DNA from: an uncultured Alphaproteobacteria bacterium
GTDB lineage: Bacteria > Pseudomonadota > Alphaproteobacteria > Pelagibacterales > Pelagibacteraceae
Assembly (NCBI GenBank): GCA_903869725.1
Contig: CAIQAD010000017.1
Span: 58,033-122,032 of the forward strand
Direction of reading: 5' to 3'
Length of the DNA: 64,000 nt
This document shows positions 1 through 64,000 of the stretch, in pieces; position 1 is the stretch's first letter, and the number at the start of each line of letters is the position of its first letter. A program made the position numbers and the translations under genes. The notes under the pieces were generated by a model. That model was not told the DNA's origin, ran no database searches, and worked only from the letters and a program-made list of their open reading frames with translations.

Positions 1-2
1 GA

Positions 3-383
3 AATATTAATTTAAAATTTATTTGCAAAACTATAAATGTTAAAATTTTAAATAACAAAACCTATTTCACGAAAGAGACTATTAAAAATAATGTTCTTAA
101 ACTTCCTATTGCTCATAATGAAGGAAATTACTTTGCGTCTAAAGATTTAATTAATAAACTAGAAGACAATGAGCAGATCGTAATTAAGTACTGTGATGAA
201 AATGGTAATATAAATTTAGAATCTAATCCTAACGGTTCACTGAACAATATTGCAGGTATTGTTAATAAATCAAAAAATGTATTTGGTCTTATGCCACATC
301 CAGAAAGAGCATCTGATATTATGTTAGAAGGCACTGATGGCTCTTTAATTTTTAACTCACTTACAAATTATGCAAGAAGTTAA
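3..383 (+). CDS. purQ: Phosphoribosylformylglycinamidine synthase, glutaminase subunit PurQ (C-terminal part, truncated by window start)
   Basis: Frame 3 translates to ...[15 protein letters not shown]...[21 protein letters not shown]...; 'LPIAH.EG.Y' and 'GLMPHPER' are PurQ motifs; stop at 381-383 overlaps the purL start. Confidence 0.9.
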
Positions 384-2562
384 CGAAAAACTCGCAATTA
401 AGCACGGACTAACTAAAGAAGAGTTTCAAAGAATTATTAAACTTATGGGAAGAAATCCAAATTTAGTTGAACTTGGAATTTTTTCAGCAATGTGGAATGA
501 ACACTGTTCATATAAATCTTCTAGAGTTTGGCTTCAAACGTTGCCTACAAAAAATAAATATGTAATTCAAGGGCCGGGTGAAAATGCTGGAGTTGTTGAT
601 TGTGGAGATGGTGACGTTGCAATATTTAAAATAGAAAGTCATAATCACCCCTCTTACATCGAACCCTACCAAGGAGCAGCTACCGGCGTTGGAGGAATAT
701 TAAGAGATGTATTTACAATGGGTGCGAGACCAATTGCCAATTTAAACTCTATTCGTTTTGGATCACCAAATCATGAAAAAACAAAACATTTATTAAATGG
801 CGTTGTCTCTGGAATAGGTGGTTATGGAAATTGTATTGGAGTGCCGACGGTAGGTGGCGAGACTGAATTTGACGAATGTTATAATGGCAACATTTTAGTA
901 AACGCTATGAATATTGGAATTGCCAAGAAAAATAAGGTGTTTTATTCAATAGCAAGCGGGATTGGAAACCCGGTTGTGTATGTTGGTTCTAAAACTGGAA
1001 GAGATGGAATTCATGGAGCTACGATGGCATCAGCTGAATTTGATGAAGATTCTGAATCAAAAAAACCAACCGTTCAAGTCGGCGATCCTTTTACTGAAAA
1101 ATTATTATTAGAAGCATGTCTTGAATTAATGCAAAAAAATTCAATCGTATCAATTCAAGATATGGGTGCTGCAGGCCTTACATCTTCATCTATTGAAATG
1201 GCGTCAAAAGGAAATCTTGGAATTAAAATTAATCTAAATTTAATACCTTGCAGAGAAAACAATATGACGCCTTATGAGATTATGCTCTCTGAAAGCCAAG
1301 AGAGAATGTTAATGATTTTAAAAAAAGGCAAAGAAAATGAGGCAAAAAAAATATTTGAAAAGTGGGGTCTTGATTTTGCAATTATTGGAGAGCTTACCAA
1401 TTCAAAAAAATTAGAGCTTTTTTTTGATGAAGAAAATGTATGCAGCATTCCAATTCAAGCATTAGGAGATAATGCTCCTAAATACAAAAGACCCTACGTA
1501 AATCATACTTATCCAAAAAATATAAATTTTGATAAAAAATTATCCAAATTGAATATTAAAGATTGTCTTACAAAAATTTTATCACACCATAACTATTCAA
1601 ATAAATCTTGGGTATGGCAACAATACGATCATATGGTTATGGCTGATACAATTCAAAAACCAGGTGGAGATTCTGCTGTGGTTCGCTATCACGGAAAAGA
1701 TAAAGCAATAGCAGCTACGGTTGATTGTGTTCCAAGATATTGCAAAGCACACCCTTATAACGGAGCAATGCAAGCAGTATGTGAAACATGGAGAAATTTA
1801 ATTTCTGTTGGAGCTAAACCAATTGCAATTACCAACTGTTTAAATTTTGGAAATCCTGAAAAGAAAGAAATTATGGGACAACTGGTTGATAGTATTAAAG
1901 GAATTAAAGATGCCTGCACTTATTTAGATTATCCGGTCGTATCAGGAAACGTGTCGCTTTATAATGAAACGAATGGGGTTGCAATTTATCCAACCCCAAC
2001 AATTGGTGGCGTTGGTATTTTAAATAAAATTAATCAGATGATGTCTTTTAATTTAAAACAAAATGACAGTCTAATTGTAGTTATTGGCAAAACTACTGGT
2101 CACATAAGTCAAAGCGCTTTGATGTATGATATTTTAAAAGATAAAAAAGGTCCTCCTCCTAAAATTGATTTAAAAGAAGAGAAGAAAAATGGATTATTTG
2201 TAGCTGATCTAATTAAAAATAAATTAGCTCTTTCTGTGCATGACATTGCGCATGGTGGAATTATTGTAAGCCTAGCTGAAATGTGTATGGCGAGCGAAAT
2301 AGGCGCTAAAATTCAGACCAACGTTCAAAATATTGATAAAATTAAATTCTTATTTGGAGAAGATCAGGCAAGGTATTTAATTGAAGTTAAAAATGAAAAT
2401 TTTAATAAAATTAAAAAATTAGCCAAAACAAAGAAAATTCATCTAGAAATCTTTGCAAACACTCAAAAAAACTACTTTGAAGTTGAAAATAATTTTAAAA
2501 TACCTATTAAAGAATTAATAAAAATGAACCACAATTGGTTTAAACAGTATAATAAAAATTAA
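370..2562 (+). CDS. purL: Phosphoribosylformylglycinamidine synthase subunit PurL
   Basis: 730 aa; [42 protein letters not shown] are hallmark PurL motifs. Confidence 0.98.
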
Positions 2563-2564
2563 TT

Positions 2565-2795
2565 ATGGCAATTAAACAAGAAGAAATTCATCAATTACTA
2601 AAAGAGGGTTTTCCTGATGCAGATATTGAGATTAACGATTTAGCAGGAGATGATAATCATTTTGCAGCAAAAGTCAGATCTTCAAAATTTAAAGGTAAAT
2701 CAAGAGTTCAACAACATCAAATGGTATACGCTTCTCTAAAAGGAAAAATGGGAAATGAATTGCACGCTTTAGCATTAACAACAGAGGAAAAATAA
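2565..2795 (+). CDS. bolA: BolA family protein
   Basis: 76 aa, BolA-like 'F..KSRVQQHQMVYASLKGKMGNELHALAL'; immediately upstream of a monothiol glutaredoxin. Confidence 0.9.
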   Translation: MAIKQEEIHQLLKEGFPDADIEINDLAGDDNHFAAKVRSSKFKGKSRVQQHQMVYASLKGKMGNELHALALTTEEK

Positions 2796-2796
2796 A

Positions 2797-3102
2797 ATGT
2801 CAGATGTAGAAACTAAAATACAACAGATTATAAAACAAAACGATGTAGTCTTATTTATGAAAGGCACACCTGATATGCCTCAGTGTGGATTTTCTATGAC
2901 TGTAAGTAATATTTTAAAAGAGCTTAAAGTAAAATTTAATGGAGTAAATGTTTTAGCAGATCAAGAAATTAGAGAAGGTGTTAAAGCATTTAGCAACTGG
3001 CCTACGATCCCTCAATTATATATCAAAGGCGAATTTATTGGTGGCTGCGATATAGTAAAAGAAATGTTTGAGTCTGGAGAGTTAAAAAATAAATTATCTT
3101 GA
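2797..3102 (+). CDS. grxD: Monothiol glutaredoxin (Grx4/GrxD family)
   Basis: [13 protein letters not shown] active site region, [20 protein letters not shown]. Confidence 0.95.
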
Positions 3103-3711
3103 GTAATACTCAACAACTAATTTAGGTTCCATTTGTACAGGATATGGAACTTGTTCGTACTTTGGAACTTTATTAAATTGCGCTGTCATTTTTTTATGAT
3201 CAGCAATAATATAATCTGGAACTTCTCTTTCTTTGCTTTGAGTAGCGCTTAAAATTGGTAATGATTGTTTAAAAGAATCTTTAATTTCAATTTGATCATT
3301 TTCGGAAACTAAAAAACTAGAAATTGTAACTTTTTTTCCATTCACTTTTACTTTTCCGTGATTAATAATTTGACGTGCAGAAAATACTGTAATTGCAAAT
3401 TTAGCTCTATAGATTACAGCGTCCAATCTTCTCTCTAGCAATCCAATTAGATTTTCTCCTGTATCACCTTTTTTCTTATAAGCTTTTCTGAAAAGATTTC
3501 TAAATTGTCTTTCACTAATATTTCCGTAATAACTTTTTAATTTTTGCTTTGCTTGTAATTGAATATTGTAATCTGAAGGTTTGCCTTTGCTACGCTGACC
3601 ATGCTGACCAGGTCTATAAGCTCTAGTGTTGAAAGGACTTTTTGGTCGACCCCAAAGATTAACTCCTAATCTTCGATCAACTTTGTGCGTAGAATTTACT
3701 CGTTTTGTCAT
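3094..3711 (-). CDS. rpsD: 30S ribosomal protein S4
   Basis: 205 aa; [19 protein letters not shown]..., S4 domain [32 protein letters not shown]. Confidence 0.97.
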
Positions 3712-3747
3712 ATTTAAAATTGCCCTGTTATAATAACACCAACCATT

Positions 3748-4491
3748 TTAGTCAATGCGCTTAGCGCTTTTATACTTGATAAAAGAACTTATAATTCCAG
3801 ATAATGTTCTAATTTCCTGAGTAGATAGCAGACTTCGATGAAATATGTTTTTAATATTCATAATCATTAACTTGCGTTTCTCTTCTGGCTTTAAAAAACC
3901 AACTTTATCGAGATTATCTATTAAAAACTTTAAAAATATTTGAACTTCTTTTTTACTAGCATCATCACTTCGATATAAATTTTTAAATGAGTAACTAGGC
4001 TTTTTAGCATAAACAAAAAGATTATAGGCAAATACCGAAATAGCATGTGAAAGATTTAAAGATTTGAATTTAATATTTGTTGGGATATTTACTAAATAAT
4101 TTGCATTTTCTAAATCTTGATTACTTAAGCCAGAAGACTCTGGACCAAATAAAATGCCAATATTTTTTTTATTACTAAAAGTATTTATTAATTTTAAAGC
4201 CTCATCTAAATTTAATATTTTTTTATTAACCGATCTACTTCTTGAGGTTGTTGCAAACACATAATGCAGATCTTCAACTGCTTGATCATTTTGTGTAAAT
4301 ATTTTCGCGTTATCAATTACATCTTTTGCTTCAACTGCAGTTGCACGAGCTTTTTTATTCGGCCAAGAATCTCTTGGATTAATCAATCTTAAATTTTCAC
4401 AATTAAAATTTTTCAAGACTCTAGCGCTAGCGCCAATGTTTTCACCAAGTTGTGGTCGTATTAAAACAAAATGAATATTTTTCAGCAGCAT
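3748..4491 (-). CDS. TrmJ/TrmH-family (SpoU) RNA methyltransferase
   Basis: NIGASARVLKNF, FGPESSGLSNQDL, LNLSHAISVFAYNLF motifs. Confidence 0.88.
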   Translation of the reverse strand: MLLKNIHFVLIRPQLGENIGASARVLKNFNCENLRLINPRDSWPNKKARATAVEAKDVIDNAKIFTQNDQAVEDLHYVFATTSRSRSVNKKILNLDEALKLINTFSNKKNIGILFGPESSGLSNQDLENANYLVNIPTNIKFKSLNLSHAISVFAYNLFVYAKKPSYSFKNLYRSDDASKKEVQIFLKFLIDNLDKVGFLKPEEKRKLMIMNIKNIFHRSLLSTQEIRTLSGIISSFIKYKSAKRID

Positions 4492-6095
4492 TACAAATTT
4501 GCTGGAGCTTTTTCCTTAAACAATTTGTAATCAATACTATCAATCAAGGCTTTAAACGAAGCATCTATAATATTTGGAGAAACTCCGATCGTAAACCAAA
4601 CCTCACCGCTATCATCTGTGCTTTCGATTGAAACTCTAGTAGTTGCATTTGTGCCAGTATTTAAAATTCTTACTTTATAATCTAAAAGTTTTAAATCTTT
4701 TAAATACTTTGCATATTTGCTGATATTGTTTGAATTGGAACGAATAGCATTATCCATAGCATTAACAGGTCCGTTTCCTGCTCCTTCGCATGTGATGTCT
4801 TTGTTATCAACTTGTAAAACCACTTTTGCAAATGATTGTATTTTTTCGTCATCTAATAATTTCTCAACTTTAACTTCATATTTCTTAATTTTTAAATAAT
4901 CAGGAACCTGTCCTAATAATCTTCTTGTTAACAATTCAAACGAAGCATCAGCGCCATCATAAGAATAACCAATGAATTCGCGCTCTTTAACCTGATCTAA
5001 TAATTTTTGAACCTTAGGATCGTTTTTATTAATTTTAATTTTTAGTTTTTCCAAACGTGCAAGAATATTAGACTTTCCAGATTGATCGGAAACTACCACT
5101 GATCGCACATTGCCTACCGCTTTAGGATCAATATGCTCGTATGTTTTTGGATTTTTTTCAACTGCAGACACATGTAGTCCACCTTTGTGAGAAAAAGCAG
5201 AAGCTCCAACATAAGCTGCATGATTATTAGGTTTTCTATTTAAAATTTCATCTAATAATCTTGAACATTCAGTTAAATGTTTAATATTTTTTTCTTTAAT
5301 AGAAATTTCAAACTTATCTTTAAAATAATTTTTAAATAATAAAGTTGGTATAATAGATACTAAATTTGCATTACCGCACCTTTCGCCAAGACCATTTAAG
5401 GTTCCTTGTACATGACGAACGCCAGCTTTTACAGCGGCTAAAGTATTAGCAACTGCATTTTCAGTATCATTATGCGTATGAATGCCTAAATTTTTTCCAG
5501 GAATTACTTTTGTTACTCCCGTAACTATCTCTTCAATCTCAAAAGGTAATGTTCCACCATTAGTATCACATAGAACAATCCAGCGAGCTCCATTGTCATA
5601 GGCTGCTTTTATGCATTGTAACGCATATTGTTTGTTATTTTTATAACCATCAAAAAAATGCTCTGCATCAAATAAAAACTCTTTTTTATTTTTTACAAAA
5701 TGTTTTGTTGTTTCAATGATATTTTCTAAATTTTCTGCTTTTGAAATTCCAAGAGCTACGTCCACATGAAAATCCCAAGTTTTACCTACGATGCAGACCG
5801 ATTTAGTATTTGCATTTAATATTGCAGATAATCCAGGATCATTTGCAGCGCTTCTGCCTGATCGCTTTGTCATTCCAAAAGCAACTAATGTAGAATTTTT
5901 AAATTTTGGTGCATCATTAAAAAATTTAGTATCACTTGGATTTGCCCCAGGCCAACCAGCTTCGATGTAATCAACCCCTAGAGTCTCAAGAGCTTTTGCA
6001 ATTTTGTTTTTTTCATCAGTTGAAAAATTAACCCCTTGAGTTTGCGCACCATCACGGAGCGTTGTATCAAATAAATATAATCGTTCTTTTTTCAT
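4491..6095 (-). CDS. cimA: (R)-citramalate synthase
   Basis: 534 aa; LFDTTLRDGAQTQGVNFS...YIEAGWPGANPSD; LeuA-dimer-like C-terminal domain. Confidence 0.92.
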   Translation of the reverse strand: MKKERLYLFDTTLRDGAQTQGVNFSTDEKNKIAKALETLGVDYIEAGWPGANPSDTKFFNDAPKFKNSTLVAFGMTKRSGRSAANDPGLSAILNANTKSVCIVGKTWDFHVDVALGISKAENLENIIETTKHFVKNKKEFLFDAEHFFDGYKNNKQYALQCIKAAYDNGARWIVLCDTNGGTLPFEIEEIVTGVTKVIPGKNLGIHTHNDTENAVANTLAAVKAGVRHVQGTLNGLGERCGNANLVSIIPTLLFKNYFKDKFEISIKEKNIKHLTECSRLLDEILNRKPNNHAAYVGASAFSHKGGLHVSAVEKNPKTYEHIDPKAVGNVRSVVVSDQSGKSNILARLEKLKIKINKNDPKVQKLLDQVKEREFIGYSYDGADASFELLTRRLLGQVPDYLKIKKYEVKVEKLLDDEKIQSFAKVVLQVDNKDITCEGAGNGPVNAMDNAIRSNSNNISKYAKYLKDLKLLDYKVRILNTGTNATTRVSIESTDDSGEVWFTIGVSPNIIDASFKALIDSIDYKLFKEKAPANL

Positions 6096-6096
6096 A

Positions 6097-7455
6097 TTAT
6101 TTATACTTCCAAGTTGTCGTATCGTTTAAATCCTCAATAATTATACCGTTTTTTTCCAGATCTTCTCTTATTTTATCTGCAACTCCAAAATCTTTGGACT
6201 TTCTAGCGGCATTTCTTAATTGAATTAACCTCTCTACCTCAGCTTTGTCTAAATGAGAAACTTTTTTTGAAGCGTAAAACTTTTCTTTGCTTTCGTTAAA
6301 TAAACCTAAGAACTGTAAGGCTGAGTTGAATTTAATTCTCGCGTTTTCATCGCCAGTTTTAACTTTACTAAATAAGTTATGCAAATGAGTTATAAATTGC
6401 GGGGTGTTTAGATCGTCTAGTAAAATATTTAAAAATTCATCATCTAATTCCGCATGTTCGCCAGTGTAATATTCATACCATCCTTCTAAAATTTTTTTAT
6501 TAGTATCTAAAATTTTTAAATTCCAATCTAATGGCTGACGATAATGCGATCCTAAAATTGCAAGTCTAACAATTTGACCATTATAGTTTTGTTTTAAATC
6601 TTGGATGCTAATAAAATTTCCATCTGATTTAGACATTTTTTTCCCATTAACTGTAACATAACCATTGTGAAGCCAATATTTAGCAAAGAAGTTTGTGCTA
6701 TTAGAGCAAACAGATTGTGCAATTTCATTTTCATGATGAGGAAAAATAAGATCGAGTCCACCACAATGAAAATCAAAGGTATTACCAAGATATTTTTCAG
6801 ACATAGCAGAACATTCCAAATGCCATCCTGGCCTACCCTTGCCCCAAGGAGAATCCCACGAAGGTTCATTTACCTTAGACGGCTTCCATAAAACAAAATC
6901 TAAAGGATTTTTTTTAAGCTCAGAGACTTCCACTCTAGCACCAGAAATTAAGTCTTTTGGTTTTTTGTTAGATAATTTTCCGTAATCATTAAATTTGCTA
7001 ACTTCAAAATATACGTTGCCATCTTTTACGTAAGCAAATTTTTTAGCTATTAATTGCTCGATCATTAAAATCATTTCTTTTATATGATCTGTTGCTCTGG
7101 GCTGATAATTTGGTGATAAACAGTTTAAATATTTACAATCACTCAAAAAAACTTCTGTGACTTGCTCTGTTAAATCTTTAATTGAGATCTTCAATTCATT
7201 AGCACGCTCAATAATTTTGTCATCAATATCTGTTATATTTCGAACGTAATTAACAGAATATTTATTAAAAAATTTAATTAAAACTCTGTAAAGAATATCA
7301 AAAACTACAAGCGGTCTAGCATTACCGATGTGCGGAAAATCATAAACAGTTGGTCCGCAAACATACATTCCAATTTTGTTAGAATGAATCGGAACATAAT
7401 CTTCTTTTTTATTATTATAAGTATTGTAAATTTTAAGACTAGTCATTGTCCTCAA
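6097..7455 (-). CDS. cysS: Cysteinyl-tRNA synthetase (start probably at MTSLKIYN, about 7446)
   Basis: [52 protein letters not shown]. Confidence 0.96.
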   Translation of the reverse strand: MRTMTSLKIYNTYNNKKEDYVPIHSNKIGMYVCGPTVYDFPHIGNARPLVVFDILYRVLIKFFNKYSVNYVRNITDIDDKIIERANELKISIKDLTEQVTEVFLSDCKYLNCLSPNYQPRATDHIKEMILMIEQLIAKKFAYVKDGNVYFEVSKFNDYGKLSNKKPKDLISGARVEVSELKKNPLDFVLWKPSKVNEPSWDSPWGKGRPGWHLECSAMSEKYLGNTFDFHCGGLDLIFPHHENEIAQSVCSNSTNFFAKYWLHNGYVTVNGKKMSKSDGNFISIQDLKQNYNGQIVRLAILGSHYRQPLDWNLKILDTNKKILEGWYEYYTGEHAELDDEFLNILLDDLNTPQFITHLHNLFSKVKTGDENARIKFNSALQFLGLFNESKEKFYASKKVSHLDKAEVERLIQLRNAARKSKDFGVADKIREDLEKNGIIIEDLNDTTTWKYK

Positions 7456-7819
7456 ATTTACAAACTGGAATTGAATTCATCTTATGAAGATTTTTTTTTC
7501 TAATCGCTAAATATTTTTTATGATTTTTATCACTAGGATCTACCATAGCTTTTTCAAGCTCGTGATACGACACCGATGTGCGGAAAATCATAAACAGTTG
7601 GTCCGCAAACATACATTCCAATTTTTTTAGAATGAATCGGAACATAATCTTCTTTTTTATTATTATAAGTATTGTAAATTTTAAGACTAGTCATTGTCCT
7701 CAAATTTACAAACTGGAATTGAATTCATTTTATGAAGATTTTTTTTTCTAATCGCTAAATATTTTTTATAATTTTTATCACTTGGATCTACCATAGCCTT
7801 TTCAAGCTCATGATACGAC
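7324..7819. repeat. Tandem direct duplication, 2 x 248 bp (7324-7571 and 7572-7819), covering the 5' end of cysS plus the 3' end of nadE
   Basis: Manual alignment: 'accgatgtgcggaaaatcataaacag...gatacgac' repeats at offset 248 with 6 visible substitutions (about 2.4%). Confidence 0.93.
7439..7645 (-). pseudogene. Chimeric remnant ORF: antisense/out-of-frame cysS head fused to a duplicated NadE C-terminal tail
   Basis: C-terminus [43 protein letters not shown] is nearly identical to the end of the intact NadE at 7687-8430; created by the tandem duplication. Confidence 0.85.
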
Positions 7820-8430
7820 ATACCTAATTGACTTTCATCTGTTCTGCCATCTGCCCATAGTCCATCTGTCGGCGGTGCATCAATAATTTCTTTTAAAAGC
7901 CCAAGCTCTCTTCCCATTTCCCACACTTGTGATTTCATACAATCTGCAATAGGTGAAATATCCACTCCACCATCGCCATATTTTGTATAAAACCCAACTC
8001 CAAAATCTTCAACCTTGTTACCGGTGCCAACCACTATTCCATTATTTGCGCCCGCAACTTGATAAAGAGTTGCCATTCGAAGTCTTGCTCTGCTATTTGC
8101 AAATGCAAGCTCGCTATTAAACTTTGATAATTGTTTTTCAAAAGCTTGGAACACATCATCTAAATTGACAATGATATCATCTACATTTTTAAACTTAGTT
8201 TTTAACCATTGAAGTTGAGCTTTGCTTAAATCATCTAAAGATTTCAGTTGGCGAATGGGCATAGATAAAACTTTTGTATTAATTCCAGTCATAGCTGAAA
8301 GCGTACTGACAACTGCAGAATCTATTCCGCCTGATACCCCAACTACTAAGCAGTCAGGTTTTTTGTCCATAGAACCACAATAATCTTTAATCCACTTTAC
8401 AATGTGTTTGATTCTATCAGCTGGTTTCAT
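7687..8430 (-). CDS. nadE: NH3-dependent NAD+ synthetase
   Basis: 247 aa; [17 protein letters not shown]-loop, [30 protein letters not shown]. Confidence 0.95.
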
Positions 8431-8487
8431 ATTAATATTTTTACTTTCTTTTTAACTTGAAGCAAAATAATTATTAAAAAATAATTT

Positions 8488-9870
8488 TTAAGAAGCTTTT
8501 TTAATTGAATTTATTGAATATTTAGAATTTTTTTTAATTTCCTCAGAAATTAAAAATGCTAATTCTATCGCCTGATTTGCGTTCAATCTTGGATCGCAAT
8601 GAGTATGGTATCTGCTAGATAAATCTTTATCTGTGATTTTTTGAGCTCCGCCAATACATTCTGTTACATTTTTACCTGTCATTTCAATATGAAGTCCACC
8701 CGCATAGGTGCCTTCATCATGATGAATTTCAAAAAAGCTTTTTGTCTCAGAAATAATATCTTTGAACGGTCTTGTTTTAAAACCAGTTGAAGCCTTTATA
8801 GTATTACCGTGCATAGGATCGCATACCCATGCAACTTTTTTTCCAGCTTTTTTTATAGCTTGTATCATTTTTGGTAAATTTTTTTTAATTTTGTCATGCC
8901 CAAATCGAGCAATTAAGGTTAGACGTCCTGGCTCATTTTCAGGATTTAATACTTCAGCCAACTTCACAAGTTCTTTTGGATCTAATGAAGGTCCACATTT
9001 AATTCCGATAGGATTTTTTATGCCTCTACAAAATTCAACATGCGCTCCATTTATTTGACGAGTTCGATCACCAATCCATAAGAAATGTGCAGATGTATCG
9101 TGCCATTCCCCGGTTGTTGAATCAATTCGTGTCATTGCCTGTTCGAATGGCAAATGTAATGCTTCATGACTAGTATAGAAATTAACTGTTCTAAGTCTTC
9201 TATTTTGCTCAACTGTAATTCCGCATGCTTCCATAAATTGTAAAGCATCACTCACTCGATTTTGTATTTCTTTAAATTTTTTATTGGCACTTTCGTTTAC
9301 GAAACTCATATTCCATAAATGAACTTTACTAAGATCGGCATAACCTCCTTGAGAAAATGCTCTAAGTAAATTTAAAGTTGATGCCGATTGAGAGTAAGCG
9401 CGAAGTAATCGATCAGGATCTGGTATTCTTGACTGTTCATCAAATTTCATGCCATTTATATTGTCACCTAAGTAACTTGGTAATTCTTTGCCGTTAACAT
9501 TTTCAGTTGGTGAACTTCTAGGTTTTGAAAATTGTCCAGCAACTCTTCCAATTTTTACAATCGGCAAATGCGATGACACGGTTAAAATTAAAGAAACTTG
9601 CAACATAACTTTAAATAAATCTCTGATATGATCAGGATGAAACTCTTCAAAACTTTCTGCACAATCTCCTCCTTGAAACAAAAAGGCTTTTCCTTCGCTA
9701 ACATCTTTTAATTGAGTTTTAAGCGAACGAGATTCTCCTGCAAACACAAGTGGTGGAAACTTTGAAATTTCCTTAAGTACCTGGTTTAATTTACCTTCAT
9801 TAGAATAAACGGGTAAATGTTTCGCAGGTTTATTTCTCCAAGTATTTGGTTTCCAATTTTTCATATTCAA
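8488..9870 (-). CDS. 3-deoxy-7-phosphoheptulonate synthase, class II
   Basis: 460 aa; FLFQGGDCAESFEEF, KIGRVAGQFSKPRSS, CDPMHGNT, GGLHIEMTG. Confidence 0.95.
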   Translation of the reverse strand: MNMKNWKPNTWRNKPAKHLPVYSNEGKLNQVLKEISKFPPLVFAGESRSLKTQLKDVSEGKAFLFQGGDCAESFEEFHPDHIRDLFKVMLQVSLILTVSSHLPIVKIGRVAGQFSKPRSSPTENVNGKELPSYLGDNINGMKFDEQSRIPDPDRLLRAYSQSASTLNLLRAFSQGGYADLSKVHLWNMSFVNESANKKFKEIQNRVSDALQFMEACGITVEQNRRLRTVNFYTSHEALHLPFEQAMTRIDSTTGEWHDTSAHFLWIGDRTRQINGAHVEFCRGIKNPIGIKCGPSLDPKELVKLAEVLNPENEPGRLTLIARFGHDKIKKNLPKMIQAIKKAGKKVAWVCDPMHGNTIKASTGFKTRPFKDIISETKSFFEIHHDEGTYAGGLHIEMTGKNVTECIGGAQKITDKDLSSRYHTHCDPRLNANQAIELAFLISEEIKKNSKYSINSIKKAS

Positions 9871-9912
9871 CCTAGAGTATATATAGAGAGTGCTTTACGC
9901 GGACAAGAAAAA

Positions 9913-11736
9913 TTACTCTACGGTAACTGATTTAGCTAGGTTTCTAGGCTTATCAATATCGTTACCTTTTTTTAACGCAACAAAATACGCAAGTAATTGT
10001 AAAGGAATATTTGTTAAAAACGGAGTTAAAAATCTATTAGTTTTTGGAACATTTATTTGAAACCAAATATTATCACCTGAATATTCTTCATCTTCTCTAT
10101 CGGTAACTAAAATAATTTTTCCACCTCGCGCAATAACTTCCTGCATATTAGAAACTGATTTTTCATAAAGTTGGTCATGAGGCGCAACTACAATGACTGG
10201 CATACCATTTTCAATTAACGCCAAAGGACCATGTTTCATTTCGCCAGCGGGATACCCTTCTGCATGCAAATAGGTTAATTCTTTAAATTTAAGAGCACCT
10301 TCTAATGCAACCGGATAAGAAATTCCTCGACCTAAAAAAATTGATCCTTTGATATTTGTTAAGTCAGGTGCAATCTCTTCAATTGCATCTTTATTATGCT
10401 TTAAAATAGTAGAAACTTGATCAGCAATATTTTCTAGTCCTGTAATGACTTCGTTATAATCTTTGTCAGAAATTTCTTTTCTAAGTTTTGCAATTTTTAA
10501 AATTAATAAAAGAGCAACAAGTATCTGCCCGGTAAAAGCTTTTGTAGATGCAACTCCAACCTCTGGTCCAACATGGATCGGTAACACCATATCCGCTTCT
10601 CTTGATAATGAACTTTCAGCAACGTTTACAATGGCACAGTTTATAGCTTTGTTAGCTTTGCATAAATTTTGAGCAGCTATTGTATCTGCAGTTTCCCCAG
10701 ATTGAGAAATAAAAATGTAAAAATCATTTTTTCTAAATTGATTTTTTCGATATCTAAATTCGGATGCAATATCGACAACAATCTCTAAATTTGTAAACTC
10801 TTCAAACCAATATTTAGCAACGACACAAGCATGGTAAGCTGTGCCACATGCAATTAATATAATTCTGTTTATATTTTGAGGATCAATTGGAAAATTGGTA
10901 ATATTAATTTCTTTTCTAATTTTATCGACGTATTCATTAATAGATTTTTTTATAACTTCTGGTTGCTGATCAATTTCTTTTGACATGAAATCTTTGTAAT
11001 TACCTTTGTTATAAGCAACTTCTTCATCGGCTATTTTATGAACTTTCTTTTCAACTTTTTTTTTGTGGTGATTATAAAATTCAATTTTTTCTTTGGTAAC
11101 AACGCAAACATCACCGTCATCTAAATAAGAAATTTCTTTTGTCATTGAATTTAACGCATAAGAGTCTGAGCCTATATATTTCTCATCTTTAGAATAGCCA
11201 ACCGCAAGTGGGCTGCCTCTTCTTGCACCAACAATTAAATTATCAAATTTTTTAAAGATTATTCCTAAAGCAAAACTACCTTTTAATTCTTTTAGAGTTT
11301 CAAAAACTGCTTCTAAATAGTTAAATTTTTTTAAATTCTCAGTAATTAAATGAGTAACTACTTCAGTATCTGTTTGAGATTTAAATGTATAACCTTTTTT
11401 AATTAGTTCTTTTTTAATAAAATTAGAATTTTCTATAATTCCATTATGTACAACAGAGACATCATCTGACGAATGCGGATGTGCATTTATTTGATTGGGT
11501 ATTCCATGAGTTGCCCAACGCACGTGCCCTATAACTGTCGTTCCGTTTAATAAAGTTTTTCCAATTAACTTTTCTAAATCTTCAACTTTTCCAGCGCATT
11601 TGTTCTCAATAATTTCACCCTTAGTTATTGTTGCAACACCTGCGGAATCGTAACCACGATATTCAAGTTTTTTTAAAGAATGAATAATATCACTTACGAC
11701 ATTCTTATTGCTTACGATTCCAATGATTCCACACAT
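9913..11736 (-). CDS. glmS: Glutamine--fructose-6-phosphate aminotransferase (isomerizing)
   Basis: 607 aa; MCGIIGIV N-terminus, LEYRGYDSAGVA, C-term RNLAKSVTVE. Confidence 0.98.
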   Translation of the reverse strand: MCGIIGIVSNKNVVSDIIHSLKKLEYRGYDSAGVATITKGEIIENKCAGKVEDLEKLIGKTLLNGTTVIGHVRWATHGIPNQINAHPHSSDDVSVVHNGIIENSNFIKKELIKKGYTFKSQTDTEVVTHLITENLKKFNYLEAVFETLKELKGSFALGIIFKKFDNLIVGARRGSPLAVGYSKDEKYIGSDSYALNSMTKEISYLDDGDVCVVTKEKIEFYNHHKKKVEKKVHKIADEEVAYNKGNYKDFMSKEIDQQPEVIKKSINEYVDKIRKEINITNFPIDPQNINRIILIACGTAYHACVVAKYWFEEFTNLEIVVDIASEFRYRKNQFRKNDFYIFISQSGETADTIAAQNLCKANKAINCAIVNVAESSLSREADMVLPIHVGPEVGVASTKAFTGQILVALLLILKIAKLRKEISDKDYNEVITGLENIADQVSTILKHNKDAIEEIAPDLTNIKGSIFLGRGISYPVALEGALKFKELTYLHAEGYPAGEMKHGPLALIENGMPVIVVAPHDQLYEKSVSNMQEVIARGGKIILVTDREDEEYSGDNIWFQINVPKTNRFLTPFLTNIPLQLLAYFVALKKGNDIDKPRNLAKSVTVE

Positions 11737-11739
11737 ATA

Positions 11740-12327
11740 TTATTTTCTTTTTTTAATTTCTCTTTGATGAACTCTAGAAAGAGCTAAAGAATTGTCAGTG
11801 ACATTTTTAGTAATTGTCGAACCTGCGCCTATAGTTGAATTTTTTCCAAGCTTGACTGGCGCAACAAGCGCTGTATTTGAGCCTACAAATACATTATCTA
11901 AAATTTTTGTTTTGTGTTTTTTCTTTCCGTCATAATTACAAGTAATTGTGCCAGCTCCAATATTTACATTTTTTCCAAGTTCAGAATCTCCAACATAACT
12001 CAAATGATTAATTTTAGAATTTTTACCAATTTTAGATTTTTTAACTTCAACAAAGTTTCCAATTTGACTATTATCCTCTAACACTGTCTCTGGTCGAAGA
12101 CGAGCAAATGGGCCTATTGTAACATTGTTTCCGATTTTAGTTTTTTCAATATAAGAAAAACTCAAAATTTTCACATTGTTTCCAATTTTTACGCCTTTAC
12201 CAATAACAACATATGGTTCTATCAGAACATTTTTTCCAAACTTTGTATCTTTTGAAAGATGAATAGACTGAGGCGATACAAGTTTAACGCCTTGTTTAAT
12301 TGCTTTATGTCTTAATTTATTTTGCAT
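11740..12327 (-). CDS. Stand-alone left-handed beta-helix acetyltransferase equivalent to the C-terminal half of GlmU
   Basis: 195 aa; [62 protein letters not shown]; no uridyltransferase domain. Confidence 0.9.
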
Positions 12328-12489
12328 TATGAAATTTCATTTTAAAAATTAATAAATTAAACTTTTATGACAACATTAATTCAAAATTGTGATTTATTGC
12401 AATTTAATTTACCTTAATATACTAATGATTTTACACATTAATTCGCAAATTCTTTATTTTAGTAAAAATTTTGCTCTTTTATTTAATAC

Positions 12490-13161
12490 ATGAGTAAGGC
12501 AATAGTTTTTGATCTTGATGGCACTTTAGTTGACTCTGCGCCTGATCTTATGGACTCGCATAATTTTGTAATGCGTAAACATGGGTATGAGCCAAAACCA
12601 TTATCAGATATTCGTTTTCTTGCAGGCCGCGGTGCTTCTAATATGGTGCTTAGATCTTTAAATGAAGCAAAAAAAGCTTTTGATCCAAAACTTCACAAGC
12701 AAATGACGGATGATTTCATAAAACACTATACTGACAATCTTTCTAAAAATTCTAAAGAAATTAAAGGTGTAACAGAATTTTTAAAATGGGGACAGTCTCA
12801 AAATATTAGTTTTGCAGTTTGTACAAACAAACTTGAATATCTTGCAAAAAAGTTACTTAAAGAAATTAATCTCATTCATTTTTTTGATTTTGTTGCAGGC
12901 GTTGATACCTTTGAATATAAAAAACCAGATCCTAGACACCTTACGCAAATTTTAGAAATAATGGACATTGAAAAACACAATACTATCATGGTTGGCGATA
13001 GCGAGACTGATGCTGAAACTGCAAAATCTGCTAAAATAAATTTTGTATTAGTTGCTAATGGCTATACAGAAAAAGATAAAGATAACATTCATCACGATTA
13101 TTTTATTAATGATTTTGATGAAATGAAAGGTGTAATAGATAAAATGCGATTTTTAAGTTAG
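12490..13161 (+). CDS. gph: Phosphoglycolate phosphatase-like HAD hydrolase
   Basis: VFDLDGTLVDSAPDL, KKPDPRHL, MVGDSETDAETAKSA. Confidence 0.88.
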   Translation: MSKAIVFDLDGTLVDSAPDLMDSHNFVMRKHGYEPKPLSDIRFLAGRGASNMVLRSLNEAKKAFDPKLHKQMTDDFIKHYTDNLSKNSKEIKGVTEFLKWGQSQNISFAVCTNKLEYLAKKLLKEINLIHFFDFVAGVDTFEYKKPDPRHLTQILEIMDIEKHNTIMVGDSETDAETAKSAKINFVLVANGYTEKDKDNIHHDYFINDFDEMKGVIDKMRFLS

Positions 13162-13202
13162 TCAAATTTTGCATTAATATTTAAAACGAATATAATTTCA
13201 TT

Positions 13203-14108
13203 ATGTATTTTGTAAAAAAGACTCCAGTTGAAAAAAGGCAAGAGCTTCAAAAAAAATTAAAAAGTGGAAAACTAAATAGATTTCCAGGTGCCTATAATCC
13301 CTTAGTTGCAAAATTAATTCAAGAAATTGGATATGAAGGCGTTTATGTCTCAGGCGCTGTAATGTCGAATGATTTAGCTTTACCTGATATTGGACTAACT
13401 ACACTTACTGAAGTCTCTTATCGAGCTGAACAAATTGCGCGCGTTACAGATTTGCCAACCATAGTTGATGCAGATACTGGTTTTGGCGAAGTTATGAACT
13501 GCGCAAGAACAATTGAAACGTTTGAAAATTTTGGAATTTCAGGTTGTCATATCGAAGATCAAATCAATCCAAAACGCTGCGGTCACTTAGATAATAAAGA
13601 AGTAGTGCCAATTACTGAGATGGTAAAAAAGATCAATGCAGCAGCAAAAGCTAGAAAAGATAATAATTTTCTAATTATCGCAAGAACAGATGCTAATGCT
13701 GTTGAAGGAATAGATAATACTATTAAGCGAATAAAAGCTTACGTAGATGCAGGTGCTGATATGATTTTTCCTGAAGCTTTAAAAAATGAAAACGAATTTG
13801 AAAAAGTAAGAAAGAGCACCAAAGCTTATTTACTTGCAAATATGACAGAGTTTGGAAAATCAAAATTACTATCAACTAAAGAACTATCTAATCTAGGCTA
13901 CAATCTTGTCATTTATCCAGTAACGACGCAAAGATTAGCTATGAAAAACGTTGAAGATGGTTTGAAACAAATATTTAAAGAAGGTCATCAAAATAATGTG
14001 ATTGATAAAATGCAAACAAGAAAAAGATTATACGATCTTGTTGATTATGAAAAATATAACGAGTTTGATAGTAAAATTTTTAACTTTTCCAAAAAAGGTC
14101 ACGAATAA
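13203..14108 (+). CDS. prpB: Methylisocitrate lyase (ICL/PEP mutase family)
   Basis: VYVSGAVMSNDLALPDIGL, DADTGFGE, EDQINPKRCGHLD. Confidence 0.88.
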   Translation: MYFVKKTPVEKRQELQKKLKSGKLNRFPGAYNPLVAKLIQEIGYEGVYVSGAVMSNDLALPDIGLTTLTEVSYRAEQIARVTDLPTIVDADTGFGEVMNCARTIETFENFGISGCHIEDQINPKRCGHLDNKEVVPITEMVKKINAAAKARKDNNFLIIARTDANAVEGIDNTIKRIKAYVDAGADMIFPEALKNENEFEKVRKSTKAYLLANMTEFGKSKLLSTKELSNLGYNLVIYPVTTQRLAMKNVEDGLKQIFKEGHQNNVIDKMQTRKRLYDLVDYEKYNEFDSKIFNFSKKGHE

Positions 14109-14110
14109 TA

Positions 14111-15223
14111 ATGGCTGAAGGAGAAATTAAAAAAGGTTTGGTTGGAGTTATTGCAGATGAGACGAAAGTCTCGGAAGTAATGCCAGATATAAATTCTCTA
14201 ACATACCGTGGGTATGCAGTTCAAGATTTAGCAGAGCATTGTTCATTTGAAGAAGTTGCTTACCTTATATTAAATGGTGAACTTCCAAATAAAGATCAAC
14301 TCAAAGAATTTGAAAAACAAGAAAGAGCAAATAGAGAAATCTCAACTAATTTAAAAAATATTATAAAAAATTATTCAAAAGATGCTCATCCAATGGATAC
14401 AACAAGAACTTCTGTTAGTCACTTAGGTCTGGAAGATAAAGAAACTGCAACAAATACGATAGAAGCAGATTATAAAAAATTTATTAGAATATTTGCAAAA
14501 ACCCCAACTGCAGTTGCTGCTAATTTTAGATCAAGAAAAGGACTTGAAATCATTGAGCCTAAAAAAGATTTAAGTTTTTCTGAAAACTTTTTTCATATGT
14601 GCTTTGGAAAAATTCCAAGCAAGGAAGTAGTAAAAGCTTTTGATGTTTCATTAATTTTATATGCTGAGCATAGTTTTAATGCCTCTACTTTTGCAACGCG
14701 CGTAGTAACAAGTACGCTTGCAGATATTCATAGCGCAATAGTTGCTGGAATTTGCGCTTTAAAAGGACCGTTGCATGGTGGCGCAAATGAAGAAGTTATG
14801 AAAATGTTTTTTAATATCAAAGAACCAGAGAAAGCAAAAGATTACATTTTAAATAAAATAAAAAATAAAGACCTTATTATAGGATTTGGTCACCGAGTTT
14901 ATAAAAATGGAGACTCACGCGTGCCAACGATGACTAAATATTATTACAAAACTGCAGAATTTTATAAAAATGAAAAATTTCCAAAAATTTCCAAAATTTT
15001 AGAAGACACAATGATAAAAGAGAAAAATATTTTTCCAAACTTAGATTTTCCGTCAGGTCCTACTTACTACTTAATGGGATTTGATGTTGATTTTTTTACA
15101 CCTATTTTTGTAATTGCAAGAATTACAGGTTGGTCAGCTCATGTTATAGAACAATTAAAAAATAATAGACTGATAAGACCGCTTTCAAAATATACCGGCT
15201 CAAAACACCGAACTATAAAATAG
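14111..15223 (+). CDS. prpC: 2-methylcitrate synthase (citrate synthase family)
   Basis: LTYRGYAVQDLAEHCSFEEVAYLIL, ALKGPLHGGANE, IGFGHRVYKNGDSR, FPSGPTYYLMG; adjacent to prpB. Confidence 0.9.
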   Translation: MAEGEIKKGLVGVIADETKVSEVMPDINSLTYRGYAVQDLAEHCSFEEVAYLILNGELPNKDQLKEFEKQERANREISTNLKNIIKNYSKDAHPMDTTRTSVSHLGLEDKETATNTIEADYKKFIRIFAKTPTAVAANFRSRKGLEIIEPKKDLSFSENFFHMCFGKIPSKEVVKAFDVSLILYAEHSFNASTFATRVVTSTLADIHSAIVAGICALKGPLHGGANEEVMKMFFNIKEPEKAKDYILNKIKNKDLIIGFGHRVYKNGDSRVPTMTKYYYKTAEFYKNEKFPKISKILEDTMIKEKNIFPNLDFPSGPTYYLMGFDVDFFTPIFVIARITGWSAHVIEQLKNNRLIRPLSKYTGSKHRTIK

Positions 15224-15238
15224 ATTTAATTTTAAGAA

Positions 15239-16276
15239 TTATTTAGTAAATTCGAACGCTTCAACCCAAGAACCACGAGTAGACGCTTTAGAATATTCGG
15301 TTGCTCTACCTTCAAAGAAGTTCATATGTTCAACACCATTTAACATATCATCTAACCAAGATAGTGGATTTTCTTTGACTTGGTAAATTTCTTTTAATCG
15401 TAGTTGCGATAGTCTTCTATTTGCAATCCAACGAATATAATCTTTTACTTGTTGTGCTTTTAAGCCTTCAATATCTCCCATTTGAAATGCAAGATCAATA
15501 AATGCATCTTCGTGGTGTACGATTGTTTTACAAGCATCATAAATTTCTGTCTTTAAACTTTCATCTAATAAACCTGGGTTCTCATCGCAGAACGTATTAA
15601 AAATTTTAATCATAGAATTGCAATGCAGTGTCTCGTCTCTTACTGACCATGTTACAATCTGCCCCATGCCTTTCATTTTATTAAATCGTGGAAAATTTAA
15701 TAAAATCGCAAAACTTGCAAACAGTTGTAAGCCTTCTGTGAAAGCGCTAAATACAGCAACCGTTTTTGCTATTTCTCTTTTATTATTAGTGTTGAAATTC
15801 TGCATGTAGTCATACTTATCTTTCATTTCTTTGTACTTTAAAAATGCAGAGTATTCAGAATCTGGCATTCCGATTGTATCTAATAAATGAGAATACGCTG
15901 CGATATGAATTGTTTCCATTGCTGAAAACGCAGTCATCATCATTAAAACTTCTGTTGGTTTAAATACGCTTGTGTAATGTCTAAGATAACAATTATTTAC
16001 TTCAACATCGGCTTGCGTAAAAAATCTAAAAATTTGAGTAAGTAAATTTTTTTCACCTTGCGTTAATTTTTTTTGCCAATCTCTAATATCTTCTGACAAA
16101 GGAACTTCTTCTGGCAACCAATGAATTCTTTGCTGCGTTAACCACGCATCGTAGCACCATGGATATCTAAAAGGTTTATAAACTGGATTGTCTTTTAAAA
16201 GACCTTTAGTTTCACAGTAGTTAGCATCTATAACTTTTGGATCAATTTTAACTGCTGCTACTGACATGATAGACAC
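15239..16276 (-). CDS. nrdB: Ribonucleoside-diphosphate reductase beta subunit (start probably about 16267)
   Basis: 345 aa; EKNLLTQIFRFFTQADVEVNNCY, SVRDETLHCNSMI. Confidence 0.95.
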   Translation of the reverse strand: MSIMSVAAVKIDPKVIDANYCETKGLLKDNPVYKPFRYPWCYDAWLTQQRIHWLPEEVPLSEDIRDWQKKLTQGEKNLLTQIFRFFTQADVEVNNCYLRHYTSVFKPTEVLMMMTAFSAMETIHIAAYSHLLDTIGMPDSEYSAFLKYKEMKDKYDYMQNFNTNNKREIAKTVAVFSAFTEGLQLFASFAILLNFPRFNKMKGMGQIVTWSVRDETLHCNSMIKIFNTFCDENPGLLDESLKTEIYDACKTIVHHEDAFIDLAFQMGDIEGLKAQQVKDYIRWIANRRLSQLRLKEIYQVKENPLSWLDDMLNGVEHMNFFEGRATEYSKASTRGSWVEAFEFTK

Positions 16277-18234
16277 TCTTCGTAATTTTTGTTTTCCGTA
16301 CTGTCTGCTGTTTTTTCTATTTTAGCAACAAAACTTTTGCTTACAACTTCTGCCCTCTGGATAGATTTCGACCTACAGTAGTATAAACTTTTCAAACCTT
16401 TTTTCCATGCTTGGAAATGAATTTGATGAAGATCTCTTTTGTGAACATCTGCTGGTAAGAAAATGTTTAATGATTGCGCTTGCGAGATATATGGAGTTCT
16501 GTCTGCCGATAAATCAATCAACCATCGTTGATCAAGTTCAAACGCAGTTTTAAAAATATCTTTTTCTTCCTGAGTTAAAAAATCTAAATGCTGTACAGAA
16601 CCTTGATTAGTTGTAATTGAAGACCAAACTTCATTAGTGTTCTGATTATATTTATTTAAAACTTTTTCTAAGAATTTATTTCTAACGTTAAATGATCCGG
16701 ATAAAGTTTTGTGTGTGTAGCTATTAGCTGCGATCGGCTCAATTCCAGGAGATGATCCGCCACAAATAATAGAAATGGATGCTGTTGGTGCTATTGCAGT
16801 TTTATTAGAAAATCTTTCCATCATTCCATACTCTGCAGCGTCAGGGCACGCTCCTCTTTCTTCTGCTAATTTTCGGGATGCTTTATTAACTTCGCTATCA
16901 ATGTGCTTGAACATTCTAGTGTTCCATACTTTAGACATTACTGATTCAAGTGGGATTAAGTTTTTTTGCAAAAATGAGTGGAAACCCATCACACCAAGAC
17001 CAACGCTACGTTCACGGTGCGCTGAATATTTAGCATCTTTAAAAGTCTCTGGTGCTTTTTCAATAAATTCACTTAAAATATTATCCAAAAATCTCATGAT
17101 GTCTTCAATGATATTTGGATCATCTTTCCACTCATCATAAGTTTCTAAATTTAAAGATGATAAACAACACACTGCTGTTCTTTCTTTGCCGTGTTTATCT
17201 ATTCCAGTTGGCAAAGTAATTTCAGAACATAAATTAGAAGTCTTAACCATAAGACCAGCAAGTTTATGATGTTGTGGGATCATTCTGTTAACTGTATCGA
17301 TGAACACGATGTAAGGCTCACCTGTTTCAACTCGAGCGGTTAATAATCTAATCCATAAATTTCTAGCAGAAATAGTTGATTGCACTGCGCCATCATAAGG
17401 ACTTTTCAATGCCCATTGTTCATCAAGCTCAACTGCACGCATAAAAGCATCAGTTACTAATACGCCGTGATGAAGATTAAGTGCTTTTCTATTTGGATCA
17501 CCTCCTGTTGGACGTCTCATTTCAATAAACTCTTCAATTTCAGGGTGATCGATTTGTAAATAGCAGGCTGCCGATCCTCTTCGTAAAGAACCTTGGCTAA
17601 TAGCAAGAGTTAAAGAATCCATCACTTTAATAAATGGAATAATTCCAGATGTCTTGCCAACTCTACCAATTTTTTCACCAATTGATCTTAAATTTCCCCA
17701 GTAACTTCCAATGCCACCACCTCTTGCTGCAAGCCAAACGTTTTCTGACCACAGATCTAAAATTCCATCTAAACTATCGTTTGCCTCATTTAAAAAACAA
17801 GAAATTGGAAGACCTCTATCTGTTCCAGCGTTAGATAATACTGGAGTTGCGGGCATGAACCAAAGATTACTAATATAATTATAAATTCTTTGTGCGTGTA
17901 AATTATTATCTGCATAGTTTGCGGCAACACGCGCAAATAAATCTTGGTATGATTCTCCGTTAGCTAAATATCTGTCATCTAAAGTTGCTTTACCAAAATT
18001 TGTTAATTTTGAATCACGCGAACGATCAATCTTGATTGTGATTCCTTTTTCATTTTGAAATAATTCTGTGTCCCGTGTTAGAGAAAAAAGATCTGGTTTT
18101 TTTAGATCTTGAACATTAGAATTGTTTGATGCAGCAGGAATATCTACGCCTTTTTCAAGGACGATCTTCTCTATAGCTAAAGCTAGATTATCTTGCATAA
18201 CTCTAATGTTTATTAGATTTTTTTGTAAAAACAA
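16258..18234 (-). CDS. nrdA: Ribonucleoside-diphosphate reductase alpha subunit (start probably MQDNLALAIEK, about 18198)
   Basis: SNLCSEITLPT, RGGGIGSYWGNLRS, APTASISIICGGSSPGIEP, C-terminal CLSC. Confidence 0.96.
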   Translation of the reverse strand: MFLQKNLINIRVMQDNLALAIEKIVLEKGVDIPAASNNSNVQDLKKPDLFSLTRDTELFQNEKGITIKIDRSRDSKLTNFGKATLDDRYLANGESYQDLFARVAANYADNNLHAQRIYNYISNLWFMPATPVLSNAGTDRGLPISCFLNEANDSLDGILDLWSENVWLAARGGGIGSYWGNLRSIGEKIGRVGKTSGIIPFIKVMDSLTLAISQGSLRRGSAACYLQIDHPEIEEFIEMRRPTGGDPNRKALNLHHGVLVTDAFMRAVELDEQWALKSPYDGAVQSTISARNLWIRLLTARVETGEPYIVFIDTVNRMIPQHHKLAGLMVKTSNLCSEITLPTGIDKHGKERTAVCCLSSLNLETYDEWKDDPNIIEDIMRFLDNILSEFIEKAPETFKDAKYSAHRERSVGLGVMGFHSFLQKNLIPLESVMSKVWNTRMFKHIDSEVNKASRKLAEERGACPDAAEYGMMERFSNKTAIAPTASISIICGGSSPGIEPIAANSYTHKTLSGSFNVRNKFLEKVLNKYNQNTNEVWSSITTNQGSVQHLDFLTQEEKDIFKTAFELDQRWLIDLSADRTPYISQAQSLNIFLPADVHKRDLHQIHFQAWKKGLKSLYYCRSKSIQRAEVVSKSFVAKIEKTADSTENKNYEECLSCQ

Positions 18235-18287
18235 CTACATGTTGTGTTACAAAATTGTTAATATACTATTACTAAGTAGTTAACAAT
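18232..18287. promoter_or_regulatory. Candidate nrdAB operator: NrdR-box-like 16-mer (18232-18247) followed by inverted repeat ATTGTTAA...TTAACAAT (18254-18287)
   Basis: caACTACATGTTGTGT matches about 12/16 of an ACACWATATATWGTGT-type consensus by eye; 8-bp perfect inverted repeat; lies between nrdA and the divergent phosphomannomutase gene. Confidence 0.35.
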
Positions 18288-18372
18288 AGAACATTATTAG
18301 AACGTTATAAAAAAGTCAATTAAATTTTTTTTATTTTGATAAACCATTCATAATTAAGAATTAATTTTTTTC

Positions 18373-19827
18373 ATGAATTCAAAAGATATTCACATAAATA
18401 AAAATGGTTTTCGAGAGTACGATGCGAGGTGGTTGTATCCAAAAGACATTAGCTTAGAGGGAATCACAACTGTTGGCCTTGCACTTGGTACGCAAATTCA
18501 AAAACATAAAATTAAAAATCCAAGAGTAATTGTTGGCCATGATTATAGATCATATAGCGAAGAAGTTAAGAATGCTTTGATAAAAGGCTTAATGGAATCT
18601 GGCTGCAATGTAGAAGATATTGGTCTTAGTTTAACTCCAATGGTTTATTTTTCACAATTTGAATTGAATGCTGATGCAATTGCAATGATTACCGCAAGTC
18701 ACAATGAAAATGGCTGGACAGGAATTAAGATGGGAATTGAAAAAGGTTTAACCCATGCGCCAGATGAAATGAAAGAATTAAAGGATATTGTCTTTAGTAA
18801 TAGTTTTAGCAAGGGTAAGGGAACTTTAAAAAAAATTGATAACTTTAAACAAGTTTACTCAAATTATTTAATTTCTAAAAATAAAATTAATAAAAAAATA
18901 AAAGCAGTTGTTGCCTGTGGTAATGGAACTGCTGGAGTTTTTGCTCCTGATATTTTAAGAGGTATAGGATGTGAAGTCATAGAGTTAGATTGCAATCTTG
19001 ATTATACATTTCCAAAGTACAATCCAAATCCTGAAGATATGGAAATGCTGCATGCAATCAGTAAGGCAGTTAAAGAAAATAATGCTGATATTGGATTTGG
19101 TTTTGATGGCGATGGTGACAGAGTTGGGGTTATTGATAATAAGGGACGTGAAATATTTTCAGACAAAATTGGACTTCTTATTGCACGTAACATTTCAAAG
19201 AAAAACAAAGGTCAAAAGTTTATCATCGATGTTAAATCAACTTGTCTTTATTCAACAGATGAAGTGTTAAAAGAAAATAACTGCGAAGTATTATTTTGGA
19301 AAACTGGTCACTCGCATATAAAACGCAAAGTAAAACAAGCAAAAGCAATTGCAGGTTTTGAAAAAAGCGGTCATTTCTTTTTTAATCAACCAATCGGACT
19401 TGGATTTGATGATGGGATTATGTCAGCAATTCAAGTGTGTCATCTGTTAAGTAATGAAAACAAAAAGATGTCAGAAATTATAGATTCTTTACCTACGACC
19501 TATCAAACACCAACCATGGCACCATTTTGTAAAGATGAAGAAAAGTACCAAGTAGTTGATGAAATCATCAAACAATTCGAGGGTTTTAAAGCAAATAAAA
19601 CAACAATTAACGGCAAGACTATTAAAGAATTAATTACCATCAATGGAGTACGTTTTATATTAGAGGATAATTCTTGGGGGCTTATTAGAGCATCCTCTAA
19701 CAAACCATCGCTTGTGGTAGTTGTTGAAACGCTAACATCTGATAAAGATACAAAAGCTGTATTTGATTTTATCGATAAAACTTTACAAGCAACAAATAAA
19801 GTTGGTGAGTACGATCAAAAAATTTAA
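18373..19827 (+). CDS. Phosphomannomutase/phosphoglucomutase
   Basis: 484 aa; FREYDARWLYP, MITASHNENGWTGIKMG, FGFDGDGDRVGVID. Confidence 0.94.
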   Translation: MNSKDIHINKNGFREYDARWLYPKDISLEGITTVGLALGTQIQKHKIKNPRVIVGHDYRSYSEEVKNALIKGLMESGCNVEDIGLSLTPMVYFSQFELNADAIAMITASHNENGWTGIKMGIEKGLTHAPDEMKELKDIVFSNSFSKGKGTLKKIDNFKQVYSNYLISKNKINKKIKAVVACGNGTAGVFAPDILRGIGCEVIELDCNLDYTFPKYNPNPEDMEMLHAISKAVKENNADIGFGFDGDGDRVGVIDNKGREIFSDKIGLLIARNISKKNKGQKFIIDVKSTCLYSTDEVLKENNCEVLFWKTGHSHIKRKVKQAKAIAGFEKSGHFFFNQPIGLGFDDGIMSAIQVCHLLSNENKKMSEIIDSLPTTYQTPTMAPFCKDEEKYQVVDEIIKQFEGFKANKTTINGKTIKELITINGVRFILEDNSWGLIRASSNKPSLVVVVETLTSDKDTKAVFDFIDKTLQATNKVGEYDQKI

Positions 19828-20309
19828 TTTGCTTTAGTCCAGTAACCATAAACACAGCGCGTACCATTGCGTGAGCAATCAAATACATCGTGTAACACTC
19901 CATCAATCACCACTGTTAAATGTTTGGAACACGATACAATTAAAGTGCCCATTGGCAATTCTTCTTTTTTTAAATGAACTTTTGTTCCTTGTCCTATAAA
20001 CATTGTTGGAGTCCACTGCCAACCTAAATTTGCTAAATATTTTTTTAACACTACCCGATGCGTTCCTGATCTTGGGCTATCGTGTCTCTGTTTTAAACTT
20101 CTTGCAAGTTTAGTACGCGATGTATTTCTAAATTCATTATTTGCTTGATAAAGATCGTCATACACTTTCTGATACGGCATACCTGTTGCAATCGCAATTG
20201 ATCTTACAACGCAATCACCTGCCTGCCCTTTATAACCAGCAGCTGCTCGACCGCCATCGTTTACTTTAAACTCTAAATTGCTACTTGAAAATAATCTTCT
20301 GAAAAACAT
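19824..20309 (-). CDS. Uncharacterised protein with papain-like-fold-type Cys/His/Asp pattern
   Basis: GDCVVRSIAIATG ... SCSKHLTVVIDGVLHDVFDC arrangement. Confidence 0.55.
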   Translation of the reverse strand: MFFRRLFSSSNLEFKVNDGGRAAAGYKGQAGDCVVRSIAIATGMPYQKVYDDLYQANNEFRNTSRTKLARSLKQRHDSPRSGTHRVVLKKYLANLGWQWTPTMFIGQGTKVHLKKEELPMGTLIVSCSKHLTVVIDGVLHDVFDCSRNGTRCVYGYWTKAN

Positions 20310-20363
20310 TTATAAATTCTTTAAGCGTATTTGCTAAAAAAATAAACTGTTTGGTTTTAAAAT

Positions 20364-21539
20364 TTATTTTGAAAGATAATCTAAAGCAGCCATTAGTCCG
20401 CCTGCTTTATAAGGAACTTTTGCTTTTTTAAGACCTAACTCAACGCCACCTAAAGTTCCAAGTAGCATTGTTTCATTAAAATCTCCTAAATGACCAATTC
20501 TAAATACTTTACCTTTAACTTTATTAAGACCCATTCCAAGCGCCATATTATATTCATTTAATATGATGCTTCTTAAATTATCTGCATCATGTCCTGCTGG
20601 TAATAATACCGCAGTAACACTATTTGAATATTCATCAGGATTTTTTGCTAAAATCTCAAGTCCCCACGCTTTGACTGCTGTTCTTGCAGCTTCTGCTAAA
20701 CGTGCATGACGTTTAAATACATTTTCTAAACCTTCCTCCATTAATATGTTTATCGCCTCATCAAGCGCGAACACTAAATTGGTTGCAGGAGTATAAGGAA
20801 AGAAGCCATTTTTATTATTTTCTAACATAGGTTTCCAGTCCCAATATGATTTTGTCATAGTTGATCGCATTGATGCATCAAGTGCTTTTTGACTAATTGC
20901 ATTAAAAGAAAGTCCTGGAGGAAGTAACAATCCTTTTTGAGATCCACCAACTGTAACATCTACTTTCCACTCATCATGCCTATAATCAATTGAGCCAAGT
21001 GAGGAAATTGTATCAACTAATAAAAGCGCTGGATGCTTTGCACTATCCATTGCTTGTCTTATTTTTCCGATATTACTTACAACCCCAGTTGATGTTTCGT
21101 TATGCAGAACAAGGATTGCTTTAATTTTATGTTCTTTATCTTGTGATAATTTTTGCTCAACTATTTTAGGATCAGCGCCTGTTCTCCAATCTCCTGGTAC
21201 AAAATCAACTTCTAAAGATAATTTTCTTGCTTGCTCTGCCCACTGAAATGAAAATTGACCTGTCTCAAACATTAAAACTTTATCTTTTGGATTTAATGTA
21301 TTTACAATTGCAGCTTCCCAAGCACCGGTGCCAGAACCTGGATACATAATGACGGGTTGAACTGTTTTAAAAACTGCTCTTACTCTATCTAAAACTCTTT
21401 TTGCGATTTCTGAAAATTCTGGTCCTCTATGATCGATTGTTGGAATGCTAAGTGCTTTAAGTACGCGGTCTGGAATATTTGTTGGACCTGGAACTTGTAA
21501 GAGATGTCGGCCTGGTTTGAAAGAATTCGATTTTGCCAT
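20364..21539 (-). CDS. Serine--glyoxylate aminotransferase-like class V aminotransferase
   Basis: HLLQVPGPTNIPDRVLKALS, MYPGSGTGAWEAAIVNTL, LLVDTISSLGS...VGGSQKGLLLPPGLSF. Confidence 0.92.
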   Translation of the reverse strand: MAKSNSFKPGRHLLQVPGPTNIPDRVLKALSIPTIDHRGPEFSEIAKRVLDRVRAVFKTVQPVIMYPGSGTGAWEAAIVNTLNPKDKVLMFETGQFSFQWAEQARKLSLEVDFVPGDWRTGADPKIVEQKLSQDKEHKIKAILVLHNETSTGVVSNIGKIRQAMDSAKHPALLLVDTISSLGSIDYRHDEWKVDVTVGGSQKGLLLPPGLSFNAISQKALDASMRSTMTKSYWDWKPMLENNKNGFFPYTPATNLVFALDEAINILMEEGLENVFKRHARLAEAARTAVKAWGLEILAKNPDEYSNSVTAVLLPAGHDADNLRSIILNEYNMALGMGLNKVKGKVFRIGHLGDFNETMLLGTLGGVELGLKKAKVPYKAGGLMAALDYLSK

Positions 21540-21579
21540 AAAGACGTATATAATTAATTATAAAAAAAACTCATTAAAT

Positions 21580-24489
21580 ATGAAATTAAATCAAAATACA
21601 ATTTCAAAAATAGCCAGAGAGCTTCAAACTCTCGTAAAAGGTGAAGTATTATTTGATGAATTTTCAAGAGGTAGATACAGCACTGACGCTTCCATCTACC
21701 AAATCACTCCAATTGGTGTCGTTATTCCAAAAGATAAGGACGATGTATTAAGTGTACTTGAATACTGCAAAGTAAATGACCTTCCGATTTTAGCAAGAGG
21801 TGCTGGTAGTTCACAATGCGGTCAAACTGTTGGAGAATGTATTGTTTTAGACTACTCAAAATTTCAAAATGAATTATTAGAATTAGATTTAAAAAATAAA
21901 ACTGCCTGGGTTCAGCCAGGATTAGTACTTGATCAACTAAATGCCAAACTAAAACCATACGATCTTTGCTTTCCAGTTGATGTTTCAACTAGTAGCAGAG
22001 CCACCATTGGTGGTATGACGGGCAATAATAGTTGCGGCTCAAGATCGCTTTATTATGGCAACATGGTGCACAACGTTGAAGCGGTTGAAGCTATTCTTGA
22101 TGATGGATCTATTTATACATTTGAAAATATAAACAAAGATTATTTAATCTCTAAAAATAATCAAAACAGACAATATAAAATTATCGAAGAGCTTATTAAG
22201 ATTTATCAAAATAATAAACAAGAAATTGATGAAAATTTTCCAAAAACCCAAAGACGGGTTGGTGGATATAATTTAGATCTTATCAATCCAAATGGCTTTA
22301 ACACATCAAATATTTTAGTTGGCTCTGAAGGAACGTTATCACTATTTAACAAAGTAAAATTAAAGCTCTCCCCTATTCCAAAACAAAAGATGCTAGGCCT
22401 TTGTACATTTCAAAGTTTTAGACAAGCTATGGAAATTACTAAAGAAATTGTAAAATTAAAACCAACGGCTGTTGAGCTGATGGATGATAATTTACTTAAT
22501 CTTGCAAAAGCAATTCCAATGTTTGAAGGATCAATAAAGAAATTTTTTAAAGGAAATCCGCAGGCGGTTTTAATGGTTGAGTTTATTGATGATAATATGA
22601 GTGAGGTAAAACATAAAATTAAAGATTTAGAGTCTTTAATACTCTCACAAAATAAAAATAACGTGTTTTCATTTTATGAAAATCTTAAAGATCAAAAAGA
22701 AATATTTGAAATGCGAAAAGCAGGCCTTAATATTTTAATGTCTCTTAAAGGAGATAGAAAACCTGTTGCTTTCATTGAAGATTGCGCAGTATCGCTTGAA
22801 CATCTTGCAGATTACACAACAAGATTAAATGAAGTTTTTAAAAAATATAATACAAGCGGCATGTTTTATGCCCATGCATCCGTTGGCACACTTCATGTAA
22901 GACCCATCATCAATATGAAATCAGAGGAGGATATTAAAAATATGAGAAGCATTACAGAAGAGGCGTTTCAAATGGTTAAAGATTATAAAGGCTCACATTC
23001 TGGAGAACATGGTGATGGCATATTGCGCTCAGAGTTTCATCAAATGATGTTTGGAAAAAAATTAGTTAATGCCTTTGAAAACGTTAAGCATTTATTTGAT
23101 CAAAAAACTCTCTTTAATCCTCATAAAATTACCAATGCTTACAAGCAAAATGACAGATCATTAATGCGTTATAAGGCAACTTATAAACCTGAAACAATTA
23201 CCACACACTATGATTGGTCTAATTGGGGACAATTTTCTGATGCAGTTGAGATGTGTAATAATAATGGCGCCTGCAGAAAATTAGACTCAGGTGTGATGTG
23301 CCCTTCTTACAGGGTTACAATGGATGAAAAAGATTTAGTCAGAGGTAGAGCTAACACTTTAAGACTTGCCCTTTCAAATCAACTTCCCAAAAATTCATTT
23401 GCTTCAAAAGAGATGTTTAAAACCATGGAACTTTGCGTCAGTTGCAAAGCCTGTCAAAGAGAATGTCCTATGAGTGTGGATATGGCAAAAATGAAAAGTG
23501 AATTTTTATCGCACTATTACAAAAAGTTTTCTATGAAGTTTAAAGATAAAATTATCTCTAACATGCCAAGAAATATTAAATTTCTTAAATTTATCGCACC
23601 TATCTTTAATAAAATTAAAAATATTCCAGTTGTTAACAATTTAATTGAATACTTCTTTAATTTTTCAACTAAAAGAACAATGCCAGAAGTACAAGATATT
23701 AAACCACTTCAAGATATTTATAATTTTCAAACAAAAACAAATAACAAAGTAATTTTACTAGCAGATACTTTTAATATTAATTTTGAAATTCAAAATTTAA
23801 TTTATGCAATCAAAGTATTAAATAAATTTGATTATCAGGTTATTATTCCACACTTTGAAGATCAAAACTTAGATAGACCCCTTTGTTGTGGTAGAACTTA
23901 TATTTCTTATGGTCAAATGGACAAAGCTAGAGAAGAGCTTAGTCGATTTACTAACTTTATTATAAAAAATAACTACAATACAATGCCTGTTATTGGCATT
24001 GAACCATCGTGTTTACTTACTTTTAGTGATGAATTTAAATCGTTAAAAGGAATTAACGATAAAGATAAAATTAATAATGAATTTTATCTACTTGAAGAAT
24101 TTATTTTGGAAAAAATAAAGAAAGGCAAAAACTTGAAAACTAATAAATTTACTAAAAACGTACTCGTGCATGGACATTGCCACCAAAAATCACAAGATCG
24201 ATTTAAAAACTTAACAGAGCTTTTAACGACACTTAATATTAACCATAAAACAATTGAAACTAGTTGCTGTGGAATGGCAGGTTCATTTGGTTACGATAGT
24301 AAATACTACGAAATATCTAAGAAAATGGCTAATTTAAGCTTAATTCCAACCATCAAACGTGAGCTAAAAAATGACGATATCGTGATTGCAAACGGAACAA
24401 GTTGTAGACATCAAATAGCAGATTTTGGAAATACTAAACCTCAACACGTGTCTGAAGTATTATTTAAAATATTTGAAACGATAAATTAA
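21580..24489 (+). CDS. FAD-linked oxidase / 4Fe-4S / CCG-domain dehydrogenase (D-lactate / 2-hydroxyglutarate / glycolate type)
   Basis: True start likely the internal Met at 21580 (track start 21445 overlaps the divergent gene). RGAGSSQCGQTVGE FAD domain, CVSCKACQRECPMSVDMAKMK ferredoxin, CCGMAGSFGY. Confidence 0.9.
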   Translation: MKLNQNTISKIARELQTLVKGEVLFDEFSRGRYSTDASIYQITPIGVVIPKDKDDVLSVLEYCKVNDLPILARGAGSSQCGQTVGECIVLDYSKFQNELLELDLKNKTAWVQPGLVLDQLNAKLKPYDLCFPVDVSTSSRATIGGMTGNNSCGSRSLYYGNMVHNVEAVEAILDDGSIYTFENINKDYLISKNNQNRQYKIIEELIKIYQNNKQEIDENFPKTQRRVGGYNLDLINPNGFNTSNILVGSEGTLSLFNKVKLKLSPIPKQKMLGLCTFQSFRQAMEITKEIVKLKPTAVELMDDNLLNLAKAIPMFEGSIKKFFKGNPQAVLMVEFIDDNMSEVKHKIKDLESLILSQNKNNVFSFYENLKDQKEIFEMRKAGLNILMSLKGDRKPVAFIEDCAVSLEHLADYTTRLNEVFKKYNTSGMFYAHASVGTLHVRPIINMKSEEDIKNMRSITEEAFQMVKDYKGSHSGEHGDGILRSEFHQMMFGKKLVNAFENVKHLFDQKTLFNPHKITNAYKQNDRSLMRYKATYKPETITTHYDWSNWGQFSDAVEMCNNNGACRKLDSGVMCPSYRVTMDEKDLVRGRANTLRLALSNQLPKNSFASKEMFKTMELCVSCKACQRECPMSVDMAKMKSEFLSHYYKKFSMKFKDKIISNMPRNIKFLKFIAPIFNKIKNIPVVNNLIEYFFNFSTKRTMPEVQDIKPLQDIYNFQTKTNNKVILLADTFNINFEIQNLIYAIKVLNKFDYQVIIPHFEDQNLDRPLCCGRTYISYGQMDKAREELSRFTNFIIKNNYNTMPVIGIEPSCLLTFSDEFKSLKGINDKDKINNEFYLLEEFILEKIKKGKNLKTNKFTKNVLVHGHCHQKSQDRFKNLTELLTTLNINHKTIETSCCGMAGSFGYDSKYYEISKKMANLSLIPTIKRELKNDDIVIANGTSCRHQIADFGNTKPQHVSEVLFKIFETIN

Positions 24490-24492
24490 AAA

Positions 24493-24651
24493 TTATTTAG
24501 TTATTGTATCTTTAAATTCTTTAGTTTTATCAATTACAGTATTTGTTGTTTCTTTAACTGTTTTAGCGCTAGAGTCTAAGGCTTTCCCAATATTTTCTTT
24601 TTCAATACTTCCAACTACAATGCCAGTAATTAGCGCTATTATAACCCACAT
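24493..24651 (-). CDS. Small single-TM protein, 52 aa (not in ORF track)
   Basis: MWVIIALITGIVVGSIEKENIGKALDSSAKTVKETTNTVIDKTKEFKDTITK*: hydrophobic N-terminus, amphipathic tail. Confidence 0.6.
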   Translation of the reverse strand: MWVIIALITGIVVGSIEKENIGKALDSSAKTVKETTNTVIDKTKEFKDTITK

Positions 24652-24727
24652 GATATTATAGTAATGATATTATTAAATCTGTCAAATATGCTAATTAAAG
24701 TTAGTCTAAATAGATTCTAGTATACAA

Positions 24728-25852
24728 TTATTTTTTTTTATATTTAGATTGAATAAAAAAAATAAAAGGCAATGTATAAAATATTGCAAGTGTTCCATTA
24801 AAAAAATTTCCATTTGGAGAAAAAGGCCATACGCTAATTAATATTCCAGCAAGTAAACACACTTGATAATCGGTCAAGTAACGTTGTTGCTTTAAAATAA
24901 TCGATTTGAGCTGCCTAAAAGCAGAATACAAAACATAACCAAAAGCACTGAATAAAAATAAAAATCCTAAAATACCAGTCTCAGCTAGTAATTGGACATA
25001 AAAGTTGTGAGGATGAGTACTGCAAGGACTAATACCAACGGCATATTGGGGATCTGAACATTTCACTCTAAACATCATGGGACCATGTCCTAAGATTGGT
25101 TTATCAAGAAACATGTTAAAAGCTGTTTTAATATGGCTATCATGCTGAGGTGAAAAAAAGATCAACTGATTACTTCCAATCCCAACTTGTTCAAGAGTAG
25201 TATCGACCATCCTTTTTTTAACGGCAGGTGAAACAAAAGTAATTCCAACAATTATCAATAAACTTACACATAAAGTGACTAATCGTACATATTGAAAACG
25301 ATTAATAAGTAGAATGATAAATAAAGAACTGATCAACATATACATAAAGCTGGTTCGCTCGCCTGTTACATAAACTAAAACATCAATTAAGATAAATAAG
25401 ATGCCGCCAAACACCACTACATATTTATAATTTATTCGCACAGCAATCATTAAAGCTAGCAGTAAAGAAAATAATCTTGCTAAAAAGCTTCCAAGCTTTG
25501 GCCGGTCAAAAATAGAAGTGACATGAACACCTCCTAATAATTCTTGTCCAAAAACATTAAACCCTAACAAAAACTGAAAATAACCATCAAAGATTAAAAA
25601 ACAAAAAACAGCAAGTAAACAATAAAAAAAATACTTTAGAAAATGAATATCCTTATTAATTAAATAGCAAACTAAACATACAAAAATCCCAAACCTAAAA
25701 TAAAACAAACTACTCTCAAAGCTTAAAAGAATATCACCGGAAAATAAGGAGCTTACAATACAAACAACACAAAAAGCTAAAAAGATATAAAAAGCTCTAA
25801 ACTTAAAATAATCAAACCTCTTATCTCTAAAGCAAATATATAAAAACCCCAA
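24728..25852 (-). CDS. O-antigen ligase/polymerase-like (Wzy/WaaL) membrane protein; start uncertain
   Basis: Multiple TM segments and C-terminal 'ILGHGPMMFR...STHPHNFYVQLLAETGILGFLFL' typical of the Wzy_C/WaaL family. Track start is TTG; hydrophobic coding continues upstream in frame with no ATG. Confidence 0.85.
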   Translation of the reverse strand: MGFLYICFRDKRFDYFKFRAFYIFLAFCVVCIVSSLFSGDILLSFESSLFYFRFGIFVCLVCYLINKDIHFLKYFFYCLLAVFCFLIFDGYFQFLLGFNVFGQELLGGVHVTSIFDRPKLGSFLARLFSLLLALMIAVRINYKYVVVFGGILFILIDVLVYVTGERTSFMYMLISSLFIILLINRFQYVRLVTLCVSLLIIVGITFVSPAVKKRMVDTTLEQVGIGSNQLIFFSPQHDSHIKTAFNMFLDKPILGHGPMMFRVKCSDPQYAVGISPCSTHPHNFYVQLLAETGILGFLFLFSAFGYVLYSAFRQLKSIILKQQRYLTDYQVCLLAGILISVWPFSPNGNFFNGTLAIFYTLPFIFFIQSKYKKK

Positions 25853-25935
25853 AGCCCCGAGGCTTAATATTAAATCTGGAAGAAAGGGTCCTGTTAATAG
25901 CCAAACAGGAAAGGATGAAAAAATTAACAGATTAA

Positions 25936-26577
25936 CTATTTATTTAATTGCTCATCTTTAATAATCTTTCCCTTATCAAGATGAATAATTCTATTACAAA
26001 ATTTATTTATGAGTTGCTGGTTATGACTTGCAATAACTAAGCTGTTGGCTTGGATCAATTTGGTGTTTAAAATTTCTTCAAACTTTTCCATCACAAACCT
26101 ATCACCAAAGCCAAAAAACTCATCAATCAATGCATGATCAAATTGCATCATTAAATATGCAACAATCTGCACCCGAAGCTGAAAGCCTTGGGATAATTCT
26201 GATAAATCATAAGTTAAATACTGCGTTAGTTGAAATTCTTCTAAATAGTGAAATAGCTGCTTTTCATCAAAGGAAGAGATATTATAAAAATAAAAGATAC
26301 GTTTAATATTATCTATTATCTTTAAATGTGGACTAGTAACGGAGCCGGGTGATGATAAAAAAAAATAGTTTATTTTAACATCTAATAATCCTGAAAAATC
26401 TTTATAAATTCCAGCTAAAACTCTGAGTAAAGTAGTTTTGCCGCTGCCATTGGGCCCAACTAAACCAATCTTATCTCCCTCATAAATATCAAGAGTTATA
26501 TCCTGAAGCACTGGATGATTTTTTAATGAAAGAGAAAGCTGAAGTAAGCTTGCAACTTTATTAGATTTTGGTTGCAC
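25936..26577 (-). CDS. ABC transporter ATP-binding protein, polysaccharide/O-antigen export (Wzt-like, lacking a C-terminal carbohydrate-binding domain)
   Basis: GLVGPNGSGKTTLLRVLAG Walker A, ELSQGFQLRVQIVAYLMM signature, ALIDEFFGFGD Walker B; 213 aa only. Confidence 0.92.
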   Translation of the reverse strand: MQPKSNKVASLLQLSLSLKNHPVLQDITLDIYEGDKIGLVGPNGSGKTTLLRVLAGIYKDFSGLLDVKINYFFLSSPGSVTSPHLKIIDNIKRIFYFYNISSFDEKQLFHYLEEFQLTQYLTYDLSELSQGFQLRVQIVAYLMMQFDHALIDEFFGFGDRFVMEKFEEILNTKLIQANSLVIASHNQQLINKFCNRIIHLDKGKIIKDEQLNK

Positions 26578-27295
26578 AGTTGCTGATTTGTTTATTGGTA
26601 AATAAATTATTAATGATGAGTACTAGGACAATTAAACTAGTCATGATTATGAAGCCTTCTTTGTTAAAAGACCCTTTCATAATAGCATCACGAAATACAT
26701 TTAAGATATGATAAACAGGATTAAATTGAAGTAGATATAATTTATTAGCTGATAATTGTTGTGGATACCAAATTATAGGAGAGAGAAAAAACAAAACAAT
26801 CATCATGGAATTAATAAGTTGAGTAATATCTCTGTAATACAATGATATGATGGATAATAATTTTCCAACTTGATGCACTAGAATAATAAGGGTTAAACTG
26901 CCAAGTAAAAAAGCTAGAATATTAAATTGAATGGTAAAAAATAAAATAAACACACCTAAAATAACTAAATTTAAAAAAAATGTAATGAGTAATCTAAAAT
27001 GTAAAATATGGAGTATTCTATGAGGGTTAATTTTCATATTTAAAATTACATGGTTATTAAATAAGCTATCGCCATAGGAAGTTACCGCTAAGGAAATATA
27101 ATTCCATATCCACACCCCAATAGATAAATAAATAATAAAAGTGCTATCTATTGCCAAGATATCTTTTAAAAAAAAACTTTGAGCAAAAACCAAAATCATA
27201 AAGGATAATGGAATCCACAGATAAGAAATCATGGAATGATGGTAATCAACAATAAGATTTTGTAATGAGATTTTGAATAATAATAATAATTTCAT
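26561..27295 (-). CDS. ABC-2 type permease (Wzm-like)
   Basis: 244 aa, six predicted hydrophobic segments, 'SPIIWYPQQLS...LLQFNPVYHILNVFRDAIMKG' typical of polysaccharide exporters. Confidence 0.9.
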   Translation of the reverse strand: MKLLLLFKISLQNLIVDYHHSMISYLWIPLSFMILVFAQSFFLKDILAIDSTFIIYLSIGVWIWNYISLAVTSYGDSLFNNHVILNMKINPHRILHILHFRLLITFFLNLVILGVFILFFTIQFNILAFLLGSLTLIILVHQVGKLLSIISLYYRDITQLINSMMIVLFFLSPIIWYPQQLSANKLYLLQFNPVYHILNVFRDAIMKGSFNKEGFIIMTSLIVLVLIINNLFTNKQISNCATKI

Positions 27296-27646
27296 TTTAT
27301 TTATAATTTTTATATTTTATAGTAAAAAAAAATTTGAAAATAATTTTTAAAGAATATTGTAAAAAATTTACAGAAACCTGATTTCAATAAGGTAATGATA
27401 AATGTTATTTTATAGTCCAATTTTTTAATCATTTTATGATAATTAATATTAAATAGATTGCTTTATAATTGATCAAAAGATTTAACAGTTTTGTATTATT
27501 AATAGATTTTAAATTTGACTTTAATTAAATTTAACTATTTAACATATCTATTAGTTTTTTTTTATTCCCCTCCAGATATAACAAGCTCTAATTAAGCTTC
27601 GGATGGTTTTCCGCTAAATAAACTAATATTTAAAGCTGTAATAAAT

Positions 27647-28390
27647 CTAAACATCTTTTTTAAACAAGAATCTTAAACCCAAATTTCCACTGTGATTTTC
27701 AAAAAAAGTAATAACTTCAGATTTGCAATATTTATTAATTATTTGAAAAATATAATTTAAATCATAAGTATACATTGACATTTTTTGATGTTGTTCAAAA
27801 TTAGATTCTAAATTATAAAAATTAATGCTATTACCAGTAGTACTAAAGTACTCCCCCTCCCCCTGATTAACGTCATGTAACCAATTCTTACTTCTCAAAA
27901 AAACTATATGAAAATGAGCAATTCCATTCAAATTCATTATATTGAGCAAATCCTTTAAGATTTGATAACCTTCTTCCTCAGGTATGTGCTGAAAAACTAT
28001 GTATGAATTAATAAAATCATATTTCTGCTCATGTAATTTTTTATAATCACAAAAAAAACTAAGATTACTAAAAAACTTATTTTTTTTATTACATAAATTT
28101 ATGTAATGACTAGAAATATCATAGCCATATATATTTTTAAAATATTATGCTAATGGAAAAGTAAGTCTGCCAGCACCACAACCAAAATCTAAAGCATTAT
28201 TATTTTTAACTTTATCTTTAATTTGATTGAACAGGTCATCTATAAATATTTCACCACTTTTATAAAATTTATCGATTTTATCTTTATTTATATTTTTATT
28301 TTTAAAACTTTCGTCCGTCAAAACACCGAAATAGGGGTCTTCTTTTGAAATTTGTTGCCAGAATTTATGTGAATAAAATGATTTTTTCAT
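27647..28390 (-). pseudogene. Class I SAM-dependent methyltransferase interrupted by one in-frame TAA (28145-28147)
   Basis: 28145-28390 ends ...ALDFGCGAGRLTFPLA*; same-frame translation continues YFKNIYGYDISSHYINLCNKKNKFFSNLSFFCDYKKLHEQKYDFINSYIVFQHIPEEEGYQILKDLLNIMNLNG into 27647-27949. Both halves share a reading frame. Confidence 0.88.
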
Positions 28391-28441
28391 AGGTAGCTTG
28401 TTTGAAAGAATAAATATATTTTTATTTTTTGAAATTTAAGT

Positions 28442-31400
28442 TTAAATTGACAAAAAATTTTTTTTAAAGTTTTTATTTATTTTAATTTTTTTATTTGACA
28501 CGTATAGCATTTTTTTTTCTAATTCATTAAAACTATTAAAATAATTATCTAATTTTAAAATATCTAAAATTTCAACTTGCCCACCAGCCTTGTAAACATA
28601 AGGCACACAACCATGCATAATAGCTTCAACAATTGTCATTCCAAAATGCTCTGTTAATTCAGGTTTATTTTTTAAATCCTCATTAAAACCTGTAAAATGC
28701 CAATAGATAGAGGCTTCAGAATAAAGTTGTAACAATTTATCTCTCTCTAAATTATAATATAATTCAAAATTTAATTTATTTGATTCTAAATAACTTTTCA
28801 CTTTATTATAATGCTCAACCTCAATAGATCTTTCTTCATTTAAACTGCCAACTAACACAAGAGACCAATCTTGAAATTTTTTGTTTTTAGTTAACTTATG
28901 GAACATTTGAGCCATCTCAAATTGTTTTTTGGAGTGTCCCAAGGGCACCCAGCGGCCAACACTCAAAATAATTTTTTTTTTATTGCAAATCTTTGCCAAA
29001 TTTTTTTTGTCAAAATCTAATTTGGGATATATTAGTTTACTATCAAAATTTTTTCCCCAGTATTTTGTGGCCCAACTTAATGTATACTTTGAGTTAGGAA
29101 CAAATGTGTATGAGTTTAAAAATTCTTGTGTTGCTTTTTTTTGAGGAAAACTAATAAGAAAGAAAGATTTTTTGGCAAAGCTTATCAGATTAGATAAATA
29201 TGTTGAGTTGATAAAGATATCATACTCGCTACTAATATTTTGTAATGTAATATTAACAATTCTCTTTCTTAATCTTAAATTATTGTGATTAAAATATTTT
29301 TTTAAATTGTTAATGTCAAAATCACTACTTGAGATTAAATCTATACAATAATCCGAAAGTTTGAGCTCATATATAAAATCTAGCGCCCTTTTTTCTCCAC
29401 CACCATATGATTTCCAAAATTCATTGTAAATAGCTACTCTTTTAACATTAGGTTTTAAATATGATTTTTTTTCTTTTTTAATTAAATTATTAATATCTAG
29501 TAAAAAATTTTTTTTTTTTTTTGTTACATCTTTAAATATTTTCTTTGATAAGAAATTATTTAGTTTATTTTCTACGTCAGTTTCATTAAATAATAGATGA
29601 TCATAAAAAATTTTATTTCTTGCTACATAATACTGCCAGTGAGTCGAATGCTCAATACTAGTCGCTGAATGCTTGTGGTAAACAACTGCGTTATTTTCAA
29701 ATGCAATCTTTCCTTTTTTAGTTAGTCTATTAGATAACTCAGCGTCTTCATAATAATTTTTAAATTCAGAAATAAATAGTTTATTGTAACCTATGGCATA
29801 ACGATCAATTAATACTGCACAACCACAAATTAATTCAGAAAATATTTTATCTTTATACTGATTATGATCTATATCGCCAAATCCAACATCATATGGATTT
29901 TTATAATTCGCTGATCCTGCATTATTTATAATATATTTATTATCTTTATTAATTGTAAAAGACTTTGTAATAAAAATCTCAAAATTATTTCTATTTTCAA
30001 ATTTATCAAATAGTTCGTCGTTAATTTTAATATTTTTAATTAAATTTTTATTAAAAACCGCTTCTGGTTTAAATTTTAATATAATATTTTCATTTTCAGG
30101 AAGATAAAATATTAATTCATGATCATTAGTCTTAATAATATTTTCAGTTACATCGTGACTAGATTTGATAAAACTTTTTTTATATTCAAGATTATCAATT
30201 AAGCAACCGTAATCTAGATAAACATTTTCATTAAAATTTAATGATAATTTAAAAAATTTTTTAAATAATAATATCTTAGGCGTAACAGCAACAATCTCTT
30301 CATTTTGATTATATTTATTTACTAATCTTTCTAAAAAATCATGCTCTATTACTGTATCATTGTTCAAGAGTAAAATTAAGTTTCCTATAGATTTTTCAAA
30401 ACCTACATTATTAGCTTCTGCAAAATATAAATTTTTATTATTAACAACAATTTTAACTTTTGGATAATTTTTGTTTATAAAATTTACTGACTCATCTATT
30501 GAATTATTATCAACAAATACAATTTCAAATTTTTTATATGTTTGATTATAGATAGAATTTAAAAGACTCTCTAAATGATTTAATCCATTATAATTAACTA
30601 TTATAATTGAAACAAAATGATCATTAATTTTTTTTTTTGGTAATATATTTTTTGCATTTTTGATAAAAGGATCTAAAACTAGCTTGAATTCTCCTCTTAT
30701 CAACCTTCCAAACCATCTGAGTGGTTTTGTAATTTTAAATGAATTACTTTTTAATAAATTTTGATATTTATTGAAATTTTCATAATTTAAACGAGAAATT
30801 CGATCTATCTCTTGATCTTTATTAGTTAAGCTTTGATTAAGAGTATCAATGGCTTTAATTTGTTGTTCGGTTTCTTCCGTTCTCTGGGTTAAAGAGCTGG
30901 ATAGATGATGAATTTCGTTATCTTTTGTAGTTAAGGTATTTTCTAAAGTAAGATTTTTTATTTGATTTTGTTTAAGTTCTTGCTGCTTTTGGTCTAATGA
31001 CTGATTAAGGGTTTCAATAGTTTTTTGTTGTTGTTTTACATTTTTATATAATCCCTTTTTTTTTACTAACTCTCTATGTTGATCTAGTAATAAAGCTGAA
31101 AAATTAGTTTGAATATCAAAAGTATTTAAAAAATGAATAATACTATTTTTATTGTTTGATAAAGTAATAACTCCCAATCCATGCGCATGCGGAGATGTAA
31201 AGTGAGAATAAGATTGTTTTAATTCATTGAAAAATTTGTAAACACCAAAATCATCTTTGAATTCATTAACATCATGAAATAAAATAAGTGCATCTTTTTT
31301 ACACTTGGGTAACCAATTAATAAAATCACTCTTTACTGCGTCATAAGTATGATAGCCATCAATATGTAAAAAATCGATTGAATGATTTTTAAAATCAGCA

Positions 31401-31750
31401 AGTGCACTATTAAAATCTTTTTTGATTAATTCAGAAAAATAGTAATATTTCTTATTTTGTTCTAAAACTTCCTTATAAATTTTTTCATCATAAAAACTTG
31501 CATGTAGATCGCCTTGCCAATGATCTATACCAAAACATTTAGTTTCTAATTTATAATCATGAACGGTTTGGCAGAAAGAAAAGTAAGAAAATCCATTATG
31601 CACACCAAGTTCAACAATTGTTTTAGGTTTACAAGTCTTTATTAAAAAATGAGCTAATTTTTCATGACCTATCCATGCACTAGGACATTGATAACTGCTT
31701 TCAAAATTTAGTGATTTAACAAAATCAATAATTAATTTTTCGTTCAGCAT
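28442..31750 (-). CDS. Multidomain 1102-aa protein: methyltransferase-24-like domain, coiled coil, GT2 glycosyltransferase, GT4 glycosyltransferase
   Basis: TIVELGVHNGFSYFSF...FGIDHWQGD...FLHIDGYHTYDAVKSDF (MTase); about aa 224-333 Q/E/K/L heptads; SIIIVNYNGLNHLESLLNSIYNQTY...LLLNNDTVIE (GT2); ILSVGRWVPLGHSKKQF...EHFGMTIVEAIMHGCVPYVYKAGGQVEIL (GT4). Confidence 0.88.
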   Translation of the reverse strand: MLNEKLIIDFVKSLNFESSYQCPSAWIGHEKLAHFLIKTCKPKTIVELGVHNGFSYFSFCQTVHDYKLETKCFGIDHWQGDLHASFYDEKIYKEVLEQNKKYYYFSELIKKDFNSALADFKNHSIDFLHIDGYHTYDAVKSDFINWLPKCKKDALILFHDVNEFKDDFGVYKFFNELKQSYSHFTSPHAHGLGVITLSNNKNSIIHFLNTFDIQTNFSALLLDQHRELVKKKGLYKNVKQQQKTIETLNQSLDQKQQELKQNQIKNLTLENTLTTKDNEIHHLSSSLTQRTEETEQQIKAIDTLNQSLTNKDQEIDRISRLNYENFNKYQNLLKSNSFKITKPLRWFGRLIRGEFKLVLDPFIKNAKNILPKKKINDHFVSIIIVNYNGLNHLESLLNSIYNQTYKKFEIVFVDNNSIDESVNFINKNYPKVKIVVNNKNLYFAEANNVGFEKSIGNLILLLNNDTVIEHDFLERLVNKYNQNEEIVAVTPKILLFKKFFKLSLNFNENVYLDYGCLIDNLEYKKSFIKSSHDVTENIIKTNDHELIFYLPENENIILKFKPEAVFNKNLIKNIKINDELFDKFENRNNFEIFITKSFTINKDNKYIINNAGSANYKNPYDVGFGDIDHNQYKDKIFSELICGCAVLIDRYAIGYNKLFISEFKNYYEDAELSNRLTKKGKIAFENNAVVYHKHSATSIEHSTHWQYYVARNKIFYDHLLFNETDVENKLNNFLSKKIFKDVTKKKKNFLLDINNLIKKEKKSYLKPNVKRVAIYNEFWKSYGGGEKRALDFIYELKLSDYCIDLISSSDFDINNLKKYFNHNNLRLRKRIVNITLQNISSEYDIFINSTYLSNLISFAKKSFFLISFPQKKATQEFLNSYTFVPNSKYTLSWATKYWGKNFDSKLIYPKLDFDKKNLAKICNKKKIILSVGRWVPLGHSKKQFEMAQMFHKLTKNKKFQDWSLVLVGSLNEERSIEVEHYNKVKSYLESNKLNFELYYNLERDKLLQLYSEASIYWHFTGFNEDLKNKPELTEHFGMTIVEAIMHGCVPYVYKAGGQVEILDILKLDNYFNSFNELEKKMLYVSNKKIKINKNFKKNFLSI

Positions 31751-32505
31751 TAGATTAACTCACCAATATTTAATTCTCTTTTTCGCTGATAGATTTTGAG
31801 AAAGGTGCTGCAATCATCTAGATCTGAAATTTGACCTAAATCATACCAATGATCGGTGGAAGAAAGGTTATGATGAAAACATTGTTTATGTTTTAGGTAA
31901 ATTTTATTTATATCAGTAATTTCGTACTCACCTCGTCTTGAGGGTTTTAATTTTTTGATATGTTTTGTTAGATGCTCATCATAAAAATAAAGGCCTGTTG
32001 CTATAAGATTAGATGTTGGTTTTTTTGGTTTTTCCTCGATGTTAATTATTTGTTTCTGCTTTAAAGTAACTACACCATAATGCTGAGGCTGTCTTACCGT
32101 GGTGCAAACTAACGTGCAGCCTTGTTTGTGAATATTTGATGTTAGGTTTTCAAAATTAGAGATAAATAAATTATCACCTAGAATTAATGTAGTTTTTTTG
32201 TTTTTAATTTGCTTTTTTAATAGAAAAAAGCAATGAGCGATGCCTTTAGGTTTAACTTGAACTTTGTAATGTAATTTAATGCCATATTGCTTGCCACTGC
32301 CAAGTAACTTTTTAAATAAATGAATACTTTCTTTTGTTGAGATTAAATAAATGGTTTTATGGCCTAATCTTATTAAGGTTGATAAAGGATAATAAATCAT
32401 CGGTTTATCGTGTACGGGTAAGAGATGTTTGTTTATGACTTTAGTTAAAGGATAAAGTCTTGTGCTTTTACCGCCTGCCATGATGATGCCTATTCTATCG
32501 TTCAT
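31750..32505 (-). CDS. rmlA: Glucose-1-phosphate thymidylyltransferase
   Basis: GIIMAGGKSTRLYPLTKVINKHLLPVHDKPMIYYPLS, LGDNLF, RGEYEITDIN. Confidence 0.93.
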   Translation of the reverse strand: MNDRIGIIMAGGKSTRLYPLTKVINKHLLPVHDKPMIYYPLSTLIRLGHKTIYLISTKESIHLFKKLLGSGKQYGIKLHYKVQVKPKGIAHCFFLLKKQIKNKKTTLILGDNLFISNFENLTSNIHKQGCTLVCTTVRQPQHYGVVTLKQKQIINIEEKPKKPTSNLIATGLYFYDEHLTKHIKKLKPSRRGEYEITDINKIYLKHKQCFHHNLSSTDHWYDLGQISDLDDCSTFLKIYQRKRELNIGELI

Positions 32506-33340
32506 ATAAATTTTTTTTTAAAACTCCTTTCCAATTTAAAAATTTTATTTTTAAATATTTTTCTAATTTAGAGCTATTAAGTTTAACGCGTTGTGGTCGT
32601 TTGGCTTTTTGCTGAATATTGTCTGTGCTAATAGCTACTAATGGATGAGTAATTTTTTTTTGACTTAAATATTCATTTGTAAAATCAAACCAAGAACATT
32701 TGCCTTTTGGACTTAAATTATAAATTTTAATCTGATTAAATTTTTTACGATCAATTAGTTTTTTTGTAATTTTTGCAATAAAGGTAGACGAAGTTGGAGT
32801 TCCAAACTGATCATTAACCACATGTAATTGTTTTTTCTTATTAATTTGGTTTTGTATTTTGTTTAAAAAACTATGGTCTTTGTTTCCATACACCCAGGAA
32901 ACTCTTAAAATGTAGCCTTTAACTTTTTCTTTTATAATAGCAAGATCGCCTTGAAGTTTTGTTTTTCCATAATAATTAATTGGATTTGGTTTTGAGTCTT
33001 CTTTGTAAGGAAATTTTGATTTTCCTGAAAACACATAATCTGTTGAATAATGAATGAGTGGAATGTTTTTAATTTTTACAATTTCTGATAATAATTTTGG
33101 AAACTTTGCATTTAAAGTTGTTGCTTTGTTTTTTTCAATTTCTGCTTGATCAACTTGCGTATAGGCTGCAGCGTTGATTAAAAGATTATATTGTCTGTTT
33201 AGTAAAAATTTTTTTACTTTATTAAGATTATAATAATTTAACTTATTTCTTGTAATCTTTTCAATTTTATAATTTTTATTTAATACTTTACAAAGTTCTG
33301 ATCCTATTTGACCGTTTGCGCCTAAAATTAAAATTTTCAA
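32495..33340 (-). CDS. rmlD: dTDP-4-dehydrorhamnose reductase
   Basis: ILGANGQIGSELCKVL, STDYVFSGKSKFPYKEDSKPNPINYYGKTKLQGD. Confidence 0.94.
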   Translation of the reverse strand: MKILILGANGQIGSELCKVLNKNYKIEKITRNKLNYYNLNKVKKFLLNRQYNLLINAAAYTQVDQAEIEKNKATTLNAKFPKLLSEIVKIKNIPLIHYSTDYVFSGKSKFPYKEDSKPNPINYYGKTKLQGDLAIIKEKVKGYILRVSWVYGNKDHSFLNKIQNQINKKKQLHVVNDQFGTPTSSTFIAKITKKLIDRKKFNQIKIYNLSPKGKCSWFDFTNEYLSQKKITHPLVAISTDNIQQKAKRPQRVKLNSSKLEKYLKIKFLNWKGVLKKNLYER

Positions 33341-33341
33341 G

Positions 33342-34361
33342 TTAAGCTGATAATTTTAATCCTTGCGTATTAGATAAATACCAATTTATAGTTTGTTCTA
33401 AACCTTGATCTAATTTTGTCTTAGGCTTCCAACCTAATTGCTGCTTTATTTTTAAAGTATTAATATCGTATCTAAAGTCATGGCCTTTTCTATCGGTTAC
33501 AAAAGTAATTAAATTTTTATAAGTTGTTTTTGTTGGCTTAACTTTATCAAGATAATTTAAAATTTTATGTACTAATTCAAGATTTGAAATCTGACAGTTG
33601 CCACCAACGTTATAAACTTCCCCGATTTTACCTTTTTTAATGACTTTCAAAATTGCATTGGAGAAATCTTTTGTATAAATCCAGTCTCTAATATTTAAGC
33701 CTTTGCCGTAAATTGGAATTGGTTTATTAGAAAGTGATGATCGAATAATCGTTGGAATAAGCTTTTCTCTATGCTGATTAGGGCCATAATTATTAGAGCA
33801 ATGTAGCGTTATCACTGGCAATTTATGAGTAATATAAAACGCTCTTACGATATGATCCGATGCTGCCTTTGACGCACTGTAGGGGTTGTTAGGTTTATAA
33901 GGATTTAACTCGGTAAAAGGTTTTTCATTTTTTTTTAAAGAGCCATACACTTCATCGGTTGAAATATGAATAAATAGAAAATTTTTTTGTTGAATAGGTT
34001 TTAAATTTTGAAAAAAATTTAAAGCTGATTTTAAAAGATTATGGGTGCCTATCACATTGGTTTTTAAAAATATTTCACTATTTTCAATTGAATTATCAAC
34101 ATGGGTTTCAGCTGCAAAATGTACAATAACATTAGGATTTGATTTTTTTATAACCTCATCAACTGATATTTGATTACAAATATTTTTTTTAAAAAATCTA
34201 TAATTTTTTGTATTTTGTAAATGATAAACACTTTTTGAACTTGCATACGTTAAATCATCGATATTAAATATTTGATAATTTGTAAATTCTTGTAAATAAT
34301 TTATAAAGTTTGAGCCTATAAAACCAGCTCCACCAGTCACTAATATATTTTTTTTAAGCAA
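33342..34361 (-). CDS. rmlB: dTDP-glucose 4,6-dehydratase
   Basis: NILVTGGAGFIGSNFINYL, HFAAETHVDNSI, STDEVYGSL, YSASKAASDH, RDWIYTKDF. Confidence 0.97.
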   Translation of the reverse strand: MLKKNILVTGGAGFIGSNFINYLQEFTNYQIFNIDDLTYASSKSVYHLQNTKNYRFFKKNICNQISVDEVIKKSNPNVIVHFAAETHVDNSIENSEIFLKTNVIGTHNLLKSALNFFQNLKPIQQKNFLFIHISTDEVYGSLKKNEKPFTELNPYKPNNPYSASKAASDHIVRAFYITHKLPVITLHCSNNYGPNQHREKLIPTIIRSSLSNKPIPIYGKGLNIRDWIYTKDFSNAILKVIKKGKIGEVYNVGGNCQISNLELVHKILNYLDKVKPTKTTYKNLITFVTDRKGHDFRYDINTLKIKQQLGWKPKTKLDQGLEQTINWYLSNTQGLKLSA

Positions 34362-34914
34362 AATATTTTACTGCTTCTATAAAAGATAAATTATGTTGAT
34401 CTTTTTTTGATAAAATTATTTTATCTTTACTTACCGGTAGAGAAATATTTAAGTCCCTATCAAAAATGTTTATTCCAAATTCGTGTTGTTTTGAGTAATA
34501 GTTTGTTACTTTATAAAATACTTCAGTATTATCTTTAATTGTTAAAAACCCGTGCACTAAATTTTTTGGGATAAAAATTTGCTTAAAAGAAGTGTCAGTA
34601 ATTTCAATCACTGCATGCTTTCCATAAGTTTTAGATTCTTTTCGAAGATCAAGCACGATATCTAGAATTGCACCTTTTAAAACTCTAACTAACTTATCTT
34701 GAGCAAAAGGCGGTGTTTGAAAATGCAGTCCTCTAAAGGTGTATTTTTCTTTTGATAAACTTTGATTGTCTTGAACAAATTCTAAATTTTCAAATTCTGT
34801 TATATTTTTTTTATTAAATGATTCAGAAAAGTAACCCCTTTCATCTGCATGTTTTACTGGCTGAACAATTAAAACTCCATCAATTGAAGTTTTTTCAATT
34901 TTTAAATTATGCAC
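34354..34914 (-). CDS. rmlC: dTDP-4-dehydrorhamnose 3,5-epimerase
   Basis: DERGYFSESFN, FRGLHFQTPPFAQDKLVRVLKGAILDIVLDLR, HGFLTI. Confidence 0.96.
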   Translation of the reverse strand: MHNLKIEKTSIDGVLIVQPVKHADERGYFSESFNKKNITEFENLEFVQDNQSLSKEKYTFRGLHFQTPPFAQDKLVRVLKGAILDIVLDLRKESKTYGKHAVIEITDTSFKQIFIPKNLVHGFLTIKDNTEVFYKVTNYYSKQHEFGINIFDRDLNISLPVSKDKIILSKKDQHNLSFIEAVKYFA

Positions 34915-35821
34915 GTCTTAAAAATATAGCGAGCTTTAGAAAGAGATTGCCTTGTGTGGTTTGCCTATAAATCCCAACACGATTAATGTCATTAAGTGAA
35001 AATCTAAATAGATAACGTCTGTTTCTTAAAATTCCGTATTGATAAAACGTTTTAAGTGAGTTTTTTGTACCAATATCAACAATTCTAGAAAGCTCTAAAA
35101 AATGCTTATCAGTCCACGTTTTGTATCGTCCTTTAAGGACATAAAAAATTCTAGTCAACTGATTTATAAAACCAATATTTGATCCATTATGGTTTTTGTT
35201 GTGTTGACGATATAAAACTTTTGGATTTTTGTCATAAAAGACTTTATGTCCTGTGAAAGTTGTAAGAATATAAGTCCACCAATCATGACTTTGAACATCA
35301 ACGTTGCAGTTTTCTTTTAATAAATTGAAAATTGTTTTATTAAACACCATAGTGTTTCCACCTGCAATTGATTGCACAATTGCATTTTGAAATGACGGTG
35401 GAAATGGAAACAAAGGTGAATAGCCATTATAAATTAATTTAGAATCTACAATTTCTGTTCGACCACAATATAAGTCGTGTCCTTGTTTTAAAACATTAAT
35501 GGCATGAATTAATTTATCTTGAAACCAAACATCATCTTGATCTGCAAATGCATAGTATTCGTAATGATTATCTATTTTATTAATTAAATTTAGAAAATTT
35601 TTACAAGGGTTATTAAAATTACACTGAAATAAATTTTTAAAATTTTCAGGATATTTTTCTTTGTAATATTTTATAATATTTAAAGTATTGTCATTTGAAT
35701 TATCATCTTGAATGTAAATATGGACATTAACCTGTTGCTGATTGAGTAAACTGTCCAATTGTTCGCTTAAATATTTTTCACCATTACAGGTAGCTAATAC
35801 TATTGCAACAGTTGGCATCAT
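34907..35821 (-). CDS. GT2-family rhamnosyltransferase-like glycosyltransferase
   Basis: TVAIVLATCNGEKYLSEQLDSLLNQQQVNVHIYIQDDNSNDNT...YYAFADQDDVW, HDWW. Confidence 0.92.
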   Translation of the reverse strand: MMPTVAIVLATCNGEKYLSEQLDSLLNQQQVNVHIYIQDDNSNDNTLNIIKYYKEKYPENFKNLFQCNFNNPCKNFLNLINKIDNHYEYYAFADQDDVWFQDKLIHAINVLKQGHDLYCGRTEIVDSKLIYNGYSPLFPFPPSFQNAIVQSIAGGNTMVFNKTIFNLLKENCNVDVQSHDWWTYILTTFTGHKVFYDKNPKVLYRQHNKNHNGSNIGFINQLTRIFYVLKGRYKTWTDKHFLELSRIVDIGTKNSLKTFYQYGILRNRRYLFRFSLNDINRVGIYRQTTQGNLFLKLAIFLRRA

Positions 35822-35840
35822 AAAATTTTGTGTAGGCTCC

Positions 35841-35874
35841 GCACTTTAGCTTCTCTATATTTAAGCTTTAGTGC
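35841..35874 (-). promoter_or_regulatory. Imperfect hairpin between the NusG-like gene and the first GT gene (candidate pause/ops-like or attenuator element)
   Basis: Minus strand GCACT-AA-AGCTT-(AAATATAGAG loop region)-AAGCT-AA-AGTGC: two 5-bp stems with an AA/AA internal loop; no U-tract follows. Confidence 0.4.
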
Positions 35875-35894
35875 CGATCATTTAAATTTATTTT

Positions 35895-36383
35895 CTACTG
35901 CAGGATACCAACTACACTTAATTTTGGATTATTAATTGTGATTGGAAAATTCCAGCCTTCAATAGAAACTTTTAAAATCTTGTTCTTTTTTTCTAACACC
36001 TCAAACACTAGATTCTTTAATGGACCTTTGAAAAACTTACCTTGCTGATTTAAATATTGATAAAAATAATCAGACTGAATGACGCCTGTATTATCTTCAA
36101 ATTGTTTTAAATTATTTATAAAGTTTTTAATTTCTGTTTGAAAATACAAGGAAGATTGAAGAATATAATTTAAGCCCTTTACATAGCGAATGGACTTTAG
36201 CTTTTCTGCAGTAAAGTCAGGATTATAGATAAAACAATAATTACCAAGTAAATTTTGGTTTTTTCCATTAAAATTGAAGCTGGGTTTATAAAATCTATTA
36301 TTTTTTAACTGATGTTCTAGAGAATTTAATAATAAAGAATATTCTTTTGCTTTAAAAACGCCGATAATCCACATATCGGACAA
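35895..36383 (-). CDS. Specialised NusG-family transcription elongation/antitermination factor (RfaH/UpxY/LoaP-like), 162 aa
   Basis: NGN-like N-terminus MWIIGVFKAKEYSLLLNSL...NLLGNYCFIYNPDFTAEKLKSIRYVKGLNYIL (cf. 'LFPGYLFV...TRGV'), C-terminal KOW-like GKFFKGPLKNLVFEVLEKKNKILKVSIEGWNFPITINNPKLSVV; first gene of the polysaccharide operon. Confidence 0.72.
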   Translation of the reverse strand: MSDMWIIGVFKAKEYSLLLNSLEHQLKNNRFYKPSFNFNGKNQNLLGNYCFIYNPDFTAEKLKSIRYVKGLNYILQSSLYFQTEIKNFINNLKQFEDNTGVIQSDYFYQYLNQQGKFFKGPLKNLVFEVLEKKNKILKVSIEGWNFPITINNPKLSVVGILQ

Positions 36384-36506
36384 GCTATGGGCATATAATA
36401 AAAAAAAAAATGGTAAATAATAATATCAAATAATAAAATCAAATTTTATAAGTAAATTTTATTTATTTAAATCTATTGATATACCTATACTATATTCGCT
36501 AATGCT

Positions 36507-36562
<56 letters not shown>

Positions 36563-36575
36563 GGTTTAGTCAGCC

Positions 36576-36980
36576 ATGGGTAATGACACTTTAACTACAA
36601 TTAGAGAGCAATTTTTAAAGGACAGTACTTTAAAAAATTTTTCAATTTATGCAATCAGACTTATTGAGGGTTTTGTCGACAACAAACTTTCTATGGTTAA
36701 CTATGTAAGATCTGACAATACAAGCCAAATTATTACCCTCCTTTGTATTTACAATTTTTTATTAAACAAAAGTATGACAATTGATAACATAATAAAAACT
36801 GTACCTCATCGTATTGCATCTCGAAGTCATGCTATTTCAACGCTTAATAAATTATGTAAAAAAGAAATTTTAATCAAACAAATATGTAACAAAGACAAAA
36901 GATCAAAAATAATTCTACCGTCTGTTAAATTATTAGAAGAATATCAGGCGTTTTTTATAGAAAAAATAGCATTAAAATAA
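36576..36980 (+). CDS. Winged-helix (MarR-like) transcriptional regulator, paralog 1
   Basis: YVRSDNTSQIITLLCIYNFLLNKSMTIDNIIKTVPHRIASRSHAISTLNKLCKKEILIKQICNKDKRSKIILPSVKLLEEYQAFF: wHTH pattern with 'DKRSKII' wing. Confidence 0.75.
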   Translation: MGNDTLTTIREQFLKDSTLKNFSIYAIRLIEGFVDNKLSMVNYVRSDNTSQIITLLCIYNFLLNKSMTIDNIIKTVPHRIASRSHAISTLNKLCKKEILIKQICNKDKRSKIILPSVKLLEEYQAFFIEKIALK

Positions 36981-37115
36981 TCTTATTTCTTTTAAATTAA
37001 AAATTAGGTGTAATTATTAACATTACTTTTTGATTATAATTTTTAGTCTTTTTAATTAATTATAAAAAAATAATCTAAGCTTCCTATATAAAAATTAAAT
37101 AAGATAGTTAATTTC

Positions 37116-37529
37116 ATGAATACTGACCAAATTAAAGATTACAAAAAAAAATATATTGATAATGTAAATTTAAAAAATTTTGCAAGTTATGCTGATAAAA
37201 TTATAAATTCTTACGCAATTAATGAATATAAAAATGTTAATTTTGTAAGATCAGATAACACAAGTCAAGTGATGACCCTGTTCTGTATTTCGAAATTTTT
37301 AAAAAATGAAAATCTAACAATTGAAGCGTTAATAAACATAGTACCACAATCTATGGCATCTAGAAGTCATGCAATAAATGTTGTTAAAAAATTATGTAAA
37401 AAGAATATTTTATTTAAAGAGACGCATAATGAAGATAAAAGATCTAAACTTATTTATCCTTCAAAGAGTATTCTTGAAGAGTACAGTCAATTTTATTTAT
37501 ACAAAGCAAAATCGCTAAACGTCGACTAA
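37116..37529 (+). CDS. Winged-helix (MarR-like) transcriptional regulator, paralog 2
   Basis: Colinear with the previous gene: FVRSDNTSQVMTLFCISKFLKNENLTIEALINIVPQSMASRSHAINVVKKLCKKNILFKETHNEDKRSKLIYPS. Confidence 0.75.
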   Translation: MNTDQIKDYKKKYIDNVNLKNFASYADKIINSYAINEYKNVNFVRSDNTSQVMTLFCISKFLKNENLTIEALINIVPQSMASRSHAINVVKKLCKKNILFKETHNEDKRSKLIYPSKSILEEYSQFYLYKAKSLNVD

Positions 37530-38521
37530 ACCGACTGTTTAGAATTTTGAAAATTATCTTTTACTAAATCTAAAATATAATCAACTTTTTTAACATCTGC
37601 GTCTCTGACTAACATATTATTACTTAAGTAACGTTTCCAAGAATTTGCTCCTTGAATACCGTGAAATAAACCAACGGTATGACGCATTATTTGATTAACG
37701 CGTACTCCCTTCTTAACTTCACTGAGACAATATTCAACAATCTGTTGCACAACCTGTTCTCGGGTTGGAACTTGATTATTATTAAAAATAGCTTTTTCAA
37801 TATCTGCTAAAAAATAAGGCGATTGATAAATTGAGCGCCCTATCATCACGCCATCTACATTGTTTAAATGTTCTTTAATTTGATCGGTTGTTTGTATTCC
37901 ACCATTAATAATAATTTCAATGTTTTGGTTGCTTTGTTTTATTTTATTGACCATTGCATAATTAAGTTTTGGAATTCTTAAATTGTCCCTTGGACTTAAA
38001 CCTTTTAAAATTGCTCGGCGCGCATGAAGGATTATTGTTTTAACACCCGTGCTTTCAATTTTTTTTACAAACGCATCTAGAGTTTCAAAATCTTCAACAT
38101 CATCATATCCAATCCTTGTCTTGACCGTGACCGGAAGTGTTGTTGCATTCACCATGGCATTAAGACACTCCATTACAAGCTCTGGTTCTTTAATTAAGCA
38201 GGCACCAAATTTATTGTTCTGAACTTTTTTACTTGGACAACCTAAGTTCAAATTAATCTCGTCATAATTAAATTGTTCTGCAATTTTAGTAGATTCTGCT
38301 AACTCTGTTGGGGACGATCCGCCTAATTGCAGAGCAACTGGCTTTTCAAATTCATTAAATTCAAGCACGTTTCTTTGCTTGCCTTTTAAAATAGCGCCTG
38401 TTGCAATCATTTCTGAGTACAACATAACGTTTTTGCTAATTAATCTTAAAAAATAACGATCATGCCTATCAGTGCAATCCATCATTGGAGCAACACTAAC
38501 TAGCCTATTTATTTTAGACAT
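37526..38521 (-). CDS. dusA: tRNA-dihydrouridine synthase (DusA-type)
   Basis: SVAPMMDCTDRHDRYFLRL, EINLNLGCPSKKVQNNKFGACLI, GVMIGRSIYQSPY. Confidence 0.94.
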   Translation of the reverse strand: MSKINRLVSVAPMMDCTDRHDRYFLRLISKNVMLYSEMIATGAILKGKQRNVLEFNEFEKPVALQLGGSSPTELAESTKIAEQFNYDEINLNLGCPSKKVQNNKFGACLIKEPELVMECLNAMVNATTLPVTVKTRIGYDDVEDFETLDAFVKKIESTGVKTIILHARRAILKGLSPRDNLRIPKLNYAMVNKIKQSNQNIEIIINGGIQTTDQIKEHLNNVDGVMIGRSIYQSPYFLADIEKAIFNNNQVPTREQVVQQIVEYCLSEVKKGVRVNQIMRHTVGLFHGIQGANSWKRYLSNNMLVRDADVKKVDYILDLVKDNFQNSKQSV

Positions 38522-39821
38522 TGTTTTTTAAGTTATCGTGAATAATGATTTTATTTTTATCAAAAAATTCATGATGATTTTCAACTATTTTATTTAATTC
38601 GTAATAATAATTAATCATCACTCCAAATGATTCCTTATAACCATAGTGAGATAAATTTGCATTCAATACAATATCGTAAAGTATTGCTCCATTATTAAGG
38701 TGAAAGTACGTAACAGGATTAATTGGTTTTTTGTCAATTTTTTCTTCAACCACATAATGATAAACTAATTTTTTAATTGCTTTTTCATTTGCCATTATTT
38801 TACTTTGATTAAAGTTAAAATCTTCTTCATCTTTTAAGAATAATAAATTTCGATAATCATAATTTTTTAAAATTTTTTTAATTTTTTCATCGGGCTGAGT
38901 TAAATACCACGCCGCAAATCCTGGTAATGGCGACAGGGTATAAAAATTTTTAACTTTTGGAAATTCTTGTAAAATTTCAAATACCACACGTTTAATTAAA
39001 AAGTTTCCTAAGGTAATTCCTTGCAATCCTTTATTAGCATTGCTTATTGAATAAAAAGTAACTGAATCATAATCGTCTGGATTTGAAATTGTGCCCTCAG
39101 TTATTTTTTGAATTGATTTTGCAACCCCTTTGGTAAATGCAACTTGTACAAACACCAGCGGCTCTTTATCAACAATTGGATGAAAATAAGCAAAAAATAA
39201 TCTATCATTTTCTAATCTTCGATATAATGCCTCAATACTTTTAATTTCATGCACGCGTTCATATTTAATAATTTTTTGTAAAATATTTGGATCAGTATCT
39301 TTTTTAATACGCGTTAGTTTTAAAAATCCAGGATTAAACCAAGATTTAAATAAATGCCTAAAATCATTATCAAAAGCTTTAAGATCTTTATTTTTATTTA
39401 AAAAATAAATGAGATCTTCACGCATTTTAACAAGTGACGGTGTACCGTTCGGTGCTAAATTTAATCGTCGAATAAGTTCCTGACGTTTACCTTCAACTTC
39501 TTTATTTAAAACACTTAAAGTTTCTTCATTACTTCGATCTATAAAATTTCTACTCGCTGATCTTATGTTTGAGTAATCGGGCCTGTAACGCTTATTAATT
39601 TTTGCAAAAAAAATACCTTTTTCCTCTAAATCTAATTTGTCGTAATTAATCCAAATTTCTCTCGCAATCGTTATGCCTGCAACAATTCCATCATCGGTTA
39701 AAAGTTCATCGCAAAGATCAATGATGTGCGAGGTTGAGTCTTTTCTTTTTGAAAAAATACTCTTAAATAAACTGCGCCCTTTATCTGCAACAAAGGCTAA
39801 AAATTTTTGTAAAGCCGACAT
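38514..39821 (-). CDS. Malonyl-CoA decarboxylase
   Basis: 435 aa; VFVQVAFTKGVAKSIQKI, VTFYSISNANKGLQGITLGNFLIKRVV, FYTLSPLPGFAAWYL, FHLNNGAILYDIVLNANLS. Confidence 0.92.
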   Translation of the reverse strand: MSALQKFLAFVADKGRSLFKSIFSKRKDSTSHIIDLCDELLTDDGIVAGITIAREIWINYDKLDLEEKGIFFAKINKRYRPDYSNIRSASRNFIDRSNEETLSVLNKEVEGKRQELIRRLNLAPNGTPSLVKMREDLIYFLNKNKDLKAFDNDFRHLFKSWFNPGFLKLTRIKKDTDPNILQKIIKYERVHEIKSIEALYRRLENDRLFFAYFHPIVDKEPLVFVQVAFTKGVAKSIQKITEGTISNPDDYDSVTFYSISNANKGLQGITLGNFLIKRVVFEILQEFPKVKNFYTLSPLPGFAAWYLTQPDEKIKKILKNYDYRNLLFLKDEEDFNFNQSKIMANEKAIKKLVYHYVVEEKIDKKPINPVTYFHLNNGAILYDIVLNANLSHYGYKESFGVMINYYYELNKIVENHHEFFDKNKIIIHDNLKNNV

Positions 39822-39829
39822 TCGGCTAC

Positions 39830-41143
39830 TTATTTCATGACGTAACTAGGAAGCCAAGTGGCAATTTGAGGGAAAGCACAAAGAATTATAATTTGCACAA
39901 TCATTAATAATGCATAAGGTAAACAACCCCATAAAATCTTACTTAATTTAATGTCAGGCGCTATTCCTTGGATTACAAAAATGTTCAATCCAACAGGCGG
40001 GTGAATTAAACCGATTTCCATATTAATAGTAACAACCACCCCAAACCAAATAGGGTCAAAACCTGCTGCTACAATAATTGGATAAAGAATTGGCGCAGTC
40101 ATCAAAATACTTGCAACTGGCGGTAAAAAGAAACCTGCAACAATTAAAAAAACATTAATATAAACCATTAATAGCCATTTATTAGAGGCGATGGCAACTA
40201 GCTCTTTTGCTATGGATTGGGTGACGTATAAATTTGAAAGCACAAACGCAAATAAAAATGAAGCGGCGATTATTAAAAGCAACATCACGCTTTCAATCAT
40301 GGTTTCTGAAAAAATATCCCAGAAATATTTAGGTTTGTACATTTTATAGACAATCGCAACTAGGATCATTGCAAATAAAGCGCCTACTGCTGAAGCTTCA
40401 TTAGGTGTTGCAAAACCACCGTACAAAACATACAGCACGCCGATAACTAAAAAAATAAATGGTAAGATTTTAGGTAAAATTTCTATTCTCTGTTTCCAAG
40501 TATATGTTTCAACCGCAACCTTTTCTCTTCCTCGGCCTTGACTAAATCGTACAAACACAAAAGCCCACAACATAAAAAGTCCAGTCAACATCAGTCCTGG
40601 AAAAATACCTGCAATAAATAATCTGCCTATGGAAGTTCCTGTTGAAATCCCATAAATGATCATTGTAATACTTGGTGGAATTAATATTCCTAAAGTCCCC
40701 CCTGCAGCGATAGTGCCGGTAGACAATTCATCAGAATAACCTCTTTTGCGCATTTCAGGGATTCCCATTTTTCCAATAGCTGCACAAGTTGCTGGTGATG
40801 AACCACACAGCGCAGCAAAAATTGCACAAGCTCCGAGATTAGATAAAACTAATCCTCCTGGGACCCTATTTAGCCAACGATCTAGTGCTGAATATAAATC
40901 TTTTCCTGCAGGTGAGGCTGCAATAGCAATACCCATTAACAAAAACATAGGAATAGTTACAATTCCAAAATCTTGCAAACCATTAAATAATTGTTCGGCA
41001 ACTAATGGTAGTCTGCCAATACCTTCTATCCCTATAAAGAATGCAGTCGAAACTAACGCCAGACCAAAGGCTATTGGTATGCCGGTAAAAAGAATAATAA
41101 AAGTAGCACCGATTATATAAAGAGAGAGCAAAAGTGGAGACAT
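39830..41143 (-). CDS. dctM: TRAP transporter large permease (DctM)
   Basis: 437 aa; GIPIAFGLALVSTAFF, TGTIAAGGTLGILIPPSI, GLIHPPVGLNIFVIQGI. Confidence 0.94.
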   Translation of the reverse strand: MSPLLLSLYIIGATFIILFTGIPIAFGLALVSTAFFIGIEGIGRLPLVAEQLFNGLQDFGIVTIPMFLLMGIAIAASPAGKDLYSALDRWLNRVPGGLVLSNLGACAIFAALCGSSPATCAAIGKMGIPEMRKRGYSDELSTGTIAAGGTLGILIPPSITMIIYGISTGTSIGRLFIAGIFPGLMLTGLFMLWAFVFVRFSQGRGREKVAVETYTWKQRIEILPKILPFIFLVIGVLYVLYGGFATPNEASAVGALFAMILVAIVYKMYKPKYFWDIFSETMIESVMLLLIIAASFLFAFVLSNLYVTQSIAKELVAIASNKWLLMVYINVFLIVAGFFLPPVASILMTAPILYPIIVAAGFDPIWFGVVVTINMEIGLIHPPVGLNIFVIQGIAPDIKLSKILWGCLPYALLMIVQIIILCAFPQIATWLPSYVMK

Positions 41144-41646
41144 TAATGATTGCTTTCTGGTTCTTTATAATCACAGATTGTTGAAAAAATATCTGCGATC
41201 GATTGGATTATAAGAAGTAAGGCGCTAATTGGCATAAAAATATAAACTTTCCATAGCGGAAAGTTCCAAATTGTTGGTGTTCTTAAATTTTTATTCCAAG
41301 CATGCAAAAATAATTCAAGACTTGTATAAAAAAACACAACAAGAAAAATAATCGATAAAAATGCAGCTAAAAAAGATAGAATTTTTTTAGCTCGTGCGCT
41401 TAGATAGTGAGTAACTATATCAACGCTTACATGTTTTTTTTTCATTAAAACATAAGGACTTCCGATAAAAGTCGCAGCTGCTAAAGAAAATATAATATAT
41501 TCTGTATGCCATGTTGTTGAATAGTTTAAAATTTTTCTTACAAAAACCATCTCGGTGGTAACTAATACAGCAGTAATAATTAAAATTGTTGAAATTGCTC
41601 CAGAAAACCTAGAAAGCGAGTGAGCAAATCTTATAAATTTAATCAT
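41143..41646 (-). CDS. dctQ: TRAP transporter small permease (DctQ)
   Basis: 167 aa, four hydrophobic segments, position between DctM and DctP. Confidence 0.9.
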   Translation of the reverse strand: MIKFIRFAHSLSRFSGAISTILIITAVLVTTEMVFVRKILNYSTTWHTEYIIFSLAAATFIGSPYVLMKKKHVSVDIVTHYLSARAKKILSFLAAFLSIIFLVVFFYTSLELFLHAWNKNLRTPTIWNFPLWKVYIFMPISALLLIIQSIADIFSTICDYKEPESNH

Positions 41647-41696
41647 TCAAAATTTACTGGTGGGATTTTAAACCCACCAGCTTTATAATTTTAAAA

Positions 41697-42701
41697 TTAT
41701 TTAACCGCTAAAGCTTTTTGTATAAGCTTGTCGCCATCTTTTACTTTTTCAGCGAACTGTTTATAGGAAGTTTCTTTTGCAATCTTTAACCAAGCATCAT
41801 AATCTGCCTGTGTCATATAAGCTATTTGAACTCCTTTTTCTTTAAACACTTTTTCCATATTAGCGTCTAAACCAGCTGCAGCTTTAGCCATATAAGCTTC
41901 TGCAACTTTACCAGCTTTAAGAATAGCATCTTTTTGCTTGTCGTTTAATTTATCAAAAGATTTTTGCGACATTAAAATAGGTTCATACATAAACCATAAT
42001 GCAAATTTACCTGGAGGTGTAATACATTTTACTTGTTCGTAAATTTTAAAAGACACAAAACTTTCAGAGCTTGTATTCACACCCGTAAGCACACCACTTT
42101 GTAAGCCTGTATAAACTTCAGAACTTGCCATAGATGAAATTGAAGCTCCGGCACCAACCAACATAGCTTCAAACATTTTGCCTGCAGCTCTTGTGACTTG
42201 TCCTTTTGCGCTCTCTGGATTTGTAATACATTTAGTTTTAGATGCAAAACCGCCTGCTAACCAAGCGTCAGCTAAAACAATTACACCTTCTTGTTTAAGG
42301 ATGGCCTTAATGTCGCTCATAAAAGGAGAATGATTTAATCTTTGAGCATGTTCATGGTTTTTTACAATACCTGGCATTAGTGTAGCGCTATATTCTGGTC
42401 TAAATCCAGAAGCATAATCTAATGGAAGAGATGTGATATCTAATTGACCTTCAGTTAACGGCTTATACTGTTCCATCGCTTTATAAAGAGATGAACTTGG
42501 AAATACTCTTACTTCCATTCCAACTTTTGCTTTTTCTACTTCTTTAGCAATAATATTGACCATCTCATCTCGAGCATCCCCTTTGCCACCAGGAAATTGA
42601 TGAGAAGCTTTTAATATGACAGTATCTGCAGCGAAAGATGTTGTTCCAAATAGTATTAAAAAAATACTAAAGAATATTGTTAAGTAATTTTTGATTTTCA
42701 T
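41697..42701 (-). CDS. dctP: TRAP transporter substrate-binding protein (DctP)
   Basis: Signal peptide MKIKNYLTIFFSIFLILFGTTSFAA; ASHQFPGGKGDARDEMVN..., GVLTGVNTSSESF. Confidence 0.93.
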   Translation of the reverse strand: MKIKNYLTIFFSIFLILFGTTSFAADTVILKASHQFPGGKGDARDEMVNIIAKEVEKAKVGMEVRVFPSSSLYKAMEQYKPLTEGQLDITSLPLDYASGFRPEYSATLMPGIVKNHEHAQRLNHSPFMSDIKAILKQEGVIVLADAWLAGGFASKTKCITNPESAKGQVTRAAGKMFEAMLVGAGASISSMASSEVYTGLQSGVLTGVNTSSESFVSFKIYEQVKCITPPGKFALWFMYEPILMSQKSFDKLNDKQKDAILKAGKVAEAYMAKAAAGLDANMEKVFKEKGVQIAYMTQADYDAWLKIAKETSYKQFAEKVKDGDKLIQKALAVK

Positions 42702-42778
42702 TTAATGTCCCCTTATTAATTAATTGAAGGCAATATTCTGATTTGAATGTTACAAATTGTCAATATAATATTAAATTC

Positions 42779-43939
42779 ATGAAAACTAACAAAGGTCCCT
42801 TAAGTGGAATTACAGTAGTTGATTTAACTAGAGTTTTGGTTGGACCTTACTGCACAATGATTCTTTCAGATCTTGGTGCAAGAATTATAAAAATTGAGTC
42901 GCCAGAAACAGGTGATGATAGCAGAAGCTTTGGTCCTTTTATAAAAAATTACTCTGCTTACTTTATGTCTCTTAATCGAGGCAAAGAGAGTATTGCGTTA
43001 AATTTAAAAAATAAAGACGACAGAGTTATTTTTGAAAAAATTTTAGCAAAAGCTGATGTACTAGTTGAAAACTTTAGACCAGGAACAATGGATAAATGGG
43101 GTTATTCTTGGGATGTTTTGAAGAAAAAACATCCACAATTAATTTATGCTTCCGCATCAGGCTTTGGCCAAACAGGTCCTTTAAAAACATTGCCGGCTTA
43201 CGATATTATTGTTCAAGGCATGGGTGGGTTAATGAGTGTCACAGGTCAAGCCGATGGAATGCCTACAAGAGTTGGAACATCTATTGGAGATATTACAGCT
43301 GGAATTTTTACAGCAACTGGAATTAATGCTGCGTTATTTGATAGAGAAAAAACAGGTAAAGGAGCAAAGATCGATGTATCAATGTTAGATTGTCAAATTG
43401 CAATTTTAGAAAATGCAATTGCAAGATATTTTAGCAACGGAGAAATTCCAAAACCTTTAGGATCGAGACATCCGTCAATTACTCCATTTGAAGCTTACAA
43501 AACGCGTGATAGCTATATTATTATAGCAGCAGGCAATGATAAATTATTTGAAAATTTGTGTACTGCAATTGGCGCAAAGGAATTGTCTAAAGATAAGCGA
43601 TTTATAAGCAATGTCGCTCGAAATAAAAACGTCGATCACCTTAAAATTATTTTAGAAAAGTATTTTAAAAAAAATACAACTAGTCACTGGCAAAAAATAA
43701 TTGGAAAGATTGGTATTCCTTGTGGTCCTATTTACAACATCAAACAAGCGGTTGAAAATCCACAAATTAAATTTAGAAATATGATCGTAAGTGCTAAACA
43801 CAAAAAGATTGGGAACTTTAGAATGGCTGGAAATCCCATAAAAAATTTAAATTACAAAGATCCTAAGACACGCGGAGAAATACCTGATCTAGATCAACAC
43901 AGAAATAAAATATTAAAAGATTTTAAAATTAAGATCTAA
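42779..43939 (+). CDS. CaiB/BaiF (class III) CoA-transferase
   Basis: GPLSGITVVDLTRVLVGPYCTMILSDLGARIIKIE, VENFRPGTMDKWGYSW; start at Met 42779. Confidence 0.93.
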   Translation: MKTNKGPLSGITVVDLTRVLVGPYCTMILSDLGARIIKIESPETGDDSRSFGPFIKNYSAYFMSLNRGKESIALNLKNKDDRVIFEKILAKADVLVENFRPGTMDKWGYSWDVLKKKHPQLIYASASGFGQTGPLKTLPAYDIIVQGMGGLMSVTGQADGMPTRVGTSIGDITAGIFTATGINAALFDREKTGKGAKIDVSMLDCQIAILENAIARYFSNGEIPKPLGSRHPSITPFEAYKTRDSYIIIAAGNDKLFENLCTAIGAKELSKDKRFISNVARNKNVDHLKIILEKYFKKNTTSHWQKIIGKIGIPCGPIYNIKQAVENPQIKFRNMIVSAKHKKIGNFRMAGNPIKNLNYKDPKTRGEIPDLDQHRNKILKDFKIKI

Positions 43940-44401
43940 TTATTCTTTTTTTTCTTCAACCTGAGCTTCTACGGTAACTGGAGCAATTTCATCATCGCCT
44001 TCGTCATCATCTATATCAATATCTAAATTTTCAGCGCCAGCTTTTGGTTCTGGAATTTTTCTTGATCTTTTAGATGGTAGTATTGCTTGACCTGATTTTG
44101 AAACTTCTCCTTGATAAATATCTTCAAAAGAATCTCCTTCTGGACTATCAAAATCTTCTTGTTCAACGGCATCATCTGGATGATCGCGCATACGATCAAT
44201 TGTTGATTCTTCTAAATCTTTAATTGCAACTTTTTTTTCTGCGATTTCTCTAAGCGCAAGAACAGTTCTCTTATCATTATCAATCGGAACTAACGCAGGA
44301 TCACCAACTCCTAATTGTAGAGTTCTTTCTTTAGCTAAGATGACTAAATCATATTGATTGTCTACTTGCTGCAAACAGTCTTCAACAGTTACTCGAGCCA
44401 T
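43940..44401 (-). CDS. rpoZ: RNA polymerase omega subunit with long acidic C-terminal tail
   Basis: [40 protein letters not shown]; about 75-aa acidic, low-complexity tail. Confidence 0.93.
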
Positions 44402-44485
44402 AATTTGAATTGACCCTTGTATTCTTAAAGCTTAAATAAATCAAGTTTTTATAAACATTTTTTTAATCAATTAAACAATAAATAT

Positions 44486-45355
44486 ATGAGCAAAGTTACT
44501 TTCTTAGGTCTTGGTGTGATGGGCTACCCTATGGCACGCCACATAGCAAAAGCTGGTCACTCTATGACAGTTTATAATCGTACAGCAGCTAAAGCTGAAA
44601 AGTGGGTTAAAGAAAACGGTGGCAAGTTCGCATTAACACCAAAAGAAGCAAGCAAAGACTCTGATTTTATATTTTGCTGCGTTGGCAATGATAATGATTT
44701 GAAAGAAGTAACGCTTGGAGAAAACGGAGCATTTCACTCAATTAAAAAGGGATCTGTATTTATTGATAACACCACTGCATCTGCAAAAATTGCAAGGGAG
44801 CTCTTTAAAGCTGCACAAGAAAAAGGATTTGCTTTCTTAGACGCTCCTGTTTCAGGTGGACAAGCTGGTGCTGAGAATAGTCAGTTAACTGTTATGATTG
44901 GTGGCGAGCGTAAAGATTTTGAAAAAGCTCAAGACGTAATTAAAAGCTACAGCAAAAAAATGAAGTTATTGGGTTCTACTGGTAGTGGTCAACTTGCAAA
45001 AATGGTTAATCAAATTTGTATTGCAGGAACTGTTCAGGGTTTATCAGAAGCATTACGTTTTGGACAAAACGCCGGTTTAAATATGGAAGATGTAATAGAA
45101 GTTATTTCAAAAGGTGCTGCGCAATCTTGGCAAATGGAAAACAGATACAAGACAATGTTAGATAATAAATTTGATTTTGGTTTTGCAGTCGATTGGATGA
45201 GAAAAGATTTAAGTATCGCTATGGAAGAAGCTAAAAATAATAACTCTGAATTACCAATTACTAAATTAATTGATAGTTATTATGCCGAAATTCAAAAAAG
45301 CGGTGGAAATCGTTTTGACACTTCAAGTTTAATTACACGTCTTAAGAAAAAATAA
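44486..45355 (+). CDS. NAD(P)-dependent beta-hydroxyacid dehydrogenase (3-hydroxyisobutyrate / tartronate semialdehyde type)
   Basis: VTFLGLGVMGYPMARHIAKAGH, DAPVSGGQAGAENSQLTVMIGG, GSGQLAKMVNQI. Confidence 0.93.
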   Translation: MSKVTFLGLGVMGYPMARHIAKAGHSMTVYNRTAAKAEKWVKENGGKFALTPKEASKDSDFIFCCVGNDNDLKEVTLGENGAFHSIKKGSVFIDNTTASAKIARELFKAAQEKGFAFLDAPVSGGQAGAENSQLTVMIGGERKDFEKAQDVIKSYSKKMKLLGSTGSGQLAKMVNQICIAGTVQGLSEALRFGQNAGLNMEDVIEVISKGAAQSWQMENRYKTMLDNKFDFGFAVDWMRKDLSIAMEEAKNNNSELPITKLIDSYYAEIQKSGGNRFDTSSLITRLKKK

Positions 45356-45361
45356 GATTAG

Positions 45362-45970
45362 GTGAAAAAAAATATACCATCCTACTACAATAACATTGAT
45401 CTTATTTTAGATGAAATATGGATCTTGTTACAACGAGGAGTGATAGATCGAAATGAAGACTTTAGATTACCTGTTGTGATTGTTAATTCTAATGGAAATG
45501 CAGATGGTAGAATAGTTGTTTTACGAGGTGCTTTCAAAGATAAAAATATTTTAAGATTTCATACAGACAGAAGAAGTCCAAAAGTTTCGTTTTTGAAAGA
45601 AAATAAAAAAATTTATTTTGTTTTTTATAATAAAAAAAGAAAAATTCAGGTAAGAGCAGAAGGAATTTCCACAATTCACTATAAAAACGATATCACATTA
45701 CAAGCTTGGAAAAATACACAAATGATAAGTAGAAAATGTTATTTATCACCCCAAATACCTGGTGATCTTATTAATGAATCGGCTTCCGATTTATCTAAAG
45801 AAATGGGCGAAAATTTACCAACTTTAGAAAACAGTGAAGTGGGATATGAGAATTTTTGTGTGATTGAAAGTAAAATTAAAAGTTTTGAGTGGCTATACCT
45901 AGCTTCACAAGGACATCGTCGGGCGAAATTTAATTTAGACAATAATACTAAAACTTGGCTAGTGCCTTAA
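45362..45970 (+). CDS. Pyridoxamine 5'-phosphate oxidase-like FMN-binding protein (GTG start)
   Basis: DGRIVVLRGAFKDKNILRFHTDRRSPKVSFLKENKKIYFVFYN...IQVRAEG; C-term FEWLYLASQGHRRAKF. Confidence 0.8.
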   Translation: MKKNIPSYYNNIDLILDEIWILLQRGVIDRNEDFRLPVVIVNSNGNADGRIVVLRGAFKDKNILRFHTDRRSPKVSFLKENKKIYFVFYNKKRKIQVRAEGISTIHYKNDITLQAWKNTQMISRKCYLSPQIPGDLINESASDLSKEMGENLPTLENSEVGYENFCVIESKIKSFEWLYLASQGHRRAKFNLDNNTKTWLVP

Positions 45971-46485
45971 AGTTTTTTTAAATTTTGCTGATAGTTTTTC
46001 CAATTTCTAATATAGCGATTTGCGTTTTCTTTAATTGATTTTACTTCTTCGTCCGAAACTTGTCTTACAACTTTTCCTGGACTTCCCATCACTAAAGAAT
46101 TGTCTGGAATAACTTTTCTTTCAGGAACTAAACTGTTAGCGCCAATAATACAGTTCTTGCCAACAACTGCGCTATTCAAAACTGTAGCGCTAATTCCAAT
46201 TAAAGAATTATCACCAATAGTACATCCGTGTAACATTACTAAATGACCTATAGTCACATATGAGCCTACTTTTAAAGGAATTCCATTATCTGTATGTAAA
46301 ACGCAGTTATCTTGAACGTTACTGCCTTCTCCAACTGTGATATTTTCGATGTCTCCTCTTAGAACAGCATTAAACCAGATGCTGGATTCATTTTCTAATG
46401 TAACATCGCCAATAACGTTTGCTGTTGGGGCAATCCAACAATGCTCTGCGAGCTTTAATCTCTTATTACTGAGTTCAAATTTCAT
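45967..46485 (-). CDS. Gamma-carbonic anhydrase-like hexapeptide-repeat protein
   Basis: SIWFNAVLRGDIENITVGEGSNVQDNCVLHTDNG...TIGHLVMLHGCTIGDNSLIG. Confidence 0.9.
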   Translation of the reverse strand: MKFELSNKRLKLAEHCWIAPTANVIGDVTLENESSIWFNAVLRGDIENITVGEGSNVQDNCVLHTDNGIPLKVGSYVTIGHLVMLHGCTIGDNSLIGISATVLNSAVVGKNCIIGANSLVPERKVIPDNSLVMGSPGKVVRQVSDEEVKSIKENANRYIRNWKNYQQNLKKL

Positions 46486-46571
46486 GTTATATTCATAACA
46501 AAAAAACTAAATAGTAAAATAAAATTATTATAAAAAAACATTTAAAATTATAATAATTTAAGAAAATATTA

Positions 46572-47669
46572 ATGCTGTTGATAACAACCCGAACCTATCC
46601 GCCAGAATTGGGGGGTATGCAAAATTTAATGGGTAATCTTGCAATCCATCTTAATATTTTGCATCCTGTAAAAGTTTTAGCAGATTCTTTTAAGAATGAT
46701 CGATTATACGATACTAAAAATAATTTTGAAACTTACAGATTAGATGGAATAAAATTAATAAGAAAATACAGAAAAACTAGTCTATTAAAACAAATCTTTG
46801 ATGAAGGAGGAATTAAAGCAATTATTGCAGATCATTGGAAAAGCGTTGAAACAGTTCCTGATTTTATTGCAAATCAAATTCCAGTTGTTTGTTTGATACA
46901 TGGCAAAGAAATTAATCACGAACTCAATAATGCATCAAATAGACGTTCTATATTTGCTTTGAACAAAACTAAATATATTGTTGCAAATTCAAATTTCACA
47001 AAAAATCTTGCCATTCATAAAGGAATTGAAAGTTCAAAAATAACAGTGATTAATCCAGGGATAAATTCACCTGAAATAATTGAAAATGAAATAGATCAAG
47101 AAGCAAAAAAAATATTCGATAATGCGGAGGTAAAGATTATTACTATAGCTAGACTTGATAAGAGAAAAGGAATTGATTTTTCTCTTTTTGCATTAAAAAA
47201 TTTCAAGACAATCCACAATAATTTTAAATATGTAATTATTGGAAATGGTGAAGAAGAAGACAATCTTAAAAAAATTGTGAAAGAACTTTCGCTAGAAAAC
47301 AATGTGATATTTTTGAAGAATATTAATACAAATTTAAAAAATGCTTTGCTAAAAAATGCAAATTTTTTTTTAATGCCAACAAGAATTAACGAGGGCTCAG
47401 TTGAAGGATTTGGAATAAGCTACATAGAAGCAGCGAGTTACGGAATACCTGCTATTGCCGGAAAAGATGGAGGAGAAAGCGATGCTGTTCAACATAATAA
47501 AACAGGAATTGTCTGCAATGGTAATGATCATGGGGATATTTATGAAGCCTTAAAAAATATCGTTGAAAACAAAAAATATTTGAAATTAGGAAATGCTGCA
47601 AAAGAATTTTCAGCTAATTTTTATTGGGATAAGATTATCAAAAAATACGCAAATTTACTTAACTTGTAA
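46572..47669 (+). CDS. GT4-family glycosyltransferase
   Basis: RTYPPELGGMQNLMGNLA, ITIARLDKRKGIDFSLFAL, EGFGISYIEAASYGIPAIAGKDGGESDAV. Confidence 0.92.
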   Translation: MLLITTRTYPPELGGMQNLMGNLAIHLNILHPVKVLADSFKNDRLYDTKNNFETYRLDGIKLIRKYRKTSLLKQIFDEGGIKAIIADHWKSVETVPDFIANQIPVVCLIHGKEINHELNNASNRRSIFALNKTKYIVANSNFTKNLAIHKGIESSKITVINPGINSPEIIENEIDQEAKKIFDNAEVKIITIARLDKRKGIDFSLFALKNFKTIHNNFKYVIIGNGEEEDNLKKIVKELSLENNVIFLKNINTNLKNALLKNANFFLMPTRINEGSVEGFGISYIEAASYGIPAIAGKDGGESDAVQHNKTGIVCNGNDHGDIYEALKNIVENKKYLKLGNAAKEFSANFYWDKIIKKYANLLNL

Positions 47670-48564
47670 TCGAACTCTTAACTAAAGCGTAAATACGATC
47701 GGCAGTTAATTTTTTTAAATCTTCAACTTGTAATGCAATAAATTTTTTTCTTTCTATAGAAACTTTTTCAGGAGTAGTGTGCGAACCAAATAAAACAAAA
47801 CCTTTTGCTCCAAGATGAGCCGCCATATGAGCTGGACCAGTATCATTTGCTATTACAAGATTTGATTTTTTTATTAAAGTCGCAAGTTGAAAAAAATTTA
47901 AAGCTTTTCCATGATCAAGAGCTAAAGTTACATTATATTTTTGAGCATCTTTAATCTCTTCATTTGAAGGTGCTAATACTAACTCAAATTCCGAATGAAA
48001 TTTTTTAATTAAATTTACTAAATCATAAAAATAAGGCCATCGTTTATGTGATAATTTTTTTGAACTAAAAGGAAAAAAAAGAATAAATTTTTTTTGTGGA
48101 ATAAATTGAAAGTCTTGCGAAACTTCTGCTGCCCAAGTGAAATCTGGATTCAGACTATGTTGGATTGGAACTCCTGATTTTTTTAATTGCGCTTCAATTC
48201 CTTTTAGAACTGACGATTCTTTATAACCTAAATCTCTAGCAGATGACCAATCTTTGATATTAAATAAATATTTTCTATAAAAAATTGTTCTGTTGGAATT
48301 TTGTAAGTCATATACTTTTTTAAAATTGTATTTTTTAATGTTTTTTTTTAAATTAAGTAGATAAAAAAAATTAAATCTTGGTTTGTTTTCATCCTTAATA
48401 CATTCATCAATATAAGGGCAAGCTTTTAACAAATTTATAAATTTACTGGTTGTAAGAATATAAATCTTATCGTTTTTATGAAAATTTCTAATATCTTTAA
48501 GGGCTCCTGAAATTTGCACTACATCACCTAAAGATCCGAGTTTAATAATTAAAATATTTGACAT
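47659..48564 (-). CDS. GT9-family (heptosyltransferase-like) glycosyltransferase
   Basis: ILIIKLGSLGDVVQISGALKDI, FFPFSSKKLSHKRWPYFYDLV, SNLVIANDTGPAHMAAHLGA. Confidence 0.92.
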   Translation of the reverse strand: MSNILIIKLGSLGDVVQISGALKDIRNFHKNDKIYILTTSKFINLLKACPYIDECIKDENKPRFNFFYLLNLKKNIKKYNFKKVYDLQNSNRTIFYRKYLFNIKDWSSARDLGYKESSVLKGIEAQLKKSGVPIQHSLNPDFTWAAEVSQDFQFIPQKKFILFFPFSSKKLSHKRWPYFYDLVNLIKKFHSEFELVLAPSNEEIKDAQKYNVTLALDHGKALNFFQLATLIKKSNLVIANDTGPAHMAAHLGAKGFVLFGSHTTPEKVSIERKKFIALQVEDLKKLTADRIYALVKSSITS

Positions 48565-48593
48565 ATTAATTAAAAGAACATTATTGATTAATT

Positions 48594-48992
48594 ATGCAAA
48601 ATACAAAAAAAATTTATTGTGAAATTTCTGCTGGAGAATTATTTGATAAAATCTCAATTTTAGAGATAAAAAATAAAAATATAAAAGATAGGTATAAAAA
48701 ATTAATTATTACTAGAGAGCTATCTTCTTTAAAAAAAACATCCGTTAATAACTTTAAATTAACATCTTCCTTAAAGAAATATTATCAAAAACTTAAATCT
48801 ATTAATCTTAAACTTTGGAAAATTGAAGATGAGATTAGAGATCATGAAAGAAATAAACAATTTAATAATAAATTTATTAAACTTGCCAGAGCAGTTTACT
48901 TTACAAATGATTTAAGATCACAAATTAAAAACAAAATAAACACTCTGACTAAATCAGGTATTTCAGAAGTAAAAAGTTATAAGAAATATTAA
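48594..48992 (+). CDS. Uncharacterised protein (resembles DUF6165)
   Basis: 132 aa; CEISAGELFDKISILEIK...LKSINLKLWKIEDEIRDHE. Confidence 0.6.
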   Translation: MQNTKKIYCEISAGELFDKISILEIKNKNIKDRYKKLIITRELSSLKKTSVNNFKLTSSLKKYYQKLKSINLKLWKIEDEIRDHERNKQFNNKFIKLARAVYFTNDLRSQIKNKINTLTKSGISEVKSYKKY

Positions 48993-49786
48993 TTGCCTTT
49001 AAGACTTGGAATTTTTGCTCTCAATTTTGATGGTAAAGTTTCATCTATTTTTACAACAATAAATCCTTCACCTTTTTCTTTTTCTTTGAGTATTTGACCG
49101 TCGGGAGAAACAATTAATGAGTGCCCATATGTCTGTCTATTATTATAATGCTTTCCTGTCTGAGCAGCTGCAAAAATATAACAAAAATTTTCAATAGCTC
49201 TTGCCTTTAACAAAGTGTGCCAGTGTTTTTCACCTGTGGTTTTTGTAAATGCAGATGGTACCGTCATAAATATCGCACCTTTTTTTGCAAGCTCTCTATA
49301 TAAATGGGGAAATCTTAAATCATAACAAATAGTTAAGCCTAATAACCCCCAAGGAAGTTTTACTAAAACTTTTTTACTACCAGGTTTAAATTTTTTTGAC
49401 TCTTCATATTTTTCTGAACTTGAAAGCTTCACATCGAACATATGTATTTTATCATAATAATTTACTAAATCTCCTTGAGGATTGAATATTACTGATCGAT
49501 TAACTAATAATTTTTTAGATAATTTTATCGGCAAGGAACCAATTAAAACCCATTTTTTATAACTTTTGGATATTTTGCTGATAGAATCTAAAAAAAAGTT
49601 GCTTTTCATTGGTTCTGCTTTTTCTAAAAGTTCTTTGTGATTTAAAGTGAATAAACTAGTGTTTTCTGGAGTAATAATTAGATCAGCTCCATTTCGAATT
49701 GATTTTAAAATATAATCTGTTGTTTTTTCTAAATTTGTATAAAGATTATTATCAGAAGTTAATTGAATACAAGAAACGTTAAACAT
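48989..49786 (-). CDS. Carbon-nitrogen hydrolase (nitrilase/Nit2-like)
   Basis: DLIITPENTSLF (E), YDKIHMFDV (K), LTICYDLRFPHLYRELA (C) catalytic triad. Confidence 0.93.
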   Translation of the reverse strand: MFNVSCIQLTSDNNLYTNLEKTTDYILKSIRNGADLIITPENTSLFTLNHKELLEKAEPMKSNFFLDSISKISKSYKKWVLIGSLPIKLSKKLLVNRSVIFNPQGDLVNYYDKIHMFDVKLSSSEKYEESKKFKPGSKKVLVKLPWGLLGLTICYDLRFPHLYRELAKKGAIFMTVPSAFTKTTGEKHWHTLLKARAIENFCYIFAAAQTGKHYNNRQTYGHSLIVSPDGQILKEKEKGEGFIVVKIDETLPSKLRAKIPSLKGN

Positions 49787-49909
49787 AAATAATACTATTA
49801 TAAATATTTTTTATTTTATATCTGAAATTCAAATATTTGCTTTTTAAATTACGTTGCTAAAATCAAAATCAAAAGTTAATGTAATAGTTAAATTATATTA
49901 CTAAATACA

Positions 49910-50500
49910 ATGGATTTGCAGCTGATTTTTCCAACACCTGTATACATTAAAGACATAGCGACAGAAGCATTTAATCAAGAGTTAGAAAAAAATATTTTCA
50001 GTTGGGCTAAGGAAGATGGTGGAATAACTAAAACAAATGTTAACGGCTGGCATTCTGCTGATAACATGCATGAAAGAAAAGAATTTAAAGGTTTAGTAGA
50101 TCTATTATTTGAAGCTCAATATTTTATTTATAAACAAGAAATTATGGAATTTGAACCGGTTCTTGAAAATATGTGGGCAAATATTAATCCTCCTGGAGGA
50201 TACAACATTCCCCATATTCATCCGAATTCTCTTTGGTCCGGAGTGTATTATGTCAAAACTCCAAATAATTGTGGCAGTTTAATTTTAGATGATCCTAAAA
50301 CTCAATCACATATGATGATTCCAAAAAGAAAATCTGGAATAATACCCCCAAGTTTTTTATGGAAACAAATTGAATATATTCCAAAAGCTGGAAGATTAAT
50401 TATGTTTCCAAGTTGGCTTAATCACTGGGTTAATCCAAATAAAAGCGATGATACAAGAATTTCTGTATCGTTTAATTTTACTCAGAAAAGTATTATTTAA
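49910..50500 (+). CDS. Putative 2OG-Fe(II) oxygenase (TIGR02466-like)
   Basis: LIFPTPVY N-terminus, PHIHPNSLWSGVYYVKTP, GRLIMFPSWLNHWVNPN...RISVSFNF. Confidence 0.8.
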   Translation: MDLQLIFPTPVYIKDIATEAFNQELEKNIFSWAKEDGGITKTNVNGWHSADNMHERKEFKGLVDLLFEAQYFIYKQEIMEFEPVLENMWANINPPGGYNIPHIHPNSLWSGVYYVKTPNNCGSLILDDPKTQSHMMIPKRKSGIIPPSFLWKQIEYIPKAGRLIMFPSWLNHWVNPNKSDDTRISVSFNFTQKSII

Positions 50501-50504
50501 TTTT

Positions 50505-50581
50505 TGGTAGCGGGAAGTGGGATCGAACCACCGACCTCAGGCTTATGAGTCCTGCGCTCTAACCAACTGAGCTATCCCGCC
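50505..50581 (-). tRNA. tRNA with CAT anticodon (probably elongator Met; Ile2 not excluded), 3' CCA encoded
   Basis: Minus strand GGCGGGATAGCTCAGTTGGTTAGAGCGCAGGACTCATAAGCCTGAGGTCGGTGGTTCGATCCCACTTCCCGCTACCA folds as a cloverleaf. Confidence 0.95.
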
Positions 50582-50629
50582 ATAATTATAATTCTATCAA
50601 CAAAGATAATTTCACACAAGATGAACTGG

Positions 50630-51055
50630 TTAGTTCTCTCCTATAATATGAAGAAATATTTTTCGAGTCTGCCGATCTATTCTATGTTCAAATAAATACA
50701 AACCTTGCCATGTACCGAGCACTAATTGATTATTTTTTATACTCAAAGTTATATTGCTATTAGTTAATGAAGATTTTATGTGAGCTGGCATATCATCTTT
50801 ACCTTCCGTATTATGAATGTACAATTTATCATTCATTGGAACTAACTTGTCGTAAAAATTTATCAAATCTTTTTGAACATCGTGATCAGCATTTTCTTGA
50901 ATAATTAACGACGCACTAGTGTGAAGAATAGAAATATTTAAAATTCCATATTTTACTTTAGAATTATTAACAAAATTAATAATTTTATTTGTTATTTTTA
51001 TTAATTTATTACCATGAGTTGAAATATTTAACTCCTCAAAAAATTGAGTGAACAT
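50630..51055 (-). CDS. YjbQ/UPF0047 family protein
   Basis: ISILHTSASLIIQENADHDVQKDL...MPAHIKSSL...LGTWQGLYLFEHR. Confidence 0.92.
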   Translation of the reverse strand: MFTQFFEELNISTHGNKLIKITNKIINFVNNSKVKYGILNISILHTSASLIIQENADHDVQKDLINFYDKLVPMNDKLYIHNTEGKDDMPAHIKSSLTNSNITLSIKNNQLVLGTWQGLYLFEHRIDRQTRKIFLHIIGEN

Positions 51056-51071
51056 TATTAGAAATAAAAAC

Positions 51072-51257
51072 TTAAATTAAAGCGATTGCTAACCCAGCGA
51101 CAAGAAATAAAGATAAAATAATTATAATTTTAGTTTGAATTTTTTTTTGAAATTGATCATACGAATTCTTTTCTAATACCAACTCTCTAATATCCGCTTT
51201 TCTTTTTGAAAAGTCTGGTCGATAAATGACTTCTTGGTCTTTCTTAAAAAAATTCAT
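51072..51257 (-). CDS. Small single-TM hypothetical protein (61 aa)
   Basis: C-terminal IIIILSLFLVAGLAIALI hydrophobic segment. Confidence 0.5.
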   Translation of the reverse strand: MNFFKKDQEVIYRPDFSKRKADIRELVLEKNSYDQFQKKIQTKIIIILSLFLVAGLAIALI

Positions 51258-51362
51258 TAGCGGACTTTAACCATAAGGATAAAAAATAATCAATTTGATT
51301 GTTAAAATTGTTAAATTTTCATTTTTTTTTCCTAAATTTTTGTTAAAAAGAACTTAATAAAT

Positions 51363-51446
51363 ATGGGATATCCTAAAAAACACAGAGGCAGAAGAAAAGT
51401 TGGCTCTAAGATCAGAAGAAACAGAAGAAGAAATAAAAAGAAATAA
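51363..51446 (+). CDS. 27-aa highly basic micro-protein (not in ORF track), possible small ribosomal/nucleic-acid-binding protein
   Basis: MGYPKKHRGRRKVGSKIRRNRRRNKKK*: more than half Lys/Arg; preceded by an A/G-rich leader; between two minus-strand genes. Confidence 0.6.
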   Translation: MGYPKKHRGRRKVGSKIRRNRRRNKKK

Positions 51447-51452
51447 TTTCGA

Positions 51453-52622
51453 CTACTCTGTAGCTTTTATCCAGCCACCACCTAAAACTCTAACACCCAT
51501 AAGATCGGGTTTATAAAATACGCACGCTTGTCCTGGTGATACTCCAAGTTCGCCTTTTAAAAATGTTACTTGTTTCTTGTCGTAATCAAATTTAGCTTCT
51601 ATTAAACGTCCAGTAGAACGAACTTTTACAAAAATATTTTCATTAAAATCAAATAATGGATTTGAAATATAATTAATATTATCAATTAATATTTTATTTA
51701 TTTCTAATTGTTCTTTTTTTCCAATAACAACCTCATTTTTTTTTGCGTTAATTTTAATAACATAATAAGGAATATCTCCTGAAATTTTTATTCCTTTTCT
51801 TTGGCCAATCGTAAAATTTATAACTCCTTCATGTTTTCCTAAAATATTACCGCTAGTATCAATAATGTTTCCTGGTTGATGCGCTTCTGGTCTTAATTTT
51901 GCTATAACTGAAGCATAGTCGCCATTTGGTACAAAACAAATGTCCTGACTATCAGGCTTGCTAGCAACTGCTAAATCTAATTTCTTTGCAATATTTCTAG
52001 TTTCATCTTTTGGCAAATCTCCTAGAGGGAAATGCAAATAATCTAATTGATCTTGTGTGGTTGTAAATAAAAAATATGTTTGGTCACGATTTAAATCTTT
52101 TGGCTGATACATTTTACCTATTCCATTATCGATAATTTTTTTTACATAATGACCAGTAATTAAAGCATCTGCGTTTAAATTTTTTGCTGAATCAAATAAA
52201 TCTCTAAATTTAACTGTTTGATTGCAACTGACGCATGGAATAGGGGTTTCTCCTTTTAAATATGAATCTGCAAATTTTTCTATGACTTCATTTTTAAATT
52301 TATTTTCAAAATTTAAAACATAATGATCGATATCTAATTTTTCAGAGACTCTTTTTGCGTCATAAATATCTTGGCCAGCACAACAAGTGCCTGGTCTTTT
52401 ATTAATTTGTGAATAATCATACAACTGAAGTGTAATTCCAATCACTTGATATCCTTCTCTCTTCATTAAGCCAGCAACCACAGATGAATCTACTCCTCCA
52501 GACATTGCGACAACAACTTTTGTGTCTTGTGGCGCTTTATCAATGCCGAGCAGATTACTATTAATTTTGGAATTAAGCGGAGATAGCATAAAAAGTGATA
52601 TATTCTTACAATATAAGAGCAA
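51453..52622 (-). CDS. mnmA: tRNA-specific 2-thiouridylase (start probably about 52589)
   Basis: [48 protein letters not shown]. Confidence 0.95.
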
Positions 52623-52639
52623 ATAAGTATAAATAAAAA

Positions 52640-52816
52640 ATGATTTTTGACTACGAACCTGGTGATTATGTAATCAATCCAAAAAACAAAGAGTGGGGTC
52701 TTGGACAAGTACAATCTATTATAAAAAATATAGTTACTGTTAATTTTGAAAATTCAGGAAAAAAAACAATTATTGCAGATAAAATATTATTAGAAAAAAT
52801 AAATGTCGAAAATTAA
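52640..52816 (+). CDS. DUF3553-like small protein, 58 aa (not in ORF track)
   Basis: [58 protein letters not shown]; overlaps the next gene start by 14 nt. Confidence 0.8.
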
Positions 52817-53582
52817 TTTAAAAAAAATAGCAGAAGAACTTATTCCTTGCTTTTATAAAGCTGGAAAACACTCAGTTAAACTTTCTGGTAAAAATTTAAA
52901 AATAATAATTAAAAAAGATAATACTCCAGTAACAAATGGTGACTTAGAAGTAGATAAAATTTTGCAAAAAAAAATTAAACAATTAACCCCTAATATTCAA
53001 ATTGTATCTGAGGAAAATGTAAATGAAATTAATAAATTTGATTATAATAATTTTTGGTTGATTGACCCAATAGACGGAACCAAAGAATATATTAAAGGTA
53101 AAGAGCATTATACATTAAATGCTGCTCTTATCTTAAATAAGAAACCAGCTTTAGGCATAATTTATGCTCCAAAACTTAAACGTTTATTCTATTCGCACGG
53201 TAAGAATAAAGCTTTTGAAATAAATAAAAATAAAAAAATAAAATTGAATTGTAAAAAAAATAATAAAAAAAATAAAATTCTAGCTTTGGCAAACTCACAC
53301 AAGCCATCCACTACAATTTTAAATATATATAAAAAATTTAAAGTCTCAAATTTTACTGCTGTTTCAAGTTCATTAAAGTTCTGTTTAATTGCCTCTGGAG
53401 AATTTGACATTTATGCTGCTAGGCCAAGAGCAAAAGAATGGGACATAGCAGCTGGACATGGTATAGCAGAGCATGCCGGGGCAACATTAAGAACTTTTAA
53501 AGGTAAAAAAATAATTTATGGAAAAAGAGGATTTTTAAATCCATCTATGATTTTAAAACGATCTAAAAATCTTTTAAAATAA
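52803..53582 (+). CDS. cysQ: 3'(2'),5'-bisphosphate nucleotidase CysQ-like
   Basis: DNTPVTNGDLEVD, IVSEEN, WLIDPIDGTKEYI, EWDIAAGHGIAEHAG. Confidence 0.9.
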   Translation: MSKINLKKIAEELIPCFYKAGKHSVKLSGKNLKIIIKKDNTPVTNGDLEVDKILQKKIKQLTPNIQIVSEENVNEINKFDYNNFWLIDPIDGTKEYIKGKEHYTLNAALILNKKPALGIIYAPKLKRLFYSHGKNKAFEINKNKKIKLNCKKNNKKNKILALANSHKPSTTILNIYKKFKVSNFTAVSSSLKFCLIASGEFDIYAARPRAKEWDIAAGHGIAEHAGATLRTFKGKKIIYGKRGFLNPSMILKRSKNLLK

Positions 53583-53587
53583 AGAAT

Positions 53588-53746
53588 ATGGATAAAAATA
53601 TTTCAATCAAAATAATTTTGTGTGCAGTATTTTTTGGAATTGCGCTTTTTTTATTTGTATATTCGAAGCTTAAAAGGACTTTAAATAACATGATTATTTT
53701 AAAAAATAAGAAAAAAAAGCTTAGATCTTCTTTTCGTAAATTTTAA
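53588..53746 (+). CDS. Small single-TM basic protein, 52 aa (not in ORF track)
   Basis: MDKNISIKIILCAVFFGIALFLFVYSKLKRTLNNMIILKNKKKKLRSSFRKF*; overlaps the recX 3' end. Confidence 0.5.
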   Translation: MDKNISIKIILCAVFFGIALFLFVYSKLKRTLNNMIILKNKKKKLRSSFRKF

Positions 53747-54281
53747 GCTCATCTTTCTTTAAACTTAAAATATTTTTAGTAGTATCAAAGCTAAATCCTG
53801 CTCTTGCTAAAACTCCACTATCCTTTTTATAAAATAAATCCCTATTCGCCTCAGGCCTGTAAGGTCCTATTCTTCTTCTTTTGCAAACTCTAATGGCAGA
53901 ATAAAAATCAGGATCTACATTATCTTTTTGTATATCTTGCATAGTTTTCTTTAATAACTCACTAGCGATACCTTTTTGAGCAAGGTGCATCCTAATTTTA
54001 TTTAAAGAATACCCTCTTCTTAAGTAATTTTTAGATTTTAGCTCAGAGTAAATTACATCATTCAAAGCTCCTATATTTTCAAGGTTTAACAAAACTTTAT
54101 CTATTTCTTTTAAAACTCCCTCTTTGTCTTTATGTAAAAAATCTGTGTCCAAAACTTTTCTATATAAATAAATTCTTAAGTCTTTTTTTGAAGGTTGATA
54201 TTTATCAAGATATTTTAAAGCCAATTCTTTTATATCTTCTGAAGTTTCTATCGTTTGCTTTGCAGATTTATTAAACTTCAT
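53721..54281 (-). CDS. recX: Regulatory protein RecX
   Basis: LDKYQPSKKDLRIYLYRKVL, YLRRGYSLNKIRMHLAQKGI, ...ICKRRRIGPYR. Confidence 0.85.
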   Translation of the reverse strand: MKFNKSAKQTIETSEDIKELALKYLDKYQPSKKDLRIYLYRKVLDTDFLHKDKEGVLKEIDKVLLNLENIGALNDVIYSELKSKNYLRRGYSLNKIRMHLAQKGIASELLKKTMQDIQKDNVDPDFYSAIRVCKRRRIGPYRPEANRDLFYKKDSGVLARAGFSFDTTKNILSLKKDELKIYEKKI

Positions 54282-54301
54282 ATATTAATGCTTACTAACA
54301 T

Positions 54302-54829
54302 ATGCTTAATACATTAAAAGATTTTTTTACACTCGACATGATCTACATGTTTGTAAACGTTGGTGTAATTCCCTGCTGGCTAATGTTAATTTTTTTGCCA
54401 GGTTGGAATGGAACAAAAACTCTAGTCAATAGTGTGGTCATACCTTTAATTTTAGGACTTGCTTATACTTACGTTTTATATGTTTATTTAAACAACTCAG
54501 GAATTACAGCATTAAAAAGCTCTGGAATAACTGCCACATTATTTTCCAGCACTGCTAACAAACTGAGAACTTTCGAATTATATCAAGGAATTGATTTTCT
54601 TAAATCACTGCTTGCTGATAAGAATATTTTACTACTCTTTTGGATTCATTTTTTAACAATGAATTTATTAATTGGGACATGGATTTCAGCAGATGCTTCT
54701 AAAAATAAAGCCTTGCAATACATTGCTTGGCTACCTTTAATTCTTAGTTATTTTGTTGGACCGTTAGGTTTTGGAGTTTACTTAATATTAAGAATATTAG
54801 CAGCGCAAAAATTAAAATTGTTTGATTAA
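54302..54829 (+). CDS. ABA4-like (DUF4281) membrane protein
   Basis: VGVIPCWLMLIFLPGW, WIHFLTMNLLIGTWISADA, LSYFVGPLGFGVYLILR. Confidence 0.82.
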   Translation: MLNTLKDFFTLDMIYMFVNVGVIPCWLMLIFLPGWNGTKTLVNSVVIPLILGLAYTYVLYVYLNNSGITALKSSGITATLFSSTANKLRTFELYQGIDFLKSLLADKNILLLFWIHFLTMNLLIGTWISADASKNKALQYIAWLPLILSYFVGPLGFGVYLILRILAAQKLKLFD

Positions 54830-54867
54830 TTAAAATATACTTAAGTAATTTTTCAAACGATAATAGT

Positions 54868-55452
54868 ATGAAAAAAATTGACTTTTATTTTGATGTTGGA
54901 AGTCCATATTCTTACCTTGCGCATACACAGATTAAAAAATACGAAAAAGAATATAGTGAAAAAGTAAACTATATGCCTGTGCTTGTTGGTGGTCTTCACA
55001 AACTTTCAGGAATTACAGCGCCCGGCTTAATTCCTCTCAAAGCTAAATATTTAATCAAAGATTGCAAGCTTTGGGCTGACAAATATAAAGTTAAGTATCA
55101 ATTTAATAGATATTTTCCTATACGCACTGTTAATCTTATGAGAGCGTGTCTTATAGCTAAACAAGAAAATTATTTTGAAAAATTTGTTGATAAAGCATTT
55201 TATGCAGTGTGGGTTGATTCATTAAATATGAATGATGAACAGGTATTTTTAAAATTTCTCAAAAACGAAACACCTGATCCTGAGTTATTTTCAATTAAAT
55301 TTAACGATGATATAATAAAGAAAGAATTGATAAAAAGAACAAATGACTGTTTTGAAAAAGGTATTTTTGGAGTTCCAACTTTCTTTGTAAATGGTAAGTT
55401 TTTCTGGGGACAAGATCGCTTAGAATTTGCACTAAATGAAGCAAAAAAATAA
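54868..55452 (+). CDS. 2-hydroxychromene-2-carboxylate isomerase family (DsbA-like kappa GST)
   Basis: IDFYFDVGSPYSYLAHTQI, GIFGVPTFFVNGKFFWGQDRLEF. Confidence 0.92.
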   Translation: MKKIDFYFDVGSPYSYLAHTQIKKYEKEYSEKVNYMPVLVGGLHKLSGITAPGLIPLKAKYLIKDCKLWADKYKVKYQFNRYFPIRTVNLMRACLIAKQENYFEKFVDKAFYAVWVDSLNMNDEQVFLKFLKNETPDPELFSIKFNDDIIKKELIKRTNDCFEKGIFGVPTFFVNGKFFWGQDRLEFALNEAKK

Positions 55453-55470
55453 CAATAACCAAGTATTAAT

Positions 55471-55938
55471 TTGACTAAAATAAACTACAAAGCGTCAAAT
55501 TTTAAACTACCATCAAGTAAAAAAAATATATTCGAATTAAAAAATAATTTAAAACAATTTCAAGTTATTTATTTCTACCCAAAAGATAATACACCTGGCT
55601 GCACTATTGAAGCTCAAGATTTTACTAGATATTATAAACAATTTAGAAAACTAAATTGCGAAATTATTGGCATATCAAAAGACAATATCGAAAGTCATAA
55701 CAAATTTATTAAAAAATTTAAAATTCCGTTCCAATTACTTTCAGATGAAAAAGCTATGATAATTAAAAAATATAAAGCATGGGGAGAAAAATCCATGTAC
55801 GGCAAAAAATTTATGGGTATAAAAAGAACTACAATTCTATTAAATCCAAAGGGCAAAATAATTAAGGTCTGGAATAACGTAAAAGTAAAAGATCACGCAA
55901 AAGAAATTTTAAACTTTTTGAAAAATATTAATAGATAA
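55471..55938 (+). CDS. bcp: Peroxiredoxin (Bcp-type); start codon non-ATG or uncertain
   Basis: VIYFYPKDNTPGCTIEAQDFTRYY, IIGISKDNIESHNKFI. Confidence 0.92.
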   Translation: MTKINYKASNFKLPSSKKNIFELKNNLKQFQVIYFYPKDNTPGCTIEAQDFTRYYKQFRKLNCEIIGISKDNIESHNKFIKKFKIPFQLLSDEKAMIIKKYKAWGEKSMYGKKFMGIKRTTILLNPKGKIIKVWNNVKVKDHAKEILNFLKNINR

Positions 55939-56827
55939 ATTCTTTTTCTTTAAATCCCAAATAAAACAATACTGTTCTTAAATCAGTAAATCTGATCTGA
56001 TTTTTAATATTTTCTTGAATAATTTTATGAGCCATAAAACCAATTCCTAGTCCAGAAGCTTTCAACATTTTAAGATCATTTGATCCATCTCCAATAGAAA
56101 TTACGTCTTTTATTTTGCTAATCTTCATTTCGTTACAAACTTTATTTAAATAAAATAATTTGGAATTTTTATGTCCTGTAATAGGAATGTAATCTCCCGT
56201 AAATTTTCCATTTTTTGTGACAAATTTATTGCTTACGTGTTTTTTAAAACCTAAATATTTTGCTACATAAGTGGATATAGGTTGAAATCCTCCAGTAATA
56301 AGAACTGAATGATAATCATTTCTATTTAAAGTTTTAACTAATACACTTGCTCCATCTCTAAATTTAATATTTTTTAAAACTTTACTAATTAAGCTTATAT
56401 TTTTTCCTTTTAAATAATTAACTCTTAATTTCAATGTTTCACGCAATCCTATCTTACCTTCCATTGCAAGTTTAGTTGTCTTTTCAATATCGATTTTAAT
56501 TCCCGCAATTTTAACCAGATCATCCAAAGTTTCATTATGAATGATTGTTGCATCCATATCAGAAAAAAATAATTTTTTTTTTCTAAATTTTATTTTTTGT
56601 ATACAAATATCTATTTTTTTTTTCAAACAAAATTTTCTTAATTTTTTTTCATTTATTTTATTAAAAGGATCACAATACAAATCTAAAGCTCTAGATGACA
56701 GAATTTCAAAGTGATTAGTATTTTGTATTTTAGAAAAAAAGTTGACTACACTATTGGTATCTAATTTTTTTTTTGAAACAAAAGTACAAACTAGTTGGTT
56801 GGAATTATTCATTATCTTTAAATTCAA
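55928..56827 (-). CDS. serB: Phosphoserine phosphatase
   Basis: LFFSDMDATIIHNETLDDLVKIAG, VLITGGFQPISTYVA, VISIGDGSNDLKMLKASGLGIGF. Confidence 0.94.
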   Translation of the reverse strand: MNLKIMNNSNQLVCTFVSKKKLDTNSVVNFFSKIQNTNHFEILSSRALDLYCDPFNKINEKKLRKFCLKKKIDICIQKIKFRKKKLFFSDMDATIIHNETLDDLVKIAGIKIDIEKTTKLAMEGKIGLRETLKLRVNYLKGKNISLISKVLKNIKFRDGASVLVKTLNRNDYHSVLITGGFQPISTYVAKYLGFKKHVSNKFVTKNGKFTGDYIPITGHKNSKLFYLNKVCNEMKISKIKDVISIGDGSNDLKMLKASGLGIGFMAHKIIQENIKNQIRFTDLRTVLFYLGFKEKEFIY

Positions 56828-58391
56828 TATATTTAGCTTGAATAACTAAAGGAATTTTTTTTATGTTTTCAATTATTTGCGCTTCAATTTTGCTATCTGT
56901 TGAAATAATAGCAATAGCCTCACCTCCGCTATTTAACCTTCCCAAATGAAATGTTGCTATATTAATTTTACTATCCGCAAGTAATTTCGAAAGATCTTTA
57001 ATAAAACCAGGTTTATCTTGATTAGTTACATATAAATTATGTTTCGATAAGTCAGCTTCAATTTTAATTCCTTTAATTTCAACAATTCTAGGTTTGCCTG
57101 CAAAAATTGTACCGGATAAACTTCGTGTTTGCTTTTCAGTTATGACTGTTAATTTAATTAATGTTTGATATTCAATTTCTCTTTGATGTTTTACTTCAGA
57201 AACAGAAATAGATTTACTTTTAGCAACTAACATTGAGTTAATTACATTAATGCTTTCGATTGAAGGTTTTAATAAATGATAAATAATATTTTGTGTTAAA
57301 GGGCCTGTATTTATTAAAGCCGCGGCTCCTTCATAGTCAATTTGCACAGATTTAATGGCATTTTCAGTCAGTTGACCTGCAAAAGCACCTAGTAGGCTAG
57401 TAAGTTTTAAATACGGTTTTACTGACTGCGATTCTTTTGCTGTCAGTGAAAAAGTATTAACTGAATTTGTGACTGCACCGGTTTTTAAATAATCAGAAAT
57501 TTGTTCTGCTATTTGCAGAGCAACTTTTTCTTGAGCTTCTACTGTAGAGGCTCCTAGATGAGGTGTTAAAATTAAGTTTTTTGTATTTAGTAACGGACTA
57601 TTTTTTGGAGGCTCTTCAACAAATACATCAAGAGCTGCGCTTGCAACATGACCATTATCTAAATTTTTTTTTAAAGCAACTTCATCAACCAATCCACCAC
57701 GTGCACAGTTTATAATTCTGACTCCTTTTTTCATTTTTTTAAAAGAATCAATGTTAATTATATTTTTTGTTTTTTCATTGAGCGGAGTATGCAACGTAAT
57801 AAAATCTGATTTTTTAAACAAATCATCTAATGTTACTTTTTCAACTCCTAATTCTTGAGCTTTTTTATCTTGTAAAAATGGATCAAATACAATTACTTTT
57901 AATAGTAAACCATGAGCTCTTTGAGCAACAATTGTTCCTATATTTCCACAACCAATAATTCCAAGAATTTTTCCAGTAATTTCTATGCCTTTGATTATAT
58001 TTTTTTCCCACTTACCTTCGTGTGTAGTTTTGTCTGCATAAGGAATTTGTCTTGCTGTAGACAAAAGTAAAGTTATAGCATGTTCTGCTGTAGTTATTGA
58101 ATTTCCAAAAGGAGTATTCATGACTATTTTTCCACTACGCGTAGCAGCCTCAAGATCTACATTATCTACTCCAATGCCGGCACGACCAATAACTTTTAGT
58201 TTTTTGCAAGAATCTATGACTTCTTTAGTTGCTTTTGTAGCTGAACGAACAACCAATGCGTCGCAATCTTGTAACTCTTGGATTAGAGAATTTTGATCGA
58301 GATCAGTTTTTATCTTAACTTCAATACCGTTATTTTTAAAAACAGTAATAGCTTCGTCACTTAATTTATCTGCTATTAAAACTTTATACAT
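56805..58391 (-). CDS. serA: D-3-phosphoglycerate dehydrogenase
   Basis: 528 aa; [41 protein letters not shown]-terminal ACT-like domain. Confidence 0.97.
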
Positions 58392-59541
58392 CTATATTTG
58401 TTTGATAAGCCCACTTTATCCAAGGTAAAAGCAATTCGATATCTACTTTTTCAACTGTTGCGCCACCCCATATTCTAAAGCCTGCTGGGGCGGTTCTATA
58501 AGAATTAATGTCATAAGCAACGTTTTCTTTTTCTAAAATCGAATTAATTATCTTTAATTTAATAGCTTGATCCTCTTTTTTTAGCTTCTTAAAAATTGGA
58601 TCTACTATTTTTAAGCAAATACTTGTTGATGATATTGTTTCTTCATTTTCTGCCAAAAAATTAATCCAATCTTTGTTTTCTTTAATCCAAAATTTAATCT
58701 CTTCTAGATTTTTTTTAGAACGCTTAATAGCCCCTTCAAGTCCACCTATTGATTCTAACCAGAGCAATCCATCTAGACAATCTTCTACGCATAACATTGA
58801 TGGAGTATTAATAGTTTCTCCCTCAAATATACCTTCTAAAACTTTTTTATCTTCTGCGAGTCTATATATTTTTGGAATAGGCCAAGTAGGTTGATAGGTT
58901 TTTAATCTTTCAATTGCCTTTGGAGACAACGCAATCATTCCATGCGCAGCTTCTCCTCCTAAAACTTTTTGCCATGACCAAGTTATGACATCAAGTTTTG
59001 AATAATCCATATGCATAGCAAATACAGCAGAAGTTGCATCGCACATCACTAATCCTTCTCGATCGTTTTTAATCCAATCAGCATTAGGAACGCATACTCC
59101 AGAGGTTGTTCCGTTCCAAGTAAATATGATGTCGTTACTAAAATTGATTTTACTAAAATCGGGTAGTTTTCCATACTCGCTTTGATATATTTTTAAATTT
59201 TTAATTTTTAATTGAGAAGAAACATCCTTAATCCAATCGTTTCCAAAATTTTCCCAACCTAAAATTTCAACACCTCTTTCACCAAGCATACTCCACATTG
59301 CCATCTCTATAGAGCCAGTGTCAGAACCAGCAACAATTCCCAATTTATAATCATTTGGAAGTCTTAATATTTTTTTTGATAAAGTGATGACTTCTTTCAA
59401 TTTATCTTTTGCAACTTTAGATCTATGAGAGCGTCCTAAAGTAAAAGTAGGTAGATTATTAATTGACCAACCCGGCCTTTTAACGCAAGGTCCAGATGAA
59501 AAAAAGGGTCTATCAGGTTTTTTTTCAGGTCTTTGAATCAT
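58384..59541 (-). CDS. serC: Phosphoserine aminotransferase
   Basis: [57 protein letters not shown]. Confidence 0.95.
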
Positions 59542-59666
59542 AATTTTTAACTAATTTTGCAAAACAATTTATTAAGACTAAAATAATATAAAATATATTT
59601 ACTTCTTTAAAATTAAAAAAATCGAAGAGTATTAAAGCTAAAATGATTAGGGATATATTGAAAATT

Positions 59667-59701
59667 TTCAATAACTCAGTTGTATCAACTGAGTTATTGA
59701 A
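59667..59701 (-). terminator. Perfect 16-bp stem / 3-nt loop hairpin downstream of hup
   Basis: TTCAATAACTCAGTTG-tat-CAACTGAGTTATTGAA, 7 nt past the HU stop; T-rich sequence follows on the minus strand. Confidence 0.8.
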
Positions 59702-59708
59702 TTTCGAA

Positions 59709-59984
59709 TTACTTATTAAACATTTCCTTTAAAGCTTTTGCAGGCAAAAACTTCACTTTTTGAGAAGCTGCAATTTGAATACTTTCACCAGTTCTAGGAT
59801 TTCTTCCTGTTCTAGCTTTTCTTTTTGCAACTTTATATGTGCCGAAACCAGCGATTTTAACAGTTTCATCACCCTTTAAAGCTCCAAGGATAATGTCTTG
59901 TATTTTATCAAAAGTTCTTTCAGCATCACTTTTGCCCATATTGCAAGCAGTTGCAATTTTGGCTACGAGTTGTTTTTTGTTCAT
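59709..59984 (-). CDS. hup: HU family DNA-binding protein (internal Met start preferred over track start)
   Basis: MNKKQLVAKIATACNMGKSDAERTFDKI...VKIAGFGTYKVAKRKARTGRNPRTGESIQIAASQKVKFLPAKALK. Confidence 0.95.
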   Translation of the reverse strand: MNKKQLVAKIATACNMGKSDAERTFDKIQDIILGALKGDETVKIAGFGTYKVAKRKARTGRNPRTGESIQIAASQKVKFLPAKALKEMFNK

Positions 59985-60131
59985 TTTAACCTTTTTGATT
60001 CGTTGATATTTCAAATACTGTTCAAAATTCAAACAAAATCAACATAAATGTAGTATTTACTTGAATTTTAAACACTACCTATTGTTGTTAAACTTTATAA
60101 ATGTTTTTAAGCTATTGAATTATATGAATTT

Positions 60132-61238
60132 TTAGAAAAAACCTAAGCTTTTAAGGTCATTATAAGTTGCAAAAAACATTAATGACGCAACGACTACCAT
60201 GCCAAACTTGAAGAAGAAAACTTGTTTATTATAACTCAAAGGTTTTCCAGAAATAAATTCGTAAAAATAAAACAAAAGATGACCTCCATCTAACAAAGGA
60301 ATTGGAAATAAATTTATTAATCCTAAACTGATAGAAATGTAAGCCATAATAGACAAAAAAGGAGCTATTCCATTTTTAGCAACTTTTCCGGATATTTGAG
60401 CAATTTTTATTGGACCGCCTAATTGATTTGCATTTTCTGTTCCTTTGATAATTTTAAATAAATAATTCATAGTAGTTGAAACTGTAAACCAAATCTCATT
60501 TGCTGAATTATAAACAGAGTCAACCAAAGAAAGTCGATTTCTAATAAATTCATTATTTAAGGGAGCAATTTCAATACCGATCATTCTTTTATTAACCATA
60601 TTTCCAAAATTATCTTTTGACGACTCAACATTTGCATCTGCAACAAAAGTGAGTTCATTTTTATTTCTTAGAACTTTGATCTTGATTAAATTATCATCAG
60701 CAAGAATTATATCTTGAGAAACTTCTGCAATTGAATTAATTTTTTTATTATTAATAGAAATAATTTGATCATTTATTTTAAGTCCTGCTTTATAAGCTGG
60801 CCCGTCTATACGTACGTCTTTAATAACCGGAATAGAAAAATCTTTACCAAAAACCATAAAAATAAATATAAAAATAAAAAAAGCTAAAACGAAATTTGCA
60901 GCAGGGCCAGCAGCAACTATAATTACTCTTTGATATAATTTTTTTGTTTCTAATATATATTTTTCTTGAGATTTTAGAAATTTAGTTTTTTTTTCTTTAA
61001 AACTTGTAGGATTTGTATCACCAAAAAATTTTACATAACCACCTAATGGAAAAATACAAATTTTCCATAGTGTTCCACTTTTATCTTTCCAGCCAAATAT
61101 TTTTTTACCAAATCCAATTGAAAAATCTGTTACTTTAACACCAAATTTTTTTGCATAAAAGTAGTGCCCGAACTCATGAACAAAAACAATAACAGAAATT
61201 AAAATAATAAATGGAATAATTGTTTCAATAATATTCAT
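60132..61238 (-). CDS. rseP: Site-2 protease RseP (RIP metalloprotease)
   Basis: VHEFGHYFYAKKFGVKVTDFSIGFGKK, PDZ domain, INLFPIPLLDGGHLLFY. Confidence 0.95.
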   Translation of the reverse strand: MNIIETIIPFIILISVIVFVHEFGHYFYAKKFGVKVTDFSIGFGKKIFGWKDKSGTLWKICIFPLGGYVKFFGDTNPTSFKEKKTKFLKSQEKYILETKKLYQRVIIVAAGPAANFVLAFFIFIFIFMVFGKDFSIPVIKDVRIDGPAYKAGLKINDQIISINNKKINSIAEVSQDIILADDNLIKIKVLRNKNELTFVADANVESSKDNFGNMVNKRMIGIEIAPLNNEFIRNRLSLVDSVYNSANEIWFTVSTTMNYLFKIIKGTENANQLGGPIKIAQISGKVAKNGIAPFLSIMAYISISLGLINLFPIPLLDGGHLLFYFYEFISGKPLSYNKQVFFFKFGMVVVASLMFFATYNDLKSLGFF

Positions 61239-61246
61239 TTAAATAA

Positions 61247-62137
61247 TTAGAATTTCCATTGATTAATTTTATCAAATATAAAATCTCTAAAACTTTTAAC
61301 TCGTGCATTATTTTTTAGTGACTGAGGATAAACAAAATAAGATTCATATTTTGGTCCATCTACATTTGTTAAAACTTTAACTAAAGTACTTTTTTCTTGA
61401 ACCATATAATCAGGTAAAGCTGCAAGTCCGACTCCGCTATCAACCGCTAACAAAAGTGAGTAAATATTATTAACTTTCATTACAGCTTTTCTTTTAGATC
61501 CATCTTTTTTGCCAACTTTTAATATCCAATCTGTTTGTGATAATGGCGAGGGGCTTCCTTTTCCATATACAATAAACTTGTGTTTATCTAAGTCTTTTAA
61601 CGTATTCGGATATCCATTTTCCTCTAAATATTTTGGCGACCCGTATATATGATAATTAATATCTGTTAATTTTTTTTGAATATAACTTAATTGCGTTGGC
61701 TGTCGCATCCATATAGCAACATCTGCTTCTCGGGTGCTAAGGTCTAACTCTTTATCGGTGACAATAACTTCTACTTCCATTTCTGGATACTTGTCCATGA
61801 ATTCTTTAATTCTTGGCGTTAACCAAATACTACCAAATCCTACAACTGTGGTTACGATTAATTTGCCTGTAGGCTTATTTTTTTTTTCTGTTAAAGAAGT
61901 CTCAACATCTCTTAGGTGAACAATTACATCGTTTGCAGTTTTGTATAAAGTTTCTCCGTCTTCTGTTAAAGACAACCCTCTTGCATGACGCTCAAAAAGT
62001 TGTGTTTTTAATGTGTGTTCTAAAGATTGTATTTGCCTACTAATAGCAGATTGACTTAGATTTAAATTTTTAGAAGCTTCTGTAAAACTTCCAACGCCTG
62101 CTACTGCATGGAAAATTTTTAATTTATCCCAGTCCAT
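61247..62137 (-). CDS. LysR-family transcriptional regulator
   Basis: MDWDKLKIFHAVAGVGSFTEASKNLNLSQSAISRQIQSLE. Confidence 0.94.
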   Translation of the reverse strand: MDWDKLKIFHAVAGVGSFTEASKNLNLSQSAISRQIQSLEHTLKTQLFERHARGLSLTEDGETLYKTANDVIVHLRDVETSLTEKKNKPTGKLIVTTVVGFGSIWLTPRIKEFMDKYPEMEVEVIVTDKELDLSTREADVAIWMRQPTQLSYIQKKLTDINYHIYGSPKYLEENGYPNTLKDLDKHKFIVYGKGSPSPLSQTDWILKVGKKDGSKRKAVMKVNNIYSLLLAVDSGVGLAALPDYMVQEKSTLVKVLTNVDGPKYESYFVYPQSLKNNARVKSFRDFIFDKINQWKF

Positions 62138-62139
62138 AA

Positions 62140-63138
62140 TTATTTATTTACATCTATAACTATTCTACCTGACACTTCTCCTTTTAAAATTTTTTCATAA
62201 GATTTAATGAGATGATCCATGCTCCAGACAGATGTAATTTCGTCTAATTTTTTCATATCAATTAAATTTGCCGCCTGTGACCAAACAAACTCTCTTCTTT
62301 TCATTGGTGTATCAACTGAATTAATACCCCATAGTTTTACTCCTCTAATAATAAAAGGCATCACAGTTGTTTCTAATTTGTAGTTATTAGTCAATCCACA
62401 TGCGGCAACAATACCTGTCGGTTTAGTATTTGTTAAAGCTCTAGCTAAAAGTTGTCCGCCTACTGTATCAACTACGCCATCCCATAAAGCTTTATCTAAA
62501 GGTCTATTTTCACCTTCAAATTCAGTTCTGTCTAAAATAACACTTGCTCCTAATTTTTTTAAAAATTCTACTTTATCTTTTTTACCCGTAACAGCGTGAA
62601 CTTTATATCCCATTTTTGCAAGTATCATTACTGCGACACTACCTACGCCCCCTGTTGCGCCTGTTACCAAAACATCACTGACTTTTTCTCCTAATAAAAT
62701 GGTTTCTCTAGCTTGTACGGCAAAAGAACATAATAAGGCTGTAAATCCAGCCGTTCCAATAGCCATCGCTTGTTTTGTGCTAATATCTTTGGGTAATTTC
62801 ACCAAAAAATCTGCGTTCACCTTTGCATATTGAGAGTATCCTCCAAAATATATCTCTCCTACTCGCCATCCTGTTAAGATTACCTTATCTCCTATCTTAA
62901 ATTTTTCGCTCTGACTTTCTTCAACTGTACCTGAAAAATCAATTCCTGGAATATGAGGATATTCTTTAACTAAACTTCCTCCATTTTTTAAAATCATCCC
63001 GTCTTTATAATTAAAATCTGAATAATCTATTTTAACGATAACATTTCCTTGCTTTAAAAAATTTTTATCTATTATTTTAATTTCTCTCGTAAATTGATTA
63101 GCGGACTTATTTAGAACTATTGCTTTGAAATTATTCAT
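62140..63138 (-). CDS. acuI: Acrylyl-CoA reductase (NADPH) / YhdH-type quinone oxidoreductase
   Basis: KIDYSDFNYKDGMILKNGGSLVKEYPHIPGIDFSGTV, GTAGFTALLC, VTGATGGVGSVAV. Confidence 0.88.
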   Translation of the reverse strand: MNNFKAIVLNKSANQFTREIKIIDKNFLKQGNVIVKIDYSDFNYKDGMILKNGGSLVKEYPHIPGIDFSGTVEESQSEKFKIGDKVILTGWRVGEIYFGGYSQYAKVNADFLVKLPKDISTKQAMAIGTAGFTALLCSFAVQARETILLGEKVSDVLVTGATGGVGSVAVMILAKMGYKVHAVTGKKDKVEFLKKLGASVILDRTEFEGENRPLDKALWDGVVDTVGGQLLARALTNTKPTGIVAACGLTNNYKLETTVMPFIIRGVKLWGINSVDTPMKRREFVWSQAANLIDMKKLDEITSVWSMDHLIKSYEKILKGEVSGRIVIDVNK

Positions 63139-63295
63139 GGTTTACTTTTTTTAAAAAGATTTTTCCACAGTATCCGCAAACTAATTTATTTTTATCCCCA
63201 AAATTATAATAAACGATTGGATGGCCTAAATCATCTTCGCCGCCACTACAAAATACAGATTCAATATCCGGGTCTACTAAAACTTCTTCATTCAT
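63131..63295 (-). CDS. zf-CHCC-like zinc-ribbon protein, 54 aa (not in ORF track)
   Basis: MNEEVLVDPDIESVFCSGGEDDLGHPIVYYNFGDKNKLVCGYCGKIFLKKVNHE*: C-X8-H-X15-C-X2-C ribbon pattern, as in NDUFS6-like proteins. Confidence 0.85.
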   Translation of the reverse strand: MNEEVLVDPDIESVFCSGGEDDLGHPIVYYNFGDKNKLVCGYCGKIFLKKVNHE

Positions 63296-63931
63296 TTATT
63301 GTTTATTACAAAATGTAAGAAAACGGTTTTGAAGATTATGATTATCTTTAAATGAACCTGTAAAAAAATTTGTAATAGTTGTAGCTTCATGTTTTTTTAT
63401 TCCTCGAGCTGTCATACACATATGAGTAGCATCGATCATAACAGCACATCCGTGTGCTTTTAAACCTTTATGAATTGTATTTGCGATCTCCATTGTTAAT
63501 CTTTCTTGTGTTTGCAATCTTCTTGAATAAATTTCAACAACTCTTGCAAGTTTACTAAGACCAACAACTTTCTCGTTTGGAACATAAGCGACATGAGCAA
63601 CACCAATAATTGGGGCCATATGATGTTCACAATGACTATGAACTGATATATTTTTTTGAACCACAACATCATCGTAACCCTCAACATCGCCAAAAGTTCT
63701 CTCTAAATCTTTATAAGGATCTTTAGAGTAACCAGAAAAATACTCTTCAAAAGCTTTTATAACTCTTTTTGGAGTATCAATTAACCCTTCTCTTTTTGGG
63801 TTTTCACCTGCCCAGGCCAACAAAACTTTAACGGCTTCCTCAGCCTGTTCACGAGTTACTGTTTTGCCTAATTTTTTTTCTAAAAAATCTGTAACTATTT
63901 TCATATATGTGATTATTTTAATCATGTACAA
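63296..63931 (-). CDS. folE: GTP cyclohydrolase I (start probably at MKIVTDFLEKK, about 63904)
   Basis: SHCEHHMAPIIGVAHVAYVPNEKVVGLSKLARVVEIYSRRLQTQERLT. Confidence 0.96.
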   Translation of the reverse strand: MYMIKIITYMKIVTDFLEKKLGKTVTREQAEEAVKVLLAWAGENPKREGLIDTPKRVIKAFEEYFSGYSKDPYKDLERTFGDVEGYDDVVVQKNISVHSHCEHHMAPIIGVAHVAYVPNEKVVGLSKLARVVEIYSRRLQTQERLTMEIANTIHKGLKAHGCAVMIDATHMCMTARGIKKHEATTITNFFTGSFKDNHNLQNRFLTFCNKQ

Positions 63932-64000
63932 TGTTTTTTAATGAGAATTTTTTTGGGAGGGATCTTTGAGATCGTCATGATGGATTTTTGTGTTTAAAAT

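Follow-up and report, generated by a model that had tools for sequence, protein, structure and literature searches.

A diverged NusG paralog heading a SAR11 polysaccharide operon and an ops-like element between its gene and the operon

The 64,000-nucleotide stretch of Pelagibacteraceae DNA analyzed here (referred to as the window) carries on its minus strand a gene for a diverged specialized NusG paralog, followed by an RNA hairpin and an ops-like element, AAGTGCGGAGC, that precede a long polysaccharide operon. We consider it likely, with a probability of roughly 0.75, that the protein is a cis-encoded antiterminator whose loading site is an ops variant specific to SAR11, located between its own gene and the genes it targets; recruitment and antitermination are inferred. 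RfaH, UpxY, and LoaP are specialized NusG paralogs for polysaccharide operons. The recruitment mode of NusG paralogs encoded in their own operons was stated to be unknown in 2020 (PMC7593976), and no paper tying SAR11 or Pelagibacter to a specialized NusG paralog was found in the open-access literature searched. New here are the variant of ops, the fact that it lies downstream of the antiterminator gene, and how tightly it is linked to that gene.

The first-pass annotation, made from the sequence alone, had placed a NusG/RfaH-like antiterminator of 162 residues with NGN-like and KOW-like segments at positions 35895-36383, as the first gene of a minus-strand polysaccharide cluster. The open reading frame is present there and counts 162 residues from a TTG codon. 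Every homolog, however, begins with MW; the true start was therefore taken to be the ATG at 36374, yielding a protein of 159 residues (35898-36374, stop codon 35895-35897). The NGN and KOW segments were both confirmed and aligned with the conserved columns of the family, and the position at the head of the cluster also held. Searched by itself, the window protein matched neither a NusG model of Pfam or NCBIfam nor any PDB sequence, implying that a single-sequence search would miss this paralog. Scanning genome contigs with the window protein alone recovered no relatives, and neither did scanning viral contigs with the family alignment. A search of relatives returned homologs with 24-38% identity at E-values of 1e-10 to 4e-23, and the window copy scored 1.6e-48 in the Pelagibacteraceae profile search. 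On these values, the relationship is far beyond chance.

For the window protein, structure prediction by AF2 was confident in the NGN domain and less certain in the C-terminal domain. For L062, a central family member modeled with 34 sequences, pLDDT was 93.2 over the whole chain, which folded into an NGN domain and a KOW beta-barrel. NusG, RfaH, and Spt5 were the best structural matches in the PDB for both proteins. The order of an NGN domain followed by a KOW domain, which marks the NusG/Spt5 superfamily, was thus met. The annotation had named a prediction without this architecture as grounds for refutation, and the Foldseek result did not provide them. Among curated models, the NCBIfam UpxY antiterminator model (NF033644) was matched by 22 of 34 paralogs (best E-value 2.9e-9), not including the window copy; the relatives were not compared with the curated cut-off. 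The RfaH model was matched weakly by nine of the 34 and the LoaP model weakly by five. The RfaH cut-off of TIGR01955 (144.5 bits) was not reached, the window copy giving no match and the relatives at best an E-value of 4.6e-4. Profile-profile comparison (hhalign) was colinear with NusG and RfaH but weak (E 0.0025 for RfaH and 0.02 for housekeeping NusG), and because of these weak scores we relied on the fold and the NCBIfam evidence instead. At the position aligned with the DNA-contacting R73 of RfaH, 31 of 34 paralogs carried R or K, whereas 12 of 14 housekeeping NusG proteins had P or Q; the position of RfaH F130 was occupied by F in 33 of 34 paralogs versus V or I in housekeeping NusG. The window protein retained the invariant residues W2, P31, Y46, F48, G67, and G117-P118 in an intact reading frame.

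A specialized paralog should also be distinct from the housekeeping nusG of the same genome and be linked to long polysaccharide or secondary-metabolite operons. A separate housekeeping nusG was located at G000:C17:29051-29365, elsewhere on the contig of the window, so that the second ground for refutation named in the annotation, that of this being the only nusG in the genome, did not apply. The phylogeny it had suggested against housekeeping nusG was run and split the two groups with 100/100 support; in the tree, which also included housekeeping NusG and RfaH-type proteins, all SAR11 paralogs fell into a single clade (100/100), within which the window protein was among the most divergent members (branch 1.35). 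The genomic link was found in the window and in all 20 loci that were read, as the annotation had asked of the orthologs. The window protein is a diverged specialized NusG paralog by fold and ancestry, and its suppression of pausing or termination on the operon is inferred. The annotation was supported in calling it a specialized NusG paralog; an assignment to RfaH proper was not supported.

In the window, the gene is followed on the same strand by a family 2 glycosyltransferase gene (34907-35821), the first target gene, and then by rmlC, encoding dTDP-4-dehydrorhamnose 3,5-epimerase (34354-34914), an rmlB-like dTDP-glucose dehydratase gene (33342-34361), rmlD (32495-33340), an rmlA-like nucleotidyltransferase gene (31750-32505), and a gene for a methyltransferase/GT2/GT1 fusion protein (28442-31750). 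An ABC transporter completes the series, with a probable permease (26561-27295, minus strand), recognized by position and hydrophobic sequence without a Pfam match at 1e-5, and a polysaccharide transporter ATPase (25936-26577, minus strand; Pfam ABC_tran).

A profile search of 297 sampled Pelagibacteraceae genomes gave paralog matches in 84. Removal of four weak matches left 81 paralog loci in 80 genomes, i.e. about one-quarter of those sampled. Protein identity between paralog loci was mostly 25-57%. The genes 3' of the paralog were dominated by polysaccharide functions in each of the 20 loci read and were co-directional nearly without exception; they included genes for NDP-sugar epimerases and dehydratases, DegT aminotransferases, NeuB, cytidylyltransferases, and others. 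All 18 relatives scanned had a MarR_EPS regulator gene (TIGR04176) directly 5' of the paralog, in most cases abutting or overlapping it. Upstream of the regulator-paralog pair, TGTTCAATnATTGAACA-type palindromes were present, two in 18 loci and one in nine, and are likely, by inference, to be the MarR_EPS operator. When a second loading site was sought as a conserved element 5' of the cassette, only these MarR-type palindromes appeared. In loci of the L056-L085 type (e.g. L059 and L060), the palindrome pairs upstream of MarR_EPS lay near a CTTTACTGTTC motif. In L016 and L107 (G022 contig C11), MarR_EPS and the NusG paralog shared one open frame of 284 residues whose sequence contains N's; a fusion of both regulators is possible.

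The ops-like element and the hairpin were absent from the first-pass annotation and provide the strongest evidence for operon-specific recruitment. In the window, AAGTGCGGAGC lies at 35836-35846 on the minus strand; its core GCGGAGC (35836-35842), invariant in relatives, follows the antiterminator stop codon by 52 nt. The 11-mer is present as a single copy in the genome of the window. In all 35 loci first compared, the core sat in the gap from the antiterminator stop codon to the first polysaccharide gene, 43-58 nt past the stop, and almost all of these loci carried the complete AAGTGCGGAGC. Across the 297 genomes, the exact 11-mer was located downstream of 70 of the 81 paralog genes, 41-76 nt past the profile match. 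Of the 11 remaining loci, one was cut by a contig end, and at least two had near variants. Paralog and element occurred together in 71 genomes, the paralog alone in nine, the element alone in 10, and neither in 207 (Fisher p = 6e-47, uncorrected for relatedness), and a reversed-pattern control was present in only four genomes. Three unlinked copies that were inspected (L117, L119, and L138) sit among housekeeping genes and were taken as background. A search of 85,488 species detected the extended element in Pelagibacteraceae only, and it was not found in viral contigs. Named GTDB records with a linked element were all Pelagibacteraceae and mostly single-cell genomes; binning errors are therefore not the explanation. 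A near-constant 11-mer in AT-rich intergenic DNA, despite 25-57% protein identity, points to strong constraint.

RfaH loads at ops, GGCGGTAG(CGTG); the RNA polymerase pause there falls on U11, and the bases contacted by RfaH are G5 and T6 in a DNA hairpin (PMC6775461, PMC11001881). The canonical GGCGGTAG is not present at the target, which has the variant GTGCGGAGC instead. When aligned by the pause, ops reads G-10 C G G T A G C G T-1 / G+1, against G-10 C G G A G C N W T-1 / G+1 for the SAR11 consensus. Compared with ops GGCGGTAGCGTG, the SAR11 element has the same start and end, with one loop base lost and one base added behind the stem. The alignment, done by eye, is supported by two loci outside SAR11 that share the layout with a GGTA-type ops. 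At L191/L222, MarR_EPS, a NusG paralog, and a strong hairpin are followed directly by GGCGGTAGCGTG at +59, and at L171, from an alphaproteobacterium, the same series is followed directly by TGCGGTAGCATGG at +75. MarR_EPS genes outside SAR11 were mostly solitary, and a NusG paralog was detected alongside only L222 among 30 loci, which means that the complete module is not a general feature. DNA mini-hairpins are unusually stable when two G-C pairs close a loop of the GNA or GNNA type (PMC4686876); GC-GGA-GC fits the GNA class and GC-GGTA-GC the GNNA class. DNA energy parameters, which contain no bonus for GNA loops, predicted a weak hairpin or none for the core. The window element continues with CTAC, unlike the usual NWTG, so that the T-1/G+1 register is not met in this copy, and the exact position of the predicted pause, itself an inference, is less clear.

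The hairpin in the window (35838-35877, minus strand) lies directly before the element and overlaps it. Its inner stem is formed by AGCUU/AAGCU (35863-35867 and 35848-35852), and its outer stem, GCACU/AGUGC, takes in part of the element. The leader folds with -13.6 kcal/mol (z -2.83), and none of 200 shuffled sequences folded as well. The position of the hairpin is conserved in relatives: at most loci one can form immediately 5' of the element, with differing arms of at least eight stem sequences, among them TTGTAAAA/TTTTACAA, GACTTT/AAAGTC, TTGACA/TGTCAA, and CTTGA/TCAAG. Folding z-scores averaged -1.5 before the element versus +0.3 downstream (Wilcoxon p = 2e-8, uncorrected for relatedness). 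RNAalifold found no consensus structure on a MAFFT alignment, probably due to stems mis-aligned in different registers, and per-locus shuffle tests were used in its place.

These observations can be arranged into a scheme in which transcription would start at a promoter upstream of the antiterminator gene, run through that gene, and reach the hairpin and AAGTGCGGAGC(N)WTG 40-60 nt past its stop codon. A pause of RNA polymerase at the element is predicted, with the same register as at ops (G-10 C G G ... T-1, G+1); the non-template strand would display a GC-GGA-GC DNA mini-hairpin as a shortened form of the GC-GGTA-GC hairpin of ops. The NGN domain of the paralog may recognize this mini-hairpin, remain on the polymerase, and exclude housekeeping NusG, and the long dTDP-rhamnose/glycosyltransferase/ABC-export operon would thereby be transcribed to its end. 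The antiterminator gene, in relatives together with the regulator gene, would be transcribed first, the pause-and-load site would precede the costly polysaccharide genes, and full expression of the operon would be limited to times when the antiterminator is present. Pausing, binding, NusG exclusion, and antitermination are all inferred, and functional data are not available. The window protein is very divergent and occurs without MarR_EPS and its operator, which counts against this reading, as do the CTAC following its element, the missing RNAalifold consensus, the weak or absent predicted DNA hairpin, the weak profile-profile scores, and the 11 paralog loci without the exact 11-mer.

The putative SAR11 antiterminator shares features with each of the known systems. 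Like UpxY, the antiterminator of capsular polysaccharide operons in Bacteroides, it is a NusG paralog whose gene stands early in the surface-polysaccharide operon that it presumably serves, and the UpxY model is the best curated one for the SAR11 proteins. UpxY reportedly prevents termination within the 5' leader that precedes its gene (PMC7819879), whereas the conserved SAR11 signal lies downstream of the paralog gene, the upstream region offers only the MarR-type palindromes, and the neighbor in SAR11 relatives is MarR_EPS. With RfaH, the SAR11 proteins share the NGN-KOW architecture, the basic residue at the R73 position, and F at the F130 position, and the element of most relatives shares with ops the GCGG core at -10 to -7 and T-1/G+1. 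However, the loop is GGA rather than GGTA and thus one base shorter, the paralog is encoded beside its target with usually a single site per genome, and the proteins lie far from RfaH in the tree and lack E48. The alpha-helical, autoinhibited C-terminal domain through which RfaH switches fold has no counterpart in the AF2 model, in which the SAR11 KOW domain is a beta-barrel, but AF2 cannot exclude a second state. LoaP of Bacillus velezensis and others is likewise a NusG paralog whose long operon has a leader hairpin; the SAR11 case differs in that hairpin loops vary, no UNCG hairpin is conserved, and conservation resides in the linear element that follows the stem. The housekeeping NusG encoded in the same genome (L001) has the same fold and domain order but is a separate gene in a separate clade; it was detected in 81 of the 101 relatives sampled, a set with many incomplete genomes.

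An alternative in the manner of LoaP would have the paralog read a nascent RNA hairpin, alone or with the single-stranded GUGCGGAGC, rather than a DNA hairpin on the paused polymerase. In its favor, most loci have a hairpin 5' of the element, LoaP binds a leader hairpin (PMC12691694), and the LoaP model is weakly matched by a few members. We regard it as possible but unlikely, because it is the sequence following the hairpin that is conserved, stem and loop vary freely without a kept UNCG loop, the core corresponds to ops, a signal read as non-template DNA, and an ops of the GGTA type occupies the equivalent place in L171 and L191. Even less credible is a decaying or repurposed NusG-fold protein that has lost RNA polymerase binding. 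The long branch and the lack of a NusG model match for the window protein alone would fit such a fate, but the frame is intact, the invariant residues are kept, and the element and hairpin of the window are intact as well.

The element itself might be a translation signal resembling a Shine-Dalgarno sequence, or an attenuator independent of the paralog, given the GGAG within it and the hairpin before it. The core, however, lies anywhere from about 8 to 156 nt ahead of the next start codon across loci, so that the element is not a ribosome-binding site, and the Shine-Dalgarno reading was rejected on this basis. In addition, 11 bases are conserved rather than four or five, and the element is linked to the paralog gene, leaving this explanation with very little support. 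It is likewise highly improbable that the element is a recombination or cassette-exchange site separating a conserved regulator cassette from hypervariable polysaccharide genes. It does lie exactly between the conserved and variable segments, and three cassettes adjoin a large-subunit rRNA gene, but there is usually one copy per genome and none at the far border, strand and spacing are constant everywhere, the element matches ops, and a hairpin precedes it.

Beyond the preferred reading of a cis-encoded antiterminator loading at an ops variant, a bolder one can be formulated, for and against which we see the evidence as balanced. The SAR11 proteins would constitute an operon-encoded antiterminator class of their own with a distinct loading code, in which an RNA hairpin is followed by a GC-GGA-GC (GNA-loop) DNA mini-hairpin serving as pause element between antiterminator gene and target, derived from the MarR_EPS / NusG-SP / hairpin / GGTA-ops module of a few other proteobacteria and recognized only by the cognate paralog. 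The near-invariant, gene-linked candidate site in dozens of genomes can be interpreted against ops and makes the recruitment question directly testable. It is inferred that some of the most streamlined free-living cells retain an apparent dedicated elongation control for surface polysaccharides. Surface polysaccharides are thought to be a main target of phage selection.

The hairpin and AAGTGCGGAGC 3' of the paralog gene, as found in the cassettes of relatives, are both present in the window (35836-35877). The MarR_EPS gene directly upstream is not; MarR_EPS is absent from the genome and genus of the window, and no TGTTCAATnATTGAACA-type palindrome was found upstream of the window antiterminator. 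Where relatives have the co-directional MarR_EPS, the window has a divergent MarR-like winged-helix gene (36576-36980, plus strand), followed by a second MarR-like paralog that is 47% identical to it (37116-37529, plus strand). The pair matched MarR, SarA-type, and SigI models weakly and no family above cut-off. A third relative of this tandem pair is located at G000:C46.

The promoter region that separates the antiterminator from the divergent MarR-like gene contains a perfect (AG/CT)25 tract (36508-36557). It is the only (CT)8 or longer run in the genome, and a (CT)11 run occurs in just two of the 297 Pelagibacteraceae genomes. The tract might be a length-variable promoter switch or a feature of the assembly. 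Another (CT)n run in the genus, at L086 (G006 contig C96), adjoins thyX and not an antiterminator. At L096, L105, and L111, the regulator-antiterminator cassette directly follows the large-subunit rRNA gene, possibly reflecting a preferred site for surface-polysaccharide islands. A tandem repeat finder also detected two 248-bp tandem copies, 97% identical, at 7324-7820 of the window.
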